From the NCBI RefSeq assembly GCF_001679785.1, contig NZ_CP016286.1, positions 3,838,001-3,902,000 on the forward strand: DNA of 64,000 nt. Direction: 5' to 3'. Below the pieces are notes generated by a model. The model was not told the DNA's origin, ran no database searches, and worked only from the letters and a program-made list of their open reading frames with translations. The translations under genes and the position numbers were made by a program. This DNA comes from Rhizobium leguminosarum (GTDB lineage: Bacteria > Pseudomonadota > Alphaproteobacteria > Rhizobiales > Rhizobiaceae). Positions 1-64,000 of the stretch are shown here, piece by piece. How positions within the stretch are numbered: position 1 is the stretch's first letter; each line of letters starts with the position of its first letter.

Positions 1-238
1 GCATGACGATATCGGCAAAGGCAGCCCCGCTGTAACCGAGAATATTCGTCGGCAGGTTGGCGGTCGCATAGGAATAGCTCGGATCCGCAACATTCCATGT
101 CGCCAGTGCCGCGACGCAGAACGCCAGCAGCAGAAAGATCGCAAAGCCGATGAGCGCCTGGATCTGCCGCAGCATGAATGCCGAGAAGGAAAACCGATCC
201 GGACGGCCATCCATCGCCGGCGACGTGCTTCTTGCCAT
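1..238 (-). CDS. ftsK: DNA translocase FtsK, N-terminal fragment (cut by window edge)
   Basis: The reading frame starts with ATG at 238 on the minus strand and runs off the window start, so only about 79 N-terminal residues are visible. They begin MARSTSPAMDGRPDRFSFSA and continue into one clear hydrophobic segment (QALIGFAIFLLLAFCVAALA). This matches the short cytoplasmic tail and first membrane helix of rhizobial FtsK, the septum-bound dsDNA pump that resolves chromosome dimers at division. The motor and gamma domains lie outside the window. The identification rests on the N-terminal sequence and on the ftsK-amtB-glnK order known from related rhizobia. Confidence 0.7.
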   Translation of the reverse strand, partial: MARSTSPAMDGRPDRFSFSAFMLRQIQALIGFAIFLLLAFCVAALATWNVADPSYSYATANLPTNILGYSGAAFADIVM

Positions 239-377
239 GTGTCTAACCCGTCCAATGCCTGAGGACACGCGAATCGCTGAAGCTTCGGTGCCAAAATGCG
301 TCCGCTCTACCTAATCAGAGCCGGGTTAAAGCGATGTTAACCATGCATGCCTGGACGTGCATTCCGAACCGGGAAAT

Positions 378-408
378 GAAAAAAGCCCGAACCTTGAAAG
401 GTCCGGGC
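378..408 (-). terminator. Rho-independent terminator of glnK-amtB
   Basis: Read on the minus strand, an 11-bp stem (GCCCGGACCTT paired with AAGGTTCGGGC, one G-T pair) with a tiny loop is followed by six T. It lies about 80 bp beyond the amtB stop codon. Confidence 0.85.
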
Positions 409-486
409 CAAATGCGGTCTATGGTTAGATAGGCCGCGACGGGCCGTGAAGCGGCGCCCTTCTGCCGGGCGCCGCAAACCCTGTGA

Positions 487-1914
487 TCAGGAAGAGTGGT
501 AGGCGGCTTCGCCGTGGGTCGAAAGGTCGAGACCTTCGCGTTCGGCTTCAACGGTGACACGCAGGCCGATGACGACGTCGACGATCTTGTAGAGGATCGC
601 CGAGCCGATACCGGACCACAGCAGCGTCGTCAGCACGCCCTTGGCCTGGTTCCAGACCTGGGTTGCCGTGCCGGCATAGGAGGCTGCGAAATCGGCGGTC
701 GAATAATCGACGATGCCTGCACCGCCGAGCGCCGGGTTGACGAGGATACCGGTGCCGAGAGCGCCGATAATGCCACCGACGCAATGGACGCCGAAAACAT
801 CGAGGCTGTCGTCGTAGTTGAACTTGTTCTTCACGACGTCGACGAAGAAGTAGCAGGCCGGCGAAACGAGGAGGCCGAGAACGATCGAGCCCATCGGGCC
901 GGCAAAGCCTGCCGCCGGAGTGATGGCAACGAGACCGGCAACCGCGCCGGAAGCGCCACCGAGCATGGAAGCCTTGCCGCGGGTGAGGGTTTCGACGATG
1001 CACCAGGACACAGCGGCGGCAGCCGCTGCAACGAAGGTGTTGATCATAGCGAGAGAAGCGTAGGCATTGGCTTCGAGGTTGGAGCCGGCATTGAAGCCGA
1101 ACCAGCCGACCCAGAGCAGCGAGGCGCCGACCATGGTCAGCGTCATCGAATGCGGAGCCATGATTTCCTTCTTATAGCCCGTGCGCTTGCCGAGCATGAT
1201 GGCGCCGACGAGGCCCGCGATACCGGCATTGATGTGAACGACCGTGCCGCCGGCAAAGTCGATTGCGCCGTAGGAGAAGATCAGGCCGGCCGGCGAGGTG
1301 TAGGAGCTCGGACCGCCCCAGAACCAGACCATGTGCGCCATCGGGAAGTAGATGAAGGTGACCCAGAGCACGACGAAGAGCATGACGGCCGAGAACTTGA
1401 TGCGCTCGGCGAACGCGCCGACGATCAGGCCGGGCGTGATGCAGGCAAACGTCATCTGGAACACGATGAAGGTGTATTCCGGAATGGCGACGCCCTTCGA
1501 GAAGGTTTCTACGAGCGACGAGGTGTTGACGCCGGCGAGGAAGGCCTTGGAGAAGCCGCCGACGAAGCTGTTCAGCGAACCGCCATCGGTGAAGGCGAGC
1601 GAATAGCCGTAGGTCACCCAGATCAGCGCCACGACGGCCGTGATCATGAAGACCTGCATCAGCACCGAGAGCATGTTCTTGGCGCGAACGAGACCGCCGT
1701 AGAAAAGCGCAAGGCCGGGGATGGTCATCAGAAGGACGAGCGCCGAGGAGACGAGCATCCAGGTATTATCACCCTTGTCCATGGTGAGAGCAGGAGCAGC
1801 AGCGGCAGTGGCGGCTGGCGCAGCCTCCTGCGCGAAAGCGACGGCCGGCGCCAGAAGGGCGGCCGAAGCTGCGCAAAGCCGCGCAAAGGTGGAAGAAAAC
1901 TTCGAAATTGACAT
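487..1914 (-). CDS. amtB: Ammonium transporter AmtB
   Basis: The 475-residue inner-membrane channel of the Amt/Mep/Rh family conducts ammonium into the cell. The N terminus has a signal-peptide-like segment ending near VAFAQEAAPA, as in other proteobacterial AmtB proteins. Eleven hydrophobic segments follow, and the twin pore histidines are seen in HINAGIAG and FGVHCVGG. It lies 27 bp downstream of glnK in the same direction, the classical glnK-amtB pair in which uridylylation-sensitive GlnK plugs the channel when nitrogen is plentiful. Expression most likely comes from the sigma-54 promoter ahead of glnK. Length and all core motifs are normal. Confidence 0.97.
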   Translation of the reverse strand: MSISKFSSTFARLCAASAALLAPAVAFAQEAAPAATAAAAPALTMDKGDNTWMLVSSALVLLMTIPGLALFYGGLVRAKNMLSVLMQVFMITAVVALIWVTYGYSLAFTDGGSLNSFVGGFSKAFLAGVNTSSLVETFSKGVAIPEYTFIVFQMTFACITPGLIVGAFAERIKFSAVMLFVVLWVTFIYFPMAHMVWFWGGPSSYTSPAGLIFSYGAIDFAGGTVVHINAGIAGLVGAIMLGKRTGYKKEIMAPHSMTLTMVGASLLWVGWFGFNAGSNLEANAYASLAMINTFVAAAAAAVSWCIVETLTRGKASMLGGASGAVAGLVAITPAAGFAGPMGSIVLGLLVSPACYFFVDVVKNKFNYDDSLDVFGVHCVGGIIGALGTGILVNPALGGAGIVDYSTADFAASYAGTATQVWNQAKGVLTTLLWSGIGSAILYKIVDVVIGLRVTVEAEREGLDLSTHGEAAYHSS

Positions 1915-1941
1915 TGGAAAAAGCTCCTTGATCTGCCGTTC

Positions 1942-2298
<357 letters not shown>

Positions 2299-2365
2299 TT
2301 ATCCTCGGCGCGGAGCCGACTCTCCTTGCCGCTGACGTTCCTGAACAGCGACCGGCCAATACACA

Positions 2366-2381
2366 TTCAAGGGACGTGCCA
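2366..2381 (-). promoter_or_regulatory. Sigma-54 (-24/-12) promoter of glnK-amtB
   Basis: On the minus strand TGGCACG-TCCC-TTGAA matches the RpoN consensus TGGCACG-N4-TTGCA in all fixed positions except one (A instead of C in the -12 element). It lies about 85 bp upstream of the glnK start codon. Confidence 0.75.
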
Positions 2382-2465
2382 GATTCGAGGCAAGACGTAA
2401 GTCATTGAAAAGTAAAGGTTATAATAAATAGTGCCAATAAACAGGCAAATGATTGGCCAATAAGC

Positions 2466-2480
2466 GCACAAATAACGCGC
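2466..2480. promoter_or_regulatory. NtrC-like enhancer site
   Basis: GCAC-N7-GCGC resembles the NtrC dyad GCAC-N7-GTGC with one mismatch. It lies about 85-100 bp upstream of the -24 element of the glnK promoter, the usual distance for an enhancer acting by DNA looping. Confidence 0.5.
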
Positions 2481-2503
2481 AAATTTGTAAAGTTGCACAT
2501 TAT

Positions 2504-3388
2504 TTATTCATTTGCCCTTTTCCGAATCAGGCCTTCCTGCGCGACCGATGCGATCAGGCTACCGGATCGTGTAAATAGGCTACCCCGGGTTAATCCTCTG
2601 GCGCCTGAAGCCGACGGACTGTCCTGCGTATAAAGCAGCCAGTCGTCGAGTTTGCAGGGTCTGTGGAACCACATGGAGTGATCGAGGCTCGCCACCTGCA
2701 GGCTCTGGTCGAAGATGGACGTTCCGTGCGCATAGAGCGACGTATCGAGCAGCGTCATGTCCGAAAGATAGGCAAGCACTGCCGCCTGGTAGAGCCGGTC
2801 GTCGGGGACCGGGCCGGTGGCGCGCACCCAGACGTCCTGCTTCGGATCGAGCTTCCTGTCGGAAAAATAATGCGTCAGCGAGACGGGGCGGATCTCGATC
2901 GGCCGCTCACGCTGCCAATATTTCCGGATCGCTTCCGGCGCATGGGCGAGATACTGCTCCTTGATCTGCTGCTCGCCGAGCAGCGCCTCCGGCATTTCAA
3001 CCTTAGGCATCGCGATCTGGTGCTCGAAGCCTGGCTCCTCCACCTGGAAGGAGGCCGACAGCGCGAAGATCGCCTTGCCATGCTGGATGGCGACGACGCG
3101 CCGCGTGTTGAAGCTCGACCCATCGCGGATGCGCTCTGCCCGGTAGATTATCGGCACCGTGGGATCGCCGGGACGCATGAAATAAGCATACAGCGAATGG
3201 ACGAAACGCTCGCCCTCGATGGTGCGCTGTGCCGCCATCAGCGCCTGGCCGATCACCTGGCCGCCGAAGACCCGCTGCCAACCGACCTTGGGGCTGCGGC
3301 CGCGGAAGATATCGACCTCGATCGGCTCGAGGTCGAGCGTCGAAAGCAGCGTCTCCATCGCCGAAGGCCCTGATGTCTCGCCCGTCAT
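2504..3388 (-). CDS. tesB: Acyl-CoA thioesterase II (TesB family)
   Basis: A 294-residue double-hotdog thioesterase that hydrolyses medium and long-chain acyl-CoA to free fatty acid and CoA in the cytoplasm. The family features seen are the first hotdog with FGGQVIGQALMAAQRT, the second with LAYLSDMTLLDTSL (catalytic Asp), SLDHSMWFHRP and the terminal SVAQEGLIRKR (catalytic Gln). Length is normal for TesB. It is divergent from the downstream UbiH-like gene, with 84 bp between the starts. Confidence 0.92.
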   Translation of the reverse strand: MTGETSGPSAMETLLSTLDLEPIEVDIFRGRSPKVGWQRVFGGQVIGQALMAAQRTIEGERFVHSLYAYFMRPGDPTVPIIYRAERIRDGSSFNTRRVVAIQHGKAIFALSASFQVEEPGFEHQIAMPKVEMPEALLGEQQIKEQYLAHAPEAIRKYWQRERPIEIRPVSLTHYFSDRKLDPKQDVWVRATGPVPDDRLYQAAVLAYLSDMTLLDTSLYAHGTSIFDQSLQVASLDHSMWFHRPCKLDDWLLYTQDSPSASGARGLTRGSLFTRSGSLIASVAQEGLIRKRANE

Positions 3389-3472
3389 TTTCTATGTCTC
3401 CCAGCGGTAGGAAGTGAAGTTGCGATGATCTATATAGAGCACATCTGAGGCATAAGGTACGGGAGCGGCGCG

Positions 3473-4687
3473 ATGCTGGACATGCTGGTTGTGGGCGGGG
3501 GTTATGTCGGCCTTTCCGCCGCTGTCGCGGTCAAACAGGCAGCACCCCATCTGAATGTCGCGGTCGTCGAGGCGGCTCCCGAACATGTCTGGAAAAACGA
3601 TACGCGCGCTTCCGCCATCATCGCGGCGGCGGCGAAGATGCTCGAGGTCTTCGGCATCTGGAACGAGATCGAGCCGGAAGCCCAGCCGATCACCAAAATG
3701 ATCGTCACCGACTCCAAGACCTCCGATCCGGTGCGTCCGGTGTTTCTGACCTTCGACGGCGAAGTGGCCGACGGCCGGCCCTTCGCCCACATGATCCCAA
3801 ATGTCGCGATGGTCGCAGCCCTGCGCGGTGCCTGCGACCGGCTCGGCATCGATATCCGCCATGGGCTCAGCGCGACGGAGCTGAAGACCCACGATACCCA
3901 TGCCACCGTCACGCTTTCGGACGGCAGCGCGCTGGAAACCCGGCTGCTGGTTGCCTGTGACGGCGTGCGCTCGACGCTGCGCGATCTCGCCGGCATCAGG
4001 ACCGTCACCTGGGACTACGGCCAGTCCGGCATCGTTGCGACCGTCGAACACGAGCGGCCGCATGACGGCTGCGCCGAGGAACATTTTCTGCCGGCCGGCC
4101 CCTTCGCTATCCTGCCGCTCAAGAACAACCGCTCCTCGCTCGTCTGGACGGAGCGGACGCCGGATGCCAACCGGCTGGTCGCCGCCGATGACCTGATCTT
4201 CGAGGAAGAGCTCGAGCGCCGCTTCGGCCACAAGCTTGGGAGCCTGAAAGTGATCGGCGAAAAGCGTGTCTTCCCACTCGGCCTGACACTCGCCCGCGCC
4301 TTCGTCGCGCCGCGTTTCGCGCTGGCCGGCGACGCCGCCCACGGCATCCACCCGATTTCGGGTCAGGGGCTCAATCTCGGCTTCAAGGATGTGGCGGCAC
4401 TTGCCGAAACCATCGTGGAGGCCGATCGCCTCGGCCTCGATATCGGCTCGATCAACATTCTCGAGCGCTACCAGACCTGGCGGCGCTTCGACACTTTCCG
4501 CATGGGGGTGACGACCGACGTGCTGAACCGGCTCTTCTCCAACGACGCGACGCCGATCCGCATCGCCCGCGACGTCGGCCTCGGCATCGTCGACCGGCTG
4601 CCGCGTCTCAAATCCTTCTTCATCGGCCAGGCGGCCGGAACGACGGCAAAGGACAATCCGCGGCTGCTTGCCGGCCAGACGATTTAA
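3473..4687 (+). CDS. UbiH/UbiF/COQ6-family FAD-dependent monooxygenase (ubiquinone ring hydroxylase)
   Basis: A 404-residue class A flavoprotein monooxygenase predicted to hydroxylate the ubiquinone ring. The FAD dinucleotide-binding motif VVGGGYVGLSAAVAV is at residues 5-19, the DG motif is in LLVACDGVRSTLRDLAG, and the ribose-binding GD motif is in FALAGDAAHGIHPISGQGLN. A GGGAG ribosome site precedes the ATG. Which ring position it hydroxylates (UbiH, UbiF or UbiL-like) cannot be told here, since alphaproteobacterial homologues vary in regiospecificity. Confidence 0.85.
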   Translation: MLDMLVVGGGYVGLSAAVAVKQAAPHLNVAVVEAAPEHVWKNDTRASAIIAAAAKMLEVFGIWNEIEPEAQPITKMIVTDSKTSDPVRPVFLTFDGEVADGRPFAHMIPNVAMVAALRGACDRLGIDIRHGLSATELKTHDTHATVTLSDGSALETRLLVACDGVRSTLRDLAGIRTVTWDYGQSGIVATVEHERPHDGCAEEHFLPAGPFAILPLKNNRSSLVWTERTPDANRLVAADDLIFEEELERRFGHKLGSLKVIGEKRVFPLGLTLARAFVAPRFALAGDAAHGIHPISGQGLNLGFKDVAALAETIVEADRLGLDIGSINILERYQTWRRFDTFRMGVTTDVLNRLFSNDATPIRIARDVGLGIVDRLPRLKSFFIGQAAGTTAKDNPRLLAGQTI

Positions 4688-4729
4688 CCTTTTACGCAAT
4701 ACGCGGCAAAAGCGCTTCCTGGAATTGCT

Positions 4730-4918
4730 TCAATCGTCGAGGCGGCGGGCTTCGGACACCAGCATGATCGGAATGCCGTCGCGGATCGGATAGGCAAGCC
4801 GCGCCTTTTCCGAGACGAGCTCATTGTGCTCGCGATCATAGGAAAGCCGGCCCTTGGAGAGCGGGCAGACCAGGAGATCGAGCAGCTTTGGATCGACGCG
4901 GCTGAGTTTTTCGTCCAT
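4730..4918 (-). CDS. Trm112/YcaR family small protein
   Basis: A 62-residue protein of the Trm112 family (PF03966) with the typical start [20 protein letters not shown] and the tail [19 protein letters not shown]. Eukaryotic Trm112 is an activator of methyltransferases; the bacterial role is poorly defined. Only one cysteine of the usual zinc ribbon remains, which is common in proteobacterial YcaR. It lies 9 bp downstream of the LON-domain gene and is probably co-transcribed with it. Confidence 0.88.
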
Positions 4919-4927
4919 GGCTGAAGT

Positions 4928-5599
4928 CTACTGCAGAACCGTGTCGGAGTCACCGAAGACGCGCGCCAGCACGATCTCTGTGATGGCGATCAACGTCTCG
5001 GCCCGTGTCTTCAGGTCGGGAGCCTCCAGCAGCGCCTGTTTTTCCGCCGGCCCGAAGGGCGACATCATCGCCAGCGAATTGACGAGCGTCAGATTGCTCG
5101 CCCGCTCGACGCTCTCCCAATCCGCCTCCAGCTTGTTGGCATCGAGATAGGCCTTGAAGGCGGTCAGGAGCGCAGCGCGGTCGACCGCCTCCTCCTCGTT
5201 CTCGGCCGAGAGGTCGGCGATAAAAGGGGCGATGCGGAAGGTGCGGAAGGGGTCGCTGGTCGCTTTCTCCTCCAGCAGCCGGAAGCGGCAGACGCCGGTC
5301 AGCGATACGATATAGCGCCCGTCGCCGGTCTCGGCGAAGGAGGTGATGCGGCCGAGGCAACCGACAGCAGCAAGGTTGGGCTCGCCGCCCTTGTCCTCGT
5401 GTTCGCCGAGCGCCGGCTGCACCATGCCGATCAGCCGGTTTCCGGTCAGTGCTGCATCCAGCATCGCCAGATAACGCGGCTCGAAAATGTTGAGGGGAAG
5501 CTGCCCGGCCGGCAGAAGGAGGGCGCCGGTCAGGGGGAAGACAGCGATCGCATCAGGCAGATCGCCCGGCTTCAGGTATCTGGCATTCCCGACTTGCAT
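4928..5599 (-). CDS. LON peptidase substrate-binding domain protein
   Basis: A protein of about 223 residues consisting of a single LON N-terminal (PUA-like) domain (PF02190) without the Lon ATPase or protease domains. The motif IAVFPLTGALLLPAGQLPLNIFEPRYLAML is diagnostic (seen near residues 18-47). The start MQVGNARYL at 5599 is chosen because the alignable domain begins just after it; in-frame starts up to 5641 exist. Its molecular role is unknown. It sits upstream of the Trm112-like gene. Confidence 0.85.
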   Translation of the reverse strand: MQVGNARYLKPGDLPDAIAVFPLTGALLLPAGQLPLNIFEPRYLAMLDAALTGNRLIGMVQPALGEHEDKGGEPNLAAVGCLGRITSFAETGDGRYIVSLTGVCRFRLLEEKATSDPFRTFRIAPFIADLSAENEEEAVDRAALLTAFKAYLDANKLEADWESVERASNLTLVNSLAMMSPFGPAEKQALLEAPDLKTRAETLIAITEIVLARVFGDSDTVLQ

Positions 5600-5690
5600 G
5601 AAACCGTCCCGCATTCTTGTAACGGGCATGCCCGTCTTCACGAGAATGTGGTGCCCTCGTCCGAAAACGCAAGGGCAGATGCTCGAAACT

Positions 5691-5732
5691 TACAGCGCCG
5701 CACGTCTTTTTAGACGCGCAAAGGACGCTGTA
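5691..5732. repeat. Intergenic palindrome, TACAGCG...CGCTGTA type
   Basis: Outer arms TACAGCG and CGCTGTA enclose a second dyad (CGTCT / AGACG). A diverged relative lies at 32231-32266. This looks like a short dispersed rhizobial palindrome. Confidence 0.5.
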
Positions 5733-5755
5733 ACACTTTGAATCACTGTATGATT

Positions 5756-5828
5756 TAATCCCTAAATCGATTCCGATTTAAGGAATTATGCAGTGGCGAA
5801 TACCTCGAAAATCGGAATCGATTTTCGA
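5756..5828. repeat. Two adjacent palindromes with a GGAATCGATT core
   Basis: The first (5756-5788) is a near-perfect dyad centred on CGATTCCG with one bulge. The second (5805-5828) has perfect 10-bp arms TCGAAAATCG / CGATTTTCGA around GAAT. Both share the core CGGAATCGATTT with the long palindrome at 51004-51047. They lie in the 295-bp gap between the LON-domain gene and the thioredoxin gene, where no other gene is visible. Confidence 0.6.
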
Positions 5829-5894
5829 AAAAGATCATGCACGGATTTTAATGCGATAGACCATCCGTGGCATGTCCTTCGAACGCGCGGCGCC

Positions 5895-6869
5895 CTACGA
5901 GAACAGCATCGCCGAAAGCTTGCGCCGCGCTGCAACCGTCGCCGGATCCTTGAAGCCCCAGACCTCGAAGAACTGCAGCAGCTGGCGGCGGGCGCCGTCA
6001 TCGTCGAAGGCACGGTCCTTGCGCATGATCAGCAGCAGATGTTCGGCCGCCTCGTCGCGCCGGCCTTCGACATTGCGGATCTTGGCGAGCTTGATCCGCG
6101 CCTCGTGGTCATCGGGATTGGCAGCCAGTTCGCGCTCGAGCGCAACGGGATCGCCGAGCTTGCGGGCCTCCTCGATCTGGTCGAGTTTCTTCAGCGCAGC
6201 CTGGATGCCGGCGTCTTTCGCCAGCTCGTCCGGCAGCGCCGTCAGTATGTCGCGCGCCCGCTGATGCTGGTTTGCGGCAATCATGCATTCGGCCATGCCG
6301 GCAATCGCCTTTGCATTTTCGGGATCGGCCTGCATCACGGCGCCATAGAGCTGAGCGGCCTCGTTGATATTGCCGGCGGCAAGCAGTTCCGCCGCTTCCG
6401 TGAGTACGGCTTCGATTTCGGCCGCCTCGTCGGCGCCGGCCGGACCGGCGATCCGGTCGATGAACTGCTGGATCTGGCTTTCCGGCACCGCGCCCATGAA
6501 ACCGTCGGCAGGACGGCCGTTGACGAAGGCGATGACGGCGGGGATCGACTGGATGCCGAGCTGGCCGGCGATCGAGGGATGGTCGTCGATGTTCATCTTG
6601 ACCAGCCGGACACGGCCCTTGGCTTCGTTTATGACCTTCTCCAAGACCGGCGTCAGCTGCTTGCACGGACCGCACCAGGGCGCCCAGAAATCGACCAGCA
6701 CCGGCTGCTTGCGCGATTCCTCGATGACGTCCTTGGCGAAATTCGCGGTCGTCGTCTCCGTGATGTAGCTGCCGGCCGCAGCCGCGGGTTCCGGCGTAGC
6801 ACTGAAGCTTGTCGTCGCCGTCATCTGATTTCCGAAGGAAGCGTTATAGGGGTTGTCGCTGCCGCTCAT
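5895..6869 (-). CDS. Thioredoxin-TPR co-chaperone (YbbN/CnoX-like)
   Basis: A 324-residue cytoplasmic protein with an N-terminal thioredoxin domain (VLVDFWAPWCGPCKQLTPVL, intact CGPC, about residues 55-75) and a C-terminal helical TPR-like half (about residues 165-320). This is the architecture of YbbN/CnoX, which binds unfolded or oxidised proteins and hands them to DnaK and GroEL. The E. coli protein has lost the redox cysteines, but here the CxxC is complete, so reductase activity is likely. The first 40 residues are a low-complexity extension. Confidence 0.85.
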   Translation of the reverse strand: MSGSDNPYNASFGNQMTATTSFSATPEPAAAAGSYITETTTANFAKDVIEESRKQPVLVDFWAPWCGPCKQLTPVLEKVINEAKGRVRLVKMNIDDHPSIAGQLGIQSIPAVIAFVNGRPADGFMGAVPESQIQQFIDRIAGPAGADEAAEIEAVLTEAAELLAAGNINEAAQLYGAVMQADPENAKAIAGMAECMIAANQHQRARDILTALPDELAKDAGIQAALKKLDQIEEARKLGDPVALERELAANPDDHEARIKLAKIRNVEGRRDEAAEHLLLIMRKDRAFDDDGARRQLLQFFEVWGFKDPATVAARRKLSAMLFS

Positions 6870-6907
6870 AGGTATCTCCCGCCGCGCCGATCCTGCCGGC
6901 GTCTTTG

Positions 6908-7020
6908 CTAAAGCATGTCGCGCAAAACTGTGTGGCGGTTTTGCGATAAAGACATGCGCAAAACCAAAGACTAAAGCGCGGCAAGCGAATCTAAAAGATC
7001 GCGACGCGCTTTAGCGCTAA
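6908..7020. repeat. Rhizobial mosaic palindromic repeat (copy 1)
   Basis: Two nested dyads: GCATGTC-GCGCAAAAC paired with GTTTTGCGATAAA-GACATGC, then TAAAGCGCG paired with CGCGCTTTA. It contains the shared core ACTGTGTGGCGGTTTTGCG. It fills the gap between the thioredoxin and prolyl-tRNA editing genes. Confidence 0.7.
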
Positions 7021-7029
7021 AATCGTATG

Positions 7030-7539
7030 TCAGGACGTCAGTTTCAAGACAAGCGGCTTATGTCCGGTCGCTTCCATGAAACGGATAAGGTCGCTGCTCG
7101 CAATCGAGGTCGTCGCATCATTGGATAGCGGATGGCAGTTGACGATCTCCTCGCGCATCAGCTCGGCATCGAGCACGAAGGTGACATTCTCTGCGGTATC
7201 GTTGATCGCGCCGAAGGCCGTTACCGAACCCGGAGCAACGCCGAGATATTCCATCAGCTTCTCCGGTCTGCCGAAGGAAACCCGGCCGGACCCGCCGATG
7301 GCATTATGCACCTGCTTGAGGTCGACGGCAGCATTTTCCTCCACGGTCAGCAGAAAATACCTGTCCTTCTTGTCTTTGACGAACAGGTTCTTGGTGTGAC
7401 CGCCGGGGATTTCATCGCGCAGCGCCACCGATTCCGCCACAGTGAAGACCGGCGCATGGTCGACCGTCTTATGGGCAATGCCGAGCCCGTCGAGAAAGGC
7501 AAATAATTCTTCTCTTGTCTTCGGGGCATTTTCGGACAT
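7030..7539 (-). CDS. Prolyl-tRNA editing protein (ProX/PrdX, YbaK-like domain)
   Basis: About 169 residues forming a single YbaK/EbsC aminoacyl-tRNA deacylase domain. Free-standing members hydrolyse mischarged Ala-tRNA(Pro) or related species in trans. The hallmarks are HTKNLFVKDKKDRYFLLTV and the substrate-pocket region RPEKLMEYLGVAPGSVTAFG. An in-frame ATG four codons upstream (7551) is possible; 7539 is used because the family alignment begins there. Length is normal. Confidence 0.88.
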   Translation of the reverse strand: MSENAPKTREELFAFLDGLGIAHKTVDHAPVFTVAESVALRDEIPGGHTKNLFVKDKKDRYFLLTVEENAAVDLKQVHNAIGGSGRVSFGRPEKLMEYLGVAPGSVTAFGAINDTAENVTFVLDAELMREEIVNCHPLSNDATTSIASSDLIRFMEATGHKPLVLKLTS

Positions 7540-7795
7540 GGGGCAATCCATTGGGCAGGAAGGGAAAAAAGCAAGGCGTCCTGATTAAGTCGGTCCACAT
7601 CGTTTGGCAATCTTTGCGACCGACGCTTTGCCCCGCATTTGCGGCCTTTCCGCCGGGCGCCCGCGAACACTGGAATTTTTCTTCGCCTCTCCGTCATTTC
7701 CCTGTTGCATTTGAAAACCCGTTAGGCCATATAGCGCCGGTCGCCGCGAGGCGGCGCCCACGGTCCAACAACTACCCCGGACCGATGCGGATTGA

Positions 7796-7870
7796 GCGGG
7801 TGTAGCTCAGGGGTAGAGCACAACCTTGCCAAGGTTGGGGTCGAGGGTTCGAATCCCTTCGCCCGCTCCA
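7796..7870 (+). tRNA. tRNA-Gly (anticodon GCC)
   Basis: A 75-nt cloverleaf: acceptor stem GCGGGTG paired with CGCCCGC, D-loop with AGCTCAGGGGTAGAGC, anticodon loop TTGCCAA, T-arm GGGTTCGAATCCC, and an encoded CCA end at 7868-7870. Confidence 0.97.
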
Positions 7871-8004
7871 GTTTCTCCAGATTGCAACATGAAAAGATGG
7901 ACAATACGTCCGTCCTGTTCCTTTAAGTCCGGGCCATCCATGCCTTTATGCTGGTCGAGGCAGCTTATTCGTCCTGTGATCCCGAAAATAACGGTCGATG
8001 TATT

Positions 8005-8904
8005 TTATTGCTTGAAGCAGTGTTCGCGGTGCCATTGCAGGAAATGCGCATGCGGTCGTTCAAATACTCGCCGGGGTACGAGCGCGCGACCAGTCTTGTT
8101 AATAAAACCCCGTACCGCATCGGGATCATTGACCTGTCGTGAAATCAGAATTTCCAGATTGTCGGTCAGACCAATCAATCCTCGATCGAACATCCAATGG
8201 GCCGTGCCGGATAGAGCAATTCCATTGCTGACGATATCGGGACCGTTCGCCTCGACCGGTCGGATATGCGCCGCATCGACTTCTGCCCGCCCTCCGCCAT
8301 TGATCAACTTGAGCCCGGTAATTGCGCAGCGCTTATCATAGGCACTCAAAACGACTTGGCGAAAGACGCGATCTCGCACGATTCGGGACGCGATATAGCT
8401 CACCCGGTCGCGGCTCTGTTCGAATTGGAAAGGCGCTTGCTCTTCCTCAAAGCCTGGAGGCGATGCGCTCGCATCGACGCGTGGCAACAATGGTTCGCGA
8501 TCATCGAGGCCCAGCGCAACAATACGGCTGAAGTCGTCTGGGGAGATTGGGCGAACCGCCGACTGCGCGCGGCCGGAAATCCGACCTTCCGCGTTTAGTA
8601 CACCGCGCTCGACGACACCGTCGGCACCGCTGAAGGGAACTGGGTGGACGAAGTCGAGATAACTTCCAGGTTCGATCAGCGCCAGATACATGCCCGATGT
8701 GTTGGGATCTCGAATGACTTGCTGCACCTTCGCGACGGCAAAATAACCTCGAGTCTCGGAGACCTTTCGAGGCTCGTAGTAAATGATCCAGTCGCCGACG
8801 CATGCTTGGACACGATGGAGATACTGGCTGGGAAACTGATATTGCTCCGCCGGGCTGTCGTCATAGATCGAATCTGAGCGGTGGATGAAAACCCCTAATC
8901 CCAT
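8005..8904 (-). CDS. HNH endonuclease with N-terminal putative PUA/EVE-like domain
   Basis: About 299 residues starting MGLGVFIHRSDSIYDD at 8904; an upstream in-frame start at 8973 gives an unconvincing N terminus. The C-terminal half carries an HNH_2-type nuclease core: CAITGLKL, then DAAHIRPVEANGPDIVSNG, then LSGTAHWMFDRGLI. The N-terminal half (GDWIIYYEPRK..GYFAVAKVQQV) resembles the PUA-like modules found in modification-reading restriction proteins; that is inference. It lies directly downstream of tRNA-Gly on the opposite strand. It could be a modification-dependent restriction enzyme, but no partner gene is present. Confidence 0.75.
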   Translation of the reverse strand: MGLGVFIHRSDSIYDDSPAEQYQFPSQYLHRVQACVGDWIIYYEPRKVSETRGYFAVAKVQQVIRDPNTSGMYLALIEPGSYLDFVHPVPFSGADGVVERGVLNAEGRISGRAQSAVRPISPDDFSRIVALGLDDREPLLPRVDASASPPGFEEEQAPFQFEQSRDRVSYIASRIVRDRVFRQVVLSAYDKRCAITGLKLINGGGRAEVDAAHIRPVEANGPDIVSNGIALSGTAHWMFDRGLIGLTDNLEILISRQVNDPDAVRGFINKTGRALVPRRVFERPHAHFLQWHREHCFKQ

Positions 8905-9191
8905 GATCGTCGTATAGCATATCCGTTTTGGCTGCACATGGCACCGAGCAACCCGCCGGCAGACCGGGTTCAAGATTGTAATTTATTTTGGTTGATTGGT
9001 TCGTTTGTAAACTTATTGTCGAGGCAAAAGGACGCGTCTTCGGATCGGACCCTGAATGTTCAGTTTATCGCAGCACAAACTCCGTCGACCGACACAGATC
9101 CGCACCCGGCGCGTCGATACCGGCGCTGGAGCCGGGTTGCCAGCATCCCCCATAACTTCCTGACTGCTCCCAACATCAACTGAGGTTTCCC

Positions 9192-10633
9192 ATGCGCATC
9201 GCCGTCGGTGGCATTCATATCGAGTGCAGCACATACAATCCCGTCCTGAACGAGGAGAAGGATTTCCGCGTGCTGCGCGGCGAGGCGCTGCTGGACGCGC
9301 CGTATTTCGCCTTCCTCAGAGATTACGATGCCGAATTCCTGCCGACGATCCACGCCCGGGCCATTGCCGGTGGCCCGGTTTCACGCGCCACCTACGAGGC
9401 CTTCAAGGGTGAATTCCTCGAGCGGTTGAAACCGATGCTGCCGCTTGACGGTCTCTATCTCGCCATGCACGGCGCCATGTATGTCGAGGGCATGGAGGAT
9501 GCCGAAGGCGACTGGATCAGTGCGGCCCGCGCGCTGGTCGGTGAGGATTGCACGGTCTCGGCAAGCTACGACCTGCACGGCAACGTCACCCAACGCATCA
9601 TCGATGCGCTCGACATCTATTCCACCTATCGCACCGCGCCGCATATCGATGTCGAGGAGACGATGCGCCGTTCCGTCTCCATGCTGGTAAAGAGCCTGAA
9701 AACCGGCGAGAGGCCGAGCCTCCTCTGGGCGCCGATCCCGTCGTGTTGCCCGGTGAGCGCACCAGCACCGTCGATGAGCCGGCAAAGAGCCTCTATGACA
9801 TGCTGCCCGGGATCGATGCGATCGACGGCGTCTGGGATGCATCGCTGATGGTCGGCTATGTCTGGGCCGACGAACCGCGCGCCACGGCTGCCGCGATCAT
9901 GACGGGCACCGACCGCGCCGTGCTGGAGCGCGAGGCCAAACGTCTCGCGAGGGCTTATTGGGATGCGCGCGAAGACTTTGTCTTCGGCTGCGAGACCGGC
10001 TCAGTCGAGGAATGCGTGGAAAGAGCGATCGCATGCCCGACCGCCCCTGTTGTGCTTGCCGAATCGGGCGACAATCCGACCGGCGGCGGCGTCGGGGACC
10101 GGGCCGATGTGCTTGCCGAACTGATGGCCAGGGGCGCCACCGGCGTCGTCTTTGCCGGCATCGCCGACAAGGCGGCAACCGAGGCCTGTTATGCCGCCGG
10201 CATCGGCGCGGAACTGGACCTCAGCGTCGGCGCCTCGCTCGACACCAAAGGCAGCAAGCCCGTTCACGACCGCTTCACTGTCAAATTCCTCCACGAAACC
10301 TCAGATCCCTCTGACCGCCAGGCGGTGGTGTCGGTCAGTGGCATCGATCTCGTGCTTTCCGCCAAGCGCCGGCCTTATCACAATATCGCCGATTTCACCC
10401 GGCTCGGCCTCGACCCGCACCGGGCGAAAATCATCGTCGTCAAATCGGGCTATCTCTCGCCGGAACTGGCGCCGATTGCCAATCCCAACCTGATGGCGCT
10501 GTCGACAGGTGTCGTCGACCAGTTCGTCGAGCGCCTGCCGCGTCTGCGCAAGCAGCATCCGACCTACCCTTTCGACAAGGATTTCGCCTTCGAGCCGCAG
10601 GTCTTTCTCTCCGCCCGCTCGACGCCGGCCTGA
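9192..10633 (+). pseudogene. M81 family metallopeptidase (MlrC-like), frameshifted
   Basis: Two overlapping frames together make one M81/DUF1485 protein of about 480 residues. The first (from MRIAVGGIHIECSTYNPV at 9192) carries the metal-binding N-terminal half, including LAMHGAMYVEGMEDAEGDW and SYDLHGNVT. The second continues from about 9740 with VVLPGERTSTVDEPAKSLYD and the MlrC C-terminal domain, ending at 10633. Adding one C to the CCC run at 9737-9739 restores a single frame reading WAPIPVVLPGER. MlrC (microcystinase C) cleaves linear peptides. The gene heads the peptide-utilisation region. The lesion may be a real pseudogenising deletion or a homopolymer sequencing error. Confidence 0.85.
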
Positions 10634-10671
10634 GCTTCACCTGAACCAATTGCATTTTCTGGGATGACATT

Positions 10672-10706
10672 GTCGATCGCGGCGCCGCCCCGTCGCCGCG
10701 ATCGAC
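10672..10706. terminator. Strong hairpin after the M81 gene
   Basis: Perfect 13-bp arms GTCGATCGCGGCG and CGCCGCGATCGAC surround a 9-nt loop, 39 bp after the M81 stop codon. There is no T-run, so it may act as an mRNA 3' stabiliser or a factor-dependent terminator. Confidence 0.5.
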
Positions 10707-10795
10707 TGCTTCCCGTATCGCGGCAATAGCGGGATTTGAGCAAAAAACGGGCAGATTTGGATTTGCACAAAAAAGCGCTTGACGGTCGGCGCGAT

Positions 10796-10835
10796 TTGGT
10801 TTGGACTGAACCAATAGAAAATTGGTACGGACCAT
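10796..10835 (+). promoter_or_regulatory. Putative FadR-type GntR operators upstream of the regulator
   Basis: Two dyads carrying TTGGT/ACCA half-sites: TTGGT-N9-ACCAA at 10796-10814 and TTGGT-ACGG-ACCA at 10822-10834, the second ending 10 bp before the GntR start codon. GntR/FadR regulators typically bind TGGT-Nx-ACCA dyads. A TTGACG at 10779-10784 could be the -35 element, so binding would block the promoter. An ACCAAT half-site also occurs just after the M81 gene. Confidence 0.5.
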
Positions 10836-10844
10836 TTTAAGTGA

Positions 10845-11576
10845 ATGCCGATGGATGAGACGCAGGGCAATTCGAATTATGCGCTGGAGAGGCTGAGGGC
10901 TCTGCTGCGGTCCGACACTCTCGACGCCGACGGCAAGCTGCCGACCGAGCGCACCCTTTCGGAAATGCTTGGCGTCGGCCGCCGTGCCGTCCGCCGCGCC
11001 CTGGAAGTGCTGGAGGCAGAAGGCCGCGTCTGGCGCCGCCAAGGCTCCGGCACCTATGCCGGCCCGCGCCCCAACGGTTGGAGCGATCATGTCGGCTCGA
11101 TCGTTGCCGGCACCGATCTCATGGAAGTCATGGAAGTGCGCCTGCGCATCGAACCGCAGCTCGCCCAGCTTGCCGCCATGCGCGCCAAGGCCGCCGATAT
11201 CGAGCGCATGTATGATCTGGTGAAGAAGATCTACGAAAGCACCGATGCCGACGGGCGCGAACTCTGGGACGGGGCGCTGCACCGCCATATCGCCCAATGC
11301 GCCGGCAACGGTTTCTTCCTGACCATTTTCGACGTCATCAACCGGGTGCGTCAGGACGAAGCCTGGCAGACGATCCGCGAGCGCGCCCGCAGCGCCAGCC
11401 GGACGCGGCCCGTCACCTTCAACCAGCACACGGCGATCGTCGATGCGATCGCCGCCCGCGATCCGGCCAGGGCAGGCGAAGCAATGCGCCAGCATCTGCT
11501 GACGCTGCAGGAAAGCCTCATCCGCATCACCTCGCTCGACCCCAGCGAAACGGAGGTCGACAAGACCCTCGCCTGA
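10845..11576 (+). CDS. GntR-family transcriptional regulator, FadR subfamily
   Basis: A 243-residue regulator with an N-terminal winged helix (LPTERTLSEMLGVGRRAVRRALEVLEAEG, about residues 29-57, ending in a GSGTY wing) and a C-terminal FCD domain rich in helices, with the metal-binding pattern LRIEPQLA...LHRHIAQCAGN...FNQHTAIVDAI. Regulators of this class respond to small acids or amino acids. It lies between the M81 gene and the ABC transporter operon, and the dyads just upstream suggest autoregulation. An ATG two codons downstream (10851) is an alternative start. Confidence 0.9.
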   Translation: MPMDETQGNSNYALERLRALLRSDTLDADGKLPTERTLSEMLGVGRRAVRRALEVLEAEGRVWRRQGSGTYAGPRPNGWSDHVGSIVAGTDLMEVMEVRLRIEPQLAQLAAMRAKAADIERMYDLVKKIYESTDADGRELWDGALHRHIAQCAGNGFFLTIFDVINRVRQDEAWQTIRERARSASRTRPVTFNQHTAIVDAIAARDPARAGEAMRQHLLTLQESLIRITSLDPSETEVDKTLA

Positions 11577-11668
11577 GCAGCGAAGTGAGCAGGGAAAAAA
11601 GAGACGGGCGGGCCATAACCGCCGGAATGGAAGCAAAAACCAAACAAAAATAGACAGAGGAGAATGGA

Positions 11669-13177
11669 ATGAAGATCGCCAAATTGCTGACCACCGCCGT
11701 TGCCGGCGCACTGTTTGCACTTCCTGCCTTCGCCGTCGACCTGAAGATCGGCCTGCAGGACGATGCCGACGTGCTCGATCCCGCGCAGTCGCGCACCTTC
11801 GTCGGCCGCATCGTCTATACTGCGATGTGCGACAAGCTGGTGGACGTCTCACCGGATCTGAAGATCGTGCCGCAGCTTGCCACCGAATGGAGCTGGTCGG
11901 CCGACGGCAAAGAGCTCACCATGAAGCTGCGACAAGGCGTCAAGTTCCATGATGAGACCCCGTTCAACGCCGAGGCCGTCGTCGCCACCATCGAGCGCAA
12001 CATCACCCTGCCGGAATCACGCCGCAAGAGCGAGCTTGCCTCGGTCGCAAAAGTCGAGGCGGCAAGCGAATACGAGGTCAAGTTCACCCTCAAGGCGCCC
12101 GACGTCACCCTTCTAGCCCAGCTTTCCGACCGCGCCGGCATGATCGTCTCGCCGAAGGCCGCCAAGGAGCTCGGCGCCAAGTTCGGCGATCACCCGGTCT
12201 GCGCCGGCCCGTTCAAGTTCGTCGAGCGCGTCCAACAGGACCGCATCGTGCTCGAAAAGTTCCAGGACTACTGGAACAGGGACAAGATCTTCATCGACAA
12301 GCTCACCTATCTGCCGATCCCGGATACGACGGTGCGCCTCGCCAATCTGCAGTCCGGCGATCTCGACATGATCGAGCGCCTGGCTGCGACCGACGCTGAA
12401 GCCGTGAAGGCGGATTCGAGCCTGGTCTATGCAGATGCCGTCGGCACCGGCTACATGGCGCTCTACACCAATATCGGCAATGGTGCGCGTGCCGACAATC
12501 CTTTCGGCAAGGACAAGCGCCTGCGCCAGGCCTTCTCGCTGGCGATCGACCGCGATGCCGTCAACCAGATCGTCTACGAAGGCACGGCGGTTTCCGGCAA
12601 CCAGCCCTTTCCGCCAAGCAGCCCGTGGTTCGACAAGGATATTCCCGTCCCCGCCCGTGATCTCGACAAGGCCAAGGCGCTGATCAAGGAAGCCGGCTTC
12701 GACCGCGTGCCGATCGAGCTGCAGATCCCGAACAATCCTGTCGCCATGCAGATGATGCAGATCATCCAGTCGATGGTCGGCGAAGCCGGCTTTGACGTCA
12801 GCCTGAAGTCGACGGAATTCGCCACGCTGCTCAGCGAGCAGACCGCCGGCAATTATCAGCTCAGCCGTTCCGACTGGTCCGGCCGCGTCGATCCCGATGG
12901 CAACATCCATCAGTTCATCACCTGCAAGGGCGGCATCAACGACACGAAATACTGCAACGCCGAGGTGGACACGCTGCTGAACGAAGCCCGTGCGTCGACC
13001 GACGAGGCCGTGCGCAAGCAGAAGTATGATGCCGCCGCGGTCATCCTGAACGACGATCTGCCGATCATCTATCTCGGCCATCAGTCCTGGATCTGGGCGC
13101 TGCACAAGAACATCACCGGCTTCGTTCCGTCGCCGGATGGCATGATCCGCCTCGTCGGCGTCAAGAAAGCCGGCTGA
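11669..13177 (+). CDS. ABC transporter substrate-binding protein, family 5 (peptide type)
   Basis: A 502-residue periplasmic binding protein (SBP_bac_5). The signal peptide MKIAKLLTTAVAGALFALPAFA is clear, with cleavage before VDLKIGLQ. The family pattern is seen in LATEWSWSADGKELTMKLRQGVKFHD and RQAFSLAIDRDAVNQIVYEG. A strong GAGGAG ribosome site precedes the ATG. It is the first gene of an oligopeptide/dipeptide-type importer with two permeases and a fused ATPase downstream, next to a gamma-glutamyltransferase, so the ligand is plausibly a gamma-glutamyl or other small peptide (inference). Confidence 0.92.
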   Translation: MKIAKLLTTAVAGALFALPAFAVDLKIGLQDDADVLDPAQSRTFVGRIVYTAMCDKLVDVSPDLKIVPQLATEWSWSADGKELTMKLRQGVKFHDETPFNAEAVVATIERNITLPESRRKSELASVAKVEAASEYEVKFTLKAPDVTLLAQLSDRAGMIVSPKAAKELGAKFGDHPVCAGPFKFVERVQQDRIVLEKFQDYWNRDKIFIDKLTYLPIPDTTVRLANLQSGDLDMIERLAATDAEAVKADSSLVYADAVGTGYMALYTNIGNGARADNPFGKDKRLRQAFSLAIDRDAVNQIVYEGTAVSGNQPFPPSSPWFDKDIPVPARDLDKAKALIKEAGFDRVPIELQIPNNPVAMQMMQIIQSMVGEAGFDVSLKSTEFATLLSEQTAGNYQLSRSDWSGRVDPDGNIHQFITCKGGINDTKYCNAEVDTLLNEARASTDEAVRKQKYDAAAVILNDDLPIIYLGHQSWIWALHKNITGFVPSPDGMIRLVGVKKAG

Positions 13178-13182
13178 TCCCT

Positions 13183-13246
13183 AGAGCACGATGCCGAAAA
13201 GTGTGAGCGGTTTTCGGACGACATCATGCTCTACTTTTTGATCTAG
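13183..13246. repeat. Rhizobial mosaic palindromic repeat (copy 2)
   Basis: Palindrome between AGAGCACGATGCCGAAAA and the complementary TTTTCGG...CATCATGCTCT, with the core GTGTGAGCGGTTTTCGG. It lies between the binding-protein and permease genes. Confidence 0.7.
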
Positions 13247-13251
13247 CAAAT

Positions 13252-13278
13252 CATGCGGCGGAAATCCTCCGCCGCATG
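13252..13278 (+). other. Perfect hairpin between binding-protein and permease genes
   Basis: 11-bp arms CATGCGGCGGA and TCCGCCGCATG around a 5-nt loop. The position suits an mRNA stabiliser or partial terminator that lets the binding protein be made in excess of the permeases. The hairpin contains the upstream in-frame ATG (13276), which is a reason to prefer 13303 as the permease start. Confidence 0.65.
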
Positions 13279-13302
13279 ACCCCAGTCGTGTCAGGATCGC
13301 CC

Positions 13303-14250
13303 ATGTACACCTACATCGCCAAACGGCTCTTGGTCGCCATACCGACGCTTTTGATCATTTCGATCTTCGTCTTCTCACTGCAGAAGCTGCTGCCCGGCGA
13401 CCCGATCCTTGCCATGGCCGGGGAGGAACGCGACCCGCAGGTTCTCGAATTCCTGCGCGAGAAGTACCGACTGAACGATCCCGTGCCCTATCAATATGTC
13501 CGCTGGCTGGGTGCGGCACTGCAGGGCGACCTCGGCATCTCGCTGCGCACCAACCAGCCGGTTCTGCAGCTCATCGGCGAAAAGCTGCCGGTCACCATCC
13601 AGCTCGCCATCATGTCGATGGTCTTCGCCTTTGTTATCGGCGTGCCGATGGGCATCCTGGCGGCCGTCAAGAAGAACACGATGATCGACTATCTCGCCAA
13701 CATCATCGCGCTGACCGGCCTGTCGATCCCGAATTTCTGGCTCGGCATCATGCTGATCCTGCTGGTTTCGGTCAATCTCGGCTGGTTGCCGGCATCCGGC
13801 TACGAACCCTTCTTCAGCAACCCGCTGCGTTCGCTGGAAACCATGCTGATGCCCTCCTTCGTGCTCGGCAATGCGCTGGCCGCGACGCTGATGCGGCATA
13901 CCCGCTCGGCAATGCTCAGCGTGCTGAGCGCCGATTACATCCGCACCGCGCGCGCCAAGGGACTGCCGGAAAGCACTGTCGTGCTCGAACACAGCTTCCG
14001 CAACGCGATGCTGCCGATCGTGACGCTGACCGCGCTGCTCTTTGGCGAACTGCTTGCCGGCGCCGTGCTAACCGAGCAGATCTTCACCATTCCGGGCTTC
14101 GGAAAGCTCATCGTCGACGCTGTCTTCAACCGCGACTATGCCGTCGTCCAGGGCGTGGTGATCTGCACGGCGATCGGCTTCATCCTGATGAACCTCTTGG
14201 CCGATATTCTCTATGTCCTGCTCAATCCGCGCATGAGGGCTGCCCTATGA
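13303..14250 (+). CDS. ABC transporter permease, DppB/OppB type
   Basis: About 315 residues with six membrane segments. The start MYTYIAKRLLVAIPTLL at 13303 has an AGGAT ribosome site; the ATG at 13276 lies within a hairpin and adds a non-homologous extension. The cytoplasmic EAA loop is in ADYIRTARAKGLPESTVVLEHSFRNA, and the family start FSLQKLLPGDPI is present. The last four bases overlap the next permease gene (ATGA), indicating translational coupling. Confidence 0.92.
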   Translation: MYTYIAKRLLVAIPTLLIISIFVFSLQKLLPGDPILAMAGEERDPQVLEFLREKYRLNDPVPYQYVRWLGAALQGDLGISLRTNQPVLQLIGEKLPVTIQLAIMSMVFAFVIGVPMGILAAVKKNTMIDYLANIIALTGLSIPNFWLGIMLILLVSVNLGWLPASGYEPFFSNPLRSLETMLMPSFVLGNALAATLMRHTRSAMLSVLSADYIRTARAKGLPESTVVLEHSFRNAMLPIVTLTALLFGELLAGAVLTEQIFTIPGFGKLIVDAVFNRDYAVVQGVVICTAIGFILMNLLADILYVLLNPRMRAAL

Positions 14251-15122
14251 CCGCAATCGGAGAAACCGGCATTCCCTCCGCGATCGGCCGCACGCCGAGC
14301 CGCGCCTGGCGCAAGCTGAAGGCCAACAAAGGCGCCCTCGTCGGCCTTGCAATCATCGCCTTCTTCGCCGTTCTCGCCGTTGCCGCCCCCCTTCTTCCGA
14401 TTCCCGATCCGAACGCCACAAGCTGGTCGGCGATCCGCAAGGCGCCCTCCGCCGCCCATTGGCTCGGCACCGACGACATCGGCCGCGACATTCTTTCCCG
14501 GATGATCTGGGGGGCGCAGGCCTCGCTGATGGCCGGCGTCTTTTCGGTGGCGATCGCCGTTATCATCGGCGTGCCCTTCGGCCTGATCTCCGGCTATTTC
14601 GGCGGCTGGATCGACATGGTGATCTCCCGCATCACCGAAGCCTTTCTGGCCATGCCTTTCCTCATCACCGCGATTGCGCTTGCAGCCTTTCTCGGCCCGA
14701 GTCTGACCAATGCGATGATTGCGATCGGTTTTTCGGCCATGCCTGTCTTCGTGCGGCTGACGCGCGGCCAGGTGCTCTCGGTCAAGACCGAGGAATATGT
14801 CGAGGGCGCCCGCTCGATCGGCCTCCGGTCCTCGAGCATCATCACCCGCTATATCCTGCCGAACGTCTTTGCGCCGATCCTCGTGCAGGCGACATTGACC
14901 ATCGCAACGGCGATCATCGCCGAGGCGAGCCTCTCCTTTCTTGGCCTCGGGCAGCAACCGCCGGCGCCGAGCTGGGGCTCGATGCTGAACGTCGCCAAGA
15001 ATTTCCTCTCCCAGGCGCCATGGATGGCGATGTGGCCGGGTGCCGCGATCTTCCTCATCGTCATCGGTTTCAATCTTTTAGGCGACGGCCTGCGCGATGC
15101 GCTCGATCCGCGCGAAGCATGA
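14247..15122 (+). CDS. ABC transporter permease, DppC/OppC type
   Basis: A 291-residue partner permease with an N-terminal OppC-type segment (WRKLKANKGALVGLAIIAFF) and the conserved HWLGTDDIGRDILSRMIWGAQ typical of DppC. The EAA loop is in VEGARSIGLRSSSIITRYILPN. It forms the heterodimeric channel with the preceding permease, and both are energised by the fused ATPase at 17712. It overlaps the upstream gene by 4 bp, and the gamma-glutamyltransferase gene follows after 21 bp. Confidence 0.93.
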   Translation: MTAIGETGIPSAIGRTPSRAWRKLKANKGALVGLAIIAFFAVLAVAAPLLPIPDPNATSWSAIRKAPSAAHWLGTDDIGRDILSRMIWGAQASLMAGVFSVAIAVIIGVPFGLISGYFGGWIDMVISRITEAFLAMPFLITAIALAAFLGPSLTNAMIAIGFSAMPVFVRLTRGQVLSVKTEEYVEGARSIGLRSSSIITRYILPNVFAPILVQATLTIATAIIAEASLSFLGLGQQPPAPSWGSMLNVAKNFLSQAPWMAMWPGAAIFLIVIGFNLLGDGLRDALDPREA

Positions 15123-15143
15123 TTTCTCGAAAGGACATTTGAC

Positions 15144-16928
15144 ATGACCGCATTCACGACCCGTCCAGAAATCCTCGGCACCTTCGGCGTCGTCACCTCC
15201 ACGCACTGGATCGCCTCGGCCGTCGGCATGAGCATTCTCGAAAAGGGCGGCAACGCTTTCGACGCGGCAGTGGCGACGGGCTTCGTGCTGCAGATCGTCG
15301 AGCCGCATCTTTGCGGTCCGGGTGGCGATATGCCGGCTGTGATCTATTCGAAGAGGAAGGACAAGGTCGAGGTCATCTGCGCGCAGGGCCCCGCCCCCGC
15401 CGGCGCGACGATCGAACACTATACGGCGGAGGGCCTGAGCCTGATCCCCGGTGACGGCCTGCTTGCGACCGTCATCCCGGGCTCCTTCGATGGCTGGATG
15501 CTGATGCTGCGCGACTATGGCTCGATGAGCGTGCGCGATGTCCTGGAACCGGCGATCTATTACGCCGAGCACGGCCATCCGATGCTGCCGCGCGTCTCCG
15601 CCACCATCAAGGGGCTCGCCGCCTTCTTCGAGAAGGAATGGCCGACATCCTACGAGACGTGGCTGCCAGGCGGCAGCGCCCCCGAAGCGCATGCGAATTT
15701 CAGGAATCCGGTGCTTGCCGAAACCTGGAAGCGCGTCATCGCCGAGGCGGAAGTGAAAAGCGGCCGAGAAGCGCAGGTGCAGGCGGCCCGCGACGCCTTC
15801 TATCGCGGCTTCGTCGCCGAGAAGATCGACGATTATCTCAAGACCGCAGAGGTGATGGATGCAAGCGGCAACCGCCACAAGGGCGTTTTGACCGCCAACG
15901 ACATGGCCAACTGGTCGGCGACGATCGAGGAGCCGCTGACCTATGATTATCATGGCTGGACCATCGCCAAGATCGGCCCCTGGGGCCAGGGCCCGGTCTT
16001 CCTGCAGACCCTGTCGATCCTCAAAGGCTTCGATCTCGCCGCGATGGATCCCGCTGGCGCCGATTTCGTCCATACCGTCGTCGAAGCGATGAAGCTCGCC
16101 TTCGCCGACCGCGAGGTCTATTACGGCGATCCTGATTTTTCGGAGGTTCCCATCGCGCATCTGCTGTCGGAAACCTATGCCGCCGAGCGCCGAAAGCTGG
16201 TCGGCGCGGACGCCTCCTTCGATCTTCGCCCCGGCATCGTGCCTGGCTTCGAAGCGCAGCATGATCTGACGATGAAGATGCTCGGCGCGGATTCGAAGAC
16301 CGGCGCCGTCTACGAGCCGACCATGGCGCATCTTTCCGAAAAGCGCGGCGACACCGTGCATATCGACGTCATCGACCGCGACGGCAACATGGTTTCCGTC
16401 ACGCCATCAGGCGGCTGGCTGCAATCCTCACCGACCGTGCCCGGCCTCGGCTTCTGCCTCAATTCCCGCGCCCAGATGTTCTGGCTGAAATCAGGCCTGC
16501 CGACGTCGCTTGCGCCCGGCAAGCGGCCGCGCACGACGCTGACACCGTCGCTCGGCCTCTATGAGGGCCGCCCGACGCTCGCCTTCGGCACACCGGGCGG
16601 CGATCAGCAGGAGCAGTGGCAGCTCTCCTTCTTCCTGCGTTATATCAATCACAAGCTGAACCTGCAGGCGGCGATCGACCAACCGCTGTTCCACACTTCG
16701 CATTTTCCGGGCTCTTTCTATCCACGCACCCGCGAGCCCGGCAGCCTGATGGCGGAAGCGAATTTCGGCCCTGAAGTCCTCGATGCCCTGCGCCGCAAAG
16801 GCCACAAGCTGACGGTCGCCGATCCCTGGACGATCGGCCGGCTGACCGCCGCAAGACGCGATGCCGACGGACTGCTGCGCGCCGCAGCCACCCCACGCCT
16901 GATGCAGGCCTATGCGATCGGGAGATAG
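15144..16928 (+). CDS. Gamma-glutamyltransferase family protein (Ntn hydrolase)
   Basis: A 594-residue homologue of gamma-glutamyltranspeptidase, which removes the gamma-glutamyl group from glutathione or other gamma-glutamyl compounds. The autocatalytic Thr nucleophile is seen at about residue 404 in RGDTVHIDVIDRDGNMVSVT, and the oxyanion/substrate segment SSPTVPGLGF follows. No signal peptide is visible, so it probably acts in the cytoplasm on imported substrate, unlike periplasmic E. coli Ggt. It sits inside the peptide ABC transporter operon with an AAAGGAC ribosome site, and the DUF1028 gene starts 2 bp after it. Confidence 0.9.
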   Translation: MTAFTTRPEILGTFGVVTSTHWIASAVGMSILEKGGNAFDAAVATGFVLQIVEPHLCGPGGDMPAVIYSKRKDKVEVICAQGPAPAGATIEHYTAEGLSLIPGDGLLATVIPGSFDGWMLMLRDYGSMSVRDVLEPAIYYAEHGHPMLPRVSATIKGLAAFFEKEWPTSYETWLPGGSAPEAHANFRNPVLAETWKRVIAEAEVKSGREAQVQAARDAFYRGFVAEKIDDYLKTAEVMDASGNRHKGVLTANDMANWSATIEEPLTYDYHGWTIAKIGPWGQGPVFLQTLSILKGFDLAAMDPAGADFVHTVVEAMKLAFADREVYYGDPDFSEVPIAHLLSETYAAERRKLVGADASFDLRPGIVPGFEAQHDLTMKMLGADSKTGAVYEPTMAHLSEKRGDTVHIDVIDRDGNMVSVTPSGGWLQSSPTVPGLGFCLNSRAQMFWLKSGLPTSLAPGKRPRTTLTPSLGLYEGRPTLAFGTPGGDQQEQWQLSFFLRYINHKLNLQAAIDQPLFHTSHFPGSFYPRTREPGSLMAEANFGPEVLDALRRKGHKLTVADPWTIGRLTAARRDADGLLRAAATPRLMQAYAIGR

Positions 16929-16930
16929 CC

Positions 16931-17686
16931 ATGACCTGGTCGATCGTCGCCCGTGATCCCTTGACCGGTCATCTCGGCATCGCGGTCGCGAGCCGCTTCT
17001 TCGCCGTCGGCGCCCTCGTGCCGCATATTCGCGGCGGCATCGGCGCCGTCGCCACCCAGGCCTTCGTCAGCCCGCTTTACGGCTTCGACGGCCTGTCGCT
17101 GCTTGCCGCCGGCAAGGCGCCGGAGGAGATCATCGCCGAGCTGACTGCGCGTGACGCCGGCCGCAATCAGCGGCAGCTGCACCTTATCGATGCGAAGGGG
17201 CGCAACACCGTCTTCACCGGTCCCGCATGCATCGACTGGGCGGGGCATCTGATCGACGAAAACGTCTCGGTCGCCGGCAACATGCTCGCAGGCCCTGATG
17301 TCATCACTGAGACGCTTGCCACCTACAACAAGGCGATGGACAAGCCGCTGGCCGAACGCCTGCTCCTGGCGATGCAGGCAGGCGAAGATGCCGGCGGCGA
17401 CAAGCGCGGCAGGCAGTCCGCCGCCCTCGTCATCCATCGCGACCAGGATTATCCGTGGCTCAGCATCCGCGCCGACGATCATCCCGATCCGCTCGCCGAA
17501 CTTCTCCGCCTGCACGCGGTGGCGGGTGAACGTTACCTGCATGTCGCCGAGACGATGGCGACGCGGCAAAATCCGAACGGCATGAGCGACAGGCGCGAGA
17601 TCGATGAAAAGATCGCCGGTCTGGAAACAACTCGTATCGCCGAAGGCAGGCCATCCTCCTCCTTTGCCACGCCTTTGAAGACGTAA
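16931..17686 (+). CDS. DUF1028 family protein (putative Ntn-hydrolase)
   Basis: A 251-residue member of DUF1028 (PF06267). The conserved start TWSIVARDPLTGHLGIAVAS followed by GAVATQAFVSPLYG is diagnostic; the fold is thought to resemble Ntn hydrolases, but no activity is established. Its ribosome site (GGGAGA) lies inside the end of the gamma-glutamyltransferase gene, so the two are translated together. The context suggests a role in breaking down the imported peptide, possibly as a second amidohydrolase. Confidence 0.88.
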   Translation: MTWSIVARDPLTGHLGIAVASRFFAVGALVPHIRGGIGAVATQAFVSPLYGFDGLSLLAAGKAPEEIIAELTARDAGRNQRQLHLIDAKGRNTVFTGPACIDWAGHLIDENVSVAGNMLAGPDVITETLATYNKAMDKPLAERLLLAMQAGEDAGGDKRGRQSAALVIHRDQDYPWLSIRADDHPDPLAELLRLHAVAGERYLHVAETMATRQNPNGMSDRREIDEKIAGLETTRIAEGRPSSSFATPLKT

Positions 17687-17711
17687 ACCCAGACAAGAAC
17701 AAGGCAACGAC

Positions 17712-19550
<1,839 letters not shown>

Positions 19551-19804
19551 ACATGAAAACCCATTCTCCAAAGCATCAGGAAAACAAGTATTGCGGGAAA
19601 ATAATCCGTGCCGGTGGCGCGCAGGCCGTCTTTTTTGCTGCACCGCTTATATGACTTCTGCTAGATATTATTTTACCGATAATTATTAACGACCGATTCC
19701 ACCCTTTTGTGTTCTCTTATCCTTGCGAATCAAAAAGGTTTGATTTGCCCGGGGACGGCCACCATGTTGAAGCATGGGGCGATGCAACAGTTGGGTAGGA
19801 GCCT

Positions 19805-21139
19805 ATGCTGCAACGGATTGAAGACATTGATGCAGCGCTCGTCGACAGGCTGCAGCATTCGGCGTTCAACTACTTCCTGAAATATACCAATCCCGAAAAC
19901 GGCCTTGTGGCGGATACCTCGATCGGCGGGGTTCCGTGCAGCATCGCAGCCGTCGGCTTTGCGCTTTCCTCCTATCCTGTTGGTGTCGAGCGTTTATGGA
20001 TCAGCCGCGAGGAGGCAGCCGAACGCACGGTCAATACGCTGCGGTTCTTCGCCGAGGCGCGCCAGGGCGACGAACGCCACGCGACCGGCCATCGCGGCTT
20101 CTTCTACCATTTCCTGCATATGGATACCGGCCATCGCGCCTGGAACAGCGAACTTTCGACCATCGATACGGCGCTGCTCGTCGCCGGCATCCTTACGGCC
20201 GCGCAATATTTCGATCGCGAAGACGACGAGACGGAAACCGAAATCCGGGAACTCGCCACCTTCATCTACGAGCGCGTCGACTGGCGCTGGGCGCTGAACA
20301 AGGGCGACACGATTGCCATGGGTTGGAAACCCTCTTCCGGCTTCTTGCGCTGGCGCTATCACGGCTTCGACGAGGCGATCATCCTCTATACGCTGGCGCT
20401 CGCTTCGCCGACGCACCCCATTCCGCAATCGAGCTACGACGCCTTCACGTCAAGCTATTCCTGGATGCTGCATGGCGAGCAGTCCTATCTCTATGCCGGG
20501 CCGCTCTTCATCCACCTCTTCTCGCATGCCTGGATCGATTTCCGCACCATTCAGGACAAGCCGATGGCGGAGCGGAACTGGGACTATTTCCGCAACACGC
20601 AGGTGATGATCAACGTCCAGCGTGACTATGCCGAGCGCAATCCCGGCCAGTTCGTCGGCTATAACAGAAATATCTGGGGTTTCTCCGCCTGTGACGGCCC
20701 GCCGCCGACACGGCGCATGCGCGGCGGCCGCCAGCCGAAGGTTCTGGGTTACGCCGCCCGCGGCGCCCCGCTCGGCCCCGATGACGGCACGATCGCACCC
20801 TGGGCAGCCCTTGCGTGCCTGCCTTACGATCGGCAGGCGGCTCTCGACGGCACCAAGGCGCTTCTGACCACCTATCCGAACCTGCTCTTGGAAGGCGGCT
20901 TTCCCGGCGGCTTCAATCCGACGGTCAAGACAAAGCGGCCGGAAGGCTGGGTGGACGACCGTACCGTCGGCATCGACCAGGGGCTTGTCGTCATGACCAT
21001 CGAGAACGACCGTTCGGATTTCATCTGGAAGCTGATGCGGCAATCGCCGGTCATCCGCCTCGGCCTCGAACGCGCCGGCTTTACCGGCGGCTGGCTCGAA
21101 GGCATCGAGCCGGAAGAAGTGGTGCGCAAGTTCGGTTAG
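19805..21139 (+). CDS. Glucoamylase-like family protein (PF10091; possible beta-1,2-glucan hydrolase)
   Basis: A 444-residue (alpha/alpha)6-barrel protein of the 'Glycoamylase' family, recognised by NPENGLVADTS, GHRGFFYHFLHMDTG and NIWGFSACDGP. Despite the name, characterised members of this fold are endo-beta-1,2-glucanases (GH144), and the same fold occurs in cyclic beta-1,2-glucan synthases, polymers that rhizobia make for osmoadaptation and nodulation. There is no signal peptide, so it seems cytoplasmic. An AGGAG ribosome site precedes the ATG. It is monocistronic; the 254 bp upstream hold its leader and no other gene that I can see. Confidence 0.8.
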   Translation: MLQRIEDIDAALVDRLQHSAFNYFLKYTNPENGLVADTSIGGVPCSIAAVGFALSSYPVGVERLWISREEAAERTVNTLRFFAEARQGDERHATGHRGFFYHFLHMDTGHRAWNSELSTIDTALLVAGILTAAQYFDREDDETETEIRELATFIYERVDWRWALNKGDTIAMGWKPSSGFLRWRYHGFDEAIILYTLALASPTHPIPQSSYDAFTSSYSWMLHGEQSYLYAGPLFIHLFSHAWIDFRTIQDKPMAERNWDYFRNTQVMINVQRDYAERNPGQFVGYNRNIWGFSACDGPPPTRRMRGGRQPKVLGYAARGAPLGPDDGTIAPWAALACLPYDRQAALDGTKALLTTYPNLLLEGGFPGGFNPTVKTKRPEGWVDDRTVGIDQGLVVMTIENDRSDFIWKLMRQSPVIRLGLERAGFTGGWLEGIEPEEVVRKFG

Positions 21140-21202
21140 CGCATAAGTCCGGAAACGAAATGGATTTCCGGAAAGGATGACGCGAAAACTAAAAATGATA
21201 GA

Positions 21203-21233
21203 GCCCGCGCCTTCAATAGGAGGCGCGGCTTTT
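21203..21233. terminator. Terminator between convergent genes
   Basis: 7-bp GC arms CCGCGCC and GGCGCGG with a 10-nt loop followed by CTTTT on the + strand; the region is also T-rich on the minus strand. It lies between the glucoamylase-like gene and the iron transporter ATPase gene. Confidence 0.65.
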
Positions 21234-21236
21234 AGT

Positions 21237-22274
21237 TCAGCTCTCGAAGACATGCGCCTTGCCGGCGATGTCGAGGCGAACGAGATCGCCTCGCGCCGGA
21301 AGGGCGACGCTCGAGGTCTTGATCAGGATCGGCGGCAGCGCCACGCCGTCGAGCGACACGGCGACGGTGCAGACCGCGCCGCCGAATTCCACCTCGACGA
21401 CACGTCCGCCGTGGTTGCTATCGCTTTCATCGGCGACGACGCGGATCTGCTCGGGCCGCAGCATGATCTCCGCCTTGCCCTGACGGCTGCCTTCGACGGC
21501 GACGCGGCCAAGGGCGCAGTCTGCCAAACCGTTACGAATGATGGCGGGAAGCAGCACGGCATCGCCGAGAAACAGTGCCGTCTCGCGATCGCGCGGATGC
21601 AGATATAATGATTGCGGCGACCCGGCCTGGATCAGCCGTCCCTCCCTCAGAACCGCGACCTGATCGGCAAAGGTCAGCGCCTCTTCCTGGTCGTGGGTGA
21701 CGAGGATGGTGGTGATGCCGGCCGCCTGCAGCACGCGCGCAACCGCCTTGCGCATATTTTCCCGCAGACCGGTATCGAGGGCGGAGAAAGGTTCGTCGAG
21801 CAGCATCAGCCGCGGCTTGCGGCCGAGCGCGCGGGCAAGCGCCACGCGCTGCTGCTGGCCGCCGGAAAGCTGATGCGGGCGCCGCGCCAGCATGCCGCGG
21901 TCGAGCTCGACCATATCGAGCAGTTCAAGTACGCGCTGCTCGCGATCCGGGGCCCTTCGTTCGAAGCCGAAGCCGATATTCTCGGCAACGCTTAAGTGCG
22001 GAAACAGCGCGCCATCCTGCGAGACGATGCCGATGCCGCGCTTGTGTGCCGGCACTGTCGCCGGACCGTCGGCGAGCAGGTCGCCGTCCAGCGTCACCCT
22101 GCCGACATCGGGTTGCTCGAAGCCGGCAATGATGCGCAGCAGCGTCGTCTTGCCTGAACCGGACGGGCCGACGACGGCGGTGCGGCTTCCGGCCGAGACC
22201 TCGAGCGAAATATCCTTCAGCGCCTGGACGGGGCCATAGCGCTTGCTGATGTTCTCGATCGTGAGCAGCGTCAT
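21237..22274 (-). CDS. Ferric iron ABC transporter ATPase (FbpC/AfuC type)
   Basis: A 345-residue ATPase with Walker [17 protein letters not shown], signature [15 protein letters not shown], Walker [13 protein letters not shown] and a C-terminal TOBE-like region (about residues 245-345). Members of this subfamily energise periplasmic Fe3+ import. The gene overlaps the permease by 4 bp (22271-22274) and is the last of a three-gene unit. Confidence 0.88.
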
Positions 22275-23938
22275 TGGCCGGCGGTCCGTTTCGATTGGGT
22301 ATAGAGCATCAGGGTGAGCGGCAGCGACAGCACGACCATCATGAAGGCGTAGGGGGCGGCGGAGACATAGTCGATCTCGCTGGTCAGCGACCAGAACTTC
22401 GTCGCCAGTGTATCGACGCCATTGGGCGACAGCATCAGTGTCGCCGTAAGTTCATTGGTGATGCCGAGTGCGGCCAGCGCGACGCTGGCGGCCGCTCCCG
22501 GTGCGGCAAGCCGCATGGTGATCTGCCGCACCGCCTGGCCCGGGGTGCGGCCGAGGCCCATCGCGGCGCGCTCCAGCTCCACCGGGGCCTGAGCGATGCT
22601 GGCGCGCAGCCCGACCATGGCGCGCGGCAGGAAAAGCATCACATAGGCGACGAGCAGCGTTGCGAAGGTCTGATAGAGCGGCAGTACGAGACGCACGGTG
22701 ATCGTCACCAGCGCCAGCGCCACGACGACGCCCGGCAGCGAGCCGACATAATAATGGCAGGCTTCGAGCACGCGCTGGAAGCGGCCCGGCGCACGCACGG
22801 AAAGCCAGGCCATCGGTGCTGCGGCAATCGTCGCCAGCACGCCGCCGACAACGGCAAGCACGATGGTCTGCAGGAAGGCGGTGCCGACTTCGATGCGCCA
22901 GATATCGGGGCCGCCGAGATAGAGCCAGCGGCCAAGCGTCACCAGCGGCACGCCGAGCGTCAGCGCCGTCAGCATGACGGGCAGCAACATGGCCGGCACC
23001 ACGAACCAGCCGAGCCGACGGCGGTCCGCCGGACGCGGCGAGCCGGAGCCGACGCGGGCATAACGTTCATTGCCGCGCACCAGCACCTCGAAGCCGAGCA
23101 GAAAAAGACAGCAGGCGACGAGCACGCCGCCGAGCATGTTGGAGGCCGGGCTGTTGTAGGAGGACTGAAACTGATCGACGATCGCCGTCGCGAACGTGTC
23201 GAACCGGATCATGACGAACAGGCCGTATTCCGAAAGCAGATGCAGCGCGATCAGCAGCGAGCCGCCGCAGATGGCAAGTCTCAGCTGCGGCAGCACGGCG
23301 CGGAAGAAGACCCGCCAGGGATTGAGGCCAAGCGAGGCCGCGGCATCCTCGATGGCCGGATCGAGACGGCGCAATGCTGCGACGACCGGCAGGTAGAGGA
23401 ACGGATAATAGGCGATGACCGAGATGAAGACGCCGCTCTGCAGGCCGCGCATGCCGGGAACGAGGCTGACCCAGGCATAGCTGTGGACGAAGGCGGGCAC
23501 GGCGAGCGGGGCGATCGCAAGCCAGGCCCAGAGCCGCGCGAAAGGAATGTCCGTCCGTTCCGTCAGCCAGGCAAGCGTCACGGCAAGCGCGATCGACAGG
23601 GGGATGGTGATCGATTCCAGGAGAACCGTATTGACGAGAAGTTCGCCGACGCGTGGCCGGAAGACCAGGGCCTTCACTGTTTCCCAGCCGACATCGTAGG
23701 TGACCCAGCCGATGAAGCCGAGCGGCACGAGACTGAAGATCGCGACGAGGGTTGCAAGCAGGATCACGGAAGCGTGCGGCATGCGTCCGCGCGGCAAAAC
23801 CATTCGCGCGGCTCTTGGCGCGACCGGCGCCTCGTTGCCGGATGCGAGCAATCTGTTGTCCTGCAGCAAGGCCGATGCCTTTACACGCTGAAAAAGGAAG
23901 GCAACCGCCTTTGAAAGGCGGTTGCCGGATATCGTCAT
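22271..23938 (-). CDS. Ferric iron ABC transporter permease (FbpB/AfuB type, double-length)
   Basis: Up to 555 residues with two tandem permease halves of about six membrane segments each, the usual layout of FbpB/HitB. EAA loops are seen in [22 protein letters not shown] and [20 protein letters not shown]. The start is uncertain: the first ATG (23938) places a perfect 13-bp hairpin inside the first codons, while ATG 23803 ([16 protein letters not shown]) begins just before the first membrane helix. It is translationally coupled to the ATPase. Confidence 0.85.
23900..23926 (-). other. Perfect palindromic hairpin after the iron-binding-protein gene
   Basis: Arms of 13 bp, GGCAACCGCCTTT and AAAGGCGGTTGCC, around a single central base; on the minus strand it is followed by the T-rich TTCCTTTTT. 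This looks like an attenuating terminator that reduces read-through from the binding-protein gene into the permease, 75 bp past the stop codon. Confidence 0.65.
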
Positions 23939-24001
23939 GCCCTAAGGTTTTCTTGAGCCAAAAGCAATAGTTTTGGCCGGAGGAAGCCTGCGGCAGAAAA
24001 G

Positions 24002-25024
24002 CTAGATCAGGCCGGCGGCCGTCATCAGCTCGACGACCTTCTTGCTGTCGAGGGTCGAAGCTTCGACCTTCGGAGCATTGAGATCGGCAAGCGGAGTGAG
24101 CTTGTCGTTGGAAGGCGCATCCTTGCCGATGGCATATTCATAGGAATCGCCATCCTTGAGGACTGCCTGGCCAGGCTTGCTGGTGAGGAACTTCAGGAAA
24201 GCCTGCGCTTCCTTCATGTGCTGCGTGGACTTCAGGATGCCGCCGCCCGAAACGCTGACGAAAGCGCCCGGATCCTGGTTCCTGAAGTAGTGCAGGCCGA
24301 CATTCTTGCTGTTCTCGCCGGTCTTGGCCTGATCGCCGAACCAATAATAGTGATAGATGATCGCGCCTTCGACTTCGCCAGCATTGACGGCCTTCATGGC
24401 GACGCTGTTGCCCTTATAGGGCGTGGCGTTTTCCTTGAGAGCCTTCAGCCAGTCGGCCGTCGACTGCTCGCCCTTGAGCTGCAGCAGGGCGGCGACGATG
24501 GCCTGGAAATCGGCGCCGGCAGGTGCTGCACCCCAGCGGCCCTTCCAGGCCGGATCTGCAAGGTCGAGCATCGACTTCGGCAGCTTGTCTTCGATGAGCT
24601 TCGTCTTGTCATAGGCGAAAACGGTGGTGCGGGCGGCAATGCCCGTCCACATGCCGTCAGCCGGTCGATACTGATCCGGAACCTGATCCAGCGTTTCCTT
24701 TTCGATGGGGGCGAAGAGGCCCGCGCCATCGACCAGCGTCATTGCCGGCGAATTCTCGGTCAGGAAGATATCCGCGGGAGAGGCGTCGCCTTCCTGGATG
24801 ATCTGGTTGGCGAATTGCATGTCGCTGCCCTGACGCATGGTGACCTTGATGCCGGTCTCCTTGGTGAAAGCAGCGATCCATTCGCGGCCCAGGCTTTCGT
24901 GCTGGGCATTGTAAACAACGAGACCTTCGTCCTGCGCATGGGCGCTGCCTGCGAGCGCGGTGGCGGCGAGAAGCGAAGCGGCAAGCGCGAGTGCGCCAGA
25001 AAAACGGTTAAGAGCAATGTTCAT
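24002..25024 (-). CDS. Ferric iron ABC transporter substrate-binding protein (FbpA/AfuA/FutA type)
   Basis: About 340 residues. The start MNIALNRFSGALALAASLL at 25024 is fixed by a GGAGG ribosome site 7 nt upstream and by the signal peptide, cleaved after SAHA. The mature start QDEGLVVYNAQHESLGREWIAAF is typical of periplasmic Fe3+-binding proteins, and the iron-ligand tyrosine region YHYYWFGDQAKTG is seen near residues 225-240. It is the first gene of the iron import operon, with an iron-responsive operator over its promoter. Confidence 0.9.
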   Translation of the reverse strand: MNIALNRFSGALALAASLLAATALAGSAHAQDEGLVVYNAQHESLGREWIAAFTKETGIKVTMRQGSDMQFANQIIQEGDASPADIFLTENSPAMTLVDGAGLFAPIEKETLDQVPDQYRPADGMWTGIAARTTVFAYDKTKLIEDKLPKSMLDLADPAWKGRWGAAPAGADFQAIVAALLQLKGEQSTADWLKALKENATPYKGNSVAMKAVNAGEVEGAIIYHYYWFGDQAKTGENSKNVGLHYFRNQDPGAFVSVSGGGILKSTQHMKEAQAFLKFLTSKPGQAVLKDGDSYEYAIGKDAPSNDKLTPLADLNAPKVEASTLDSKKVVELMTAAGLI

Positions 25025-25136
25025 GATGGCCTCCATGGCGATGTCACCCGAGCTCTCCAAGGGCGATGAGAGGCGTATATTTTTCCTGACTGCCGATTTC
25101 AAGTTTGGCTTGGCCGGAAAAGCCATCACAATATCT

Positions 25137-25151
25137 TGACTAAATATTTCA
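25137..25151 (-). promoter_or_regulatory. Iron-responsive operator (RirA-type IRO, TGA-N9-TCA)
   Basis: TGAAATATTTAGTCA on the minus strand fits the TGA-N9-TCA consensus of the RirA-bound iron-responsive operator of rhizobia and is an AT-rich near-palindrome. It begins one base after the predicted -10 element and covers the expected transcription start, the right place for repression under iron sufficiency. Confidence 0.7.
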
Positions 25152-25152
25152 T

Positions 25153-25182
25153 ATTACAGGGGAATAAATCTCGAATTGGCAA
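25153..25182 (-). promoter_or_regulatory. Promoter of the iron transporter operon
   Basis: On the minus strand: -35 TTGCCA (25182-25177), 18-bp spacer, -10 TGTAAT (25158-25153). It leaves a leader of about 120 nt. Confidence 0.55.
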
Positions 25183-25208
25183 AAAGGCGGCGCTTCCCGA
25201 GCGCCGCC
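25181..25208 (-). terminator. Terminator of the lysine-degradation operon
   Basis: On the minus strand 9-bp arms GGCGGCGCT and AGCGCCGCC around CGGGA, followed by five T. It lies 28 bp after the amaB stop and abuts the iron-operon promoter. Confidence 0.85.
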
Positions 25209-25235
25209 TCTCTTTTGCAGCCTTTTGCCGCCGAC

Positions 25236-26774
25236 TTATTCGACGTCGAACTTGACGCCCTGCGCAAGCGGCAGCGTCCTGCCGTAATTGATGGTGTTGG
25301 TGGAGCGGCGCATATAGGCCTTCCAGGAATCCGAGCCGGATTCGCGGCCGCCGCCGGTTTCCTTCTCGCCACCGAAGGCGCCGCCGATCTCGGCGCCCGA
25401 CGGCCCGAGATTGACGTTGGCGATGCCGCAATCCGAACCGCGAGCGGAGACGAAGGTTTCGGCCTCGCGCATGTCGTTGGTGAAGATCGACGACGACAGC
25501 CCCTGCGGCACGGCATTGTGCAGTGCCAGCACCTCGTCGAAATCGCTATACTTCATCACATAGAGGATCGGCGCGAAGGTCTCGTGCTCGACCGGGCCGG
25601 TCTGATCGGGCATTTCGACAAGCGCCGGGCGAACGTAGAAGGCCTCGGTCGAACCGGTTTCGACGCGGTCGCCGCCGGTCACCGTGCCGCCGGCCGATTT
25701 CGCCTCGCCGAGCGCTGCCTGCATGTTCTTAAAAGCCTGACCGTCGATCAACGGCCCTACAAGCGTGCCGGTCTCGAGCGGGTTGCCGATGGTGACGGAG
25801 CCGTAGGCCTTCTGCAGGCGCGGCACCAGCTGGTCGTAGACGCTGTCATGCACGAAGAGACGGCGCAGCGTCGTGCAGCGCTGGCCGGCCGTGCCCATGG
25901 CGGAGAAGGCGACGCCGCGCAGCGTTAGGTCGAGATCGGCGCTCGGGCAGACGATCGCCGCATTGTTGCCGCCGAGTTCGAGAATGGCGCGGGCAAAACG
26001 CTGCGACAGGCGCGGACCGACGGCGCGGCCCATGGCGGTCGAGCCCGTCGCGGAGACGAGTGGGATCTTCGGATGGTCGACCAGCACTTCGCCGACCTCA
26101 CGGCCGCCGATGATCAGCGTCGACAGATTGGCCGGTGCGCTACCGCCCTCGGCGACGAAACGCTTCAGTGCCTTCTCGAACAGCGCCTGCACGGCAAGCG
26201 CCGTCAACGGCGTCTTTTCCGAGGGCTTCCAGACGGTGGAATTGCCGCAGACCATCGCAAGTGCGGCGTTCCACGACCAGACGGCAACCGGGAAGTTGAA
26301 GGCGGAGATGATGCCGATCACGCCGAGCGGATGCCAGCTTTCCATCATCCGGTGCTCGGAGCGCTCGGTGGCGATCGTCAGGCCGTAGAGCTGACGGGAA
26401 AGACCGACGGCGAAATCGCAGATGTCGATCATCTCCTGCACTTCGCCCAGGCCTTCCGAGGTGATCTTGCCGACCTCGATCGAAACCAGACGGCCGAGCG
26501 CCGTCTTTGCGGCGCGCAGTTCCTCGCCGAGCAGGCGGACCAGTTCGCCGCGCTTCGGCGCCGGCACGGCACGCCATTCGAGGAAGGCTTGATGCGCCGC
26601 TTCGATCGCCGCCTTCGTCTCGGAAACGGAATGTTCCCTGAGTTTGCCGATTTCCTTGCCGGTGACCGGCGAAGTGACGGAAAGCGTGCCGCCGTGATAG
26701 CGGCCGGCATCGACGCCGAGTTCGGCGAGCAGTTTGGCGGTTTCGGTGGCGAGATCGAGGACGGCGATGGTCAT
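25236..26774 (-). CDS. amaB: L-2-aminoadipate semialdehyde / piperideine-6-carboxylate dehydrogenase (ALDH7 family)
   Basis: About 512 residues from MTIAVLDLATETAKLL at 26774; the open frame extends upstream to 27074, but that part overlaps amaA and is not homologous. It is an NAD-dependent aldehyde dehydrogenase with catalytic Cys in GTAGQRCTTLRRLFVH, general-base Glu in ARAILELGGNNA, and the ALDH7 start GVDAGRYHGGTLSVTSPVTG. It oxidises 2-aminoadipate semialdehyde to 2-aminoadipate in lysine/pipecolate breakdown. It lies 26 bp after the pipecolate oxidase-like gene. Confidence 0.88.
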   Translation of the reverse strand: MTIAVLDLATETAKLLAELGVDAGRYHGGTLSVTSPVTGKEIGKLREHSVSETKAAIEAAHQAFLEWRAVPAPKRGELVRLLGEELRAAKTALGRLVSIEVGKITSEGLGEVQEMIDICDFAVGLSRQLYGLTIATERSEHRMMESWHPLGVIGIISAFNFPVAVWSWNAALAMVCGNSTVWKPSEKTPLTALAVQALFEKALKRFVAEGGSAPANLSTLIIGGREVGEVLVDHPKIPLVSATGSTAMGRAVGPRLSQRFARAILELGGNNAAIVCPSADLDLTLRGVAFSAMGTAGQRCTTLRRLFVHDSVYDQLVPRLQKAYGSVTIGNPLETGTLVGPLIDGQAFKNMQAALGEAKSAGGTVTGGDRVETGSTEAFYVRPALVEMPDQTGPVEHETFAPILYVMKYSDFDEVLALHNAVPQGLSSSIFTNDMREAETFVSARGSDCGIANVNLGPSGAEIGGAFGGEKETGGGRESGSDSWKAYMRRSTNTINYGRTLPLAQGVKFDVE

Positions 26775-26800
26775 TGTCGTGTTTCCAATCTTATTCTTCT

Positions 26801-28084
26801 TTAGAAGCGGGCATCGGCGAAATGGGCGACCTGAGCGCCGGCTTCGTACCATATTTCCTTGAGTGCACGGAAGCTTGGCTCGGTGGGCGAAGTCAGCGGC
26901 AGCGGCAGATCGGCTTCCGGAAGCCGGCCGAGGATATGCTCCGCCAGCGTACGGCCGAAGACCGTACCGGGGGCAATGCCGCGGCCATTGTAGCCCGAAA
27001 AGCCGACGACACCAGGCGCGAATTTGTGGAAGCGCGGCAGCGCATTGTCGGTCATGCCGATCTGGCCATACCATTCACACTGGAATTCGACGTCGCCGAT
27101 AACTGGGAAGAGCCGCTTCAACGCGCGTTTGGCCCAACCCTTGTGTACGGCCAGTCCGGTATTGCGCAACGCCCCGACACTGCCGAAAACGAGGCGGCCG
27201 GCCTGGTCCATGCGGAAGGAGGAGAGGATTTCCTTGGTATCCCATGCGCCTTCCCGCCCGGGCAGGATCGACTGGCGCAGATTGTGGCCGAGCGGCACGG
27301 TGGCGAAATTGAAATAGGGCAGATGCACCTGTTCGCTGCGCACCTGCTCCCACGGACCGGTGCTGTAGGCATCCGTCGCGACGATGATCCACTCGGCGCT
27401 GACCTCGCCTCTTGATGTCTTCACGGTCCAGCGGCTGCCGTTACGCTCCGTCGCGATGACCGGGCTGGATGTGTGAATGGCGACGCCAGCCCTGACGGCG
27501 GCATGGGCAAGGCCGCGCGCATAGGCAAGCGGCTGCAGGGTGCCGGCGCGGTTGTCGAGCAGAGAACCGGTATAGGCATCGCTGCCGATACGTTTTGCCG
27601 TTTCCGCCGCATCGAGCAGCGTCACGGCTGCGCCGCGGGCGGACCATTGCGCCGCGCGATTTTCGATTTCCTTCAGCCCGTCCGCGCCGACCGCGCAATG
27701 CAGCGTGCCGTTCCGTTCGAGTTCGCAGGCAATCTGATGTTTGTCGATCAGCTCCATGACCAGCTTCGGCGCATTGCCGAGCAGATCGAGCAGACGTTCG
27801 CCATGCACCGGGCCGAGCACGTCGGGCAGATCGTTCGGCATCACCCACATACCGGCATTGATCAGCCCGACATTGCGCCCGGCGCCGCCGAAACCAATCT
27901 CTTTGGCCTCCAGCAGCACCACCTTCGACCCGGCTTCGGCAAGATGCAGGGCGGAAGAGAGCCCGGTGTAACCGCCGCCGACGATGACGACATCGGCCGA
28001 TACCGCGCCTTCGAGAGGCGAGGTCGTCGGCGCTTCGGGCGCGGTCTTTTCCCAGAGGCCGTGGGAGCGCGGATCATTCAGCAT
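26801..28084 (-). CDS. amaA: FAD-dependent amine oxidase, probable L-pipecolate oxidase
   Basis: A 427-residue DAO-type flavoenzyme with the FAD-binding motif VVIVGGGYTGLSSALHLAEAG near residues 30-50 and the C-terminal GFSGYNGRGIAPGTVFGR. It belongs to the gamma-glutamylputrescine/pipecolate oxidase group. The partner genes point to AmaA (L-pipecolate to piperideine-6-carboxylate) as in Pseudomonas putida, where amaA, amaB, a LysR gene and hglS are neighbours. Without the neighbours, a puuB-like role would be equally likely. Confidence 0.8.
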   Translation of the reverse strand: MLNDPRSHGLWEKTAPEAPTTSPLEGAVSADVVIVGGGYTGLSSALHLAEAGSKVVLLEAKEIGFGGAGRNVGLINAGMWVMPNDLPDVLGPVHGERLLDLLGNAPKLVMELIDKHQIACELERNGTLHCAVGADGLKEIENRAAQWSARGAAVTLLDAAETAKRIGSDAYTGSLLDNRAGTLQPLAYARGLAHAAVRAGVAIHTSSPVIATERNGSRWTVKTSRGEVSAEWIIVATDAYSTGPWEQVRSEQVHLPYFNFATVPLGHNLRQSILPGREGAWDTKEILSSFRMDQAGRLVFGSVGALRNTGLAVHKGWAKRALKRLFPVIGDVEFQCEWYGQIGMTDNALPRFHKFAPGVVGFSGYNGRGIAPGTVFGRTLAEHILGRLPEADLPLPLTSPTEPSFRALKEIWYEAGAQVAHFADARF

Positions 28085-28152
28085 GGCTCAGTCCGATCAG
28101 AGCGAAATCGCGGATACTCTAATGCAAAAAAGAAGGTGTTGAACCTGCCATT

Positions 28153-29565
28153 TCACGCAACGGTCTTCAACGGCAAGCCCGCAAGGCCGAGCGCTTCCAG
28201 CGCTGAATCCAGCGATGCCGCCTGGCGTTCGGCGTAGAGCGCCAACTCGTCCTGGACGGTGGCGCCGAGTGCTGTCTCGAAGGCGTCGCGGTTCGAGCGG
28301 GTCGCGTAGTTCTGCTGCTGGTCGGTACCGAGGTTCGACTGGAAGATGCCGGCGGCGCTGACGGGCAGGAAGTCTTCGTAGACGATCGGAGTGAAGGCGA
28401 GGTAACCCTTGGCAATCAGTGCCTCCGGATCGCCGGGCAGCGTGCTGCCGGCCGCAGCAGCAATGCCCGCAGGCGTCGCGGAATAGCGGAAGAAGGCCAG
28501 ATCCGCCCTGCGCAGCTCGTCCCAGCTGTCCGGCAGCGCCTTGAAACGCGCGGCGAGTTCGTGGTCGTAGGCGCCGGCCTTGGCGCCGCCGGCGCCGACC
28601 TGCACCTCACCGCGAACCGAGGCGAGCAGTTGGTCATAGAGCACCCGGCCCTTCGCCGTCAGCGCCACGCCGCGCTGTTCGATCTCGCCGAAGCGGGCGG
28701 TATGCGTCCCTTGTATCGCACCGTCATCACCGGAAAAGGCGATCGTTTCCTCCAGCGCCTTGAAACTCGTCTGTCGTAGCAGGATATCGCAATGACGGCG
28801 CGGCGGCCCTTCGATGACCGCCTTCGGCGTGATGCCGCGTTCCGGCATGCGGGCCTGGACCGCATCGATATCGAGCGTGCGCGGCGTCAGATGGTTGATG
28901 TGCGGCCCCTTGAAGCTGACGACGTCGGCGATCAGCCGATGCGCATCGTGCAGCCGCTTGTAGGTTTCGGCGCTGACTGTTGCTTCGCCATGCCAGCGGA
29001 AGGTTTCCAGCGCCTCGGCGACGAATTCCGTCGCCTCCGCCTCGGTCAGGCCGCCGTTCTGCTCGTGGCGCTCGACCAGCGCGACGGCGCGCGGCGTGTA
29101 GATCCGCCGTTTCGCCAGAATGGCTTCGGCCTCGCCGCGCAACCCCTCGTCCTCGATCAGGTCCAGTCGCAGCAGCGAGGTGAAGACACGGAATGGATTG
29201 ACGTTGAGCGCTGCCTCGGCGATCGGCCGAAAGCTGGTGGAATGAACCGGCACGCCGGCGACCGAAAGATCGTAATAGCCGACCGGCTGCATGCCCATGA
29301 CCGCAAACAGCCGCCGAATGGTGAAGAGTTCGTCGGCCGTACCGAGCCGGATGGCGCCGTGACGCTCGACATCGATGCGCTCCAGCTCGCCGGCGCGGGC
29401 CAGGCGATCGCGCAGGTCAGGATCCTTTTCGAGGCAGCCGGCATTCACATCCGCCACCAGTTCGATCAGCGTGCCGTATTGCGGCACCTCCGCCCGGTAC
29501 ATCTGCGACATCGCCTCGGTAAACAACGATCGGATGCGGTCCGGGGAAACGAAGGCTTGCGGCAT
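28153..29565 (-). CDS. hglS: 2-oxoadipate dioxygenase/decarboxylase (HglS; DUF1338/YdcJ family)
   Basis: About 470 residues of the DUF1338 family. HglS of P. putida is an Fe(II) enzyme that converts 2-oxoadipate to D-2-hydroxyglutarate, linking lysine degradation to the TCA cycle. Candidate metal ligands are the His in GVPVHSTSFRP, the His in FKGPHINHLTPR and the Glu in RFGEIEQRGVAL. ATG 29565 (MPQAFVSPDRIRSL) is preferred because a GGAG lies 7 nt upstream; ATG 29583 is possible. It is the first gene of the amaB-amaA operon and divergent from a LysR gene. Confidence 0.85.
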   Translation of the reverse strand: MPQAFVSPDRIRSLFTEAMSQMYRAEVPQYGTLIELVADVNAGCLEKDPDLRDRLARAGELERIDVERHGAIRLGTADELFTIRRLFAVMGMQPVGYYDLSVAGVPVHSTSFRPIAEAALNVNPFRVFTSLLRLDLIEDEGLRGEAEAILAKRRIYTPRAVALVERHEQNGGLTEAEATEFVAEALETFRWHGEATVSAETYKRLHDAHRLIADVVSFKGPHINHLTPRTLDIDAVQARMPERGITPKAVIEGPPRRHCDILLRQTSFKALEETIAFSGDDGAIQGTHTARFGEIEQRGVALTAKGRVLYDQLLASVRGEVQVGAGGAKAGAYDHELAARFKALPDSWDELRRADLAFFRYSATPAGIAAAAGSTLPGDPEALIAKGYLAFTPIVYEDFLPVSAAGIFQSNLGTDQQQNYATRSNRDAFETALGATVQDELALYAERQAASLDSALEALGLAGLPLKTVA

Positions 29566-29636
29566 TGGGAAACTCCGGCTCATTCCGTTTTTGCAGGATG
29601 AACCTCTTTACACGCGCGACAAAGCCGCAAATATCG

Positions 29637-29651
29637 CTATTTCGGAAATAG
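29637..29651. promoter_or_regulatory. Putative LysR operator
   Basis: CTATTT-CGG-AAATAG is a perfect dyad containing a T-N11-A motif in the short divergent region between hglS and its LysR gene. A second dyad, CATTCCGTTT (29581) and AAACGGAATG (29661), flanks the region. Confidence 0.45.
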
Positions 29652-29667
29652 TCCATTCTGAAACGGA

Positions 29668-30576
29668 ATGACCATGCTGACGTCTAGACGTTTTCTGCCA
29701 TCGATCTCGCATCTCGCCGCCTTCGAGGCGGTCGCCCGCACCGGCAGCGTGACGGCAGCGGCGCGCGAACTCGATCTGACGCAGAGCGCCGTCAGCCGCC
29801 AGGTAAGCGCGCTGGAAGAGCAGCTTGGCGTCGAGCTCTTCCTGCGCGAACGCCAGACCATGCGGCTGACGCTTGCCGGCGACGGATATGCCCGTGAGAT
29901 TCGCGAGGCCCTGCGACGGATATCGAGCGCTTCGCTGAACCTGCGCGCCAATCCGCACGGCGGCACGCTCAATCTCGCCATCCTGCCGACCTTCGGCACC
30001 CGCTGGCTGGCGCCGCGCCTGGGACGCTTTCTCGCTGCCAATGCCGGCGTGACCATCAATCTGGTGACCCGGCTTTCGCCTTTCGATTTCCGCCTCGATT
30101 CGATCGACGCCGCCATCCATTTCGGCCATCCGCACTGGCCAGGCGCCGAACTCGCGTTTCTGATGTCGGAGCGCACGGTGCCGGCATGCAGTCCTGATTT
30201 TCTGAAGCGATACGCGATCGCCGAGCCGGAAGATCTGCTCGCCGTTCCGCTGCTGCACCTGACGACGCGTCCCGACGCCTGGGAGCAATGGTTCGCAGGC
30301 AATGGCGTTTCCTTCGAAAGCGTGCACGGCATGCTCTTCGACCAGTTCGCTACCGCCGCGCAGGCCGCAATCGCCGGCCTCGGCGTTGCCCTGCTGCCGA
30401 CATTCCTGATGCAGGAGGAGATCAGGCGCGGCGATCTCGTCGCCGCTGTCGACCGTGAAATGGAAAGTCGCGAGCGTTATTATCTCGCCTCTCCGCCCGA
30501 GCGCGCCGATTATGCGCCGCTTGCCGCCTTTCGTGACTGGATCGTCGCAGAAGCCACCGCCAATCCGACTGCGTGA
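29668..30576 (+). CDS. LysR-family regulator of the lysine/pipecolate operon
   Basis: A 302-residue LysR regulator: N-terminal helix-turn-helix (GSVTAAARELDLTQSAVSRQVSALEEQLG, about residues 23-51) and a periplasmic-binding-like effector domain of the GcvA subgroup (LAILPTFGTRWLAPRLGRF). It is divergent from hglS, matching the position of the LysR gene in the P. putida ama/hglS locus, so the effector is probably a lysine catabolite such as aminoadipate (inference). Confidence 0.92.
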   Translation: MTMLTSRRFLPSISHLAAFEAVARTGSVTAAARELDLTQSAVSRQVSALEEQLGVELFLRERQTMRLTLAGDGYAREIREALRRISSASLNLRANPHGGTLNLAILPTFGTRWLAPRLGRFLAANAGVTINLVTRLSPFDFRLDSIDAAIHFGHPHWPGAELAFLMSERTVPACSPDFLKRYAIAEPEDLLAVPLLHLTTRPDAWEQWFAGNGVSFESVHGMLFDQFATAAQAAIAGLGVALLPTFLMQEEIRRGDLVAAVDREMESRERYYLASPPERADYAPLAAFRDWIVAEATANPTA

Positions 30577-30644
30577 CGAACGGCTTGCATCGGCATGGCG
30601 CTTTCGACCATTATGCCTACCAAACAACTTTGCAGGAAATCTCC

Positions 30645-30881
30645 ATGAAGCCGATCTTCGTCCAGCTCCAATGCGCACCCGGCAAGACCTATGATGTCGC
30701 CGACGCCATCTACCAGACCGAACTGGTCTCGGAGCTCTATTCGACCAGCGGCGACTACGATCTGCTGCTGAAGGTCTATATCGAGGAAGGCCAGGATATC
30801 GGCAAATTCATCAACGACAACATCGCCAATATTCCCGGCATCGTCCGTTCGCTGACGACGCTGACCTTCAAGGCCTTCTGA
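30645..30881 (+). CDS. Stand-alone Lrp/AsnC ligand-binding (RAM) domain protein
   Basis: A 78-residue protein beginning MKPIFVQLQCAPGKTYDVAD with an AGGAAAT ribosome site. It contains only the amino-acid-binding RAM domain of Lrp/AsnC regulators (TSGDYDLLLKVYIEE and NIPGIVRSLTTLTF) and lacks the DNA-binding helix-turn-helix. Such proteins may bind amino acids or form mixed oligomers with full-length Lrp. It follows the LysR gene by 68 bp and may be co-transcribed. The upstream in-frame extension to 30573 has no ribosome site. Confidence 0.85.
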   Translation: MKPIFVQLQCAPGKTYDVADAIYQTELVSELYSTSGDYDLLLKVYIEEGQDIGKFINDNIANIPGIVRSLTTLTFKAF

Positions 30882-31028
30882 ATTCCCGTCAGACGCGGTT
30901 AACCTTTTTGGCGAAGATTGGCCTTCGCAAGCGGTCGCTTAAACCGTGCCTTAACGCCGGACATATCTGGTCGTTGCTGTGTTAAGAGCCCGCATCAATA
31001 CGGGCCGGCGTGCAGCGATAGGTGGAAA

Positions 31029-32207
31029 ATGTCGATTATCGAGGCAGATAGGGTACGCGAAAGCCCGCAGTTGGGAACGGGCCCCCTGATCGTCCATGTC
31101 GTGCGCCAGTTCCTGCCCAACCGCGGCGGATTGGAAGACGTCGTCGCCAATCTCGCCCGCCAGACCGTGCGCCGCGGTTACCGCGTGCGCGTCGTCACGC
31201 TGGATTCGCTCTTCACCGCGCCTGAAGACAAGCTGCCGCTTCGCGAAGATATCGACGGCATCGAGGTGGTTCGCATTCCCTGGTTCGGCACCAGCCGCTA
31301 TCCTCTGGCACCGCAGGTTTTCCGCCATCTCGCCGATGCCGATCTCGTGCATGTCCATGCCATCGACTTCTTCTTCGACGTGCTCGCCTGGGGCCGGCTG
31401 CTGCACGGCAAGCCGATGATCGTCACCACCCATGGCGGCTTCTTCCACACGCGGAAATACGCGACGATTAAGAAGATCTGGTTCCGGACATTGACCCGTG
31501 CTTCGGCGATGGCCTACCGCCGCGTCGTCTGCTGCAGCGCCTCCGACCTCAAGCAGTTTTCCGAGATCGTGCCCGACAGCCTCCTGATCGAAAACGGCGC
31601 CGATATCGGCAAATTCGCCGACACCGCTTCGCGCCGGGCAAAGCGCCGCATCGTCACGATCGGCCGGTTCTCGGTGAACAAGCGCATCGACCATCTGCTC
31701 GATGCGATGGCCGCGCTGAAGACCCGCGACCCGGAATGGCAACTCGACATCGTCGGCGCCGAATCCGACCTGGACCGGGCGGATGTCGAAGGCGCAATCG
31801 AAAGCCGCCATCTTTCCGGCCGCGTCACCCTGCATGTGTCGCCCGACAACGACACCATCCGACGCGTCATCGCAGAAGCCTCGATTTTCGCCTCCGCCTC
31901 GGAATATGAAGGGTTTGGCCTGGTGGCGCTGGAGGCGATGAGCGCCGGTCTCCTGCCGGTGCTGAACGCCAACGATGCCTTTGCGACGCTTGCCGCCCGG
32001 CATCCCGTTCTCATGCTTGCCGATTTCACCAATCCTGAGACCGCCGCCACGGCGCTCGAAACGGCCTATGAACACCTTTGGCGCCAACCGGACACCGTTC
32101 GAACAGAGCTTCTCGACGCCGCCCGCGGCTATTCCTGGGATATCGTCGCCGGACGTTACATCGATCTCTACAGGTCGCTTGATGTCGTCGCCGCGAAAAG
32201 CATCTGA
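31029..32207 (+). CDS. Family 4 glycosyltransferase
   Basis: About 392 residues from MSIIEADRVRESPQLG; upstream codons back to 30918 are in frame but non-homologous. It is a GT-B fold transferase: N-terminal acceptor domain with VVRQFLPNRGGLEDVVANLA, C-terminal donor domain with IVTIGRFSVNKRIDHLLDAM and the nucleotide-sugar EX7E motif ASEYEGFGLVALEAMSAG. It is convergent with the flippase-hydrolase gene and probably belongs to the same glycan pathway. Sugar specificity cannot be deduced. Confidence 0.88.
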   Translation: MSIIEADRVRESPQLGTGPLIVHVVRQFLPNRGGLEDVVANLARQTVRRGYRVRVVTLDSLFTAPEDKLPLREDIDGIEVVRIPWFGTSRYPLAPQVFRHLADADLVHVHAIDFFFDVLAWGRLLHGKPMIVTTHGGFFHTRKYATIKKIWFRTLTRASAMAYRRVVCCSASDLKQFSEIVPDSLLIENGADIGKFADTASRRAKRRIVTIGRFSVNKRIDHLLDAMAALKTRDPEWQLDIVGAESDLDRADVEGAIESRHLSGRVTLHVSPDNDTIRRVIAEASIFASASEYEGFGLVALEAMSAGLLPVLNANDAFATLAARHPVLMLADFTNPETAATALETAYEHLWRQPDTVRTELLDAARGYSWDIVAGRYIDLYRSLDVVAAKSI

Positions 32208-32230
32208 TCCTGTCTTCCTGCCGCATAAGC

Positions 32231-32266
32231 TACAGCATTGCGCGTGTGAAACGACGCGGCGCTGTA
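32231..32266. repeat. Intergenic palindrome, TACAGC...GCTGTA type
   Basis: Arms TACAGC and GCTGTA enclose CGCGT/ACGCG. It is related to the element at 5691-5732 and sits between convergent genes, where it may also terminate transcription. Confidence 0.45.
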
Positions 32267-32276
32267 AAATCGCCGG

Positions 32277-35200
32277 TTATGCTTTCGCCAGACGGATGAT
32301 CTCGTCGAGCACGAATTTACGCGATTGCGGCGGCGTCAGATTGTGATCGGCATCCGGCAGCATCAGCAGCCGCACGTTCGGATAGCGGGAAAGCCTGGCG
32401 CCGCGCGGCCCGAAGTGGAAATAGACATGGTCGAGCCCGACATCGGCCACGCTGTAGATCAGCGTCAGCGGTACCTTACGCTTGCCGAACAGCGCGAATG
32501 AGTGCCGGACTTCGCGGGCGATATAGCGCCGGCCGGGAAGCAGCTCGAGCAGCGGCGCGATCCACGGCGACAGCCGGCGGCCGGCGGCTATGACGATGTT
32601 CCGCAGCGCCGCAACGACGTCGACCTGGCCGCGCAGCAGCCGCTTCAGCGTGTCGAGTCGCGCCAGGCGCTGGCTGTAATCATCAAGGCTACGCGGGACC
32701 GAGACGACATGCTCCCGGCGCACCGGCACGTCGGGATCCCAGTAATAGACGAAGGGATTGATCGACACGACTGCCTTCAGGCGTTCGTCGGCGACGCCGG
32801 CGCGGAAGGCGACATAGCCGCCGCTGCATCGGCCGGCGACCATGACGGGACCGGCGACGACGTTTTCGAGTAGATCGAGCGCGGCGACAGCATCTGCGGT
32901 CTGCGTGTCCGAATAAAGCACCTGTTCCGGCGCATCCGGCCGCGGCGGGCTGTCGCCGACATTGGCGGAATCAAAGCGCAGCGAAACGAACCCTTGGCGG
33001 GCGAGCTCGCGCGCCATATCAACCGTCGTCCGTCCCCAGCCGGCATGCCGGTCATAGGCCGTCGACAGGAAGAGCACGGCATTGCCCTTGATCTCGCCGA
33101 GCGGCCGGCTGACGACGCCGACCAGATGGTTATGGCTTCCGAAACGCACCGGCGTTTCCTCAAAACCTTCGCCGGCAAGCGGCAGGTTGTCGATCGCTGA
33201 CTGCGAATGGGCGGCGGATGTTTCCGTCGTCGTCGCCTCCAGCCACGCCGTCAGCAGCGCCACGACAGCCATCGGCGTCTTGGCAAACAGCGGATTGGTG
33301 GCGAGCTCGTCATAACCTTCGAAAGCCTTCTGCTCGACATCGGCGCCAAGCGCCTTCAGCGCATCGGCAAAACCTGTATCCTCGGCCTTGGCAGGACGTT
33401 CGAGGATCAGGTAGCGGGAGGTTGCGAGCCCCTGCGGCGAGGTGATGTTGAGCTTGCCGAGCTCGGCAGCGATCTCTTCGGGCATGACGAGCCCGGCGAT
33501 CTGCACCTTGGCGGTCTGGACATGCTCCTTGCCGAGGCCGAGATCGGCATCGATGATCTTGGACCACATGTTGAGTTCGCGAAGATAGGCTCTGCCGCTC
33601 AGCACCGGCGCCAGCATGACGAGGCTGTCGACGCCGTCGATCGAGGAACCGACGCGATGGGCAAGGGTCGCGCCGAGGCCTTGGGCGATGAGGATGACGC
33701 GGTCGCAGCCGCTCAGTGATTTCAGCTTGTCGGCGGCCGCACGGATCGAACCTTCCCAGGTTTCCAGCCTCGCCGGCAGTGCGTCGAAATCGAGCGCATC
33801 GCCGGTGCCGCGATAGTCGAAGCGCAGGCTCGCCACGCCGATATCCGAGAAATGCTCGGCCGCGACGCGGAAGAATTTACGGCTGCACATCTCCTCGAAA
33901 CCCCAGGGGCTGACGAAGAGCACCGCGGCCGAACGTTTCTTGGCGAGAGGATTTTCAGGCATGAACAGCCCGATCGTGCCGTCGAAGACGACAGGCAGGG
34001 CGGCACTCCGTCCCGCACCTTCGGCCGGTTCGAGTGAGAATTCGCCAGGCGCGACCTTGGCGCGATCGGGATCGCCTGGAAGCCGCGGCGCGATGAAATT
34101 GATCGCGTGGCGGACCGGTCGCCGCAGCAGGGACGGCATCTTCTCGAGAATGGAACGCATGACTTCGACATCCTCGCCCGGCACGGCGCGCAGCACGCGG
34201 AGTGCTGCGAAATAGCAGAATGCGCCTGCGATGATCGCGCCGACCAATCCGGCCGGACCCTGGACGAATTCCAGCACTGAAGTCGCTCCGCAAGCGCAGA
34301 GGACGGAGGCGAGCGTCACCTTCGTCAGGCTTGCGTAGAGACCCGAAAGCTGGGATCCGAATCCTGTCTGTCTGATCATCATCACCGACATCGCAACGAA
34401 TACGAGGATGCGCACGAGTGCGGCACCCTCGGCTGCAAGCCTAGGTATGATCAGTAAACAACCCGCTACCATCAGAAGGCCACCTATCACACTGATGTTC
34501 AGGCGGGAGCGGGCCCTGTCCATAGACAGCAGGTAGAGGCTGAGGATCTGCATGAAGGTATAGGCGGGAGCAACGAGCGCAAGCAGCGCCACCACCGTGC
34601 CGCTGCGGCGAAACGCTTCACCGAACACCACGAGCACCAGTTCGCTGGAGATCGCGGCAAGCCCGAGGCTCAGCGGCAGCACGATATAGGCCATGCTGCG
34701 GGTGACGGCGGTAAAGACCTCGACCGGCAACGTCGAATCGTCGCTGTTATGCCGCCGCTCGGAATAATAGGGCAGCAAGCTGCCGGTCATCTGGATCGGC
34801 AGTTGCAGCGCGATATTCGCGATCGACAGGCCGACGGCATAATAGCCGACCATCTCCACCGACCAGAACTGCTGCAGGAAGAGCAGCTCGAGCCGGTTGA
34901 GGAAAATGGAATCGATGATGAACTGGATCGACAGGATGACGGAGGAGGAGGCGAGATATTTCAGCGAGACTCCGCACCAGTCGCGCCGCGCCAGAAGGAT
35001 CGGCAGCGTGGCGAAAAACAGCACCAGTTGGCCGAGCGCATAACCGACGAGAACGCCTTCGACGCCGTAGAAAACGGCGCCGACGGCAACGCCGGCAAGC
35101 TGCACGATCGAGACGGCGACCGTCAGCTTAAAGAAGGCGCCGAGCTTCTTTTCGCCGATCAGGTAGAATTTGACGAAGGAACCGATCGCCTGGACGAAGA

Positions 35201-35588
35201 ACAGCACGCCCGTGACCAGAGCGACGGAGGGCGCGGTGTCGGCCCAGTGCATCTTTTCGGAGGTGAGGAAGAACAGCGCGTAGAGCGCCAGCAGCACGAC
35301 GGTCGAGAACATCATGAAGCTGACGAGGATGGCGGCAAAACCCCGTCGGCGGCGCGCGTCGAAGCCTTCCGCCGAAAGTTGCGGCAAGGTCTTCAGCAGC
35401 GTGATGCTGGAGCCGAGCTCGGCGATCGAGGCGCCGGTCACCACCAGCCAGAGCGAAAAGGCGACGATGCCGTTGGCTTCCGGCCCGAGCAGCCGCGCGG
35501 TTATGATCGAGGAAACGAAGCCCGTCAGAAGCAGCAGCATGCCTGCCGCGCCATTCATCACCGAGTTTGCGATAATACCCTTCGACAT
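32277..35588 (-). CDS. Polysaccharide flippase fused to two alpha/beta-hydrolase domains
   Basis: A 1103-residue protein. Residues 1 to about 475 form a MOP-superfamily flippase (Wzx/MurJ-like) with about 12-14 hydrophobic segments, starting GAAGMLLLLTGFVSSIITARLLGPEANG. After a linker, a first alpha/beta-hydrolase (about 550-790) has the elbow LIAQGLGATLA with Gly where the nucleophile should be, so it looks inactive. A second (about 800-1103) has the elbow VAGRCSGGYVAF (Cys at the nucleophile position, Ser next), an Asp in YSVADVGLD and a His in PDADHNLTPP. These resemble the exosortase-associated hydrolase pair. I know of no described protein with this layout. Confidence 0.85.
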   Translation of the reverse strand: MSKGIIANSVMNGAAGMLLLLTGFVSSIITARLLGPEANGIVAFSLWLVVTGASIAELGSSITLLKTLPQLSAEGFDARRRRGFAAILVSFMMFSTVVLLALYALFFLTSEKMHWADTAPSVALVTGVLFFVQAIGSFVKFYLIGEKKLGAFFKLTVAVSIVQLAGVAVGAVFYGVEGVLVGYALGQLVLFFATLPILLARRDWCGVSLKYLASSSVILSIQFIIDSIFLNRLELLFLQQFWSVEMVGYYAVGLSIANIALQLPIQMTGSLLPYYSERRHNSDDSTLPVEVFTAVTRSMAYIVLPLSLGLAAISSELVLVVFGEAFRRSGTVVALLALVAPAYTFMQILSLYLLSMDRARSRLNISVIGGLLMVAGCLLIIPRLAAEGAALVRILVFVAMSVMMIRQTGFGSQLSGLYASLTKVTLASVLCACGATSVLEFVQGPAGLVGAIIAGAFCYFAALRVLRAVPGEDVEVMRSILEKMPSLLRRPVRHAINFIAPRLPGDPDRAKVAPGEFSLEPAEGAGRSAALPVVFDGTIGLFMPENPLAKKRSAAVLFVSPWGFEEMCSRKFFRVAAEHFSDIGVASLRFDYRGTGDALDFDALPARLETWEGSIRAAADKLKSLSGCDRVILIAQGLGATLAHRVGSSIDGVDSLVMLAPVLSGRAYLRELNMWSKIIDADLGLGKEHVQTAKVQIAGLVMPEEIAAELGKLNITSPQGLATSRYLILERPAKAEDTGFADALKALGADVEQKAFEGYDELATNPLFAKTPMAVVALLTAWLEATTTETSAAHSQSAIDNLPLAGEGFEETPVRFGSHNHLVGVVSRPLGEIKGNAVLFLSTAYDRHAGWGRTTVDMARELARQGFVSLRFDSANVGDSPPRPDAPEQVLYSDTQTADAVAALDLLENVVAGPVMVAGRCSGGYVAFRAGVADERLKAVVSINPFVYYWDPDVPVRREHVVSVPRSLDDYSQRLARLDTLKRLLRGQVDVVAALRNIVIAAGRRLSPWIAPLLELLPGRRYIAREVRHSFALFGKRKVPLTLIYSVADVGLDHVYFHFGPRGARLSRYPNVRLLMLPDADHNLTPPQSRKFVLDEIIRLAKA

Positions 35589-35610
35589 CTGTCCATCCGT
35601 CAGGATCGGC

Positions 35611-35717
35611 CTAAAGCGCGTCGCGATCTTCAGATCGCTCCTCGCACTTTAGGTTTTTGTTTTTACGCATGTCGTTATCGCAAAACCGCTGCACACTTTT
35701 GCGCGACATGCTCTAAA
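35611..35717. repeat. Rhizobial mosaic palindromic repeat (copy 3)
   Basis: Two modules: CTAAAGCGCGTCGCGATCTT...CGC...ACTTTAG, then GCATGTCGTTATCGCAAAACC..GCGCGACATGC with the core GCTGCACACTTTTGCG. It fills the gap between the glycosyltransferase and flippase genes. Confidence 0.7.
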
Positions 35718-35772
35718 GCCGCATACCCGCCATCTCTAATGCGAAAATGTTAAAATAAAGCGGAGTGGCACC

Positions 35773-36981
35773 TTAGCTGGCCTGCATCGCCGCCAGCGTC
35801 TGAAGCGCCTTCTCGTAGCTGTTTTCAGCGAGGTAACGCAGCAGGAACTCCCGCGCTTTCTCGGCCTTCTCCCGTGCACGCTCGGGTGTGCGGAAGATGT
35901 CTCGCAGGTGCGCGGCCGCCGCCTCGGATGAGGGGTCGGCCCAGACCGCGCCTTCGAGCCCCACAAATTCGGGATGGGTATCGACCACCGGAATGAGGGG
36001 AGAGGCAACCAGCCAGCTATTGTCGGGATCGCAGAAATCCACCGTGCCCGACCAGGCCGTGGAAATGACGGGTGTACGCTGTATGATCGCCTCGGCCACC
36101 GTCAGTCCGAAACCCTCGGAACGATGCAGCGAAAGATAGGCGTCTGAACAGCGGATGAGGCCGTTGATATCGGAGTCCGACATCCTGTCGGTGACGATCC
36201 TGATCCGGGTATTGCCCGCGACCGAGGCGACCAATTCGCGCAGGCCCTTATCCTTGTTGATATCGCCGCTGGCCTTCATCAACAGGAAGGCGCTGGGGCA
36301 TTCGGCGGCAAATATCCTGAAGGCCTCGATGACGGCCTGCGGATTCTTTCGGTTGATCGAGGAGCCGGCGCTGAAGATGAAGCTGACGAGAAAGGCGTCT
36401 TCCTCGATGCCGAATTTTTGGCGCATGCCTTCCGTCGCCGGCTTCTCGGTGACAGGATGCGGAACGACGATGACCGGTGCCGCAGTGAGGGGTGCAATCG
36501 CCCGCCTGGTGAATTCCGACGGCACGAAGACGGCATTCATGTAGTGCATCGCATTGCGCCACTCGGCCGGCACGACTTCGAGCTCCCAGGCGAAATAGCC
36601 GATGTTGAAGGCGCGGGTGAAATCCGCAACGCCCTTCTTCAGGATGGCGCGCGGCAGCATCGGCGGATTGAGATGCCAGATCCGGCTTCCCGCGGGTTCG
36701 GTGGAGAGATGCGACGGCATCCATCCGGCGAAGGAATTCTCGTCAGGATGCGTGCTGACGTCGGAGAGCGAAATCGCCCGCCCAGCCTCCGAAAGAGCGC
36801 CGGCGCAGAGCCTTGCCGATTCGCCGACGCCGACCGCCATCGAGAGATAGCCGACGATTTCCACCGGCCTGCGCGGATTGAAGGCAAGACGCGACCGCGG
36901 GATTAGCCGCTGCAGGACATGGGCGCGCAGAAGGCGGTATATCGTTCTCAAATCACGGTCTTTCCCATGGATCGGCATCAT
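35773..36981 (-). CDS. Family 4 glycosyltransferase
   Basis: A 402-residue GT-B transferase. The N-terminal domain has EIVGYLSMAVGVGESARLCA, the donor domain has FIFSAGSSINRKNPQAVIEAF and the EX7E motif RSEGFGLTVAEAIIQ. Such enzymes often extend mannose or other hexose chains on lipid carriers. It starts 14 bp after the glycoside hydrolase gene and is separated from the flippase fusion by 184 bp containing a repeat, so it is probably the last gene of the carrier-protein operon. Confidence 0.88.
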   Translation of the reverse strand: MMPIHGKDRDLRTIYRLLRAHVLQRLIPRSRLAFNPRRPVEIVGYLSMAVGVGESARLCAGALSEAGRAISLSDVSTHPDENSFAGWMPSHLSTEPAGSRIWHLNPPMLPRAILKKGVADFTRAFNIGYFAWELEVVPAEWRNAMHYMNAVFVPSEFTRRAIAPLTAAPVIVVPHPVTEKPATEGMRQKFGIEEDAFLVSFIFSAGSSINRKNPQAVIEAFRIFAAECPSAFLLMKASGDINKDKGLRELVASVAGNTRIRIVTDRMSDSDINGLIRCSDAYLSLHRSEGFGLTVAEAIIQRTPVISTAWSGTVDFCDPDNSWLVASPLIPVVDTHPEFVGLEGAVWADPSSEAAAAHLRDIFRTPERAREKAEKAREFLLRYLAENSYEKALQTLAAMQAS

Positions 36982-36995
36982 TCATCGCATGGGCG

Positions 36996-39476
36996 TCAGC
37001 CCTCGATTGCGACGCGATGCGAACTGCCTAGACTTCTGATCTCGCCCGCAGGCGGAATATCGCTTTCCACGCCGGACAGCGCGTGGAGCGTCACGCGCCG
37101 CATCGCGCCGGGGGCAACGTGGAACCAGTCGTCGTCGGCCCGATAGCCCTCGACGTCGATATGCACAGATTGCGCCAGCCGGTCGGTCCTGAGGTCAACG
37201 AACCAGTCGTCGCCGTCTCTGGTGAATGATGCTTCGATACCTGCATCATGCAGCGCCTTCCCCCGTCCGCACGGGAAGTGGAAGCTCTCGGCGAGAATGG
37301 TGCCGTCCGCCAGCGAGCGCAGGCGCGCCACACTGGCATCATGCGCCGGCGGCCCGAAACGGAAGGCATAGGTCGTGTCGAAGAAGGCGCCGAACAGCGC
37401 GGTGCAGGCAAGGCGCTCCGTGTCCCTTGCCGCCAGCTTGAAGGCCCTGCTGCCGCTGACGACCTGCTGTTTTCCGCCGCGCAGACAGACGACATCGAGC
37501 TCGACATCGAGTGCTGCATCCGTCTCGTTGACGACATGCACGTCGAGACCGTTCGTTCCCTCGTCGGTGAAGGCCACTTGCACTGGCCGGAATGCACGGC
37601 GCATCGCATACCAAACGGGCTTCGGCTCTCCGGTGGAGTCGACCACTCCCCAGCCGGGGCCGGGCAGCAGATCCTGCAGCGTCCAGACGAGCGCGCCGTT
37701 GCAGGCGGAGCCCTTGCGCCGCCATTCGGCAAAAGTTTCCTCGATCACCTCGCCGGTAACGGCGCGGGAGAAATCGAGATAGCGTTCCGGATCTTCGCGG
37801 CGCAGCTCAGCCGGATCGAAACCGTAGAGAAGCTGTAGGTAGAAGTCGCGAACATCCTCGAAATCCCACGATGCGCTCCGGTCGCGGGGCACGCGGGCCT
37901 TCCATAGCGGGCTGTGGACGGCGGGCACATCGAGATGACGCTGCAGCGTCCTTTGCTGCGGCACATGCGCGAAGGCGAGGCTTTCGGAGGCAAAACGCAC
38001 ATCGGCGCGGCGCGCATCGGCAATCGGCCGCATATAGGCGCCGACGCCGTAATAATGCGCGATACCGGCATTGGGCGAAAAGGGCATCGCTCCGCCATAT
38101 GGTGAGTTCGGGACATAGGGCACGTCGGGACGCATTCGCGCGACGACCGCCGGGATGATTTCATCGGTGACCGGCCCGCTCCAGAATTCCGCCGGCAGGC
38201 CGAGCATTGCCGCCTGCTGATGGATTTCGCTGCCGCCGCAAAGCACGGCCAGCGAAGGCGACGCCTGCACGCCGTGCAGGAATTCTTCGACCTCCGCATG
38301 CACGTGGCCGAGAAAAGCCTTGTCGTTGCGCGGATAATCGAAGTTGGCGAACATGAAGTCCTGCCAGACGAGCAGACCGAGTTCGTCGCAGAGCGCGAAG
38401 AAATCAGGCGTTTCGTAGGCCATGGTGCCGCCGATGCGGATCATGTTCATTCCGGCTGCAGCGGCAAGCCGCAGGAACGGCTCATAATCCGCCCGCCCGC
38501 CCGGCAATCGCGCGATATCGGCCGTCGTCCACACCGCGCCGCGGCAGAATATCCGCTCGCCGTTGACGAGGAGCGCGAAGTCGTCGCCATCGGCACCACG
38601 GTCGACGTCGACACGTCGAAAGCCGCTCCTGCCGAGCGGATATTCCACGCCGTCGGAAACCAGCGTCAGCGCGTAGAGACGCGGAGCGCCATGCGTATGC
38701 GGCCACCAGGCCTCGATGTCGGAAAGCTTGAGGATAGCCGAGTAATGACTGTCGCCGACCTTTTCGAAGGGCTGCTCCATCCCGCCGCAGCGCAGCAGCA
38801 TTGCCGGATCCTCCGCATTGCTATGCAGGGACACGCTGAGACGGCCGACGCCACTCTCCTCCAATACGGCGCGGATGGAGACATTGTCGATCGAGACGGG
38901 ATGACGCTGCACCATCGAAATCGGCCGCCATGGCCCGACGGCATGGATATCGGGGCACCAGCCCGGCATATGGCCGAGTAGCGTCGTGCGGAAATTCTTC
39001 AAGCCTGGCGGCGTGATCATTTGCGGCCGCCAGCGCGCGCGCGGGCCCGGCTCCGACAGGCGGGGGCCGAGCGCCCGGAAGCACAGTGCCAGCTCATCGC
39101 CGCCCGAAAGCGTCACCGGAATCTCGTGCGCCGTGAACATGCTCTCGGAAAACAGGATTTCCTGGCCGTTCAGGAAGACGTGGCAGAGTGTCGCCAGCCC
39201 TGCGAAACGCAGGATCGCGTCGCCGGGCTCGGCATCGAAAAGCCGGCAGAGATACCAGGCATCCCGCGTGTTCAGCGGCTCGGGATTTTCCCGGTCGAAG
39301 AGCCCGGCTTTTTCGAGCGCGGCGGCGACGGTGCCTGGAACGGGTGCTGGAATGAACTGTGCCGACAACGGGATGTCGTGCGGCACGGCGCAGGCGCCCG
39401 GCTCCGTCAGGATCAGGTTCCAGCCTTCGGAAAGTAGACTTTCCGCGGCACCGATGCTCGCCAAACGCCCCCGCAT
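36996..39476 (-). CDS. Glycoside hydrolase family 2 protein (beta-mannosidase-like)
   Basis: About 826 residues from MRGRLASIGAAESLL at 39476, preceded by GGAGAT 7 nt upstream; the upstream ATG at 39509 would overlap the DUF1839 gene. The layout is that of GH2: a jelly-roll domain (about 20-190), an immunoglobulin-like domain, then a TIM barrel with acid/base Glu in LCGGSEIHQQ and nucleophile candidate in FASESLAFAH, and C-terminal sandwich domains. No signal peptide is seen, so it acts on a cytoplasmic glycan or glycoside, possibly trimming the product of the neighbouring glycosyltransferases. Confidence 0.85.
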   Translation of the reverse strand: MRGRLASIGAAESLLSEGWNLILTEPGACAVPHDIPLSAQFIPAPVPGTVAAALEKAGLFDRENPEPLNTRDAWYLCRLFDAEPGDAILRFAGLATLCHVFLNGQEILFSESMFTAHEIPVTLSGGDELALCFRALGPRLSEPGPRARWRPQMITPPGLKNFRTTLLGHMPGWCPDIHAVGPWRPISMVQRHPVSIDNVSIRAVLEESGVGRLSVSLHSNAEDPAMLLRCGGMEQPFEKVGDSHYSAILKLSDIEAWWPHTHGAPRLYALTLVSDGVEYPLGRSGFRRVDVDRGADGDDFALLVNGERIFCRGAVWTTADIARLPGGRADYEPFLRLAAAAGMNMIRIGGTMAYETPDFFALCDELGLLVWQDFMFANFDYPRNDKAFLGHVHAEVEEFLHGVQASPSLAVLCGGSEIHQQAAMLGLPAEFWSGPVTDEIIPAVVARMRPDVPYVPNSPYGGAMPFSPNAGIAHYYGVGAYMRPIADARRADVRFASESLAFAHVPQQRTLQRHLDVPAVHSPLWKARVPRDRSASWDFEDVRDFYLQLLYGFDPAELRREDPERYLDFSRAVTGEVIEETFAEWRRKGSACNGALVWTLQDLLPGPGWGVVDSTGEPKPVWYAMRRAFRPVQVAFTDEGTNGLDVHVVNETDAALDVELDVVCLRGGKQQVVSGSRAFKLAARDTERLACTALFGAFFDTTYAFRFGPPAHDASVARLRSLADGTILAESFHFPCGRGKALHDAGIEASFTRDGDDWFVDLRTDRLAQSVHIDVEGYRADDDWFHVAPGAMRRVTLHALSGVESDIPPAGEIRSLGSSHRVAIEG

Positions 39477-39492
39477 GGTCAGATCTCCGGCC

Positions 39493-40467
39493 TCAGATTC
39501 GCCCCGCAAGCGACGCCATCATGGAATCCCATGCATCGGCGGCCGGATCAAGTGCTGCCTGCAACGGCTCGAACTTCTTGCGGGTGACGGCGCGGGCAAG
39601 CTGGAACTGCACCGATTTCGCCACCTCCGAAATGCGCCCGGCATGCTCGGCGGCAGCCGCGAATTCACCAGGGGAAAGCCAGGTGAGGTAATCGGCCGCC
39701 AGCTCGAAATTGGCGCCCACCTGGCGAAGCGTGTTGAAGGCGTATTTGTGGAAGAAGCCGAACGGCCGTTCCGCCACCGCTTCGACCTGTTGCGGAAAGA
39801 CGCTTGCAAAGGCGTGGATCGGGTTTTCGCGGGGACACCGGGCAAAATGAAAACCGGCAAGCCGCCGCGCGGTCGCGCGCAGATGCGCTTCGTCTGCCGG
39901 TTTTTCCGGGAATCGTGCAAATTCCGTATAGGGCAGGAACGGCGGGTCGTTTTCCGTCAGATGCCGCTGGAACAGCCCGTCGAAATCCTCGCCTTCGAGA
40001 CGAAAATAGCCGGCATTGTGGAAATAATCGACGCGCTTGGCCGCGACGTCCAGACGGTTGATCGCAACCGTCGTCTTGCCGTGCTCCTGCCGGTAGGCGG
40101 TGCCGCGCGTATCCGGCATGTAGAAGGAATCCATTTCGATCAGGCAAAGGCGGCCCCGCGCGATCTGAACCTCGACATGGCGTTCGACACGGTCGTAGAT
40201 GGCAAGCTCGGTCGCACGAATGCCGTAGAGCGCCTCGAGATCCTCTAGCGGCACTTTGAAGAAAGTGAACTGGTCGCCCTCGAAATCCTGCGTCAGGGTA
40301 AAACCCAGCATCGCCTCCGGCGCAACGCCTGATGTCGCCAGAACCTCGATCCAGAGATCGACATAACAATTGGTTTCCGGCCAGGCGCGCTCGCCGGAAT
40401 GCAGCGCATGCGCCCGGTAGGTTTCGGGGTCGATTCCCGAAAATACCCCCGAAAATACCGACGTCAT
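39493..40467 (-). CDS. DUF1839 protein, putative BtrH-like acyltransferase
   Basis: About 324 residues from MTSVFSGVFSGIDPETYRAH at 40467, 8 nt after the ligase stop; the longer frame to 40623 lies inside the ligase gene. The family (DUF1839) has no established function. Seen in the N-terminal half: Cys34 in ETNCYVDLWIEVL, Asp113 in CLIEMDSFYMPDT and His129 in YRQEHGKTTVAI. This order and spacing resemble BtrH_N/papain-like acyltransferases, which move aminoacyl groups from a carrier protein to an acceptor (inference). The C-terminal half is helical and unrecognised. Its place just after the amino acid:carrier protein ligase supports that role. Confidence 0.75.
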   Translation of the reverse strand: MTSVFSGVFSGIDPETYRAHALHSGERAWPETNCYVDLWIEVLATSGVAPEAMLGFTLTQDFEGDQFTFFKVPLEDLEALYGIRATELAIYDRVERHVEVQIARGRLCLIEMDSFYMPDTRGTAYRQEHGKTTVAINRLDVAAKRVDYFHNAGYFRLEGEDFDGLFQRHLTENDPPFLPYTEFARFPEKPADEAHLRATARRLAGFHFARCPRENPIHAFASVFPQQVEAVAERPFGFFHKYAFNTLRQVGANFELAADYLTWLSPGEFAAAAEHAGRISEVAKSVQFQLARAVTRKKFEPLQAALDPAADAWDSMMASLAGRI

Positions 40468-40475
40468 CGATTTGC

Positions 40476-41393
40476 TCAGCCCCACAGCGCTTTCCGTACG
40501 CTGGCCGGCCATTGCTTCACATCGAGTCCGTGATGATGGAAGAGGGCAAGGGCGATGCGCTCCAGTCCGAAGCCGACGCAAGCGGTGTGCGCGACACTGC
40601 CGTCTTCGAGATTGAGACCCCATTTCGTGCCGAAGGCATCCTGATGGTAGTTGAAGCTCATGCAGGCGGTCGGGTTGGCAGCCGAGGTGATCGGGATCAG
40701 CAGCTCGAACTTCAGGTTCTGGTCGCGCTGATTATTGGCGAGCATCTTGCCGGCGCGGCCGAAGAACGGATCATTGGCGACGTCGATCGTCACCTCGAGG
40801 CCGACGGCCTTCATCATCTCGACGCCGCGATCCATCCAGCGCTGGCGGAAATCGGTGACGTGCAGCTCGGTGCCCATGCAGACATATTCACGCATGCGGA
40901 ACAATTGCTGGCGGGCAGGGTCTTTCGACGGCTCATGGCGGAAGCAATAGGATTGCAGGTCGAAGAGGCCGCCCGTCGCCGGCAGGTTGCCGCGCTTGGC
41001 GATCGTCGGATAGAGCGGATAGCAGGCAGCCGGCGTCAGCACGATGTCGGTCGCCTCCTGTCCCTTGGTCCAGTCTTCGCCGACTTCCATGCATTGCAGC
41101 AGGCTGACATGATCGAGCTCGCTGCCGCAGAAGCTGTGCACCGTGCCGGCGAGCTGCGGAAAGCTCTTCATGTAGCCGCTCTTTTCGAAGAAGGCGCGGT
41201 TCATGCCGGGCGGAAAGCGCATGGCTTCGGCACCATCGGCGCCGCCGAACGTATCGATCAGGCGCTCGAAGGCAGCGATCACGTCTTCGAACTGGCCGCT
41301 GCGGCCGTAGAGCCCGTCGATGCCGGTATCGATCAGCAGACCGGATTCGAAAAGCCGGTCCAAAAACGAGGTCTGCATATCCATGACTGTCAC
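40476..41393 (-). CDS. Amino acid:[carrier protein] ligase (class II aminoacyl-tRNA synthetase homologue)
   Basis: A 305-residue homologue of the catalytic core of atypical seryl-tRNA synthetases, lacking the tRNA-binding arm. Characterised relatives (Bradyrhizobium Bll0957 and an Agrobacterium protein) adenylate glycine and load it on the phosphopantetheine arm of a small carrier protein. The zinc ligands known for Bll0957 (Cys131, Glu176, Cys279) correspond here to Cys124 ([10 protein letters not shown]), Glu169 ([11 protein letters not shown]) and Cys272 ([13 protein letters not shown]), all with the same offset of 7. Motif 3 ([12 protein letters not shown]) is intact. It overlaps the acyl-CoA dehydrogenase gene by 4 bp. 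Confidence 0.9.
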
Positions 41394-42571
41394 CCCAGTA
41401 GGCTAGTGTCCTGCTTATGGACAAGAAGCATGCTCGACGTGTTGCCGAGGATGCGGTCATTCGAAATCATGAGCTGTGCGGAATGCGCGTCGCGCAGATG
41501 GCGTCCGAGGCTGAAGGGCGTGCCGTTCTTGTAGCCCATGATGCCGCAGATCAGCATGGCATGGTTGACGATCTCCAGGATCGTCTCGGACGAAGCGATC
41601 TTGACGTTGTTCATCGCCACCGCAAATCCCATCGAAGACAGCCTGTCGGCATCGGCCTTGGCATCCTCATAGGCCTTGAGGCCGGCGACCACGTTGGATT
41701 TCACCATCTGCAGCAGGTTCGAAACCTCGGCGAGGCGCAGCGCTCCCGGCGGCTGGGCATCCGGCGCCTTGCGGGCTGCGGCACGCACGAAAGCCTGGGC
41801 GCGCACAACGGCGTCGACGGCGATGCCGTACCAGACGCCGCTCCACAAGAGGTGCGAGGAAGCAAGCATGGATTGCGCCGCGATCTCCGCGAAAGGCTTC
41901 GGCAGGATCTGGCAAGCTGGCGCTTCGCCCTTGAACAGGAAGCCGTCGGAGCAGGTGCCGCGCATGCCGAGCGTATTCCAGACATGCGTTTTATCGAGCG
42001 TGTACTGGTCCTTGAGGAAGGCCGTCAGCACCTGATCGGAGGAAGCCGCCTGCGCGTGGGCACGCGAGGTGATAAGGATGGCGTCGGCGTGCGAGCCATA
42101 GGAAATGACAGTCGCATCCTTTTCGAGGCGGCACGTGTCGCCATCGACCTCGACCGCGCAGATGCTGTTGCGCAGGTTTCCGCCGATACCGCCTTCGGTG
42201 GTGGCGGATGCGATCAGCAGCTGCTCGGCGGCGATGCGGCGCATGAAGCTGCGATGCCATTCGCTGTCGGCGCCGTGTTCAACGAGGCTCGACAGCTTGA
42301 TATGGTGCATGGCGAAGACCATGGCGCTCGCGGCGCAGGCCTGGCCGAGCATCGAGCACAATTCGGCGATCTCGGTGATCGAGGCGGATTCGCCGCCGAG
42401 ATGGCGCGGCACCTGGATGCCGAGCAGCCCTTCGGCCTTCATCGCATCGACGGCTTCCCGGGGGAAGCGGGCCTCGGCATCAACGGTATCCGCGTGTTTC
42501 GCCGCAATTTCGGCGACGCGGGCCACCCTTGTGACAAGACCGTCCTGCATGATCTTGACAGGGAAATTCAT
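41390..42571 (-). CDS. Acyl-CoA dehydrogenase homologue of the carrier-protein operon
   Basis: A 393-residue flavoprotein with the acyl-CoA dehydrogenase fold: N-terminal helical domain ([20 protein letters not shown]), beta domain ([14 protein letters not shown]) and C-terminal helices ([30 protein letters not shown]). Where ACADs usually have the catalytic Glu (IYEG) after the RDA motif, this protein reads [10 protein letters not shown], so ordinary alpha,beta-dehydrogenation is doubtful. It may act on an aminoacyl-carrier protein as an oxidase or monooxygenase (inference). It overlaps the carrier-protein gene by 1 bp and the ligase by 4 bp. Confidence 0.85.
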
Positions 42572-42822
42572 CAGGCGACCTTCCGGCCGTCCCGGATGAG
42601 ATCGACGGTCCTGGCGATCGCCGAGATGCTCGCGAAGGATTTGCGGTTCAGGAGATTGTCGGGAAATTCGATGTCGAAGGCCTCTTCGAGGCCAAGCATC
42701 AACTGCACAGAAGCAAAGGACGTCAAACCTGCCGCATAAAGATCGGCGTCGTCGGCGACCTGGTCGATCGACCCAGGAAGCTTGCCGAATTTGGCTACGA
42801 GGTCGCGGATTGCCTTATTCAT
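42571..42822 (-). CDS. Acyl/aminoacyl carrier protein
   Basis: An 83-residue PP-binding protein. The phosphopantetheine-attachment Ser is Ser35 in YAAGLTSFASVQLMLGLEEA, with the usual helix II pattern and acidic surface (EEAFDIEFPDNLL). It is the first gene of the operon with a GGAG ribosome site, and the following gene starts within its stop codon. By analogy with the Bll0957 system it is the amino acid acceptor of the ligase two genes downstream. Confidence 0.92.
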   Translation of the reverse strand: MNKAIRDLVAKFGKLPGSIDQVADDADLYAAGLTSFASVQLMLGLEEAFDIEFPDNLLNRKSFASISAIARTVDLIRDGRKVA

Positions 42823-43085
42823 CCCATCACTCCAAGATTCTCATGATCCCGATCCGGCGTTCATCGCCTTGTCATGAGCGTTCTTTTAGTGCGGAAAACA
42901 GAACATTCCGCTAATTTATTGAGTTAAATATGGCTGAGGCTCATAGTTAGGACTTTAGCGATCATTCCCGCACCGTCGTAAACAACCAGGTTAAATCAAT
43001 GACTTAAGGTAATTTCGATACTGCGACACACTCTGGTTTCTGGCGTGGAGAGTACAGAAATGACACGCAAACGCCGCGTTTTGTC

Positions 43086-44138
43086 TCAATCGGCCGGCGG
43101 ATAGGAATGCTCGCCGCCGCGATAATCGGTGACGGAATAACATCCGTCGCCTGTCGCCCGCATCGCGCTTCCGCTGATGACGGCCTTGCCGTGACCGCCT
43201 GGGATATCGAGGATGTAGGCCGGCTGGCAGAGACCGGAAATCCGGCCGCGCAGCGCCGCGACGATCTCCTGCCCTTCCTCGATCGTCACCCTGAAATGAC
43301 TGGTGCCGGGCGCCAGATCCGGATGATGGAGGTAATAGGGTTTGACGCGGATTTCGACGAAGGCCTTCATCAGCTTCGCCAGCACGTCGGCATCGTCATT
43401 GACACCCTTGAGCAGCACCGACTGGCTGACCATGGCGATGCCGGCATCGACGAGGCGGCCGCAGGCGGCCCGCGCTTCCGGCGTCAGTTCGCGCGGATGG
43501 TTGGCGTGCAGCGCCACATACACCGTCTTGCCGCTCGCCTTCAGCGCGGCGATCAGCGCCGCATCGATCTTCTCGGGATCGACGACCGGAACACGCGTGT
43601 GGAACCTGATGATCTTCACATGCGCGATACCGGCAAGCGCCTCCATGATCTCGCCGAGACGGCGCGGCGAAAGCACCAACGGATCGCCGCCGGTGAGGAT
43701 GACCTCCCAGATCTCCTCGTGCCTGCGGATATAATCGAAAGCGGCCTGCATCGCCGCCGCATCGAGCGTGCCGAGGCCCTGCGGCCCTACCATTTCGCGC
43801 CGGAAGCAGAAGCGGCAATAGACCGGGCAGACGTGCACGGCCTTGAGCAAGACACGATCGGGATAGCGGTGAACGATACCTTCGACGCGGCTGTGGGCAT
43901 GATCGCCGATCGGATCGGCGCGTTCTTCCGGGGCGATCGTGAGTTCGGCCGCATCGGGCACGAATTGCCGAGCGATCGGATCATCGGGATCGGCTCGATC
44001 AATGAGCTTACTGATCGCAGGCGTCAGCGCAACCGCGTAACGCGCCGCCACCTCCTCGAGCGCTACGCGATCGGCAGGCGCGACCAGCCCCGCCTTCACA
44101 AGATCGTCGACGCTCTTGATCGGTTTGACGACATTCAT
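43086..44138 (-). CDS. epmB: EF-P beta-lysine 2,3-aminomutase EpmB (radical SAM)
   Basis: A 350-residue KamA-like enzyme. The radical SAM cluster motif CxxxCxxC is in HVCPVYCRFCFRREMVG, and PLP and lysine-binding segments follow (GGDPLVLS; HANHPRELTPE). It lacks the long C-terminal part of clostridial lysine 2,3-aminomutase, as EpmB does. It makes (R)-beta-lysine from lysine for attachment to elongation factor P. It overlaps epmA by 4 bp, and efp is divergent just beyond. Confidence 0.93.
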   Translation of the reverse strand: MNVVKPIKSVDDLVKAGLVAPADRVALEEVAARYAVALTPAISKLIDRADPDDPIARQFVPDAAELTIAPEERADPIGDHAHSRVEGIVHRYPDRVLLKAVHVCPVYCRFCFRREMVGPQGLGTLDAAAMQAAFDYIRRHEEIWEVILTGGDPLVLSPRRLGEIMEALAGIAHVKIIRFHTRVPVVDPEKIDAALIAALKASGKTVYVALHANHPRELTPEARAACGRLVDAGIAMVSQSVLLKGVNDDADVLAKLMKAFVEIRVKPYYLHHPDLAPGTSHFRVTIEEGQEIVAALRGRISGLCQPAYILDIPGGHGKAVISGSAMRATGDGCYSVTDYRGGEHSYPPAD

Positions 44139-45196
44139 CTTCCAACCTCCGCCACCGGCGCCCAGAGCACCTGGTCGATGCGCGATGCTCCCGTCGCGAG
44201 CATCACCAGCCGGTCGAAGCCGAGCGCGATACCGCTTGCCTCAGGCATCAGCGACAGCGCGGCGAGAAAATCCTCGTCGATCGGATAGGTCTCGCCATAG
44301 ACCCGCGCCTTCTCGGCCATTTCGATCTCGAACCGTCGCCGCTGTTCGGCAGCGTCGGTGAGTTCGCCGAAGCCGTTGGCAAGCTCGACGCCGCAGGCAT
44401 AGAGCTCGAAACGTTCGGCAACTCTGGGGTCGCGCGCCGAGGGACGGGCAAGGGCTGCCTCCGAGATCGGATATTCGTCGAGGATGGTGATGCGGCCGAA
44501 ACCGAGACGCGGCTCGATCTTTTCGACCAGCACCCGGCTGAAGAGATCGGCCCAGCCGTCGTCTTCGGCAACTCGCACACCGACGCGCCTGAGTTCGGCC
44601 GCTAGATGGTCGCGGTCGGTCGAACCGTCGGCGGCGACCGAGGCGAGAAGATCGACGCCGGCATGACGCTCGAACGCTTCGGCAATGCTGATCCGCTCCG
44701 GCCCGGCGAAGGGATCGCTCTCGCCGCCGCGATAGGCGAGCTTCCCGGTCTTCACCGTCTCAGTCGCCAGCGCCAGGATCCGCACGCAATCCATCATCAG
44801 GCTCTCGTAGCCTTCGCCGGCCCGATACCATTCGAGCATGGTGAACTCGGGATGGTGCAGCGGCCCGCGCTCACGGTTGCGATAGACATGCGCAAAACAC
44901 GAGATGCGCTCCTCGCCCGCCGCCAGCAGCTTCTTGCAGGCAAATTCCGGCGAGGTGTGCAGGTAGAACGGCGCCTTTTGCCCATCCGTCGTCAGTGCTT
45001 CCGTCGCGAAGGCATGCAGATGCGCCTCGTTGCCGGGGGAGACCTGCAGCACCGCCGTATCCACCTCGATGAAATCCTCGCGCGCGAAAAACCCGCGCAA
45101 CGCCGCCTGGATCGCATTGCGTCCGATCAGGAACCGACGGCGGTCGGCATGCACGGACGGGGTCCACCAGGGGGACGCTTTCGCCGAAGAGTTCAT
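44135..45196 (-). CDS. epmA: EF-P--(R)-beta-lysine ligase EpmA (GenX/PoxA)
   Basis: A 353-residue truncated class II lysyl-tRNA synthetase without the anticodon-binding domain. Motif 2 is in YRNRERGPLHHPEFTMLEWY and motif 3 in SGIALGFDRLVMLATGA. It attaches (R)-beta-lysine to Lys34 of EF-P. It is co-transcribed with epmB by a 4-bp overlap and divergent from efp with 148 bp between them, so the whole modification system is in one place. Confidence 0.95.
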   Translation of the reverse strand: MNSSAKASPWWTPSVHADRRRFLIGRNAIQAALRGFFAREDFIEVDTAVLQVSPGNEAHLHAFATEALTTDGQKAPFYLHTSPEFACKKLLAAGEERISCFAHVYRNRERGPLHHPEFTMLEWYRAGEGYESLMMDCVRILALATETVKTGKLAYRGGESDPFAGPERISIAEAFERHAGVDLLASVAADGSTDRDHLAAELRRVGVRVAEDDGWADLFSRVLVEKIEPRLGFGRITILDEYPISEAALARPSARDPRVAERFELYACGVELANGFGELTDAAEQRRRFEIEMAEKARVYGETYPIDEDFLAALSLMPEASGIALGFDRLVMLATGASRIDQVLWAPVAEVGR

Positions 45197-45344
45197 TCCA
45201 AGCTTTCTTCGCCGGAGAGGCCGGTATGGGGGGTGGCTATTTCCCGGATTTTAGGTTAGTTGCGCCCCAAAGAAAAACATTTGCGTCTTCGGAGCGTCTC
45301 GACAGTCATCTACGACGCCGAAAGCCGAGTTACAAGGAAGTCTT

Positions 45345-45914
45345 ATGGTCAAGGTCATCGCCTCTTCGGTCCGCAAGGGCAACGTTCTCGATGTCGACGG
45401 CAAGCTCTATGTCGTTCTCACCGCCCAGAACTTTCATCCGGGCAAGGGCACGCCGGTCACCCAGGTCGACATGCGCCGCATCGTCGACGGCGTGAAGGTT
45501 TCCGAGCGCTGGCGCACCACCGAACAGGTCGAGCGCGCCTTCGTCGAGGACGTGAACCATCAATTCCTCTACGAGGACGGCGAAGGCTTTCACTTCATGA
45601 ACCCTCAAAACTACGATCAGGTCGTCGTCGATGTCGACACGATGGGGGACGACAAGGCTTATCTGCAGGAAGGCATGACCTGCGTTCTATCAATGCATGA
45701 AGGCATTGCGCTTGCGATCCAGATGCCGCGCCACGTCACGCTCGAAATCATGGAGACGGAACCGGTCGTCAAGGGCCAGACGGCTTCGTCTTCCTACAAG
45801 CCGGCCATACTGTCGAACGGCGTGCGCGCCATGGTGCCGCCGCACATCAATGCCGGCACCCGCGTCGTCATCGCGACGGAAGACAATTCCTACGTCGAAC
45901 GCGCCAAGGACTGA
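45345..45914 (+). CDS. efp: Elongation factor P
   Basis: A 189-residue three-domain translation factor that rescues ribosomes stalled at polyproline. The modifiable lysine is Lys34 at the tip of domain I ([10 protein letters not shown]), the target of EpmA/EpmB encoded next door. The C-terminal OB domain ends [14 protein letters not shown]. An AAGGAAG ribosome site precedes the ATG. Confidence 0.98.
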
Positions 45915-45937
45915 TCCTGGTTCAGCCTACCGAAGAG

Positions 45938-45959
45938 GCCGGCTCACGCCGGCTTTTTT
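45938..45959 (+). terminator. Rho-independent terminator of efp
   Basis: GCCGGC-TCAC-GCCGGC followed by six T, 24 bp after the efp stop codon. Confidence 0.92.
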
Positions 45960-45984
45960 GTATCCGCCGTCTCGATTAATAATC

Positions 45985-46101
45985 GGAGCATGATGTCGTC
46001 CGAAAACCGCTCACACTTTTCGGCATCATGCTCTATCTTTTTGTTTTCACGCAATTCCGGACGCAAAACCGCTACGCACTTTTGCTGGAATTGCTCTAGA
46101 G
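45985..46101. repeat. Rhizobial mosaic palindromic repeats (copy 4, two units)
   Basis: First unit: GGAGCATGATGTCGTCCGAAAACC..CACACTTTTCGGCATCATGCTC. Second unit: GCAATTCCGGACGCAAAACCGC..GCACTTTTGCTGGAATTGC. Both carry the shared ACTTTT/AAAACCGC core and are joined by a T-rich linker, between efp and the SIS gene. Confidence 0.7.
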
Positions 46102-46824
46102 ATGCGGGTTGCGCGGCCGGTATTTCTTGACGAGTTTCTGGTTGATCTCAGCGGCACCCGGCATGTTGGCGCTGAGATAAATTGGCGCATCGCCGGATTT
46201 CGAAAGCTCGGAGGCGACCTCGGCGAAGATGGCATTGATGACCGTCACCCCGACCGCCGTCGAGACCGGCCCAACCCGAAGCCCCGTGCCTTCGAGATCG
46301 AGAACGGCGTCACCCGGTGGCAGCCCGTTGTCGAGCACCACATCGGCCACGTCGGCAAGCCGCCGGCGGCCATTGGCAATCGCTGAGGAATAGGCAATCG
46401 ACGTGATGGCAATCACCTTTGCGCCGATTTCGCGCGCATAGTCGGCGGCCTCGATCGGCGCGGCGTTCACGCCCGAATTGGAGGCGATGATGATGACATC
46501 GCCCGGCTGCATGCCGTAACGCTCCAGCATCGGCCGCACCAGGCCCTGCGTGCGCTCATAGACCGAACTGATGACCGCACCCTCGTGCAGCATGGCCGAG
46601 CCGACGAGCACCGGCACGGTGAAGGCGAGCCCGCCGGCACGATAATGCACCTCTTCCGCCAGCATATGCGAATGGCCGGTGCCGAAGACATAGACGCGCT
46701 TGTCGCCGCGGGCGGCATCGAGGATGACGGCTGCTGCCTGCGCCATCGGCTCGGCAAGCGTCTGCTTCAGTTCTTCCAGCCGACCGATGAGGTTGGAGAA
46801 ATAGGCATCGGTGATATCAGTCAT
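46096..46824 (-). CDS. SIS domain sugar isomerase-like protein
   Basis: 242 residues from [19 protein letters not shown] at 46824 with an AAGGAT ribosome site; the frame extends upstream to 47796 within nagA but is not coding there. A single SIS phosphosugar-binding domain is seen: [39 protein letters not shown] and the C-terminal [16 protein letters not shown]. It is related to the UPF0309 group and to MurNAc-6-P etherase-like proteins. It is the last gene of an amino-sugar operon, so its substrate is likely a phosphorylated amino sugar. Confidence 0.85.
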
Positions 46825-46841
46825 CCGGCTTATCCTTGATT

Positions 46842-47993
46842 TCAGGTCGCTTCGCCGCTGAGCCAGGTGGCGGTGACGGCAAGCGCATCGGTGAGATGCA
46901 CGAGATCGGCACGCGCGCCCGGCGAGAGATGGCCGCGATCGCCAAGCCTGAGGAACCGCGCGGGATAAAGGGTCGCCATGCGCAAGGCCTCGGCGAGCGT
47001 CAGGTCGAGATAGGTGACGCCGTAACGGATCGTCGAGATCATGTCGACATCGGAACCGGCCAGCGTGCCGTCGGACAGCACCAGCTTGGAGCAGAAGCCG
47101 CCCCTTTCGCGCCGGACGATGCGCCCGTTCAGCGTGAACGAGTCCTTTTCCGACCCGACGAGCGACATCGCGTCTGTGACGAAGAACAGTTTGCCTTCGC
47201 CGCGTTTGGCGCGCAGCGCCGTGCGCAGGGCCTTCGGATCGACATGATGGCCGTCGGCGATAATACCGCACCAGGTCGAAGGATGATCGATCGCCGCGCC
47301 GACGAGACCGGGCGCCCGGTGTCCCAACTGGCTCATGGCATTGAAGAGATGCGTGACGCCCCGCGCGCCGGCATCGAAACGTTCTTCCGCCGCCTCGCTC
47401 GAACAATCGGAATGGCCGATGCTGACGGTGACGCCGGCTTCCGCAAGCTCGCGCACCTGGGCAACCGTCACCTGCTCGGCGGCCATGGTGACGAGCAGCG
47501 TGCCGATCGCCTCGCGGGCCCGGATTAAGGCCTTGACATCGCGGTCCTCCACCGGCCGCATCAGTTCGGCGAGATGCGCGCCCTTGCGCGCAGGCGCCAG
47601 ATGCGGGCCTTCGAGATGCAGGCCGGCAACGCCGCGGTTCATTTTCACTGCCTGCTTGGCCGCCTCGATGGCGGCAATGGAGGCCTCTGATGAATCGGTG
47701 ATCAGCGTCGGCAGCAACGACGTCGTGCCATAGGGTCGGTGCCCGCCGGCGATAATGTCCATCGAGGCAACGGAAGGCTCGTCGTTCAGCATCCACCCGG
47801 CGCCGCCATTGACCTGCGCATCGATGAAGCCGGCCGACAGAACACCGCCGGCAAGCGTCACCAGCTCGCCGTCCGGCAGATCATTTCTTGCCATGATCGC
47901 TTCGACGCGGCCGCCGGCAACGATGAGGGCTTTGTCGTCATGGAAGCGCTCACCGTCGAAGATGCGGGCGCCGAGGAAGATCTTGCGTCCCAT
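46842..47993 (-). CDS. nagA: N-acetylglucosamine-6-phosphate deacetylase
   Basis: A 383-residue amidohydrolase that converts GlcNAc-6-P to GlcN-6-P and acetate. Metal and substrate residues are seen in [30 protein letters not shown] and [18 protein letters not shown], and the catalytic Asp in [12 protein letters not shown]. It overlaps the upstream SIS gene by one base, and the small SIS gene follows after 17 bp. Confidence 0.94.
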
Positions 47994-49024
47994 CAGACCG
48001 TCTCCGTCACCTTGAGCAGGTTTGCCGGCTTGTCGGGATCGAAGCCCTTGCGGCGCGTCACCGACTCGATCAGCCGGTAATAGACAAGCAGCGATACCAG
48101 CGGATCGACGAGGCCGTTGCCCGTCGTCGGCACGCGCAGATGGACGCCGGAAAGCGGCTGCGTCGAGAAACCGACGGTGGTGGCGCCGAGTTTCTGCAGG
48201 CGTTCCAGCGCCTGCACATTGTTGGCGAAGGCCGCATCGTCGGGCGCAAAGGCGACGATCGGGAAGCCCGGCTGCACCAGGCGCATCGGACCATGCATCA
48301 ATTCCGCCAGCGAGAAAGCCTCGGCATGCAGGCCGGAGGTCTCCTTGGCCTTCAACGCCGCTTCGAGCGCGATCGCGAAAGCCGGGCCGCGGCCGGCCGT
48401 ATAAAGCGAGGTCGCGTTGAAGAGCACGTCCTCGGCTGCCGCCGTATCGATCCCGGCGGTCGCCGACAACGCCTCCGGCAGCTTGCCGAGCGCGGCCTGC
48501 AGGTCGGGCGCACCGCCGATCGCAGCCGTCACCCCGGAAAGGGCTGCGACCGAGGCGATGAAGGATTTTGTCGCCGCGACACTCTTTTCAGCACCGGCAT
48601 TGAGACCGAGAACAATATCGGCCTGCTTCGCAAGCGGGCTGTCGGTGACGTTGACGACGGCGATCGTCGTTGCTCCGCCCTTCTTCGCCGCATCCTGCAG
48701 CGCGACGATGTCGGGGCTGGCACCCGACTGCGAGACGGTGAAATGGACACCGCCCTTCAGATGCAGCGCCGCACCGTAGACGGAAGCGATCGACGGGCCG
48801 ACCGAGGCGACCGGAACGCCGCAGGTGATCTCGAAGAGATATTTGAAGAAGGTGGCGGCGTGGTCCGAGGAGCCGCGCGCCGCCGTCGTCACCACGCTCG
48901 GGCGAGCGGACGAAAACAGCCGGGCGATCTCGGCAAAGACCGGTTTTTCCTTTTCGAGCAGCGTGGCGACCACCTCTGGCGATTGGCCGGCTTCCTGCAG
49001 CATCAGTGACTGGTTGTCATTCAT
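47993..49024 (-). CDS. SIS-type glucosamine-6-phosphate deaminase / isomerase (NagB-II or AgaS-like)
   Basis: A 343-residue protein with two tandem SIS domains (TTAARGSSDHAATFFKYLFE and LYTAGRGPAFAIALEAALKAKE), resembling the isomerase half of GlmS without the glutaminase. In operons with nagA such proteins act as the alternative GlcN-6-P deaminase NagB-II. It overlaps the GntR gene by 4 bp and nagA by 1 bp. A deglycase role is the main alternative. Confidence 0.88.
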   Translation of the reverse strand: MNDNQSLMLQEAGQSPEVVATLLEKEKPVFAEIARLFSSARPSVVTTAARGSSDHAATFFKYLFEITCGVPVASVGPSIASVYGAALHLKGGVHFTVSQSGASPDIVALQDAAKKGGATTIAVVNVTDSPLAKQADIVLGLNAGAEKSVAATKSFIASVAALSGVTAAIGGAPDLQAALGKLPEALSATAGIDTAAAEDVLFNATSLYTAGRGPAFAIALEAALKAKETSGLHAEAFSLAELMHGPMRLVQPGFPIVAFAPDDAAFANNVQALERLQKLGATTVGFSTQPLSGVHLRVPTTGNGLVDPLVSLLVYYRLIESVTRRKGFDPDKPANLLKVTETV

Positions 49025-49794
49025 AGGTCATCTCCGATTCTCAATTCGGCAACGAAATCATAGGCATCGCCGCGATAATGCGAGCGGGTGTATTCGACGA
49101 CGCGCTGGTCTTCCAAGCGCGACACACGTTCGATCAGAAGCGCCGGCGCGCCTGATTTGACGTTCAGGATCGCGGCGGAGGAGGGGTCGAGCGTGACCGC
49201 GGTCAGCCGCTGCAGCGCGCGCACGGGCCTGTGGCCGCTGGCCGTCAACGCATCGTAGAGCGATCCCTCACCGCCGGCATCGTGTCCCAGGAACTTGATC
49301 GGCACCACGGCGCGTTCGATCGCCAGCGGCAGGCCGTCGGCAAGGCGCAAGCGGTCGAGCCTCAGCACCGGCTCGTCGCCGCCGAGGCCGAGCAGGAAGG
49401 ATTCCTCCGGCGACGGCGTGTTGACCGCCCGCGACAATATCCGTGCGGCCGGCAGACGCCCGCGCGAGCGCATGTCGGCGGAGAAGGAGGAAAGCCGCCA
49501 CAGCGACTGTTCCATGCGCTCCACCCTGCTCGATACGAAAGTACCGCTTCCGTGGCGCGATTCCAGTGCGCCGGATGCCATCAGATCGCGATAGGCGGTG
49601 CGCACGGTGACACGGCCGAGCTTCAGAGCCTCGGCAAGGTCTCGTTCACCCGGCAGCGCGGTGCCGGGCTTCAGCAGCCCTTCCTGGATGAGGCCGGTCA
49701 GCGTCTGCGCCAGCCGCTTGTAGAGCGGCCCGGTCAGCGCCTCGTCACGCAGGCCGCGGCTGTTCAGTTCCGCTATCAGACTGGTTCTATCCAT
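49021..49794 (-). CDS. GntR/HutC-family regulator of amino-sugar catabolism (NagR-like)
   Basis: About 257 residues from MDRTSLIAELNSRGLRDE at 49794. It has an N-terminal winged helix (LPGERDLAEALKLGRVTVRTAYRDLMASGALESRHGSGTFV, about residues 46-86) and a C-terminal UTRA effector domain (PVLRLDRLRLADGLPLAIERAVVP). HutC-type regulators of nag operons sense GlcN-6-P or GlcNAc-6-P. It is the first gene of the operon, with TAGAACC repeats directly upstream. Confidence 0.9.
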   Translation of the reverse strand: MDRTSLIAELNSRGLRDEALTGPLYKRLAQTLTGLIQEGLLKPGTALPGERDLAEALKLGRVTVRTAYRDLMASGALESRHGSGTFVSSRVERMEQSLWRLSSFSADMRSRGRLPAARILSRAVNTPSPEESFLLGLGGDEPVLRLDRLRLADGLPLAIERAVVPIKFLGHDAGGEGSLYDALTASGHRPVRALQRLTAVTLDPSSAAILNVKSGAPALLIERVSRLEDQRVVEYTRSHYRGDAYDFVAELRIGDDL

Positions 49795-49823
49795 GGGCGC
49801 ACAATAGAACCTATATAGAACCA
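49782..49823. promoter_or_regulatory. Putative GntR (NagR-like) operator cluster
   Basis: Three copies of one 8-9-bp unit: ATAGAACC at 49804-49811 and 49815-49822 (direct repeats with an 11-bp period) and the inverted TGGTTCTAT at 49782-49790 just inside the GntR gene. TGGTTCTA/TAGAACCA resembles the TGGTNNA half-sites of HutC-type regulators. Confidence 0.55.
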
Positions 49824-49852
49824 ATCGGCAAGACGGAATCGAGCGCGGAACG

Positions 49853-49884
49853 AAAAAACCCTCGCCGGCGGACCAGCAAGGGTT
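49853..49884 (-). terminator. Rho-independent terminator of galM
   Basis: On the minus strand 12-bp arms AACCCTTGCTGG and CCGGCGAGGGTT (two wobble pairs) around TCCG, followed by T-rich sequence. It separates galM from the amino-sugar operon. Confidence 0.85.
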
Positions 49885-49917
49885 TCATAGCGCTCAAATT
49901 TGGCAGCCGTGCGTCGA

Positions 49918-49949
49918 CAGCGCCGCGCGTTTAAGAACGCGCGGCGCTG
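49918..49949. other. Perfect 12-bp hairpin after galM
   Basis: Arms CAGCGCCGCGCG and CGCGCGGCGCTG around an 8-nt loop, 8 bp past the galM stop. There is no T-run. It resembles the GCGC-rich palindromes at 5691 and 32231. Confidence 0.6.
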
Positions 49950-49957
49950 GAGGATGC

Positions 49958-50980
49958 TCAGTTCTTGGTGAAGATATAATCCGTCTCCTGGCGCAGCACT
50001 TCGCCGGGGCGCAGGACCGCATTCGGAAAACCTTGGTGATTGATGGCATCCGGCCAGACCTGTGTCTCCAGGCAAAAGCCGGCGAATGGGCCGTATTTGC
50101 GCCCGCCGATGCCGGGCGCCCCGACATCGAGCTTGAAGCCGGCATAGAACTGCACGCCTGGCTCCGTGCTGCGCACTTCCAGCGACACACCGGAATACAG
50201 GCTGCGGGCAAGCGCGACGCTCCGCTTGGCGGCACGCTCGCCCGACAGGCAGAAATTATGGTCGTAAAAGGCTTGTTGGCTGCCTACGAAACGCTTCATC
50301 GGCGCCATCTCGCGGAAATCGAATTCCGTACCCTCGACGGGACGGATCTCGCCGGTCGGCACCTGCTTCTCATCGGTCGGCAGATAGTGATCGGCGGCTA
50401 TCATGATGTCATGGCCAAGCGCATCTTCGCGGCCGTCGAGATTGAAATAGGCGTGCTGGCAGACATTGGCGAGCGTCGGCTGGTCGCTGGTCGATTCGTA
50501 GGTGATCGACAGTTCACCATTGCCATGCACCCAGAACGTCGCCTGGATGGTGCAATTGCCGGGATAGCCGGCGCGCCCATCGGGATCGACGATCTTCAGC
50601 ACCACGCGGTCGACGTCATGCTCGACGATCGTCCAATTGCGTTTGGCGATATTGTCGCTGCCGCCATGCAGATGCGTGACGCCGTTTTCATTCGGCTCGA
50701 GCTGATAGTCCTTGCCGTCAAGCGTGAACCTGCCGCCGCCGACGCGGTTGGCGCAGCGGCCGGGCGTCGCGCCGAAGTAGGACGAATAGAGAGGGTAGCT
50801 GTCAAAATCGTCGAAACCGAGTTGCAGCGGCGCGTCATGTCCCTCGAGGCGCAGATCCTGGATGACCGCGCCCCAGCTGATGATCTTGGCCGTCAGCCCG
50901 CCGCCCTTGATCACGACGCGATAGACGGTCTCGCCCGCCTGCGTCTGCCCGAAAACGTCCCGCTCCAACTTATCCGACAT
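49958..50980 (-). CDS. galM: Aldose 1-epimerase (galactose mutarotase)
   Basis: About 340 residues from MSDKLERDVFGQTQAGETV at 50980. The mutarotase motifs are seen: NRVGGGRFTLDGKDYQLEPN, HLHGGSDNIAKRNW, the catalytic His in NVCQHAYFNLDG and the catalytic Glu near the end in AGFCLETQVWPDAINHQGFP. It interconverts alpha and beta hexopyranose anomers. It is transcribed alone, between metA and the amino-sugar operon, with a long palindrome just upstream. Confidence 0.94.
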   Translation of the reverse strand: MSDKLERDVFGQTQAGETVYRVVIKGGGLTAKIISWGAVIQDLRLEGHDAPLQLGFDDFDSYPLYSSYFGATPGRCANRVGGGRFTLDGKDYQLEPNENGVTHLHGGSDNIAKRNWTIVEHDVDRVVLKIVDPDGRAGYPGNCTIQATFWVHGNGELSITYESTSDQPTLANVCQHAYFNLDGREDALGHDIMIAADHYLPTDEKQVPTGEIRPVEGTEFDFREMAPMKRFVGSQQAFYDHNFCLSGERAAKRSVALARSLYSGVSLEVRSTEPGVQFYAGFKLDVGAPGIGGRKYGPFAGFCLETQVWPDAINHQGFPNAVLRPGEVLRQETDYIFTKN

Positions 50981-51003
50981 GATCGACCGTCCATTCTGTC
51001 CCT

Positions 51004-51047
51004 GCTGCACATTCCTCAATTCGGAATCGATTTGAGGAATGTGCAGC
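51004..51047. repeat. Long perfect palindrome upstream of galM
   Basis: 16-bp perfect arms (51004-51019 and 51032-51047; GCTGCACATTCCTCAA and its complement) around a 12-nt centre TTCGGAATCGAT that itself nearly folds. It lies 24 bp upstream of the galM start codon and shares its centre with the palindromes at 5756-5828. It could be an operator, a terminator-like hairpin or a dispersed repeat. Confidence 0.7.
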
Positions 51048-51205
51048 GATTGAAAGTGTGCATTGCACGTCCGACGAAGACGCGCGGTGTGGTAGGCTTC
51101 AGGACAGGAACCTGCCCGGATTTGCTTCGATCCGCAACCGGCGGATCAGAAAGAAGAGCCTCAGCAGTAGTGCGCGGCATCGGCTCGCAGCGCGATTGGC
51201 AACGG

Positions 51206-52129
51206 TCAGAGATCGGTGCCGATCTCTTCCACATCAAAGGGCGTGGTCTGGTAGATTTCGTTGATCCAGTTGCCGAACAAAAGATGCGCATGGCTGCGCC
51301 AGCGGTTCTGCGGCGCAAGCGCCGGATCGTTATGCGGGAAGTAATTGTGCGGCATCTTGATCGGCACCCCGGCATTGACGTCGCGGAAATACTCGTCGGA
51401 AAGCGAGGTGGAATCATATTCGACATGGTTGAACATGTAGAGCCGCCGGCCTCTCTTCTCGTGCACGAGGCAGACGCCCATTTCGCTGGACTCCATCAGG
51501 ATCTCCAGGCTTTCGGATTTCTCGATATCGGCGCGGCGCACCTCGGTCCAGCGCGACACCGGCACTTCGAAATTGTCGGAAAAGCCGTTGAGATAGATCG
51601 AGGAAGGCTTCAGGTTCCGGTGGCGGTAGACGCCGAAGGCCTTCTCTTTCAGCTCGTATTTCGGAACGCCGTGAAAATGATAGACCGCCGCCATCGCGCC
51701 CCAGCAGACGTTCATCGTCGAATGGACATTCGTTTCCGTCCAGTCGAGAATCTCCTTCATCTCCGGCCAATAGGTGACGTCCTCATAGGGCAAAAGCTCG
51801 ATCGGCGCCCCGGTGATGATGAAGCCGTCGAACTTGCGGTGCTTCACCTCCTCCCAGGTCTGGTAGAAGGCAAGAAGATGATCCTCGGACGTATTCTTCG
51901 CCTTGTGGCCGCCGATGCGAATGAGCGACAGCTCCACCTGCAGCGGCGAGGCGCCGACGAGGCGGGCCATCTGCAGTTCGGTCTTGATCTTGTTCGGCAT
52001 GAGGTTGAGCAGCCCGATCTGCAACGGTCGGATATCCTGACGGATCGCCAACGTCTCGGTCATCACCCGCACACCCTCCTGAACCAGGGTTTCGAAGGCG
52101 GGCAGCGTATCGGGGATCTTGATGGGCAT
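51206..52129 (-). CDS. metA: Homoserine O-acyltransferase MetA (predicted acetyl-CoA type)
   Basis: 307 residues from [15 protein letters not shown] at 52129; the frame continues upstream through the riboswitch region and is not coding there. Catalytic Cys142 is in [11 protein letters not shown], and the His/Glu pair in [10 protein letters not shown]. Residue 111 in [13 protein letters not shown] is Glu; in this family Glu111 goes with acetyl-CoA and Gly111 with succinyl-CoA, so the product should be O-acetylhomoserine. It is the first committed step of methionine synthesis and is controlled by the SAM-II riboswitch upstream. Confidence 0.95.
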
Positions 52130-52150
52130 TGCGGACACTCGATCAAAAAC

Positions 52151-52182
52151 AAAAAACCGGCGGCGACAAAAATCGCTACCGG
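52151..52182 (-). terminator. Terminator-like hairpin between SAM-II aptamer and metA
   Basis: On the minus strand CCGGTAGCGA-TTTTTG-TCGCCGCCGG (one mismatch, one wobble) followed by six T, 22 bp before the metA start codon. It may be the expression platform or an added attenuator; SAM-II is usually thought to act at translation. Confidence 0.65.
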
Positions 52183-52191
52183 TCCGCACGC

Positions 52192-52250
52192 GGCCCTTTA
52201 GCGACTTTTTTAACGTGGCTGCAAGCCGGCCGGCCAAATCACCACGGAGG
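52192..52250 (-). ncRNA. SAM-II riboswitch (metA motif)
   Basis: On the minus strand the H-type pseudoknot layout is clear: P1 arms CGTGG (from 52246) and CCACG (to 52214), the conserved loop TGATTTGGCC, the GCTTGCAG segment before the 3' arm, then TTAAA..AGTCGCTAAAGGG. SAM-II elements occur before met genes in Rhizobiales. It begins at the predicted transcription start. Confidence 0.9.
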
Positions 52251-52253
52251 CCT

Positions 52254-52282
52254 TAATTAGACCCAGTCGGATTGCGAATCAA
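52254..52282 (-). promoter_or_regulatory. Sigma-70-type promoter of metA
   Basis: On the minus strand: -35 TTGATT (52282-52277), 17-bp spacer, -10 TAATTA (52259-52254). The predicted start falls at about 52247, the first base of the SAM-II P1 stem. Confidence 0.7.
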
Positions 52283-52408
52283 CTGGCGAATACATGCAGG
52301 AGAGACTCATGCAAGCATCATCACACTTTAATGACTGATAGAATCTGTTGATAGACCGGTAACGCCACCATGTTATTTATAAGGGTATGGGCGATTTGGA
52401 AAAGCGTA

Positions 52409-54262
52409 ATGGCAGATAAAATCGAGGGGAGGCCGGGCATCCGGAGGCAGGATAGGGTAGGGTATGATTTAAGCCTGACATATCGCCTCGGCGTCATGTT
52501 CTCAGCATTCTGGAATTCGGAAGTGCGTGGCAAGGTGCTGTTTCTGGCGACCGTGCTGATCCTCGTTATCCTGGCGACGTCCTACGGCCAGGTCATTTTG
52601 AACGAGTGGAATGCGCCCTTCTACGACTCGCTGGAGCGCCGCGACCTCGGCGAATTCTTCCACCAACTCGAAATCTTCGCGATGATCGCCGGCACACTGC
52701 TGCTGCTCAACGTGCTGCAGGCCTGGCTGAATCAGATGACGGCGCTCTATATGCGCGAAGGCTTGTCGCGCGATCTGGTCGACCAGTGGCTGAAGCGCAA
52801 GCGAGCGCTGCGGCTCGCCTCCAGCGGCCTGATCGGCGTCAATCCGGACCAGCGCCTGCACGAAGATTCCCGCAACCTCGCCGAAAGCACGACGGGATTG
52901 GTTCTCGGCCTGCTGCAGTCGACCATTCTTCTGGTGAGCTTCATCGGCGTGCTCTGGGAACTTTCCAGCGGCTTCATCTTCCGCATCAGCGGCCATAGCT
53001 TCTCCATTCCGGGCTACATGGTCTGGGCGGCGATTTTTTATGCCGCTTCCGCCTCGGTGCTGAGTCAGGTCGTCGGTCGGAAGCTGGTGAAGCTCAATGC
53101 CGACCGTTTTTCGAAAGAAGCCGAGCTTCGCTTCACGCTGATGCATGCCAATGAGAACATGCCGGCAATTACTGTTGCCCGCGGCGAGGAGAACGAGCGC
53201 CGGCGCATCAACACCGATATCAGCTCGGTCCTGACAGTCGTCAAGCGGCTTGCCATGGCCAATACCAATCTCACCTGGGTTTCGGCCGGCTATGGCTGGC
53301 TGGTGATCGTCATTCCGATCATCGTCGCCGCCCCCGCCTATTTCTCCGGCGGTCTCACCCTCGGCCAGCTGATGATGTCCGTCGGTGCCTTCAACCAGGT
53401 CAACACGGCGCTGCGCTGGTACGTGTCCAATTTCGGCCCGATCGCCGAATGGCGCGCCACGCTGATGCGCGTCACCGATTTCCGCCAGGCGCTGGTCGAG
53501 ATGGAAGAGGACTTCGACCTGAAGGACAGCATCGCCTATGAAAACGCCGCGCCCGACACGCTGACGCTGAAGGACGTGGTGATCGTCGCCAAGGTCGGCG
53601 AAGACATCGAGGAATGCGGCGGTTTCCGCCTGCGTGAAACCAGTGTCGTGATCAAGGCCGGCGAAAAGATCATGATCAACGGCGATCACAGCGTCAACCG
53701 CAAGCTGCTCTTCCAGGCGATGGCCGGCCTCTGGCCGTGCGGCAGCGGCACGATAGGCCTGCCGCCGATCGACGACATGCTCTTCGTTCCTCAGCTGGCC
53801 TATGTCCCCGGCGGCTCATTGCGCGAGGCGCTGGCCTTTCCCGAACGTCCCGAAGCCTACGAGAAAGCCGACGTCGAGGCGGCCCTCGACAAGGTTGGTC
53901 TGCATTCGCTGATCGCAAGGCTCGAAACCCGCGCCCGCTGGGACAAGCTGCTCGACAGCGACCAGCAGAAAGCGATCGGATTTGCCCGGCTGCTTCTCGT
54001 GCGCCCGCGCTGGATCATCTTCGACGAAGTGCTGGAAGGCATGGAGCCGGAATTGCAGGAAACAATGGCCAAACTGCTCACCTCGATGCCCGAAAGCGGC
54101 ATGATCTATATCGGCCGCTCCGAGGCCTATCTCGAGGCGCTGAAGCCGCGCGTGCTGCATCTGCAGGCGCTGCCGTCAAAATCCGAGGAACCGCCGCCTG
54201 CCGTCCAGACCGGCGCCAGCGCCAGTGCCGGCGCTGCCGCCGTGCCCGCGCCGGCGCTTTAA
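52409..54262 (+). CDS. SbmA/BacA-type ABC permease-ATPase (YddA-like) with degenerate nucleotide-binding domain
   Basis: About 617 residues from MADKIEGRPG at 52409 (GGAAAAG ribosome site); ATG 52370 has none. The N-terminal half is an SbmA_BacA-like membrane domain (ILNEWNAPFYDSLERRDLGEF, GVNPDQRLHEDSRNLAESTT). The C-terminal domain aligns with an ABC ATPase, but Walker A reads NGDHSVNRKLLFQAMAGLWP instead of GxxGxGKST, the signature reads LLDSDQQKAIGFARLLL, and the switch His is Arg (YIGRSEAY). Walker B is retained as WIIFDEVLEG. Active ATP hydrolysis is unlikely. Relatives import peptides or vitamin B12-like compounds. The tail is Ala/Pro-rich. Confidence 0.85.
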   Translation: MADKIEGRPGIRRQDRVGYDLSLTYRLGVMFSAFWNSEVRGKVLFLATVLILVILATSYGQVILNEWNAPFYDSLERRDLGEFFHQLEIFAMIAGTLLLLNVLQAWLNQMTALYMREGLSRDLVDQWLKRKRALRLASSGLIGVNPDQRLHEDSRNLAESTTGLVLGLLQSTILLVSFIGVLWELSSGFIFRISGHSFSIPGYMVWAAIFYAASASVLSQVVGRKLVKLNADRFSKEAELRFTLMHANENMPAITVARGEENERRRINTDISSVLTVVKRLAMANTNLTWVSAGYGWLVIVIPIIVAAPAYFSGGLTLGQLMMSVGAFNQVNTALRWYVSNFGPIAEWRATLMRVTDFRQALVEMEEDFDLKDSIAYENAAPDTLTLKDVVIVAKVGEDIEECGGFRLRETSVVIKAGEKIMINGDHSVNRKLLFQAMAGLWPCGSGTIGLPPIDDMLFVPQLAYVPGGSLREALAFPERPEAYEKADVEAALDKVGLHSLIARLETRARWDKLLDSDQQKAIGFARLLLVRPRWIIFDEVLEGMEPELQETMAKLLTSMPESGMIYIGRSEAYLEALKPRVLHLQALPSKSEEPPPAVQTGASASAGAAAVPAPAL

Positions 54263-54310
54263 TGCATGCCGTCCAAAAGTGTGGAGCGGTTTTGGGATGA
54301 CGGCATGCAT
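54262..54310. repeat. Rhizobial mosaic palindromic repeat (copy 5)
   Basis: Perfect 12-bp arms ATGCATGCCGTC and GACGGCATGCAT around the core AAAAGTGTGGAGCGGTTTTGG. The left arm begins within the stop codon of the SbmA-like gene. Confidence 0.75.
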
Positions 54311-54333
54311 AAGACGAGGATTTGAGCCGCTGG

Positions 54334-54963
54334 TCACATCGGCGGTATGACGCCGTTGAGACCGACGGCGATCTGGCTGGCCGAGATGCTGCCATCCGCC
54401 GCCGTCTCGCCGGTGACTACGACGCCGGCGCCGGGCTTCAGATCATCCTTGGTCGCAGGCGTCAACGTCACGATCGGCGTGCCATCGGCAATCGTGATGG
54501 TCTTTTCCTTGCCTTGATAGGTCAGCGTGATCGTGTGGCCGTCGACGGATTTGACGGCGTTGCTGACAGTCGCGTTGGTCATCTGGCTGTTCGGCTGCGC
54601 ATCCCAAGGACGGTTGCCCTCACCGGTTCCCTTCATCGACGCCGGAAAGATCAGCACCTCGATCGCCCCGTCCGGGCCCGTGCCCTTCGGAAGCGAAGCG
54701 ACGCCGACGAAATCGCCGGGTTTGATATCCTCGACGGAAGCTTGTCTGATGCCGCCGACCTTCCAGCCGGCCTTCAGCGCGACCGTCGCATCTTTGCCCT
54801 CGCGCGTCTTGACGACGAGCGTATCGCCGGTGAGGCTTTCGATTGCGCCGCGAACACGAATGCGCTGGGCAGCCTGCGCCTGTGCGGCTTGCGACAGGGC
54901 AAGCGCAACGAGGCTGCCGGCGGTAAGTGCTGTGAGAAAACGGGAATGTGGCTTGCGAGACAT
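54334..54963 (-). CDS. Exported DUF5666-like protein
   Basis: 209 residues from MSRKPHSRFLTALTAGSLVA at 54963 with an AAGGAAAAG ribosome site and a signal peptide cleaved near AQAQAAQ. The mature part is made of repeated beta-rich modules (RIRVRGAIESLTGDTLVVKT and VKSVDGHTITLTYQGKEKTI, each followed by IKPGDFVGV / LKPGAGVVV), typical of DUF5666 OB-like domains. No function is known. It stands alone between the SbmA-like and ABC-F genes. Confidence 0.7.
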   Translation of the reverse strand: MSRKPHSRFLTALTAGSLVALALSQAAQAQAAQRIRVRGAIESLTGDTLVVKTREGKDATVALKAGWKVGGIRQASVEDIKPGDFVGVASLPKGTGPDGAIEVLIFPASMKGTGEGNRPWDAQPNSQMTNATVSNAVKSVDGHTITLTYQGKEKTITIADGTPIVTLTPATKDDLKPGAGVVVTGETAADGSISASQIAVGLNGVIPPM

Positions 54964-55083
54964 ATGACTTTTCCTTGTCGCCATTGCGATCGGCAATATC
55001 CCCGGCTGCCGGACGGCACCTTATGCCGCAGGACGACACGCTGACGAATCAAGGAAAAGTGAGCCTCGAGCCTCGAGAAAATC

Positions 55084-56901
55084 TCAGCCTTCCAGCTTTT
55101 CCCGCAGCATTTCGAGCTCCAGCCACTCTTCTTCCATGTCAGTCAGGCTGGCGCGCAGTTTCTCCATCTCGCCGGCAAGCCGGTTGAAGGTTGCAGGATC
55201 GCGCGTGAAAAGATTGGGATCTGCCATCACCTGTTCGCGCTTGGCGATTTCGGCTTCGGCCTTCGCCATTTCCTTCGGCAGGTTTTCCAGTGCGAATTTC
55301 TGCTTGAAGGAGAGCTTGACCTTCGAGCTGCCTGAAGCTGTTGCTTGCTGGGTCTTCGGCTTCTCCGCCGCCTTCTCGGCCCTCTTACGCTCCTCGAGCG
55401 CGCCCTTGCGCTGTACAAGCATGTCCGAGTAGCCGCCGGCATATTCGATCCAGCGACCATCAGGCGCATCCGGCACGGCGGGTGCAATCGTCGAGGTCAC
55501 GGTGCGGTCGAGGAAATCGCGGTCGTGGCTGACGAGAATGACGGTGCCGGGAAAGCCGGCGACAATTTCCTGCAGAAGATCGAGCGTTTCGATATCGAGA
55601 TCGTTGGTCGGCTCGTCGAGGATCAAGAGGTTCGTCGGGCGCGAAAGGATGCGTGCCAGCATCAGCCGGGCGCGTTCGCCGCCAGAGAGGTTTCTGATCG
55701 GCGTACGCGCCTGTTCCGGCTGGAACAGAAATTCCTTCATGTAGCCGGTGACATGGCGCTGCTCGCCGTTGACGAGCAGGTTTTCGCCGCGCCCATCCGT
55801 GAGATAGTTGGCAAGCGTATCCTCGGGATCAAGATCCTCGCGTTTCTGGTCGAGCGTCGCAATCTCCAGATTGGTACCGAGCTTGACGATGCCGCTATCG
55901 GGTGAAAGCTGCCCGATCAGCATCTTCAGCAGCGTCGTCTTGCCGGCGCCGTTCGGCCCGACCAGACCAATGCAGTCGCCGCGATGCACCCGGATCGAAA
56001 ACGGCGTGACGATTGCCCGCTCGCCGAAGCTCTTGGTGATGTTGTCGGCCTCGATCACCAGCTTGCCGGATTCCTGCGCGTCCGAAACCGTCGCCTGCAC
56101 CGTGCCCTGCGGCCCCTTGTGGCCGCGATAGTTCGAGCGCATCGTCTGCAGCTCGCCGAGACGGCGCATGTTACGCTTGCGCCGCGCCGTGACGCCGTAG
56201 CGCAGCCAGTGCTCCTCACGCTCGATCGACTTGCCGAGCTTGTGCTGCTCCAGCTCCTCGGCCTCCAGCACCTGGTCGCGCCAGGCTTCGAAATGCGCAA
56301 AACCTCTGTCGAGCCGCCGCGAGGTGCCGCGGTCGAGCCAGACGGTTGCCGTCGAGACCTTTTCGAGGAAACGCCGGTCGTGCGAAATCAGCACCAAGGC
56401 GCTGCGCGTCTTTTGCAGCTCGCCTTCCAGCCATTCGATGGTCGGCAGGTCGAGATGGTTGGTCGGTTCGTCGAGCAGAAGAATGTCCGGCTCCGGTGCC
56501 ATAACCCGGGCAAGGGCTGCGCGCCGCGATTCGCCACCGGACAGCATTTTGGGGTCTTCATCGCCGCTCAGACCGAGATGCGACAGCAGATAGGTGACAC
56601 GATAGGGGTCATCGCCTGGCCCGAGGCCGGCCTCGGCATAGGCCTGCACCGTGTTGAAGCCGGCAAAATCCGGCGCCTGTTCGAGATAGCGCACCGTCGA
56701 GGACGGATGGCGGAAGACCTCGCCGGATTGCGCCTCGACCAGGCCGGCGGCAATCTTCAGCAGCGTCGATTTTCCCGAGCCGTTGCGCCCGACGAGACAG
56801 ATTTTATCACCGGGCTCGATCTGCAGGCCAGCACCCGCCAGAAGCGGTGCACCGCCGAAGCTCAGGAAGATATCGTCGAGTTTCAGAATGGGAGGGGCCA
56901 A
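55084..56901 (-). CDS. ABC-F family ATPase (Uup-like)
   Basis: A 605-residue soluble protein with two ABC domains: Walker A GRNGSGKSTLLKIAAG and GPNGAGKTTLLKMLIG, signatures MLSGGESRRAALARVM and NLSGGERARLMLARIL, and an interdomain linker with the charged helix EREEHWLRYGVTARRKRNMRRLGEL. A C-terminal Lys/Glu-rich coiled coil (about 530-605) points to the Uup branch, linked to ribosome quality control and DNA stability. There are no membrane segments. It ends the two-gene unit begun by the thiamine pyrophosphokinase gene (3-bp gap). Confidence 0.9.
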   Translation of the reverse strand: MAPPILKLDDIFLSFGGAPLLAGAGLQIEPGDKICLVGRNGSGKSTLLKIAAGLVEAQSGEVFRHPSSTVRYLEQAPDFAGFNTVQAYAEAGLGPGDDPYRVTYLLSHLGLSGDEDPKMLSGGESRRAALARVMAPEPDILLLDEPTNHLDLPTIEWLEGELQKTRSALVLISHDRRFLEKVSTATVWLDRGTSRRLDRGFAHFEAWRDQVLEAEELEQHKLGKSIEREEHWLRYGVTARRKRNMRRLGELQTMRSNYRGHKGPQGTVQATVSDAQESGKLVIEADNITKSFGERAIVTPFSIRVHRGDCIGLVGPNGAGKTTLLKMLIGQLSPDSGIVKLGTNLEIATLDQKREDLDPEDTLANYLTDGRGENLLVNGEQRHVTGYMKEFLFQPEQARTPIRNLSGGERARLMLARILSRPTNLLILDEPTNDLDIETLDLLQEIVAGFPGTVILVSHDRDFLDRTVTSTIAPAVPDAPDGRWIEYAGGYSDMLVQRKGALEERKRAEKAAEKPKTQQATASGSSKVKLSFKQKFALENLPKEMAKAEAEIAKREQVMADPNLFTRDPATFNRLAGEMEKLRASLTDMEEEWLELEMLREKLEG

Positions 56902-56904
56902 AAA

Positions 56905-57561
56905 TCAGACTCCGGAAAGATCATAGGGCCGGGCGAGCACAATTGCCCGGCCGCTGCGGAGCGAAAAGCGAACCTTGCCTTCCGCAACATTGGAAATGGT
57001 GCGCGACGAGCCGAAAGGCAGATGGAAATCCGTGAGCGGATAACGCGCATTTTCGAGGGAAAGCCCTCTCAGCTCGCTGAATCCGGGCACGGAAAACAGG
57101 CTGCCTTTGGGAAGGTCCAGTTCGATCGTACCGGCCACCAGCGGCACTGCCTCTTCCTTGCCCGAGGTCAGCAGCAGGTCGAAACCCTCTTCCGCCAGAC
57201 TGACGGCCGACAACAGATGCTGAAGCGCGTGGTCGGAACGTTCACCGCCGAGCGCACCGGCGAGGATCAGCCGCCGCGCGCCGCGCGCGATTGCTTCCGC
57301 CACGGCGATTTCGCCATCCGTCGCCGCCTTCGCGGCCGGATAGGGCTGTTTCGGCACATCGGGAAATGCACCAGCGAGATCATCAGGCGTCGAATCGAAA
57401 TCGCCGACCCAGAGCTCCGGCGCAATACCGAGTGCTGCCGCATGCCGCATGCCGCCATCGGCCGCAATGAAGCGGCTGTCTTCGATGGCATCGCGCAGGC
57501 GCTCCGTCAGGCTGAGTTCGCCGCCAAGGAGAATGGTGAAGGTGGATTGGCTCATGGGCAT
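56905..57561 (-). CDS. thiN: Thiamine pyrophosphokinase
   Basis: A 218-residue thiamine diphosphokinase that makes thiamine diphosphate from thiamine and ATP. Conserved elements are RFIAADGGMRHAAALGIAPE, LWVGDFDSTPDD, AATDGEIAVAEAI and LGGERSDHALQHLLS. It is immediately upstream of the ABC-F gene. No TPP riboswitch is visible in front of it. Confidence 0.92.
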   Translation of the reverse strand: MPMSQSTFTILLGGELSLTERLRDAIEDSRFIAADGGMRHAAALGIAPELWVGDFDSTPDDLAGAFPDVPKQPYPAAKAATDGEIAVAEAIARGARRLILAGALGGERSDHALQHLLSAVSLAEEGFDLLLTSGKEEAVPLVAGTIELDLPKGSLFSVPGFSELRGLSLENARYPLTDFHLPFGSSRTISNVAEGKVRFSLRSGRAIVLARPYDLSGV

Positions 57562-57618
57562 TGCCCTTAGCGCAAACGAGGGGTCGAGGGGAAGGGCCGG
57601 CGAACGCCGGCGTCTGCC

Positions 57619-58146
57619 TCAGCCCGGTGTATCCTTGTCGCGCGACAGGAAAACCGCCTCGTAGCCGCCGATGAAGCGCTCGAAAAGCGCTGCGAAGCGC
57701 TCGACATCTTCCTGCGGCCAGTCGGAAACGATCTCGGAAATGATCGCAAGCTTCTGCGCGACGATCTCGGCAAGCAGGTCCTGGCCGACCTCGGTCATGA
57801 CAACGACGATCCGCCGCGCGTCGGCCTGCGAGGCCTCGCGGCGCAGCACGTTGCGCCCGACCATGTCGGCCACCACCCGGCTTGCCCGTGACGGATCGAT
57901 GCGCAGCATCTCCGCGATCATGCCGACCGTGACCTCGCCGGCAGGCTGCGCCCTGCGCACGGCATCGAGCACGTCGAGATGCGAAAGCTCGAGGCCTGGG
58001 GCAGCACTCTGGATCGCCAGCCGGCCGATCAGCCGCCGCCCGGTCATCAGCCGCATGCGCGCCATGCTCCGGCCGATACGCGGCACGTTTTCACGATCCG
58101 GCTCGGCCGGCTCCACAGAAGGGGTCTTGGTCAGGACGTCGCTCAT
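57619..58146 (-). CDS. MarR-family transcriptional regulator
   Basis: 175 residues from MSDVLTKTPSVEPAEPDREN at 58146. The winged helix is seen in VTVGMIAEMLRIDPSRASRVVADMVGRNVLRREASQADARRIVVVMTEVG. It is divergent from a DHA2 efflux pump gene with about 107 bp between starts, the usual arrangement for a ligand-relieved repressor of the pump. Confidence 0.92.
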   Translation of the reverse strand: MSDVLTKTPSVEPAEPDRENVPRIGRSMARMRLMTGRRLIGRLAIQSAAPGLELSHLDVLDAVRRAQPAGEVTVGMIAEMLRIDPSRASRVVADMVGRNVLRREASQADARRIVVVMTEVGQDLLAEIVAQKLAIISEIVSDWPQEDVERFAALFERFIGGYEAVFLSRDKDTPG

Positions 58147-58196
58147 CACATGACCATAACAGAGCCGATTCAAAAATTGAATATGCCGATGTCATT

Positions 58197-58234
58197 AATG
58201 TGCCATTGACAACTATATGCTGTTAGCACATAAA
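58197..58234 (+). promoter_or_regulatory. Promoter of the DHA2 pump with overlapping dyad
   Basis: -35 TTGACA (58206-58211), 17-bp spacer, -10 CATAAA (58229-58234). Half-sites ATGTGC and GCACAT flank the -35 and -10 region as an inverted repeat, a plausible MarR operator. Confidence 0.55.
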
Positions 58235-58253
58235 AGTACGTAAACCCGGAACG

Positions 58254-59798
58254 ATGCCTCCCATGGACATGCAACTCGCGCCTGCGCCGCTCGTGACGGA
58301 TCCTCGTCGCCGGCTTATTCTCTTCTTCTTCCTGATGACCGCCATGTTCATGGCGACGCTCGATAATCAGATCGTCTCCACGGCTCTGCCGACGATCGTC
58401 GGCGAATTCGGCCATCTCGAGCGCTTCGGCTGGATCGGCTCGGCCTATCTCCTGTCGCTGAGCGCCGTCATGCCGGTCTACGGCAAGCTCGGCGATCTGT
58501 TCGGCCGCAAATACGTGATGATGACGGCGATCATGATCTTCACTGTCGGATCGACAGTCTGCGGCCTGGCGGTCTCGATGGACACGCTGATCGCCGCCCG
58601 CGTGCTGCAGGGCCTTGGCGGCGGCGGCATCATGGTATCGATCTTCGCCGTCAACGCCGACCTGTTCGAGCCGCGCGAGCGGGCGCGCTACCAAAGCTAT
58701 TCCAGCCTCGTGCTGATGGCATCGGGCGCGATCGGCCCGGTGCTCGGCGGTACGATGAGCGATCTCTTCGGCTGGCGCTCGATCTTCCTCGTCAACGTGC
58801 CGATCGGCTTCATCGTGCTCGCCGGCCTTGCCTTCATGCTGCCGTACCGCAAACCGCATCGCCGCCCCAAGATCGATTATGCCGGTGCGCTCCTGCTTGC
58901 CATGACGACGACAAGCATCGTGCTTGCCACCGACAGCAGCGAACTGTTCGGTGCATTGATTTCGCCTGAGAGTATCGGCATCGTCGTCTTCGGCGTCGTC
59001 TGCGCCGTCACCTGGGTGTTCGTCGAGCGCCGCGCGTCCGAACCGATAGTTCCCTTGCAGCTGTTTCGCAATTCGACCGTCAGCCTGCTCCTGGTGATCT
59101 CGATCATGGGCGGCGCGATCGCCATCGGCATGGTCAATTATCTCGCCCTCTTTCTGCAGACCACGACCGGCCTTTCGCCGTCTGCCGCCGGCCTGCTCTT
59201 CATCCTTCTGACGGGCGGCCTCGTCTGCGGGTCGCTTTCCGCGGGCCGCATCATCTCGAAGACGGGGCGCTACAAGCCCTTCGCCATCGCAAGCCTCACC
59301 TGCAGCGCCATCGCCTTTGCGCTGATGTCGCAGATCCACGCCGGAACGCCGATCGCCTTCATCGGCGCGGTCATGATGCTGCACGGCATCGGCATCGGCC
59401 TTGCCCAGCAGGTTCCCGTCATCGGCGTACAGAATGCAGCACCCGCCCGCGACGTCGGCGCCGCCACCGGCTCGGTGACGCTGTCGCGCATGGGCGGAGC
59501 CTCGATCGCCATTTCCATCTACGGCGCCATCATCGCCTCCGAGCTCGGCAAGGTCGGCGTCTCCATTCCCGGCGTCGCCGATATCAAGCAGCTGACGCCG
59601 AAAATGATGGCCGCCCTTCCCGAAGCGAGCCGCCAGGCCGTCGCCGACACCTATGCTGCCGCATTCTCGCCGCTCTTCATGACCTCCTGCGCCATTGCGC
59701 TGATCGGCCTTGCCGCTGCCATCATGCTGAAACCCGTGCAACTGCCCCGCGCCGGCGAGACGACGAAGCCGCAACCGGCGGCGGAAGCTGCCGAATAG
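58254..59798 (+). CDS. MFS multidrug efflux transporter, DHA2 (14-TM) family
   Basis: A 514-residue membrane protein with about 14 hydrophobic segments. Motif C-type and family signatures are present: MATLDNQIVSTALPTIVGEF, VYGKLGDLFGRKYVMM and VLQGLGGGGIMVSIFAV. DHA2 members export drugs or other toxic compounds by proton antiport. The divergent MarR gene is the likely regulator. A GGAA ribosome site lies just before the ATG. Confidence 0.93.
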   Translation: MPPMDMQLAPAPLVTDPRRRLILFFFLMTAMFMATLDNQIVSTALPTIVGEFGHLERFGWIGSAYLLSLSAVMPVYGKLGDLFGRKYVMMTAIMIFTVGSTVCGLAVSMDTLIAARVLQGLGGGGIMVSIFAVNADLFEPRERARYQSYSSLVLMASGAIGPVLGGTMSDLFGWRSIFLVNVPIGFIVLAGLAFMLPYRKPHRRPKIDYAGALLLAMTTTSIVLATDSSELFGALISPESIGIVVFGVVCAVTWVFVERRASEPIVPLQLFRNSTVSLLLVISIMGGAIAIGMVNYLALFLQTTTGLSPSAAGLLFILLTGGLVCGSLSAGRIISKTGRYKPFAIASLTCSAIAFALMSQIHAGTPIAFIGAVMMLHGIGIGLAQQVPVIGVQNAAPARDVGAATGSVTLSRMGGASIAISIYGAIIASELGKVGVSIPGVADIKQLTPKMMAALPEASRQAVADTYAAAFSPLFMTSCAIALIGLAAAIMLKPVQLPRAGETTKPQPAAEAAE

Positions 59799-60189
59799 TC
59801 GAATCGTTACCTGCAAGAGAATGCTTCATCAGGAGGCGTTCCCTCTCGATGCCTGTATCAAGGGTTGCAATTTTCTCGCAGGACTGTCGCTATCGAGCCG
59901 GTTGCTTCAATCGGGCCGTTCTTTTTCCGCACCGTCGTCGAATCTCGGCTTTGTGACGGAACTTTCGCCATAATTTCATCCGAGCGAAAGGAAGCCTTAA
60001 TGCCTGAGGCTTGCTAAAATGCAACGGCGCCACATTTAAACAGAGTCTCGCTATGCAACCGATGCGTAAATCAGCTACAGCAACGACTTGTATCGGCCGA
60101 TTGTGCAGCGCGAGATCAGGGGTGCGCACCTGTTGAGTTCCCCTTGCCACGGTCGGTCCGAATCTGCGGCAAACCGGCAAAACAGCGAC

Positions 60190-61734
60190 ATGATGCGGAG
60201 AATAAGACTGGACAGCTTGACGACGTGGAAATCGCCCGCGCTTTCCAGTGATGCCATCTCCGCGCCGCGGCGCTTCGCGCGTCGCATGATGCTGCTTTCG
60301 GCCCTCGCAATGGCGCTGAATGGCTGTCAATCGCTGATCGACCAATCCTATCAGCCCAGTGTTTCGCCTTCTTCCAATCCGCAGATCGTCGACGAGGTGC
60401 AGAAGAACGATCCGCGCGCGGCGATGGGCGCTCGTGAGCATCCGCGCATCGTGGCCAGCTACGGCGGCGAATACAAGGACGCCAAAACCGAGCGCCTGGT
60501 CGCCCGCATCGCCGGCGCGCTGACGGCTGTGTCGGAAAATCCGAGCCAGTCCTACCGCATCACCATTCTGAATTCGCCGGCGATCAACGCCTTCGCGCTG
60601 CCGGGCGGTTATCTCTACGTCACCCGCGGCCTGCTCGCCCTTGCCAACGACGCCTCGGAAGTCGCCGCCGTGCTGTCGCACGAAATGGGCCATGTGACGG
60701 CAAACCACGGCATCGAGCGGCAGAAGCGCGAAGAGGCTGAGGTCATCGCCAGCCGCGTCGTCGCCGAAGTCCTTTCCAGCGACATCGCCGGCAAGCAGGC
60801 GCTTGCCCGCGGCAAACTACGGCTCGCCGCCTTCTCCCGCCAGCAGGAACTGCAGGCCGATGTCATCGGCGTGCGCATGCTCGGCGAAGCCGGCTACGAC
60901 CCCTATGCCGCCGCCCGGTTCCTCGATTCGATGGCCGCTTACAGTCGCTTCATGTCGGTTGATCCCGAAGCCGACCAGAGCCTCGACTTCCTGTCGAGCC
61001 ATCCGAATTCGGCCCAGCGTATCGAACTTGCCCGCACCCACGCCCGCGCCTTCGGCCAGGAAGGCTCGGTCGGCGACAAGGGTCGCAATTATTATCTCGA
61101 CGGCATAGACGGACTGCTCTACGGCGACAGCCCGGAAGAAGGCTATGTGCGCGGCCAGACTTTCCTGCATGGCGGCCTAGGTATCCGTTTCGACGTGCCG
61201 CCGGATTTCCACATCGACAACAAGGTCGAAGCGGTGATGGCCACCGGCCCGAACGACATCGCAGTCCGCTTCGACGGCGTCGCCGACAACGAGAAACAGA
61301 GCCTCACCAACTATATTTCCAGCGGCTGGGTGACAGGGCTCGACCCGTCGACCATCCAGCCGATCACCATCAACGGCATGGAAGCAGCCACCGCGCGCGC
61401 CAGCGCCGACCGCTGGGATTTCGATGTGACCGTGATCCGCAACAATTCGCAGATCTTCCGTTTCCTGACCGCCGTGCCGAAAGGCAGCGGCGCCCTTGAG
61501 CCAACGGCGAATGTGCTGCGGGCGAGCTTCCGCCGCATGACGCCGGCAGAGACCGCCTCGCTGAAGCCGCTGCGCATCCGCGTCGTCACCGTCCGGCCGG
61601 GTGAGAACATCTCGACACTCGCCGCCCGCATGATGGGCACAGACCGCAAGCTCGATCTCTTCAAGCTCATCAACGCCCTGCCCACGGGTGCAGCCGTTGC
61701 AACAGGCGATCGCGTCAAGATCATCGCCGAATAA
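60190..61734 (+). CDS. M48 family metalloprotease lipoprotein with C-terminal LysM-like region
   Basis: About 514 residues from MMRRIRLDSL; in-frame starts from 60088 are possible and the choice is uncertain. A lipobox is seen in ALAMALNGC, so it is likely anchored in the envelope. The zinc-binding motif is in VLSHEMGHVTANHG with the third ligand region RQQELQADVIGVRML, as in BepA/LoiP, which degrade or refold outer-membrane proteins. The end (VRPGENISTLAARMMGTDRKLDLFKLIN) resembles a LysM module. The 391 bp upstream hold no gene that I can see. Confidence 0.88.
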   Translation: MMRRIRLDSLTTWKSPALSSDAISAPRRFARRMMLLSALAMALNGCQSLIDQSYQPSVSPSSNPQIVDEVQKNDPRAAMGAREHPRIVASYGGEYKDAKTERLVARIAGALTAVSENPSQSYRITILNSPAINAFALPGGYLYVTRGLLALANDASEVAAVLSHEMGHVTANHGIERQKREEAEVIASRVVAEVLSSDIAGKQALARGKLRLAAFSRQQELQADVIGVRMLGEAGYDPYAAARFLDSMAAYSRFMSVDPEADQSLDFLSSHPNSAQRIELARTHARAFGQEGSVGDKGRNYYLDGIDGLLYGDSPEEGYVRGQTFLHGGLGIRFDVPPDFHIDNKVEAVMATGPNDIAVRFDGVADNEKQSLTNYISSGWVTGLDPSTIQPITINGMEAATARASADRWDFDVTVIRNNSQIFRFLTAVPKGSGALEPTANVLRASFRRMTPAETASLKPLRIRVVTVRPGENISTLAARMMGTDRKLDLFKLINALPTGAAVATGDRVKIIAE

Positions 61735-61758
61735 AAAAGGCCCGGTTTGCGCCGGGCC
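61733..61758 (-). terminator. Terminator of rpoH2
   Basis: On the minus strand GGCCCGG-CGCAAA-CCGGGCC followed by six T. The T-run overlaps the stop codon of the convergent M48 gene. Confidence 0.85.
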
Positions 61759-61784
61759 AGTCTGTGCTGCTGGAGGGGATAAAC

Positions 61785-61843
61785 ATCTCGCGCAAAACTG
61801 TGCGGCGGTTTTGCGACAATCACCGAAAGCGCGACGCGCTTTC
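61785..61843. repeat. Rhizobial mosaic palindromic repeat (copy 6)
   Basis: Carries the core CGCAAAACTGTGCGGCGGTTTTGCG, followed by a perfect 10-bp dyad CCGAAAGCGC-GAC-GCGCTTTCGG. It ends just before the rpoH2 stop codon. Confidence 0.65.
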
Positions 61844-61846
61844 GGT

Positions 61847-62710
<864 letters not shown>

Positions 62711-62810
62711 TTCAATCTCCCGAAACAGGCCTCTCGCCCTGAAATGAACAATAAAACTCATCTTCCGGAACATCGCTGTCCGGATTGAATGGGGTTCTGA
62801 ATGCATAAAA

Positions 62811-62840
62811 GCCTCGCCCCTGGACTTTTCAGGGGGAGGC
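62811..62840. other. Hairpin upstream of rpoH2
   Basis: GCCTCGCCCCTG and CAGGGGGAGGC pair over 11 bp with one bulge around GACTTTT, about 100 bp before the rpoH2 start codon. It may be part of its 5' leader or lie ahead of its promoter. Confidence 0.45.
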
Positions 62841-63036
62841 CCTATTTCTCATCATGTGCCGGTAAGACGGCTGGGCAGGATCTGTTTCTTCACCTTGCCG
62901 GATGGGCAATATAGAAAAGGCATGATCCGCTCCTCATCGAACATTGACGGAATAGCAGTTCGCCCGTGAGGCCATTGCCCGACGAGCAGTCCGCAATTAC
63001 GTGTGGTAAACGCGGCAATCGGGAAAAAGTTCCAAT

Positions 63037-63067
63037 AAAAAAACCCGGCTCGAAGGCCGGGTTTTTT
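63037..63067. terminator. Bidirectional terminator after carD
   Basis: CCCGGC-TCGAAG-GCCGGG flanked by seven A on one side and six T on the other, so it works on either strand. It lies 20 bp after the carD stop. Confidence 0.92.
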
Positions 63068-63087
63068 GACAGAAAAACAGGGTCGCT

Positions 63088-63660
63088 TTATGCGGCTTCG
63101 TCCTGTGAATCGTCTTCTTCGATCGCCTTGCCGCGCTTCGGACCCTTGTTGAGATTGGTCTCGACGAGGCGGACGGCTTCGGTTTCCGACATCTTGTTGA
63201 CCGCGGCGATTTCGCGCGCCATGCGGTCGAGCGCAGCCTCATAAAGCTGACGCTCGGAATAGGACTGTTCAGGCTGGTTCTCGGCACGATAGAGATCGCG
63301 CACGACTTCAGCGATGGAAATCAAGTCGCCGGAATTGATCTTGGCATCATATTCCTGGGCGCGGCGGGACCACATGGTGCGCTTGACGCGCGCCTTGCCC
63401 TGCACAACCTTCAAAGCACGCTCGACGAAATCCGTTTCCGAAAGCTTGCGCATACCAATGCTCATGGCCTTCGCGACCGGAACCTTCAGACGCATTTTGT
63501 CCTTCTCGAAATCGATAACGAAAAGTTCGAGCTTCATGCCGGCAACTTCTTGCTCTTCGATAGCGGTGATGGTACCGACGCCATGAGCGGGGTAGACGAT
63601 TGATTCACCGGTCTTGAAGCCGTGACGTGCTGTAGAAGGCTTTTTCTGCTGAGTCGTCAT
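63088..63660 (-). CDS. carD: CarD family transcriptional regulator
   Basis: 190 residues from MTTQQKKPSTARHGFKTGE. The N-terminal RNA-polymerase-interacting domain is seen in ESIVYPAHGVGTITAIEEQE and MKLELFVIDFEKDKMRLKVPV, followed by the helical DNA-binding part (RTMWSRRAQEYDAKINSGDL). CarD/CdnL proteins stabilise the open promoter complex at rRNA and growth-related promoters. A TTG nine bases upstream (63669), closer to the GGGAG, is an alternative start. The remaining 340 bp to the window end hold no gene that I can support. Confidence 0.94.
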   Translation of the reverse strand: MTTQQKKPSTARHGFKTGESIVYPAHGVGTITAIEEQEVAGMKLELFVIDFEKDKMRLKVPVAKAMSIGMRKLSETDFVERALKVVQGKARVKRTMWSRRAQEYDAKINSGDLISIAEVVRDLYRAENQPEQSYSERQLYEAALDRMAREIAAVNKMSETEAVRLVETNLNKGPKRGKAIEEDDSQDEAA

Positions 63661-64000
63661 TCTATTCAAAAACTCCCTGTTACGCTTCCGGCGGCGGCCG
63701 GAGCCGGGTCAGTCAGGCCCGGGTGAGACGGTAGTATCCGTCGGGTGACTTCACTCTGGTCCCATCGGGCAAAAGCAAAGACTTCTTGCGCACGATCTTG
63801 GGACCCGGCGCTCAAAGCGTTGATATGTCACGGAAACCGTGTACGGATTTGTTTTGCTTTCGTGATGGTTTTGGGCATGCGTCATGCCACAAATGGAACA
63901 GTAGACGAAACCTATCATAAAAATATGAGGAAATCAATAATTTGCTTCGCTTGAGTCATGCGGGCAACACATGTCACCCATATGCCTCACGCAGCTTTTA

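Follow-up and report, generated by a model that had tools for sequence, protein, structure and literature searches.

What becomes of an amino acid that is loaded onto a carrier protein beside genes for glycan assembly? The question is raised by an operon of Rhizobium leguminosarum found in the window analyzed here (64,000 nucleotides of contig NZ_CP016286.1, positions 3,838,001 to 3,902,000). The operon encodes an amino acid:carrier-protein (aa:CP) ligase, and the role of the aminoacyl-carrier proteins made by such ligases is still called unknown in the available text of a 2022 review (PMC9437257). A preliminary description had read six minus-strand genes as one operon, and the sequence bears out the order and spacing that it claimed. 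The features are as follows, in window coordinates:

42571-42822, minus strand: carrier protein (CP), 83 aa
41390-42571, minus strand: flavoprotein of the acyl-CoA dehydrogenase (ACAD) fold, 1 bp overlap with the CP gene
40476-41393, minus strand: aa:CP ligase, 4 bp overlap with the ACAD gene
39493-40467 if the ATG start is used, minus strand: DUF1839 protein, 324 aa, 8 bp gap to the ligase gene
36996-39476 if the ATG start is used, with a TTG start at 39509, minus strand: GH2 glycoside hydrolase, 16 bp gap to the DUF1839 gene
35773-36981, minus strand: GT4 glycosyltransferase, 14 bp gap to the GH2 gene
32277-35588, minus strand: fusion of a Wzx-like flippase and a tandem alpha/beta hydrolase, 184 bp beyond the GT4 gene
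30918-32207, plus strand: second GT4, accessory, assigned by Pfam

The family assignments hold, as PP-binding, Acyl-CoA_dh N and 1, DUF1839, Glyco_hydro_2_N2, and Glycos_transf_1 all score above their Pfam cut-offs. The further GT4 that had been described as flanking the operon faces the flippase fusion in convergent orientation. The "flippase fusion" was described correctly for its N-terminal ~500 aa, which are Wzx-like, but the remainder consists of two alpha/beta-hydrolase domains (Pfam and curated profiles). A promoter consensus scan returned one promoter-like site versus 2.6 in shuffled sequences, and no promoter is claimed. The source genome carries three DUF1839 copies: that of the window, one in a second operon, and one in a fragment. 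The second operon and the fragment (L004 and L005, contig C5; 96-97% DNA identity) match the window at 97.1% over 6,013 bases, nearly whole with a truncated GT4, and at 95.8% over 1,945 bases, respectively; an identical stretch of 1,484 bases, which includes a DDE_3 transposase, lies near both. Directly upstream of the window operon (43086-45914) are genes for a KamA-like aminomutase (TIGR03822), EpmA (genX), and EF-P, a trio shared by 58 of the 80 named loci (mostly Rhizobiaceae, chosen as the best 80 among 518 confirmed), so that two aminoacyl-tRNA-synthetase-like modifiers adjoin in Rhizobium. Genes for amino-sugar catabolism, nagA and a NagB-II-like gene (46842-49024), are also close, 4-6 kb upstream.

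The operon was then followed in surveys of 299 genomes of the phylum and 249 of the order, with a ligase threshold of E<=0.001. DUF1839 was present in 12 phylum genomes and the ligase in 37 (21 over the curated cut-off); in the order, the figures were 36 and 52 (48 over the cut-off). Every DUF1839 genome had a ligase (12/12 and 36/36, or 42 distinct genomes), and DUF1839 lies just downstream of it in 42/42, always on the same strand and 32-455 bp apart. This count includes G484, where DUF1839 is split over two frames. The P values of this co-occurrence, which ignore kinship, are 3e-31 for the order and 2e-12 for the phylum; among the 213 order genomes without DUF1839, an over-cut-off ligase was found in 12 and a weak one in 4. 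Carriers of DUF1839 include common rhizobia as well as methylobacteria, azospirilla, and burkholderia-like bacteria. Twenty-nine DUF1839 loci, which cover 28 of the 42 genomes, were read with a gene panel partly built from these same loci, and the core of CP, ACAD-fold flavoprotein, ligase, DUF1839, and GH2 was complete in 28 loci, the exception being L079, a second copy in G255 that lies beside a Wzc-type kinase. The 80 named loci (best 80 of 518) contained the CP in 78, the ACAD homolog in 79, the ligase and GH2 in 80 each, and Wzx in 45; one of them (L111) ends at a contig end and another (L085) is a partial copy. As other genera and families show the same gene order, the operon is real and conserved, and not a product of chance. 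Two apparent gene fusions were rejected: long ligase frames in L055, L057, and L058 are not ACAD-ligase fusions, as the genes are out of frame, and no DUF1839-GH2 fusion exists in L160 or L171, where the GH2 frames are long but the coordinates, judged by hand, place the two genes in different frames.

Co-occurrence of all six families was thus borne out for five of them, but not for GT4, which was present in 3 of the 29 loci read. With 25 occurrences in the best 80 of 518 loci, the first GT4 is an accessory, lineage-specific gene of R. leguminosarum/etli-like loci, outside the conserved core; the second GT4 was found in 44 of the same 80. The proposed association of the ligase with glycan genes was not refuted: every DUF1839 genome has the ligase, and the DUF1839 loci read contain GH2 (28/29 loci) and polysaccharide-assembly genes that adjoin the operon in several families. 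These include Wzx-type flippases (L163, L168), Bac_transf sugar-phosphate transferases (L172, L161, L054), Wzc with Poly_export (L052, L079), and ManC with PMM (L166). GH5 proteins are encoded beside the operon in L168 and L167, and unrelated genes are the neighbors at L162, L169, and L173. The solved structures nearest to GH2 are beta-mannosidases (5n6u, 2.6e-49; it was also aligned with 2vjx), and Glu428 and Glu509, numbered from the TTG at 39509, align with the GH2 motifs and are kept in 28/28 proteins. A hydropathy scan of GH2 found no hydrophobic segment.

The first partners in the pathway are the best defined. The CP matches PF00550 (34.0 bits, over the cut-off) and NF005480 (120.6 bits, cut-off 72), and its Ser35, the expected phosphopantetheine site, is kept in 28/28 aligned proteins. 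The ligase scores 521.9 bits with NF005479 (curated cut-off 357) and matches solved ligase-1 entries (4h2w, 2.4e-99; 3mey, which is Bll0957, 3.4e-94). Its PAAC, RMREY, and HTAC segments align with 3mey and keep what we take to be the zinc-binding residues of Bll0957. It is a class II SerRS-like aa:CP ligase with no tRNA-binding domain. The amino acid loaded by its published orthologs is reportedly Gly or Ala. As loading onto a carrier protein is reported for such orthologs in the available text of PMC9437257, we regard the loading of the CP by this ligase as almost certain.

The ACAD homolog accompanies the ligase in 28/28 loci with DUF1839 and in 13/13 ligase loci without it. It does not look like an acyl-CoA dehydrogenase proper: no catalytic Glu was found in columns 234-252 or 360-382, which we assume to cover the two usual positions, in any of the 41 aligned proteins, with a Glu at column 233 in 6 of the 41. 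In a fold search with its model (pLDDT 77), oxygenases and dehydrogenases tied as nearest structures. We consider the flavoprotein a candidate for modifying the aminoacyl group on the carrier.

DUF1839 scores 449.6 bits with PF08893 (curated cut-off 22.5), and relatives are 94% (R. ruizarguesonis) and 98% (R. johnstonii 3841) identical. In the fold search, its AF2 model (pLDDT 91.4, pTM 0.90) matched the CcbD/CtaG/AziU3 fold over the full length. Cys34 opens the first catalytic helix (34-45) and was placed by this helix position. It is present in 47/47 proteins of the alignment A3 and in 27/28 of the loci set; Thr132 and Thr133 are present in 47 of the 47, His150 in 46, and His129 in 45. A Cys-Thr/Ser-His triad is read for DUF1839 in the available passages of PMC10318531. 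Of note, G255 has two DUF1839 copies, and the one in the operon (L054) has Arg for Cys34 while L079 keeps the Cys. The similarity to CcbD is structural: a search of the PDB with the DUF1839 sequence profile matched no CcbD-type chain (best E 0.22, calsequestrin). A common fold alone does not demonstrate function; taken with the conserved residues, the model makes DUF1839 a strong candidate for a carrier-protein-dependent transferase with Cys34 as its nucleophile.

The preliminary description had proposed that the amino acid is transferred to a sugar, glycolipid, or polysaccharide precursor that is then exported. The linkage of the ligase with GH2 and the transferase fold of DUF1839 speak for it; the restricted distribution of GT4, and a ligase family that is not glycan-tied everywhere, speak against its general form. 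We lean towards a thiotemplate pathway, acting in the cytoplasm, that would attach a (modified) amino acid to an amine on a glycan building block, and we leave the product open. In a first step, the ligase would adenylate a small amino acid, either Gly or Ala, and load it on the phosphopantetheine of the CP, as expected from family membership and the published biochemistry of orthologs. Gene linkage suggests that the ACAD-fold flavoprotein would then oxidize the aminoacyl group while it is carrier-bound. In a third step, to which fold and conservation point, the papain-fold DUF1839 would take the acyl group onto Cys34 and pass it to the amine of a sugar intermediate, giving an amide. Lastly, again as gene linkage suggests, GH2 would trim or free a manno-configured precursor; glycosyltransferases, the Wzx flippase, or other assembly genes would bring the product into a surface glycan, with the tandem hydrolase taking a share in many genomes. 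It counts against this reading that 11 of the 29 DUF1839 loci lack the tandem hydrolase and that 21 of the 29 show no Wzx match within the fetched flanks. Taken by themselves, a sugar or glycan intermediate is the probable acceptor, and an amide the bond that we rather expect.

An improbable alternative is that the aminoacyl-CP yields a free signaling or metal-binding metabolite and that the glycan genes are mere neighbors. Twelve of the 48 order-survey genomes with an over-cut-off ligase, including Bradyrhizobium-type ones, lack DUF1839, and 13 strong-ligase loci without it contained the ACAD homolog in 13 and the CP in 9 (E<=1e-6), with no GH2 and no tandem hydrolase, a Wzx-like match in 2, and a GT4-like match in 1. 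The ligase family is thus not tied to glycans everywhere, and the carrier chemistry needs no glycan genes; AziU3 and CtaG are, moreover, members of small-molecule pathways. Against this, GH2 is nearly constant in the DUF1839 loci, and polysaccharide genes recur nearby in several families. In the ligase tree, the 28 DUF1839-linked ligases form one side of one branch (98/94), while the 13 others are likewise together, but weakly (69/73). With the contents of these loci, the tree indicates that the carrier-bound flavoprotein step is the older partnership and that DUF1839 and GH2 arrived with one ligase branch. It should be noted that 11 weak ligase loci had nothing of the gene panel beyond the ligase, 3 of them adjoining small proteins with a full or near match to PP-binding. 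At one locus (L077:9170-11464), a weak ligase lies between an 87-aa protein with no Pfam match and an NAD_binding_4 reductase-like protein, where reduction of the aminoacyl thioester is conceivable. At L066 and L067, both DUF1839-free, the ligase adjoins genes like those of a Cys/Met-metabolism PLP enzyme and a homoserine O-succinyltransferase (Pfam reading for L067 only).

Less probable still is that the acyl group goes to a hydroxyl, forming an ester as D-alanine does in teichoic acids, or that the Cys-type tandem hydrolase makes the transfer instead of DUF1839. The second domain of this hydrolase (32277-34050) has Cys-Asp-His and the first has no nucleophile in 15/15 aligned proteins (15 aligned of 18 found), the tandem is present in 18 of the 29 DUF1839 loci and in 59 of the best 80 of 518, and the CP weakly resembles DltC (28 bits, cut-off 68). 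However, the hydrolase is missing in 11 of the 29 loci, whereas DUF1839, present in all by definition, adjoins the ligase in 42/42 genomes, and its fold neighbors CcbD and CtaG make amides. The hydrolase is fused to the flippase in the window and separate from it elsewhere. The tandem resembles exosortase-A-associated hydrolases, in the order hydr2-like then hydr1-like, in the window, L163, L058, and L172, but all four fall below both cut-offs (TIGR03100 and TIGR03101; 70.8 and 70.8 bits versus 168.45 and 202.75 for the window protein), and the nucleophile-free first domain is a further difference.

The acceptor could also be the amine of a protein or lipid (e.g., a lipoprotein or aminolipid), which we judge quite unlikely. 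A DegT-type sugar aminotransferase is a usual source of amino sugars. Among the matches listed, none (PF01041) lies beside the operon bar one, ~10 kb from the contig C5 copy in the source genome, and 4 of the 28 genomes (G191, G308, G489, G507) have weak partial matches only, which excludes an amino sugar made by DegT as the universal acceptor. No obligate amino-sugar gene thus appears beside the operon in these matches, and CcbD reportedly uses other amines as acceptors too; a sugar is favored, on the other hand, by GH2 as an obligate member and by the sugar genes that recur nearby. Non-ribosomal peptide synthesis, which the carrier protein, the amino acid ligase, and the wording of a 2010 title cited in the available text of PMC2922099 could suggest, is highly improbable, as a Pfam scan of the eight proteins showed no condensation, adenylation, or thioesterase domain of the kind found in NRPSs.

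Within the preferred glycan pathway, a more specific version is possible, if doubtful, in which chemistry known from antibiotics would act on ordinary surface glycans: a SerRS-derived ligase, the CP, and a base-less ACAD-fold oxygenase would give an oxidized aminoacyl thioester, DUF1839 would pass it to the amine of a manno-type precursor, and the Cys-type tandem hydrolase, a relative of the exosortase-A pair, would move or edit the group in a new class of aminoacyl-decorated surface polysaccharides.

In butirosin side-chain transfer, BtrI is the carrier protein and BtrJ the amino acid ligase. With the flavin enzyme BtrO (PMC2922099) and the papain-like BtrH, which acylates an aminoglycoside (PMC10318531; both from the text available), these parts resemble those of the operon, but BtrH_N (PF14399) matched only 2 of the 47 DUF1839 proteins, with a best E of 0.092 and none significant. 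The lincosamide condensing enzymes CcbD/LmbD are ~11-12% identical to DUF1839, with no sequence match, and loading there is by the adenylation protein LmbC/CcbC (PMC4351081, in part), in contrast to the SerRS-like ligase here. The glycan-transfer idea itself is reasonable but old. In a note added in proof, PMC2922099 (2010) named Atu2574, which from gene order would be a DUF1839 protein, and predicted an aa:CP ligase system of an ACP, a redox enzyme, a SerRS paralog, a conserved unknown ORF, and a glycosidase. In the available text, the redox enzyme, called Rossmann-fold, would act by monooxygenation, and the ORF, given no fold, would form an amide with the amino group of a cell-surface sugar. 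What differs here is the CcbD-like fold of this ORF, a five-gene core with counts, and the split from DUF1839-free ligases; the fold supplies a candidate for the transferase missing from the preliminary description and makes the mechanism concrete. Likewise, the available passages of PMC10318531 assign DUF1839 a papain-like fold with a Cys and guess at acyl-CoA-dependent action on glycans, whereas we find a full-length match that includes the C-terminal helical part and propose a carrier protein, not CoA, as donor. DUF1839 is mentioned by name in a single paper of the open-licence PMC literature searched, and there we found neither this full-length CcbD-type match, nor an experiment on the operon product or a mutant, nor a report of amino-acid decoration on the surface glycans concerned.

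With the fold of a carrier-dependent, amide-forming transferase, DUF1839 would give a puzzling ligase family a job that can be tested with four proteins in vitro, and it predicts that surface glycans of root-nodule and other plant-associated bacteria may carry amino-acid decorations.
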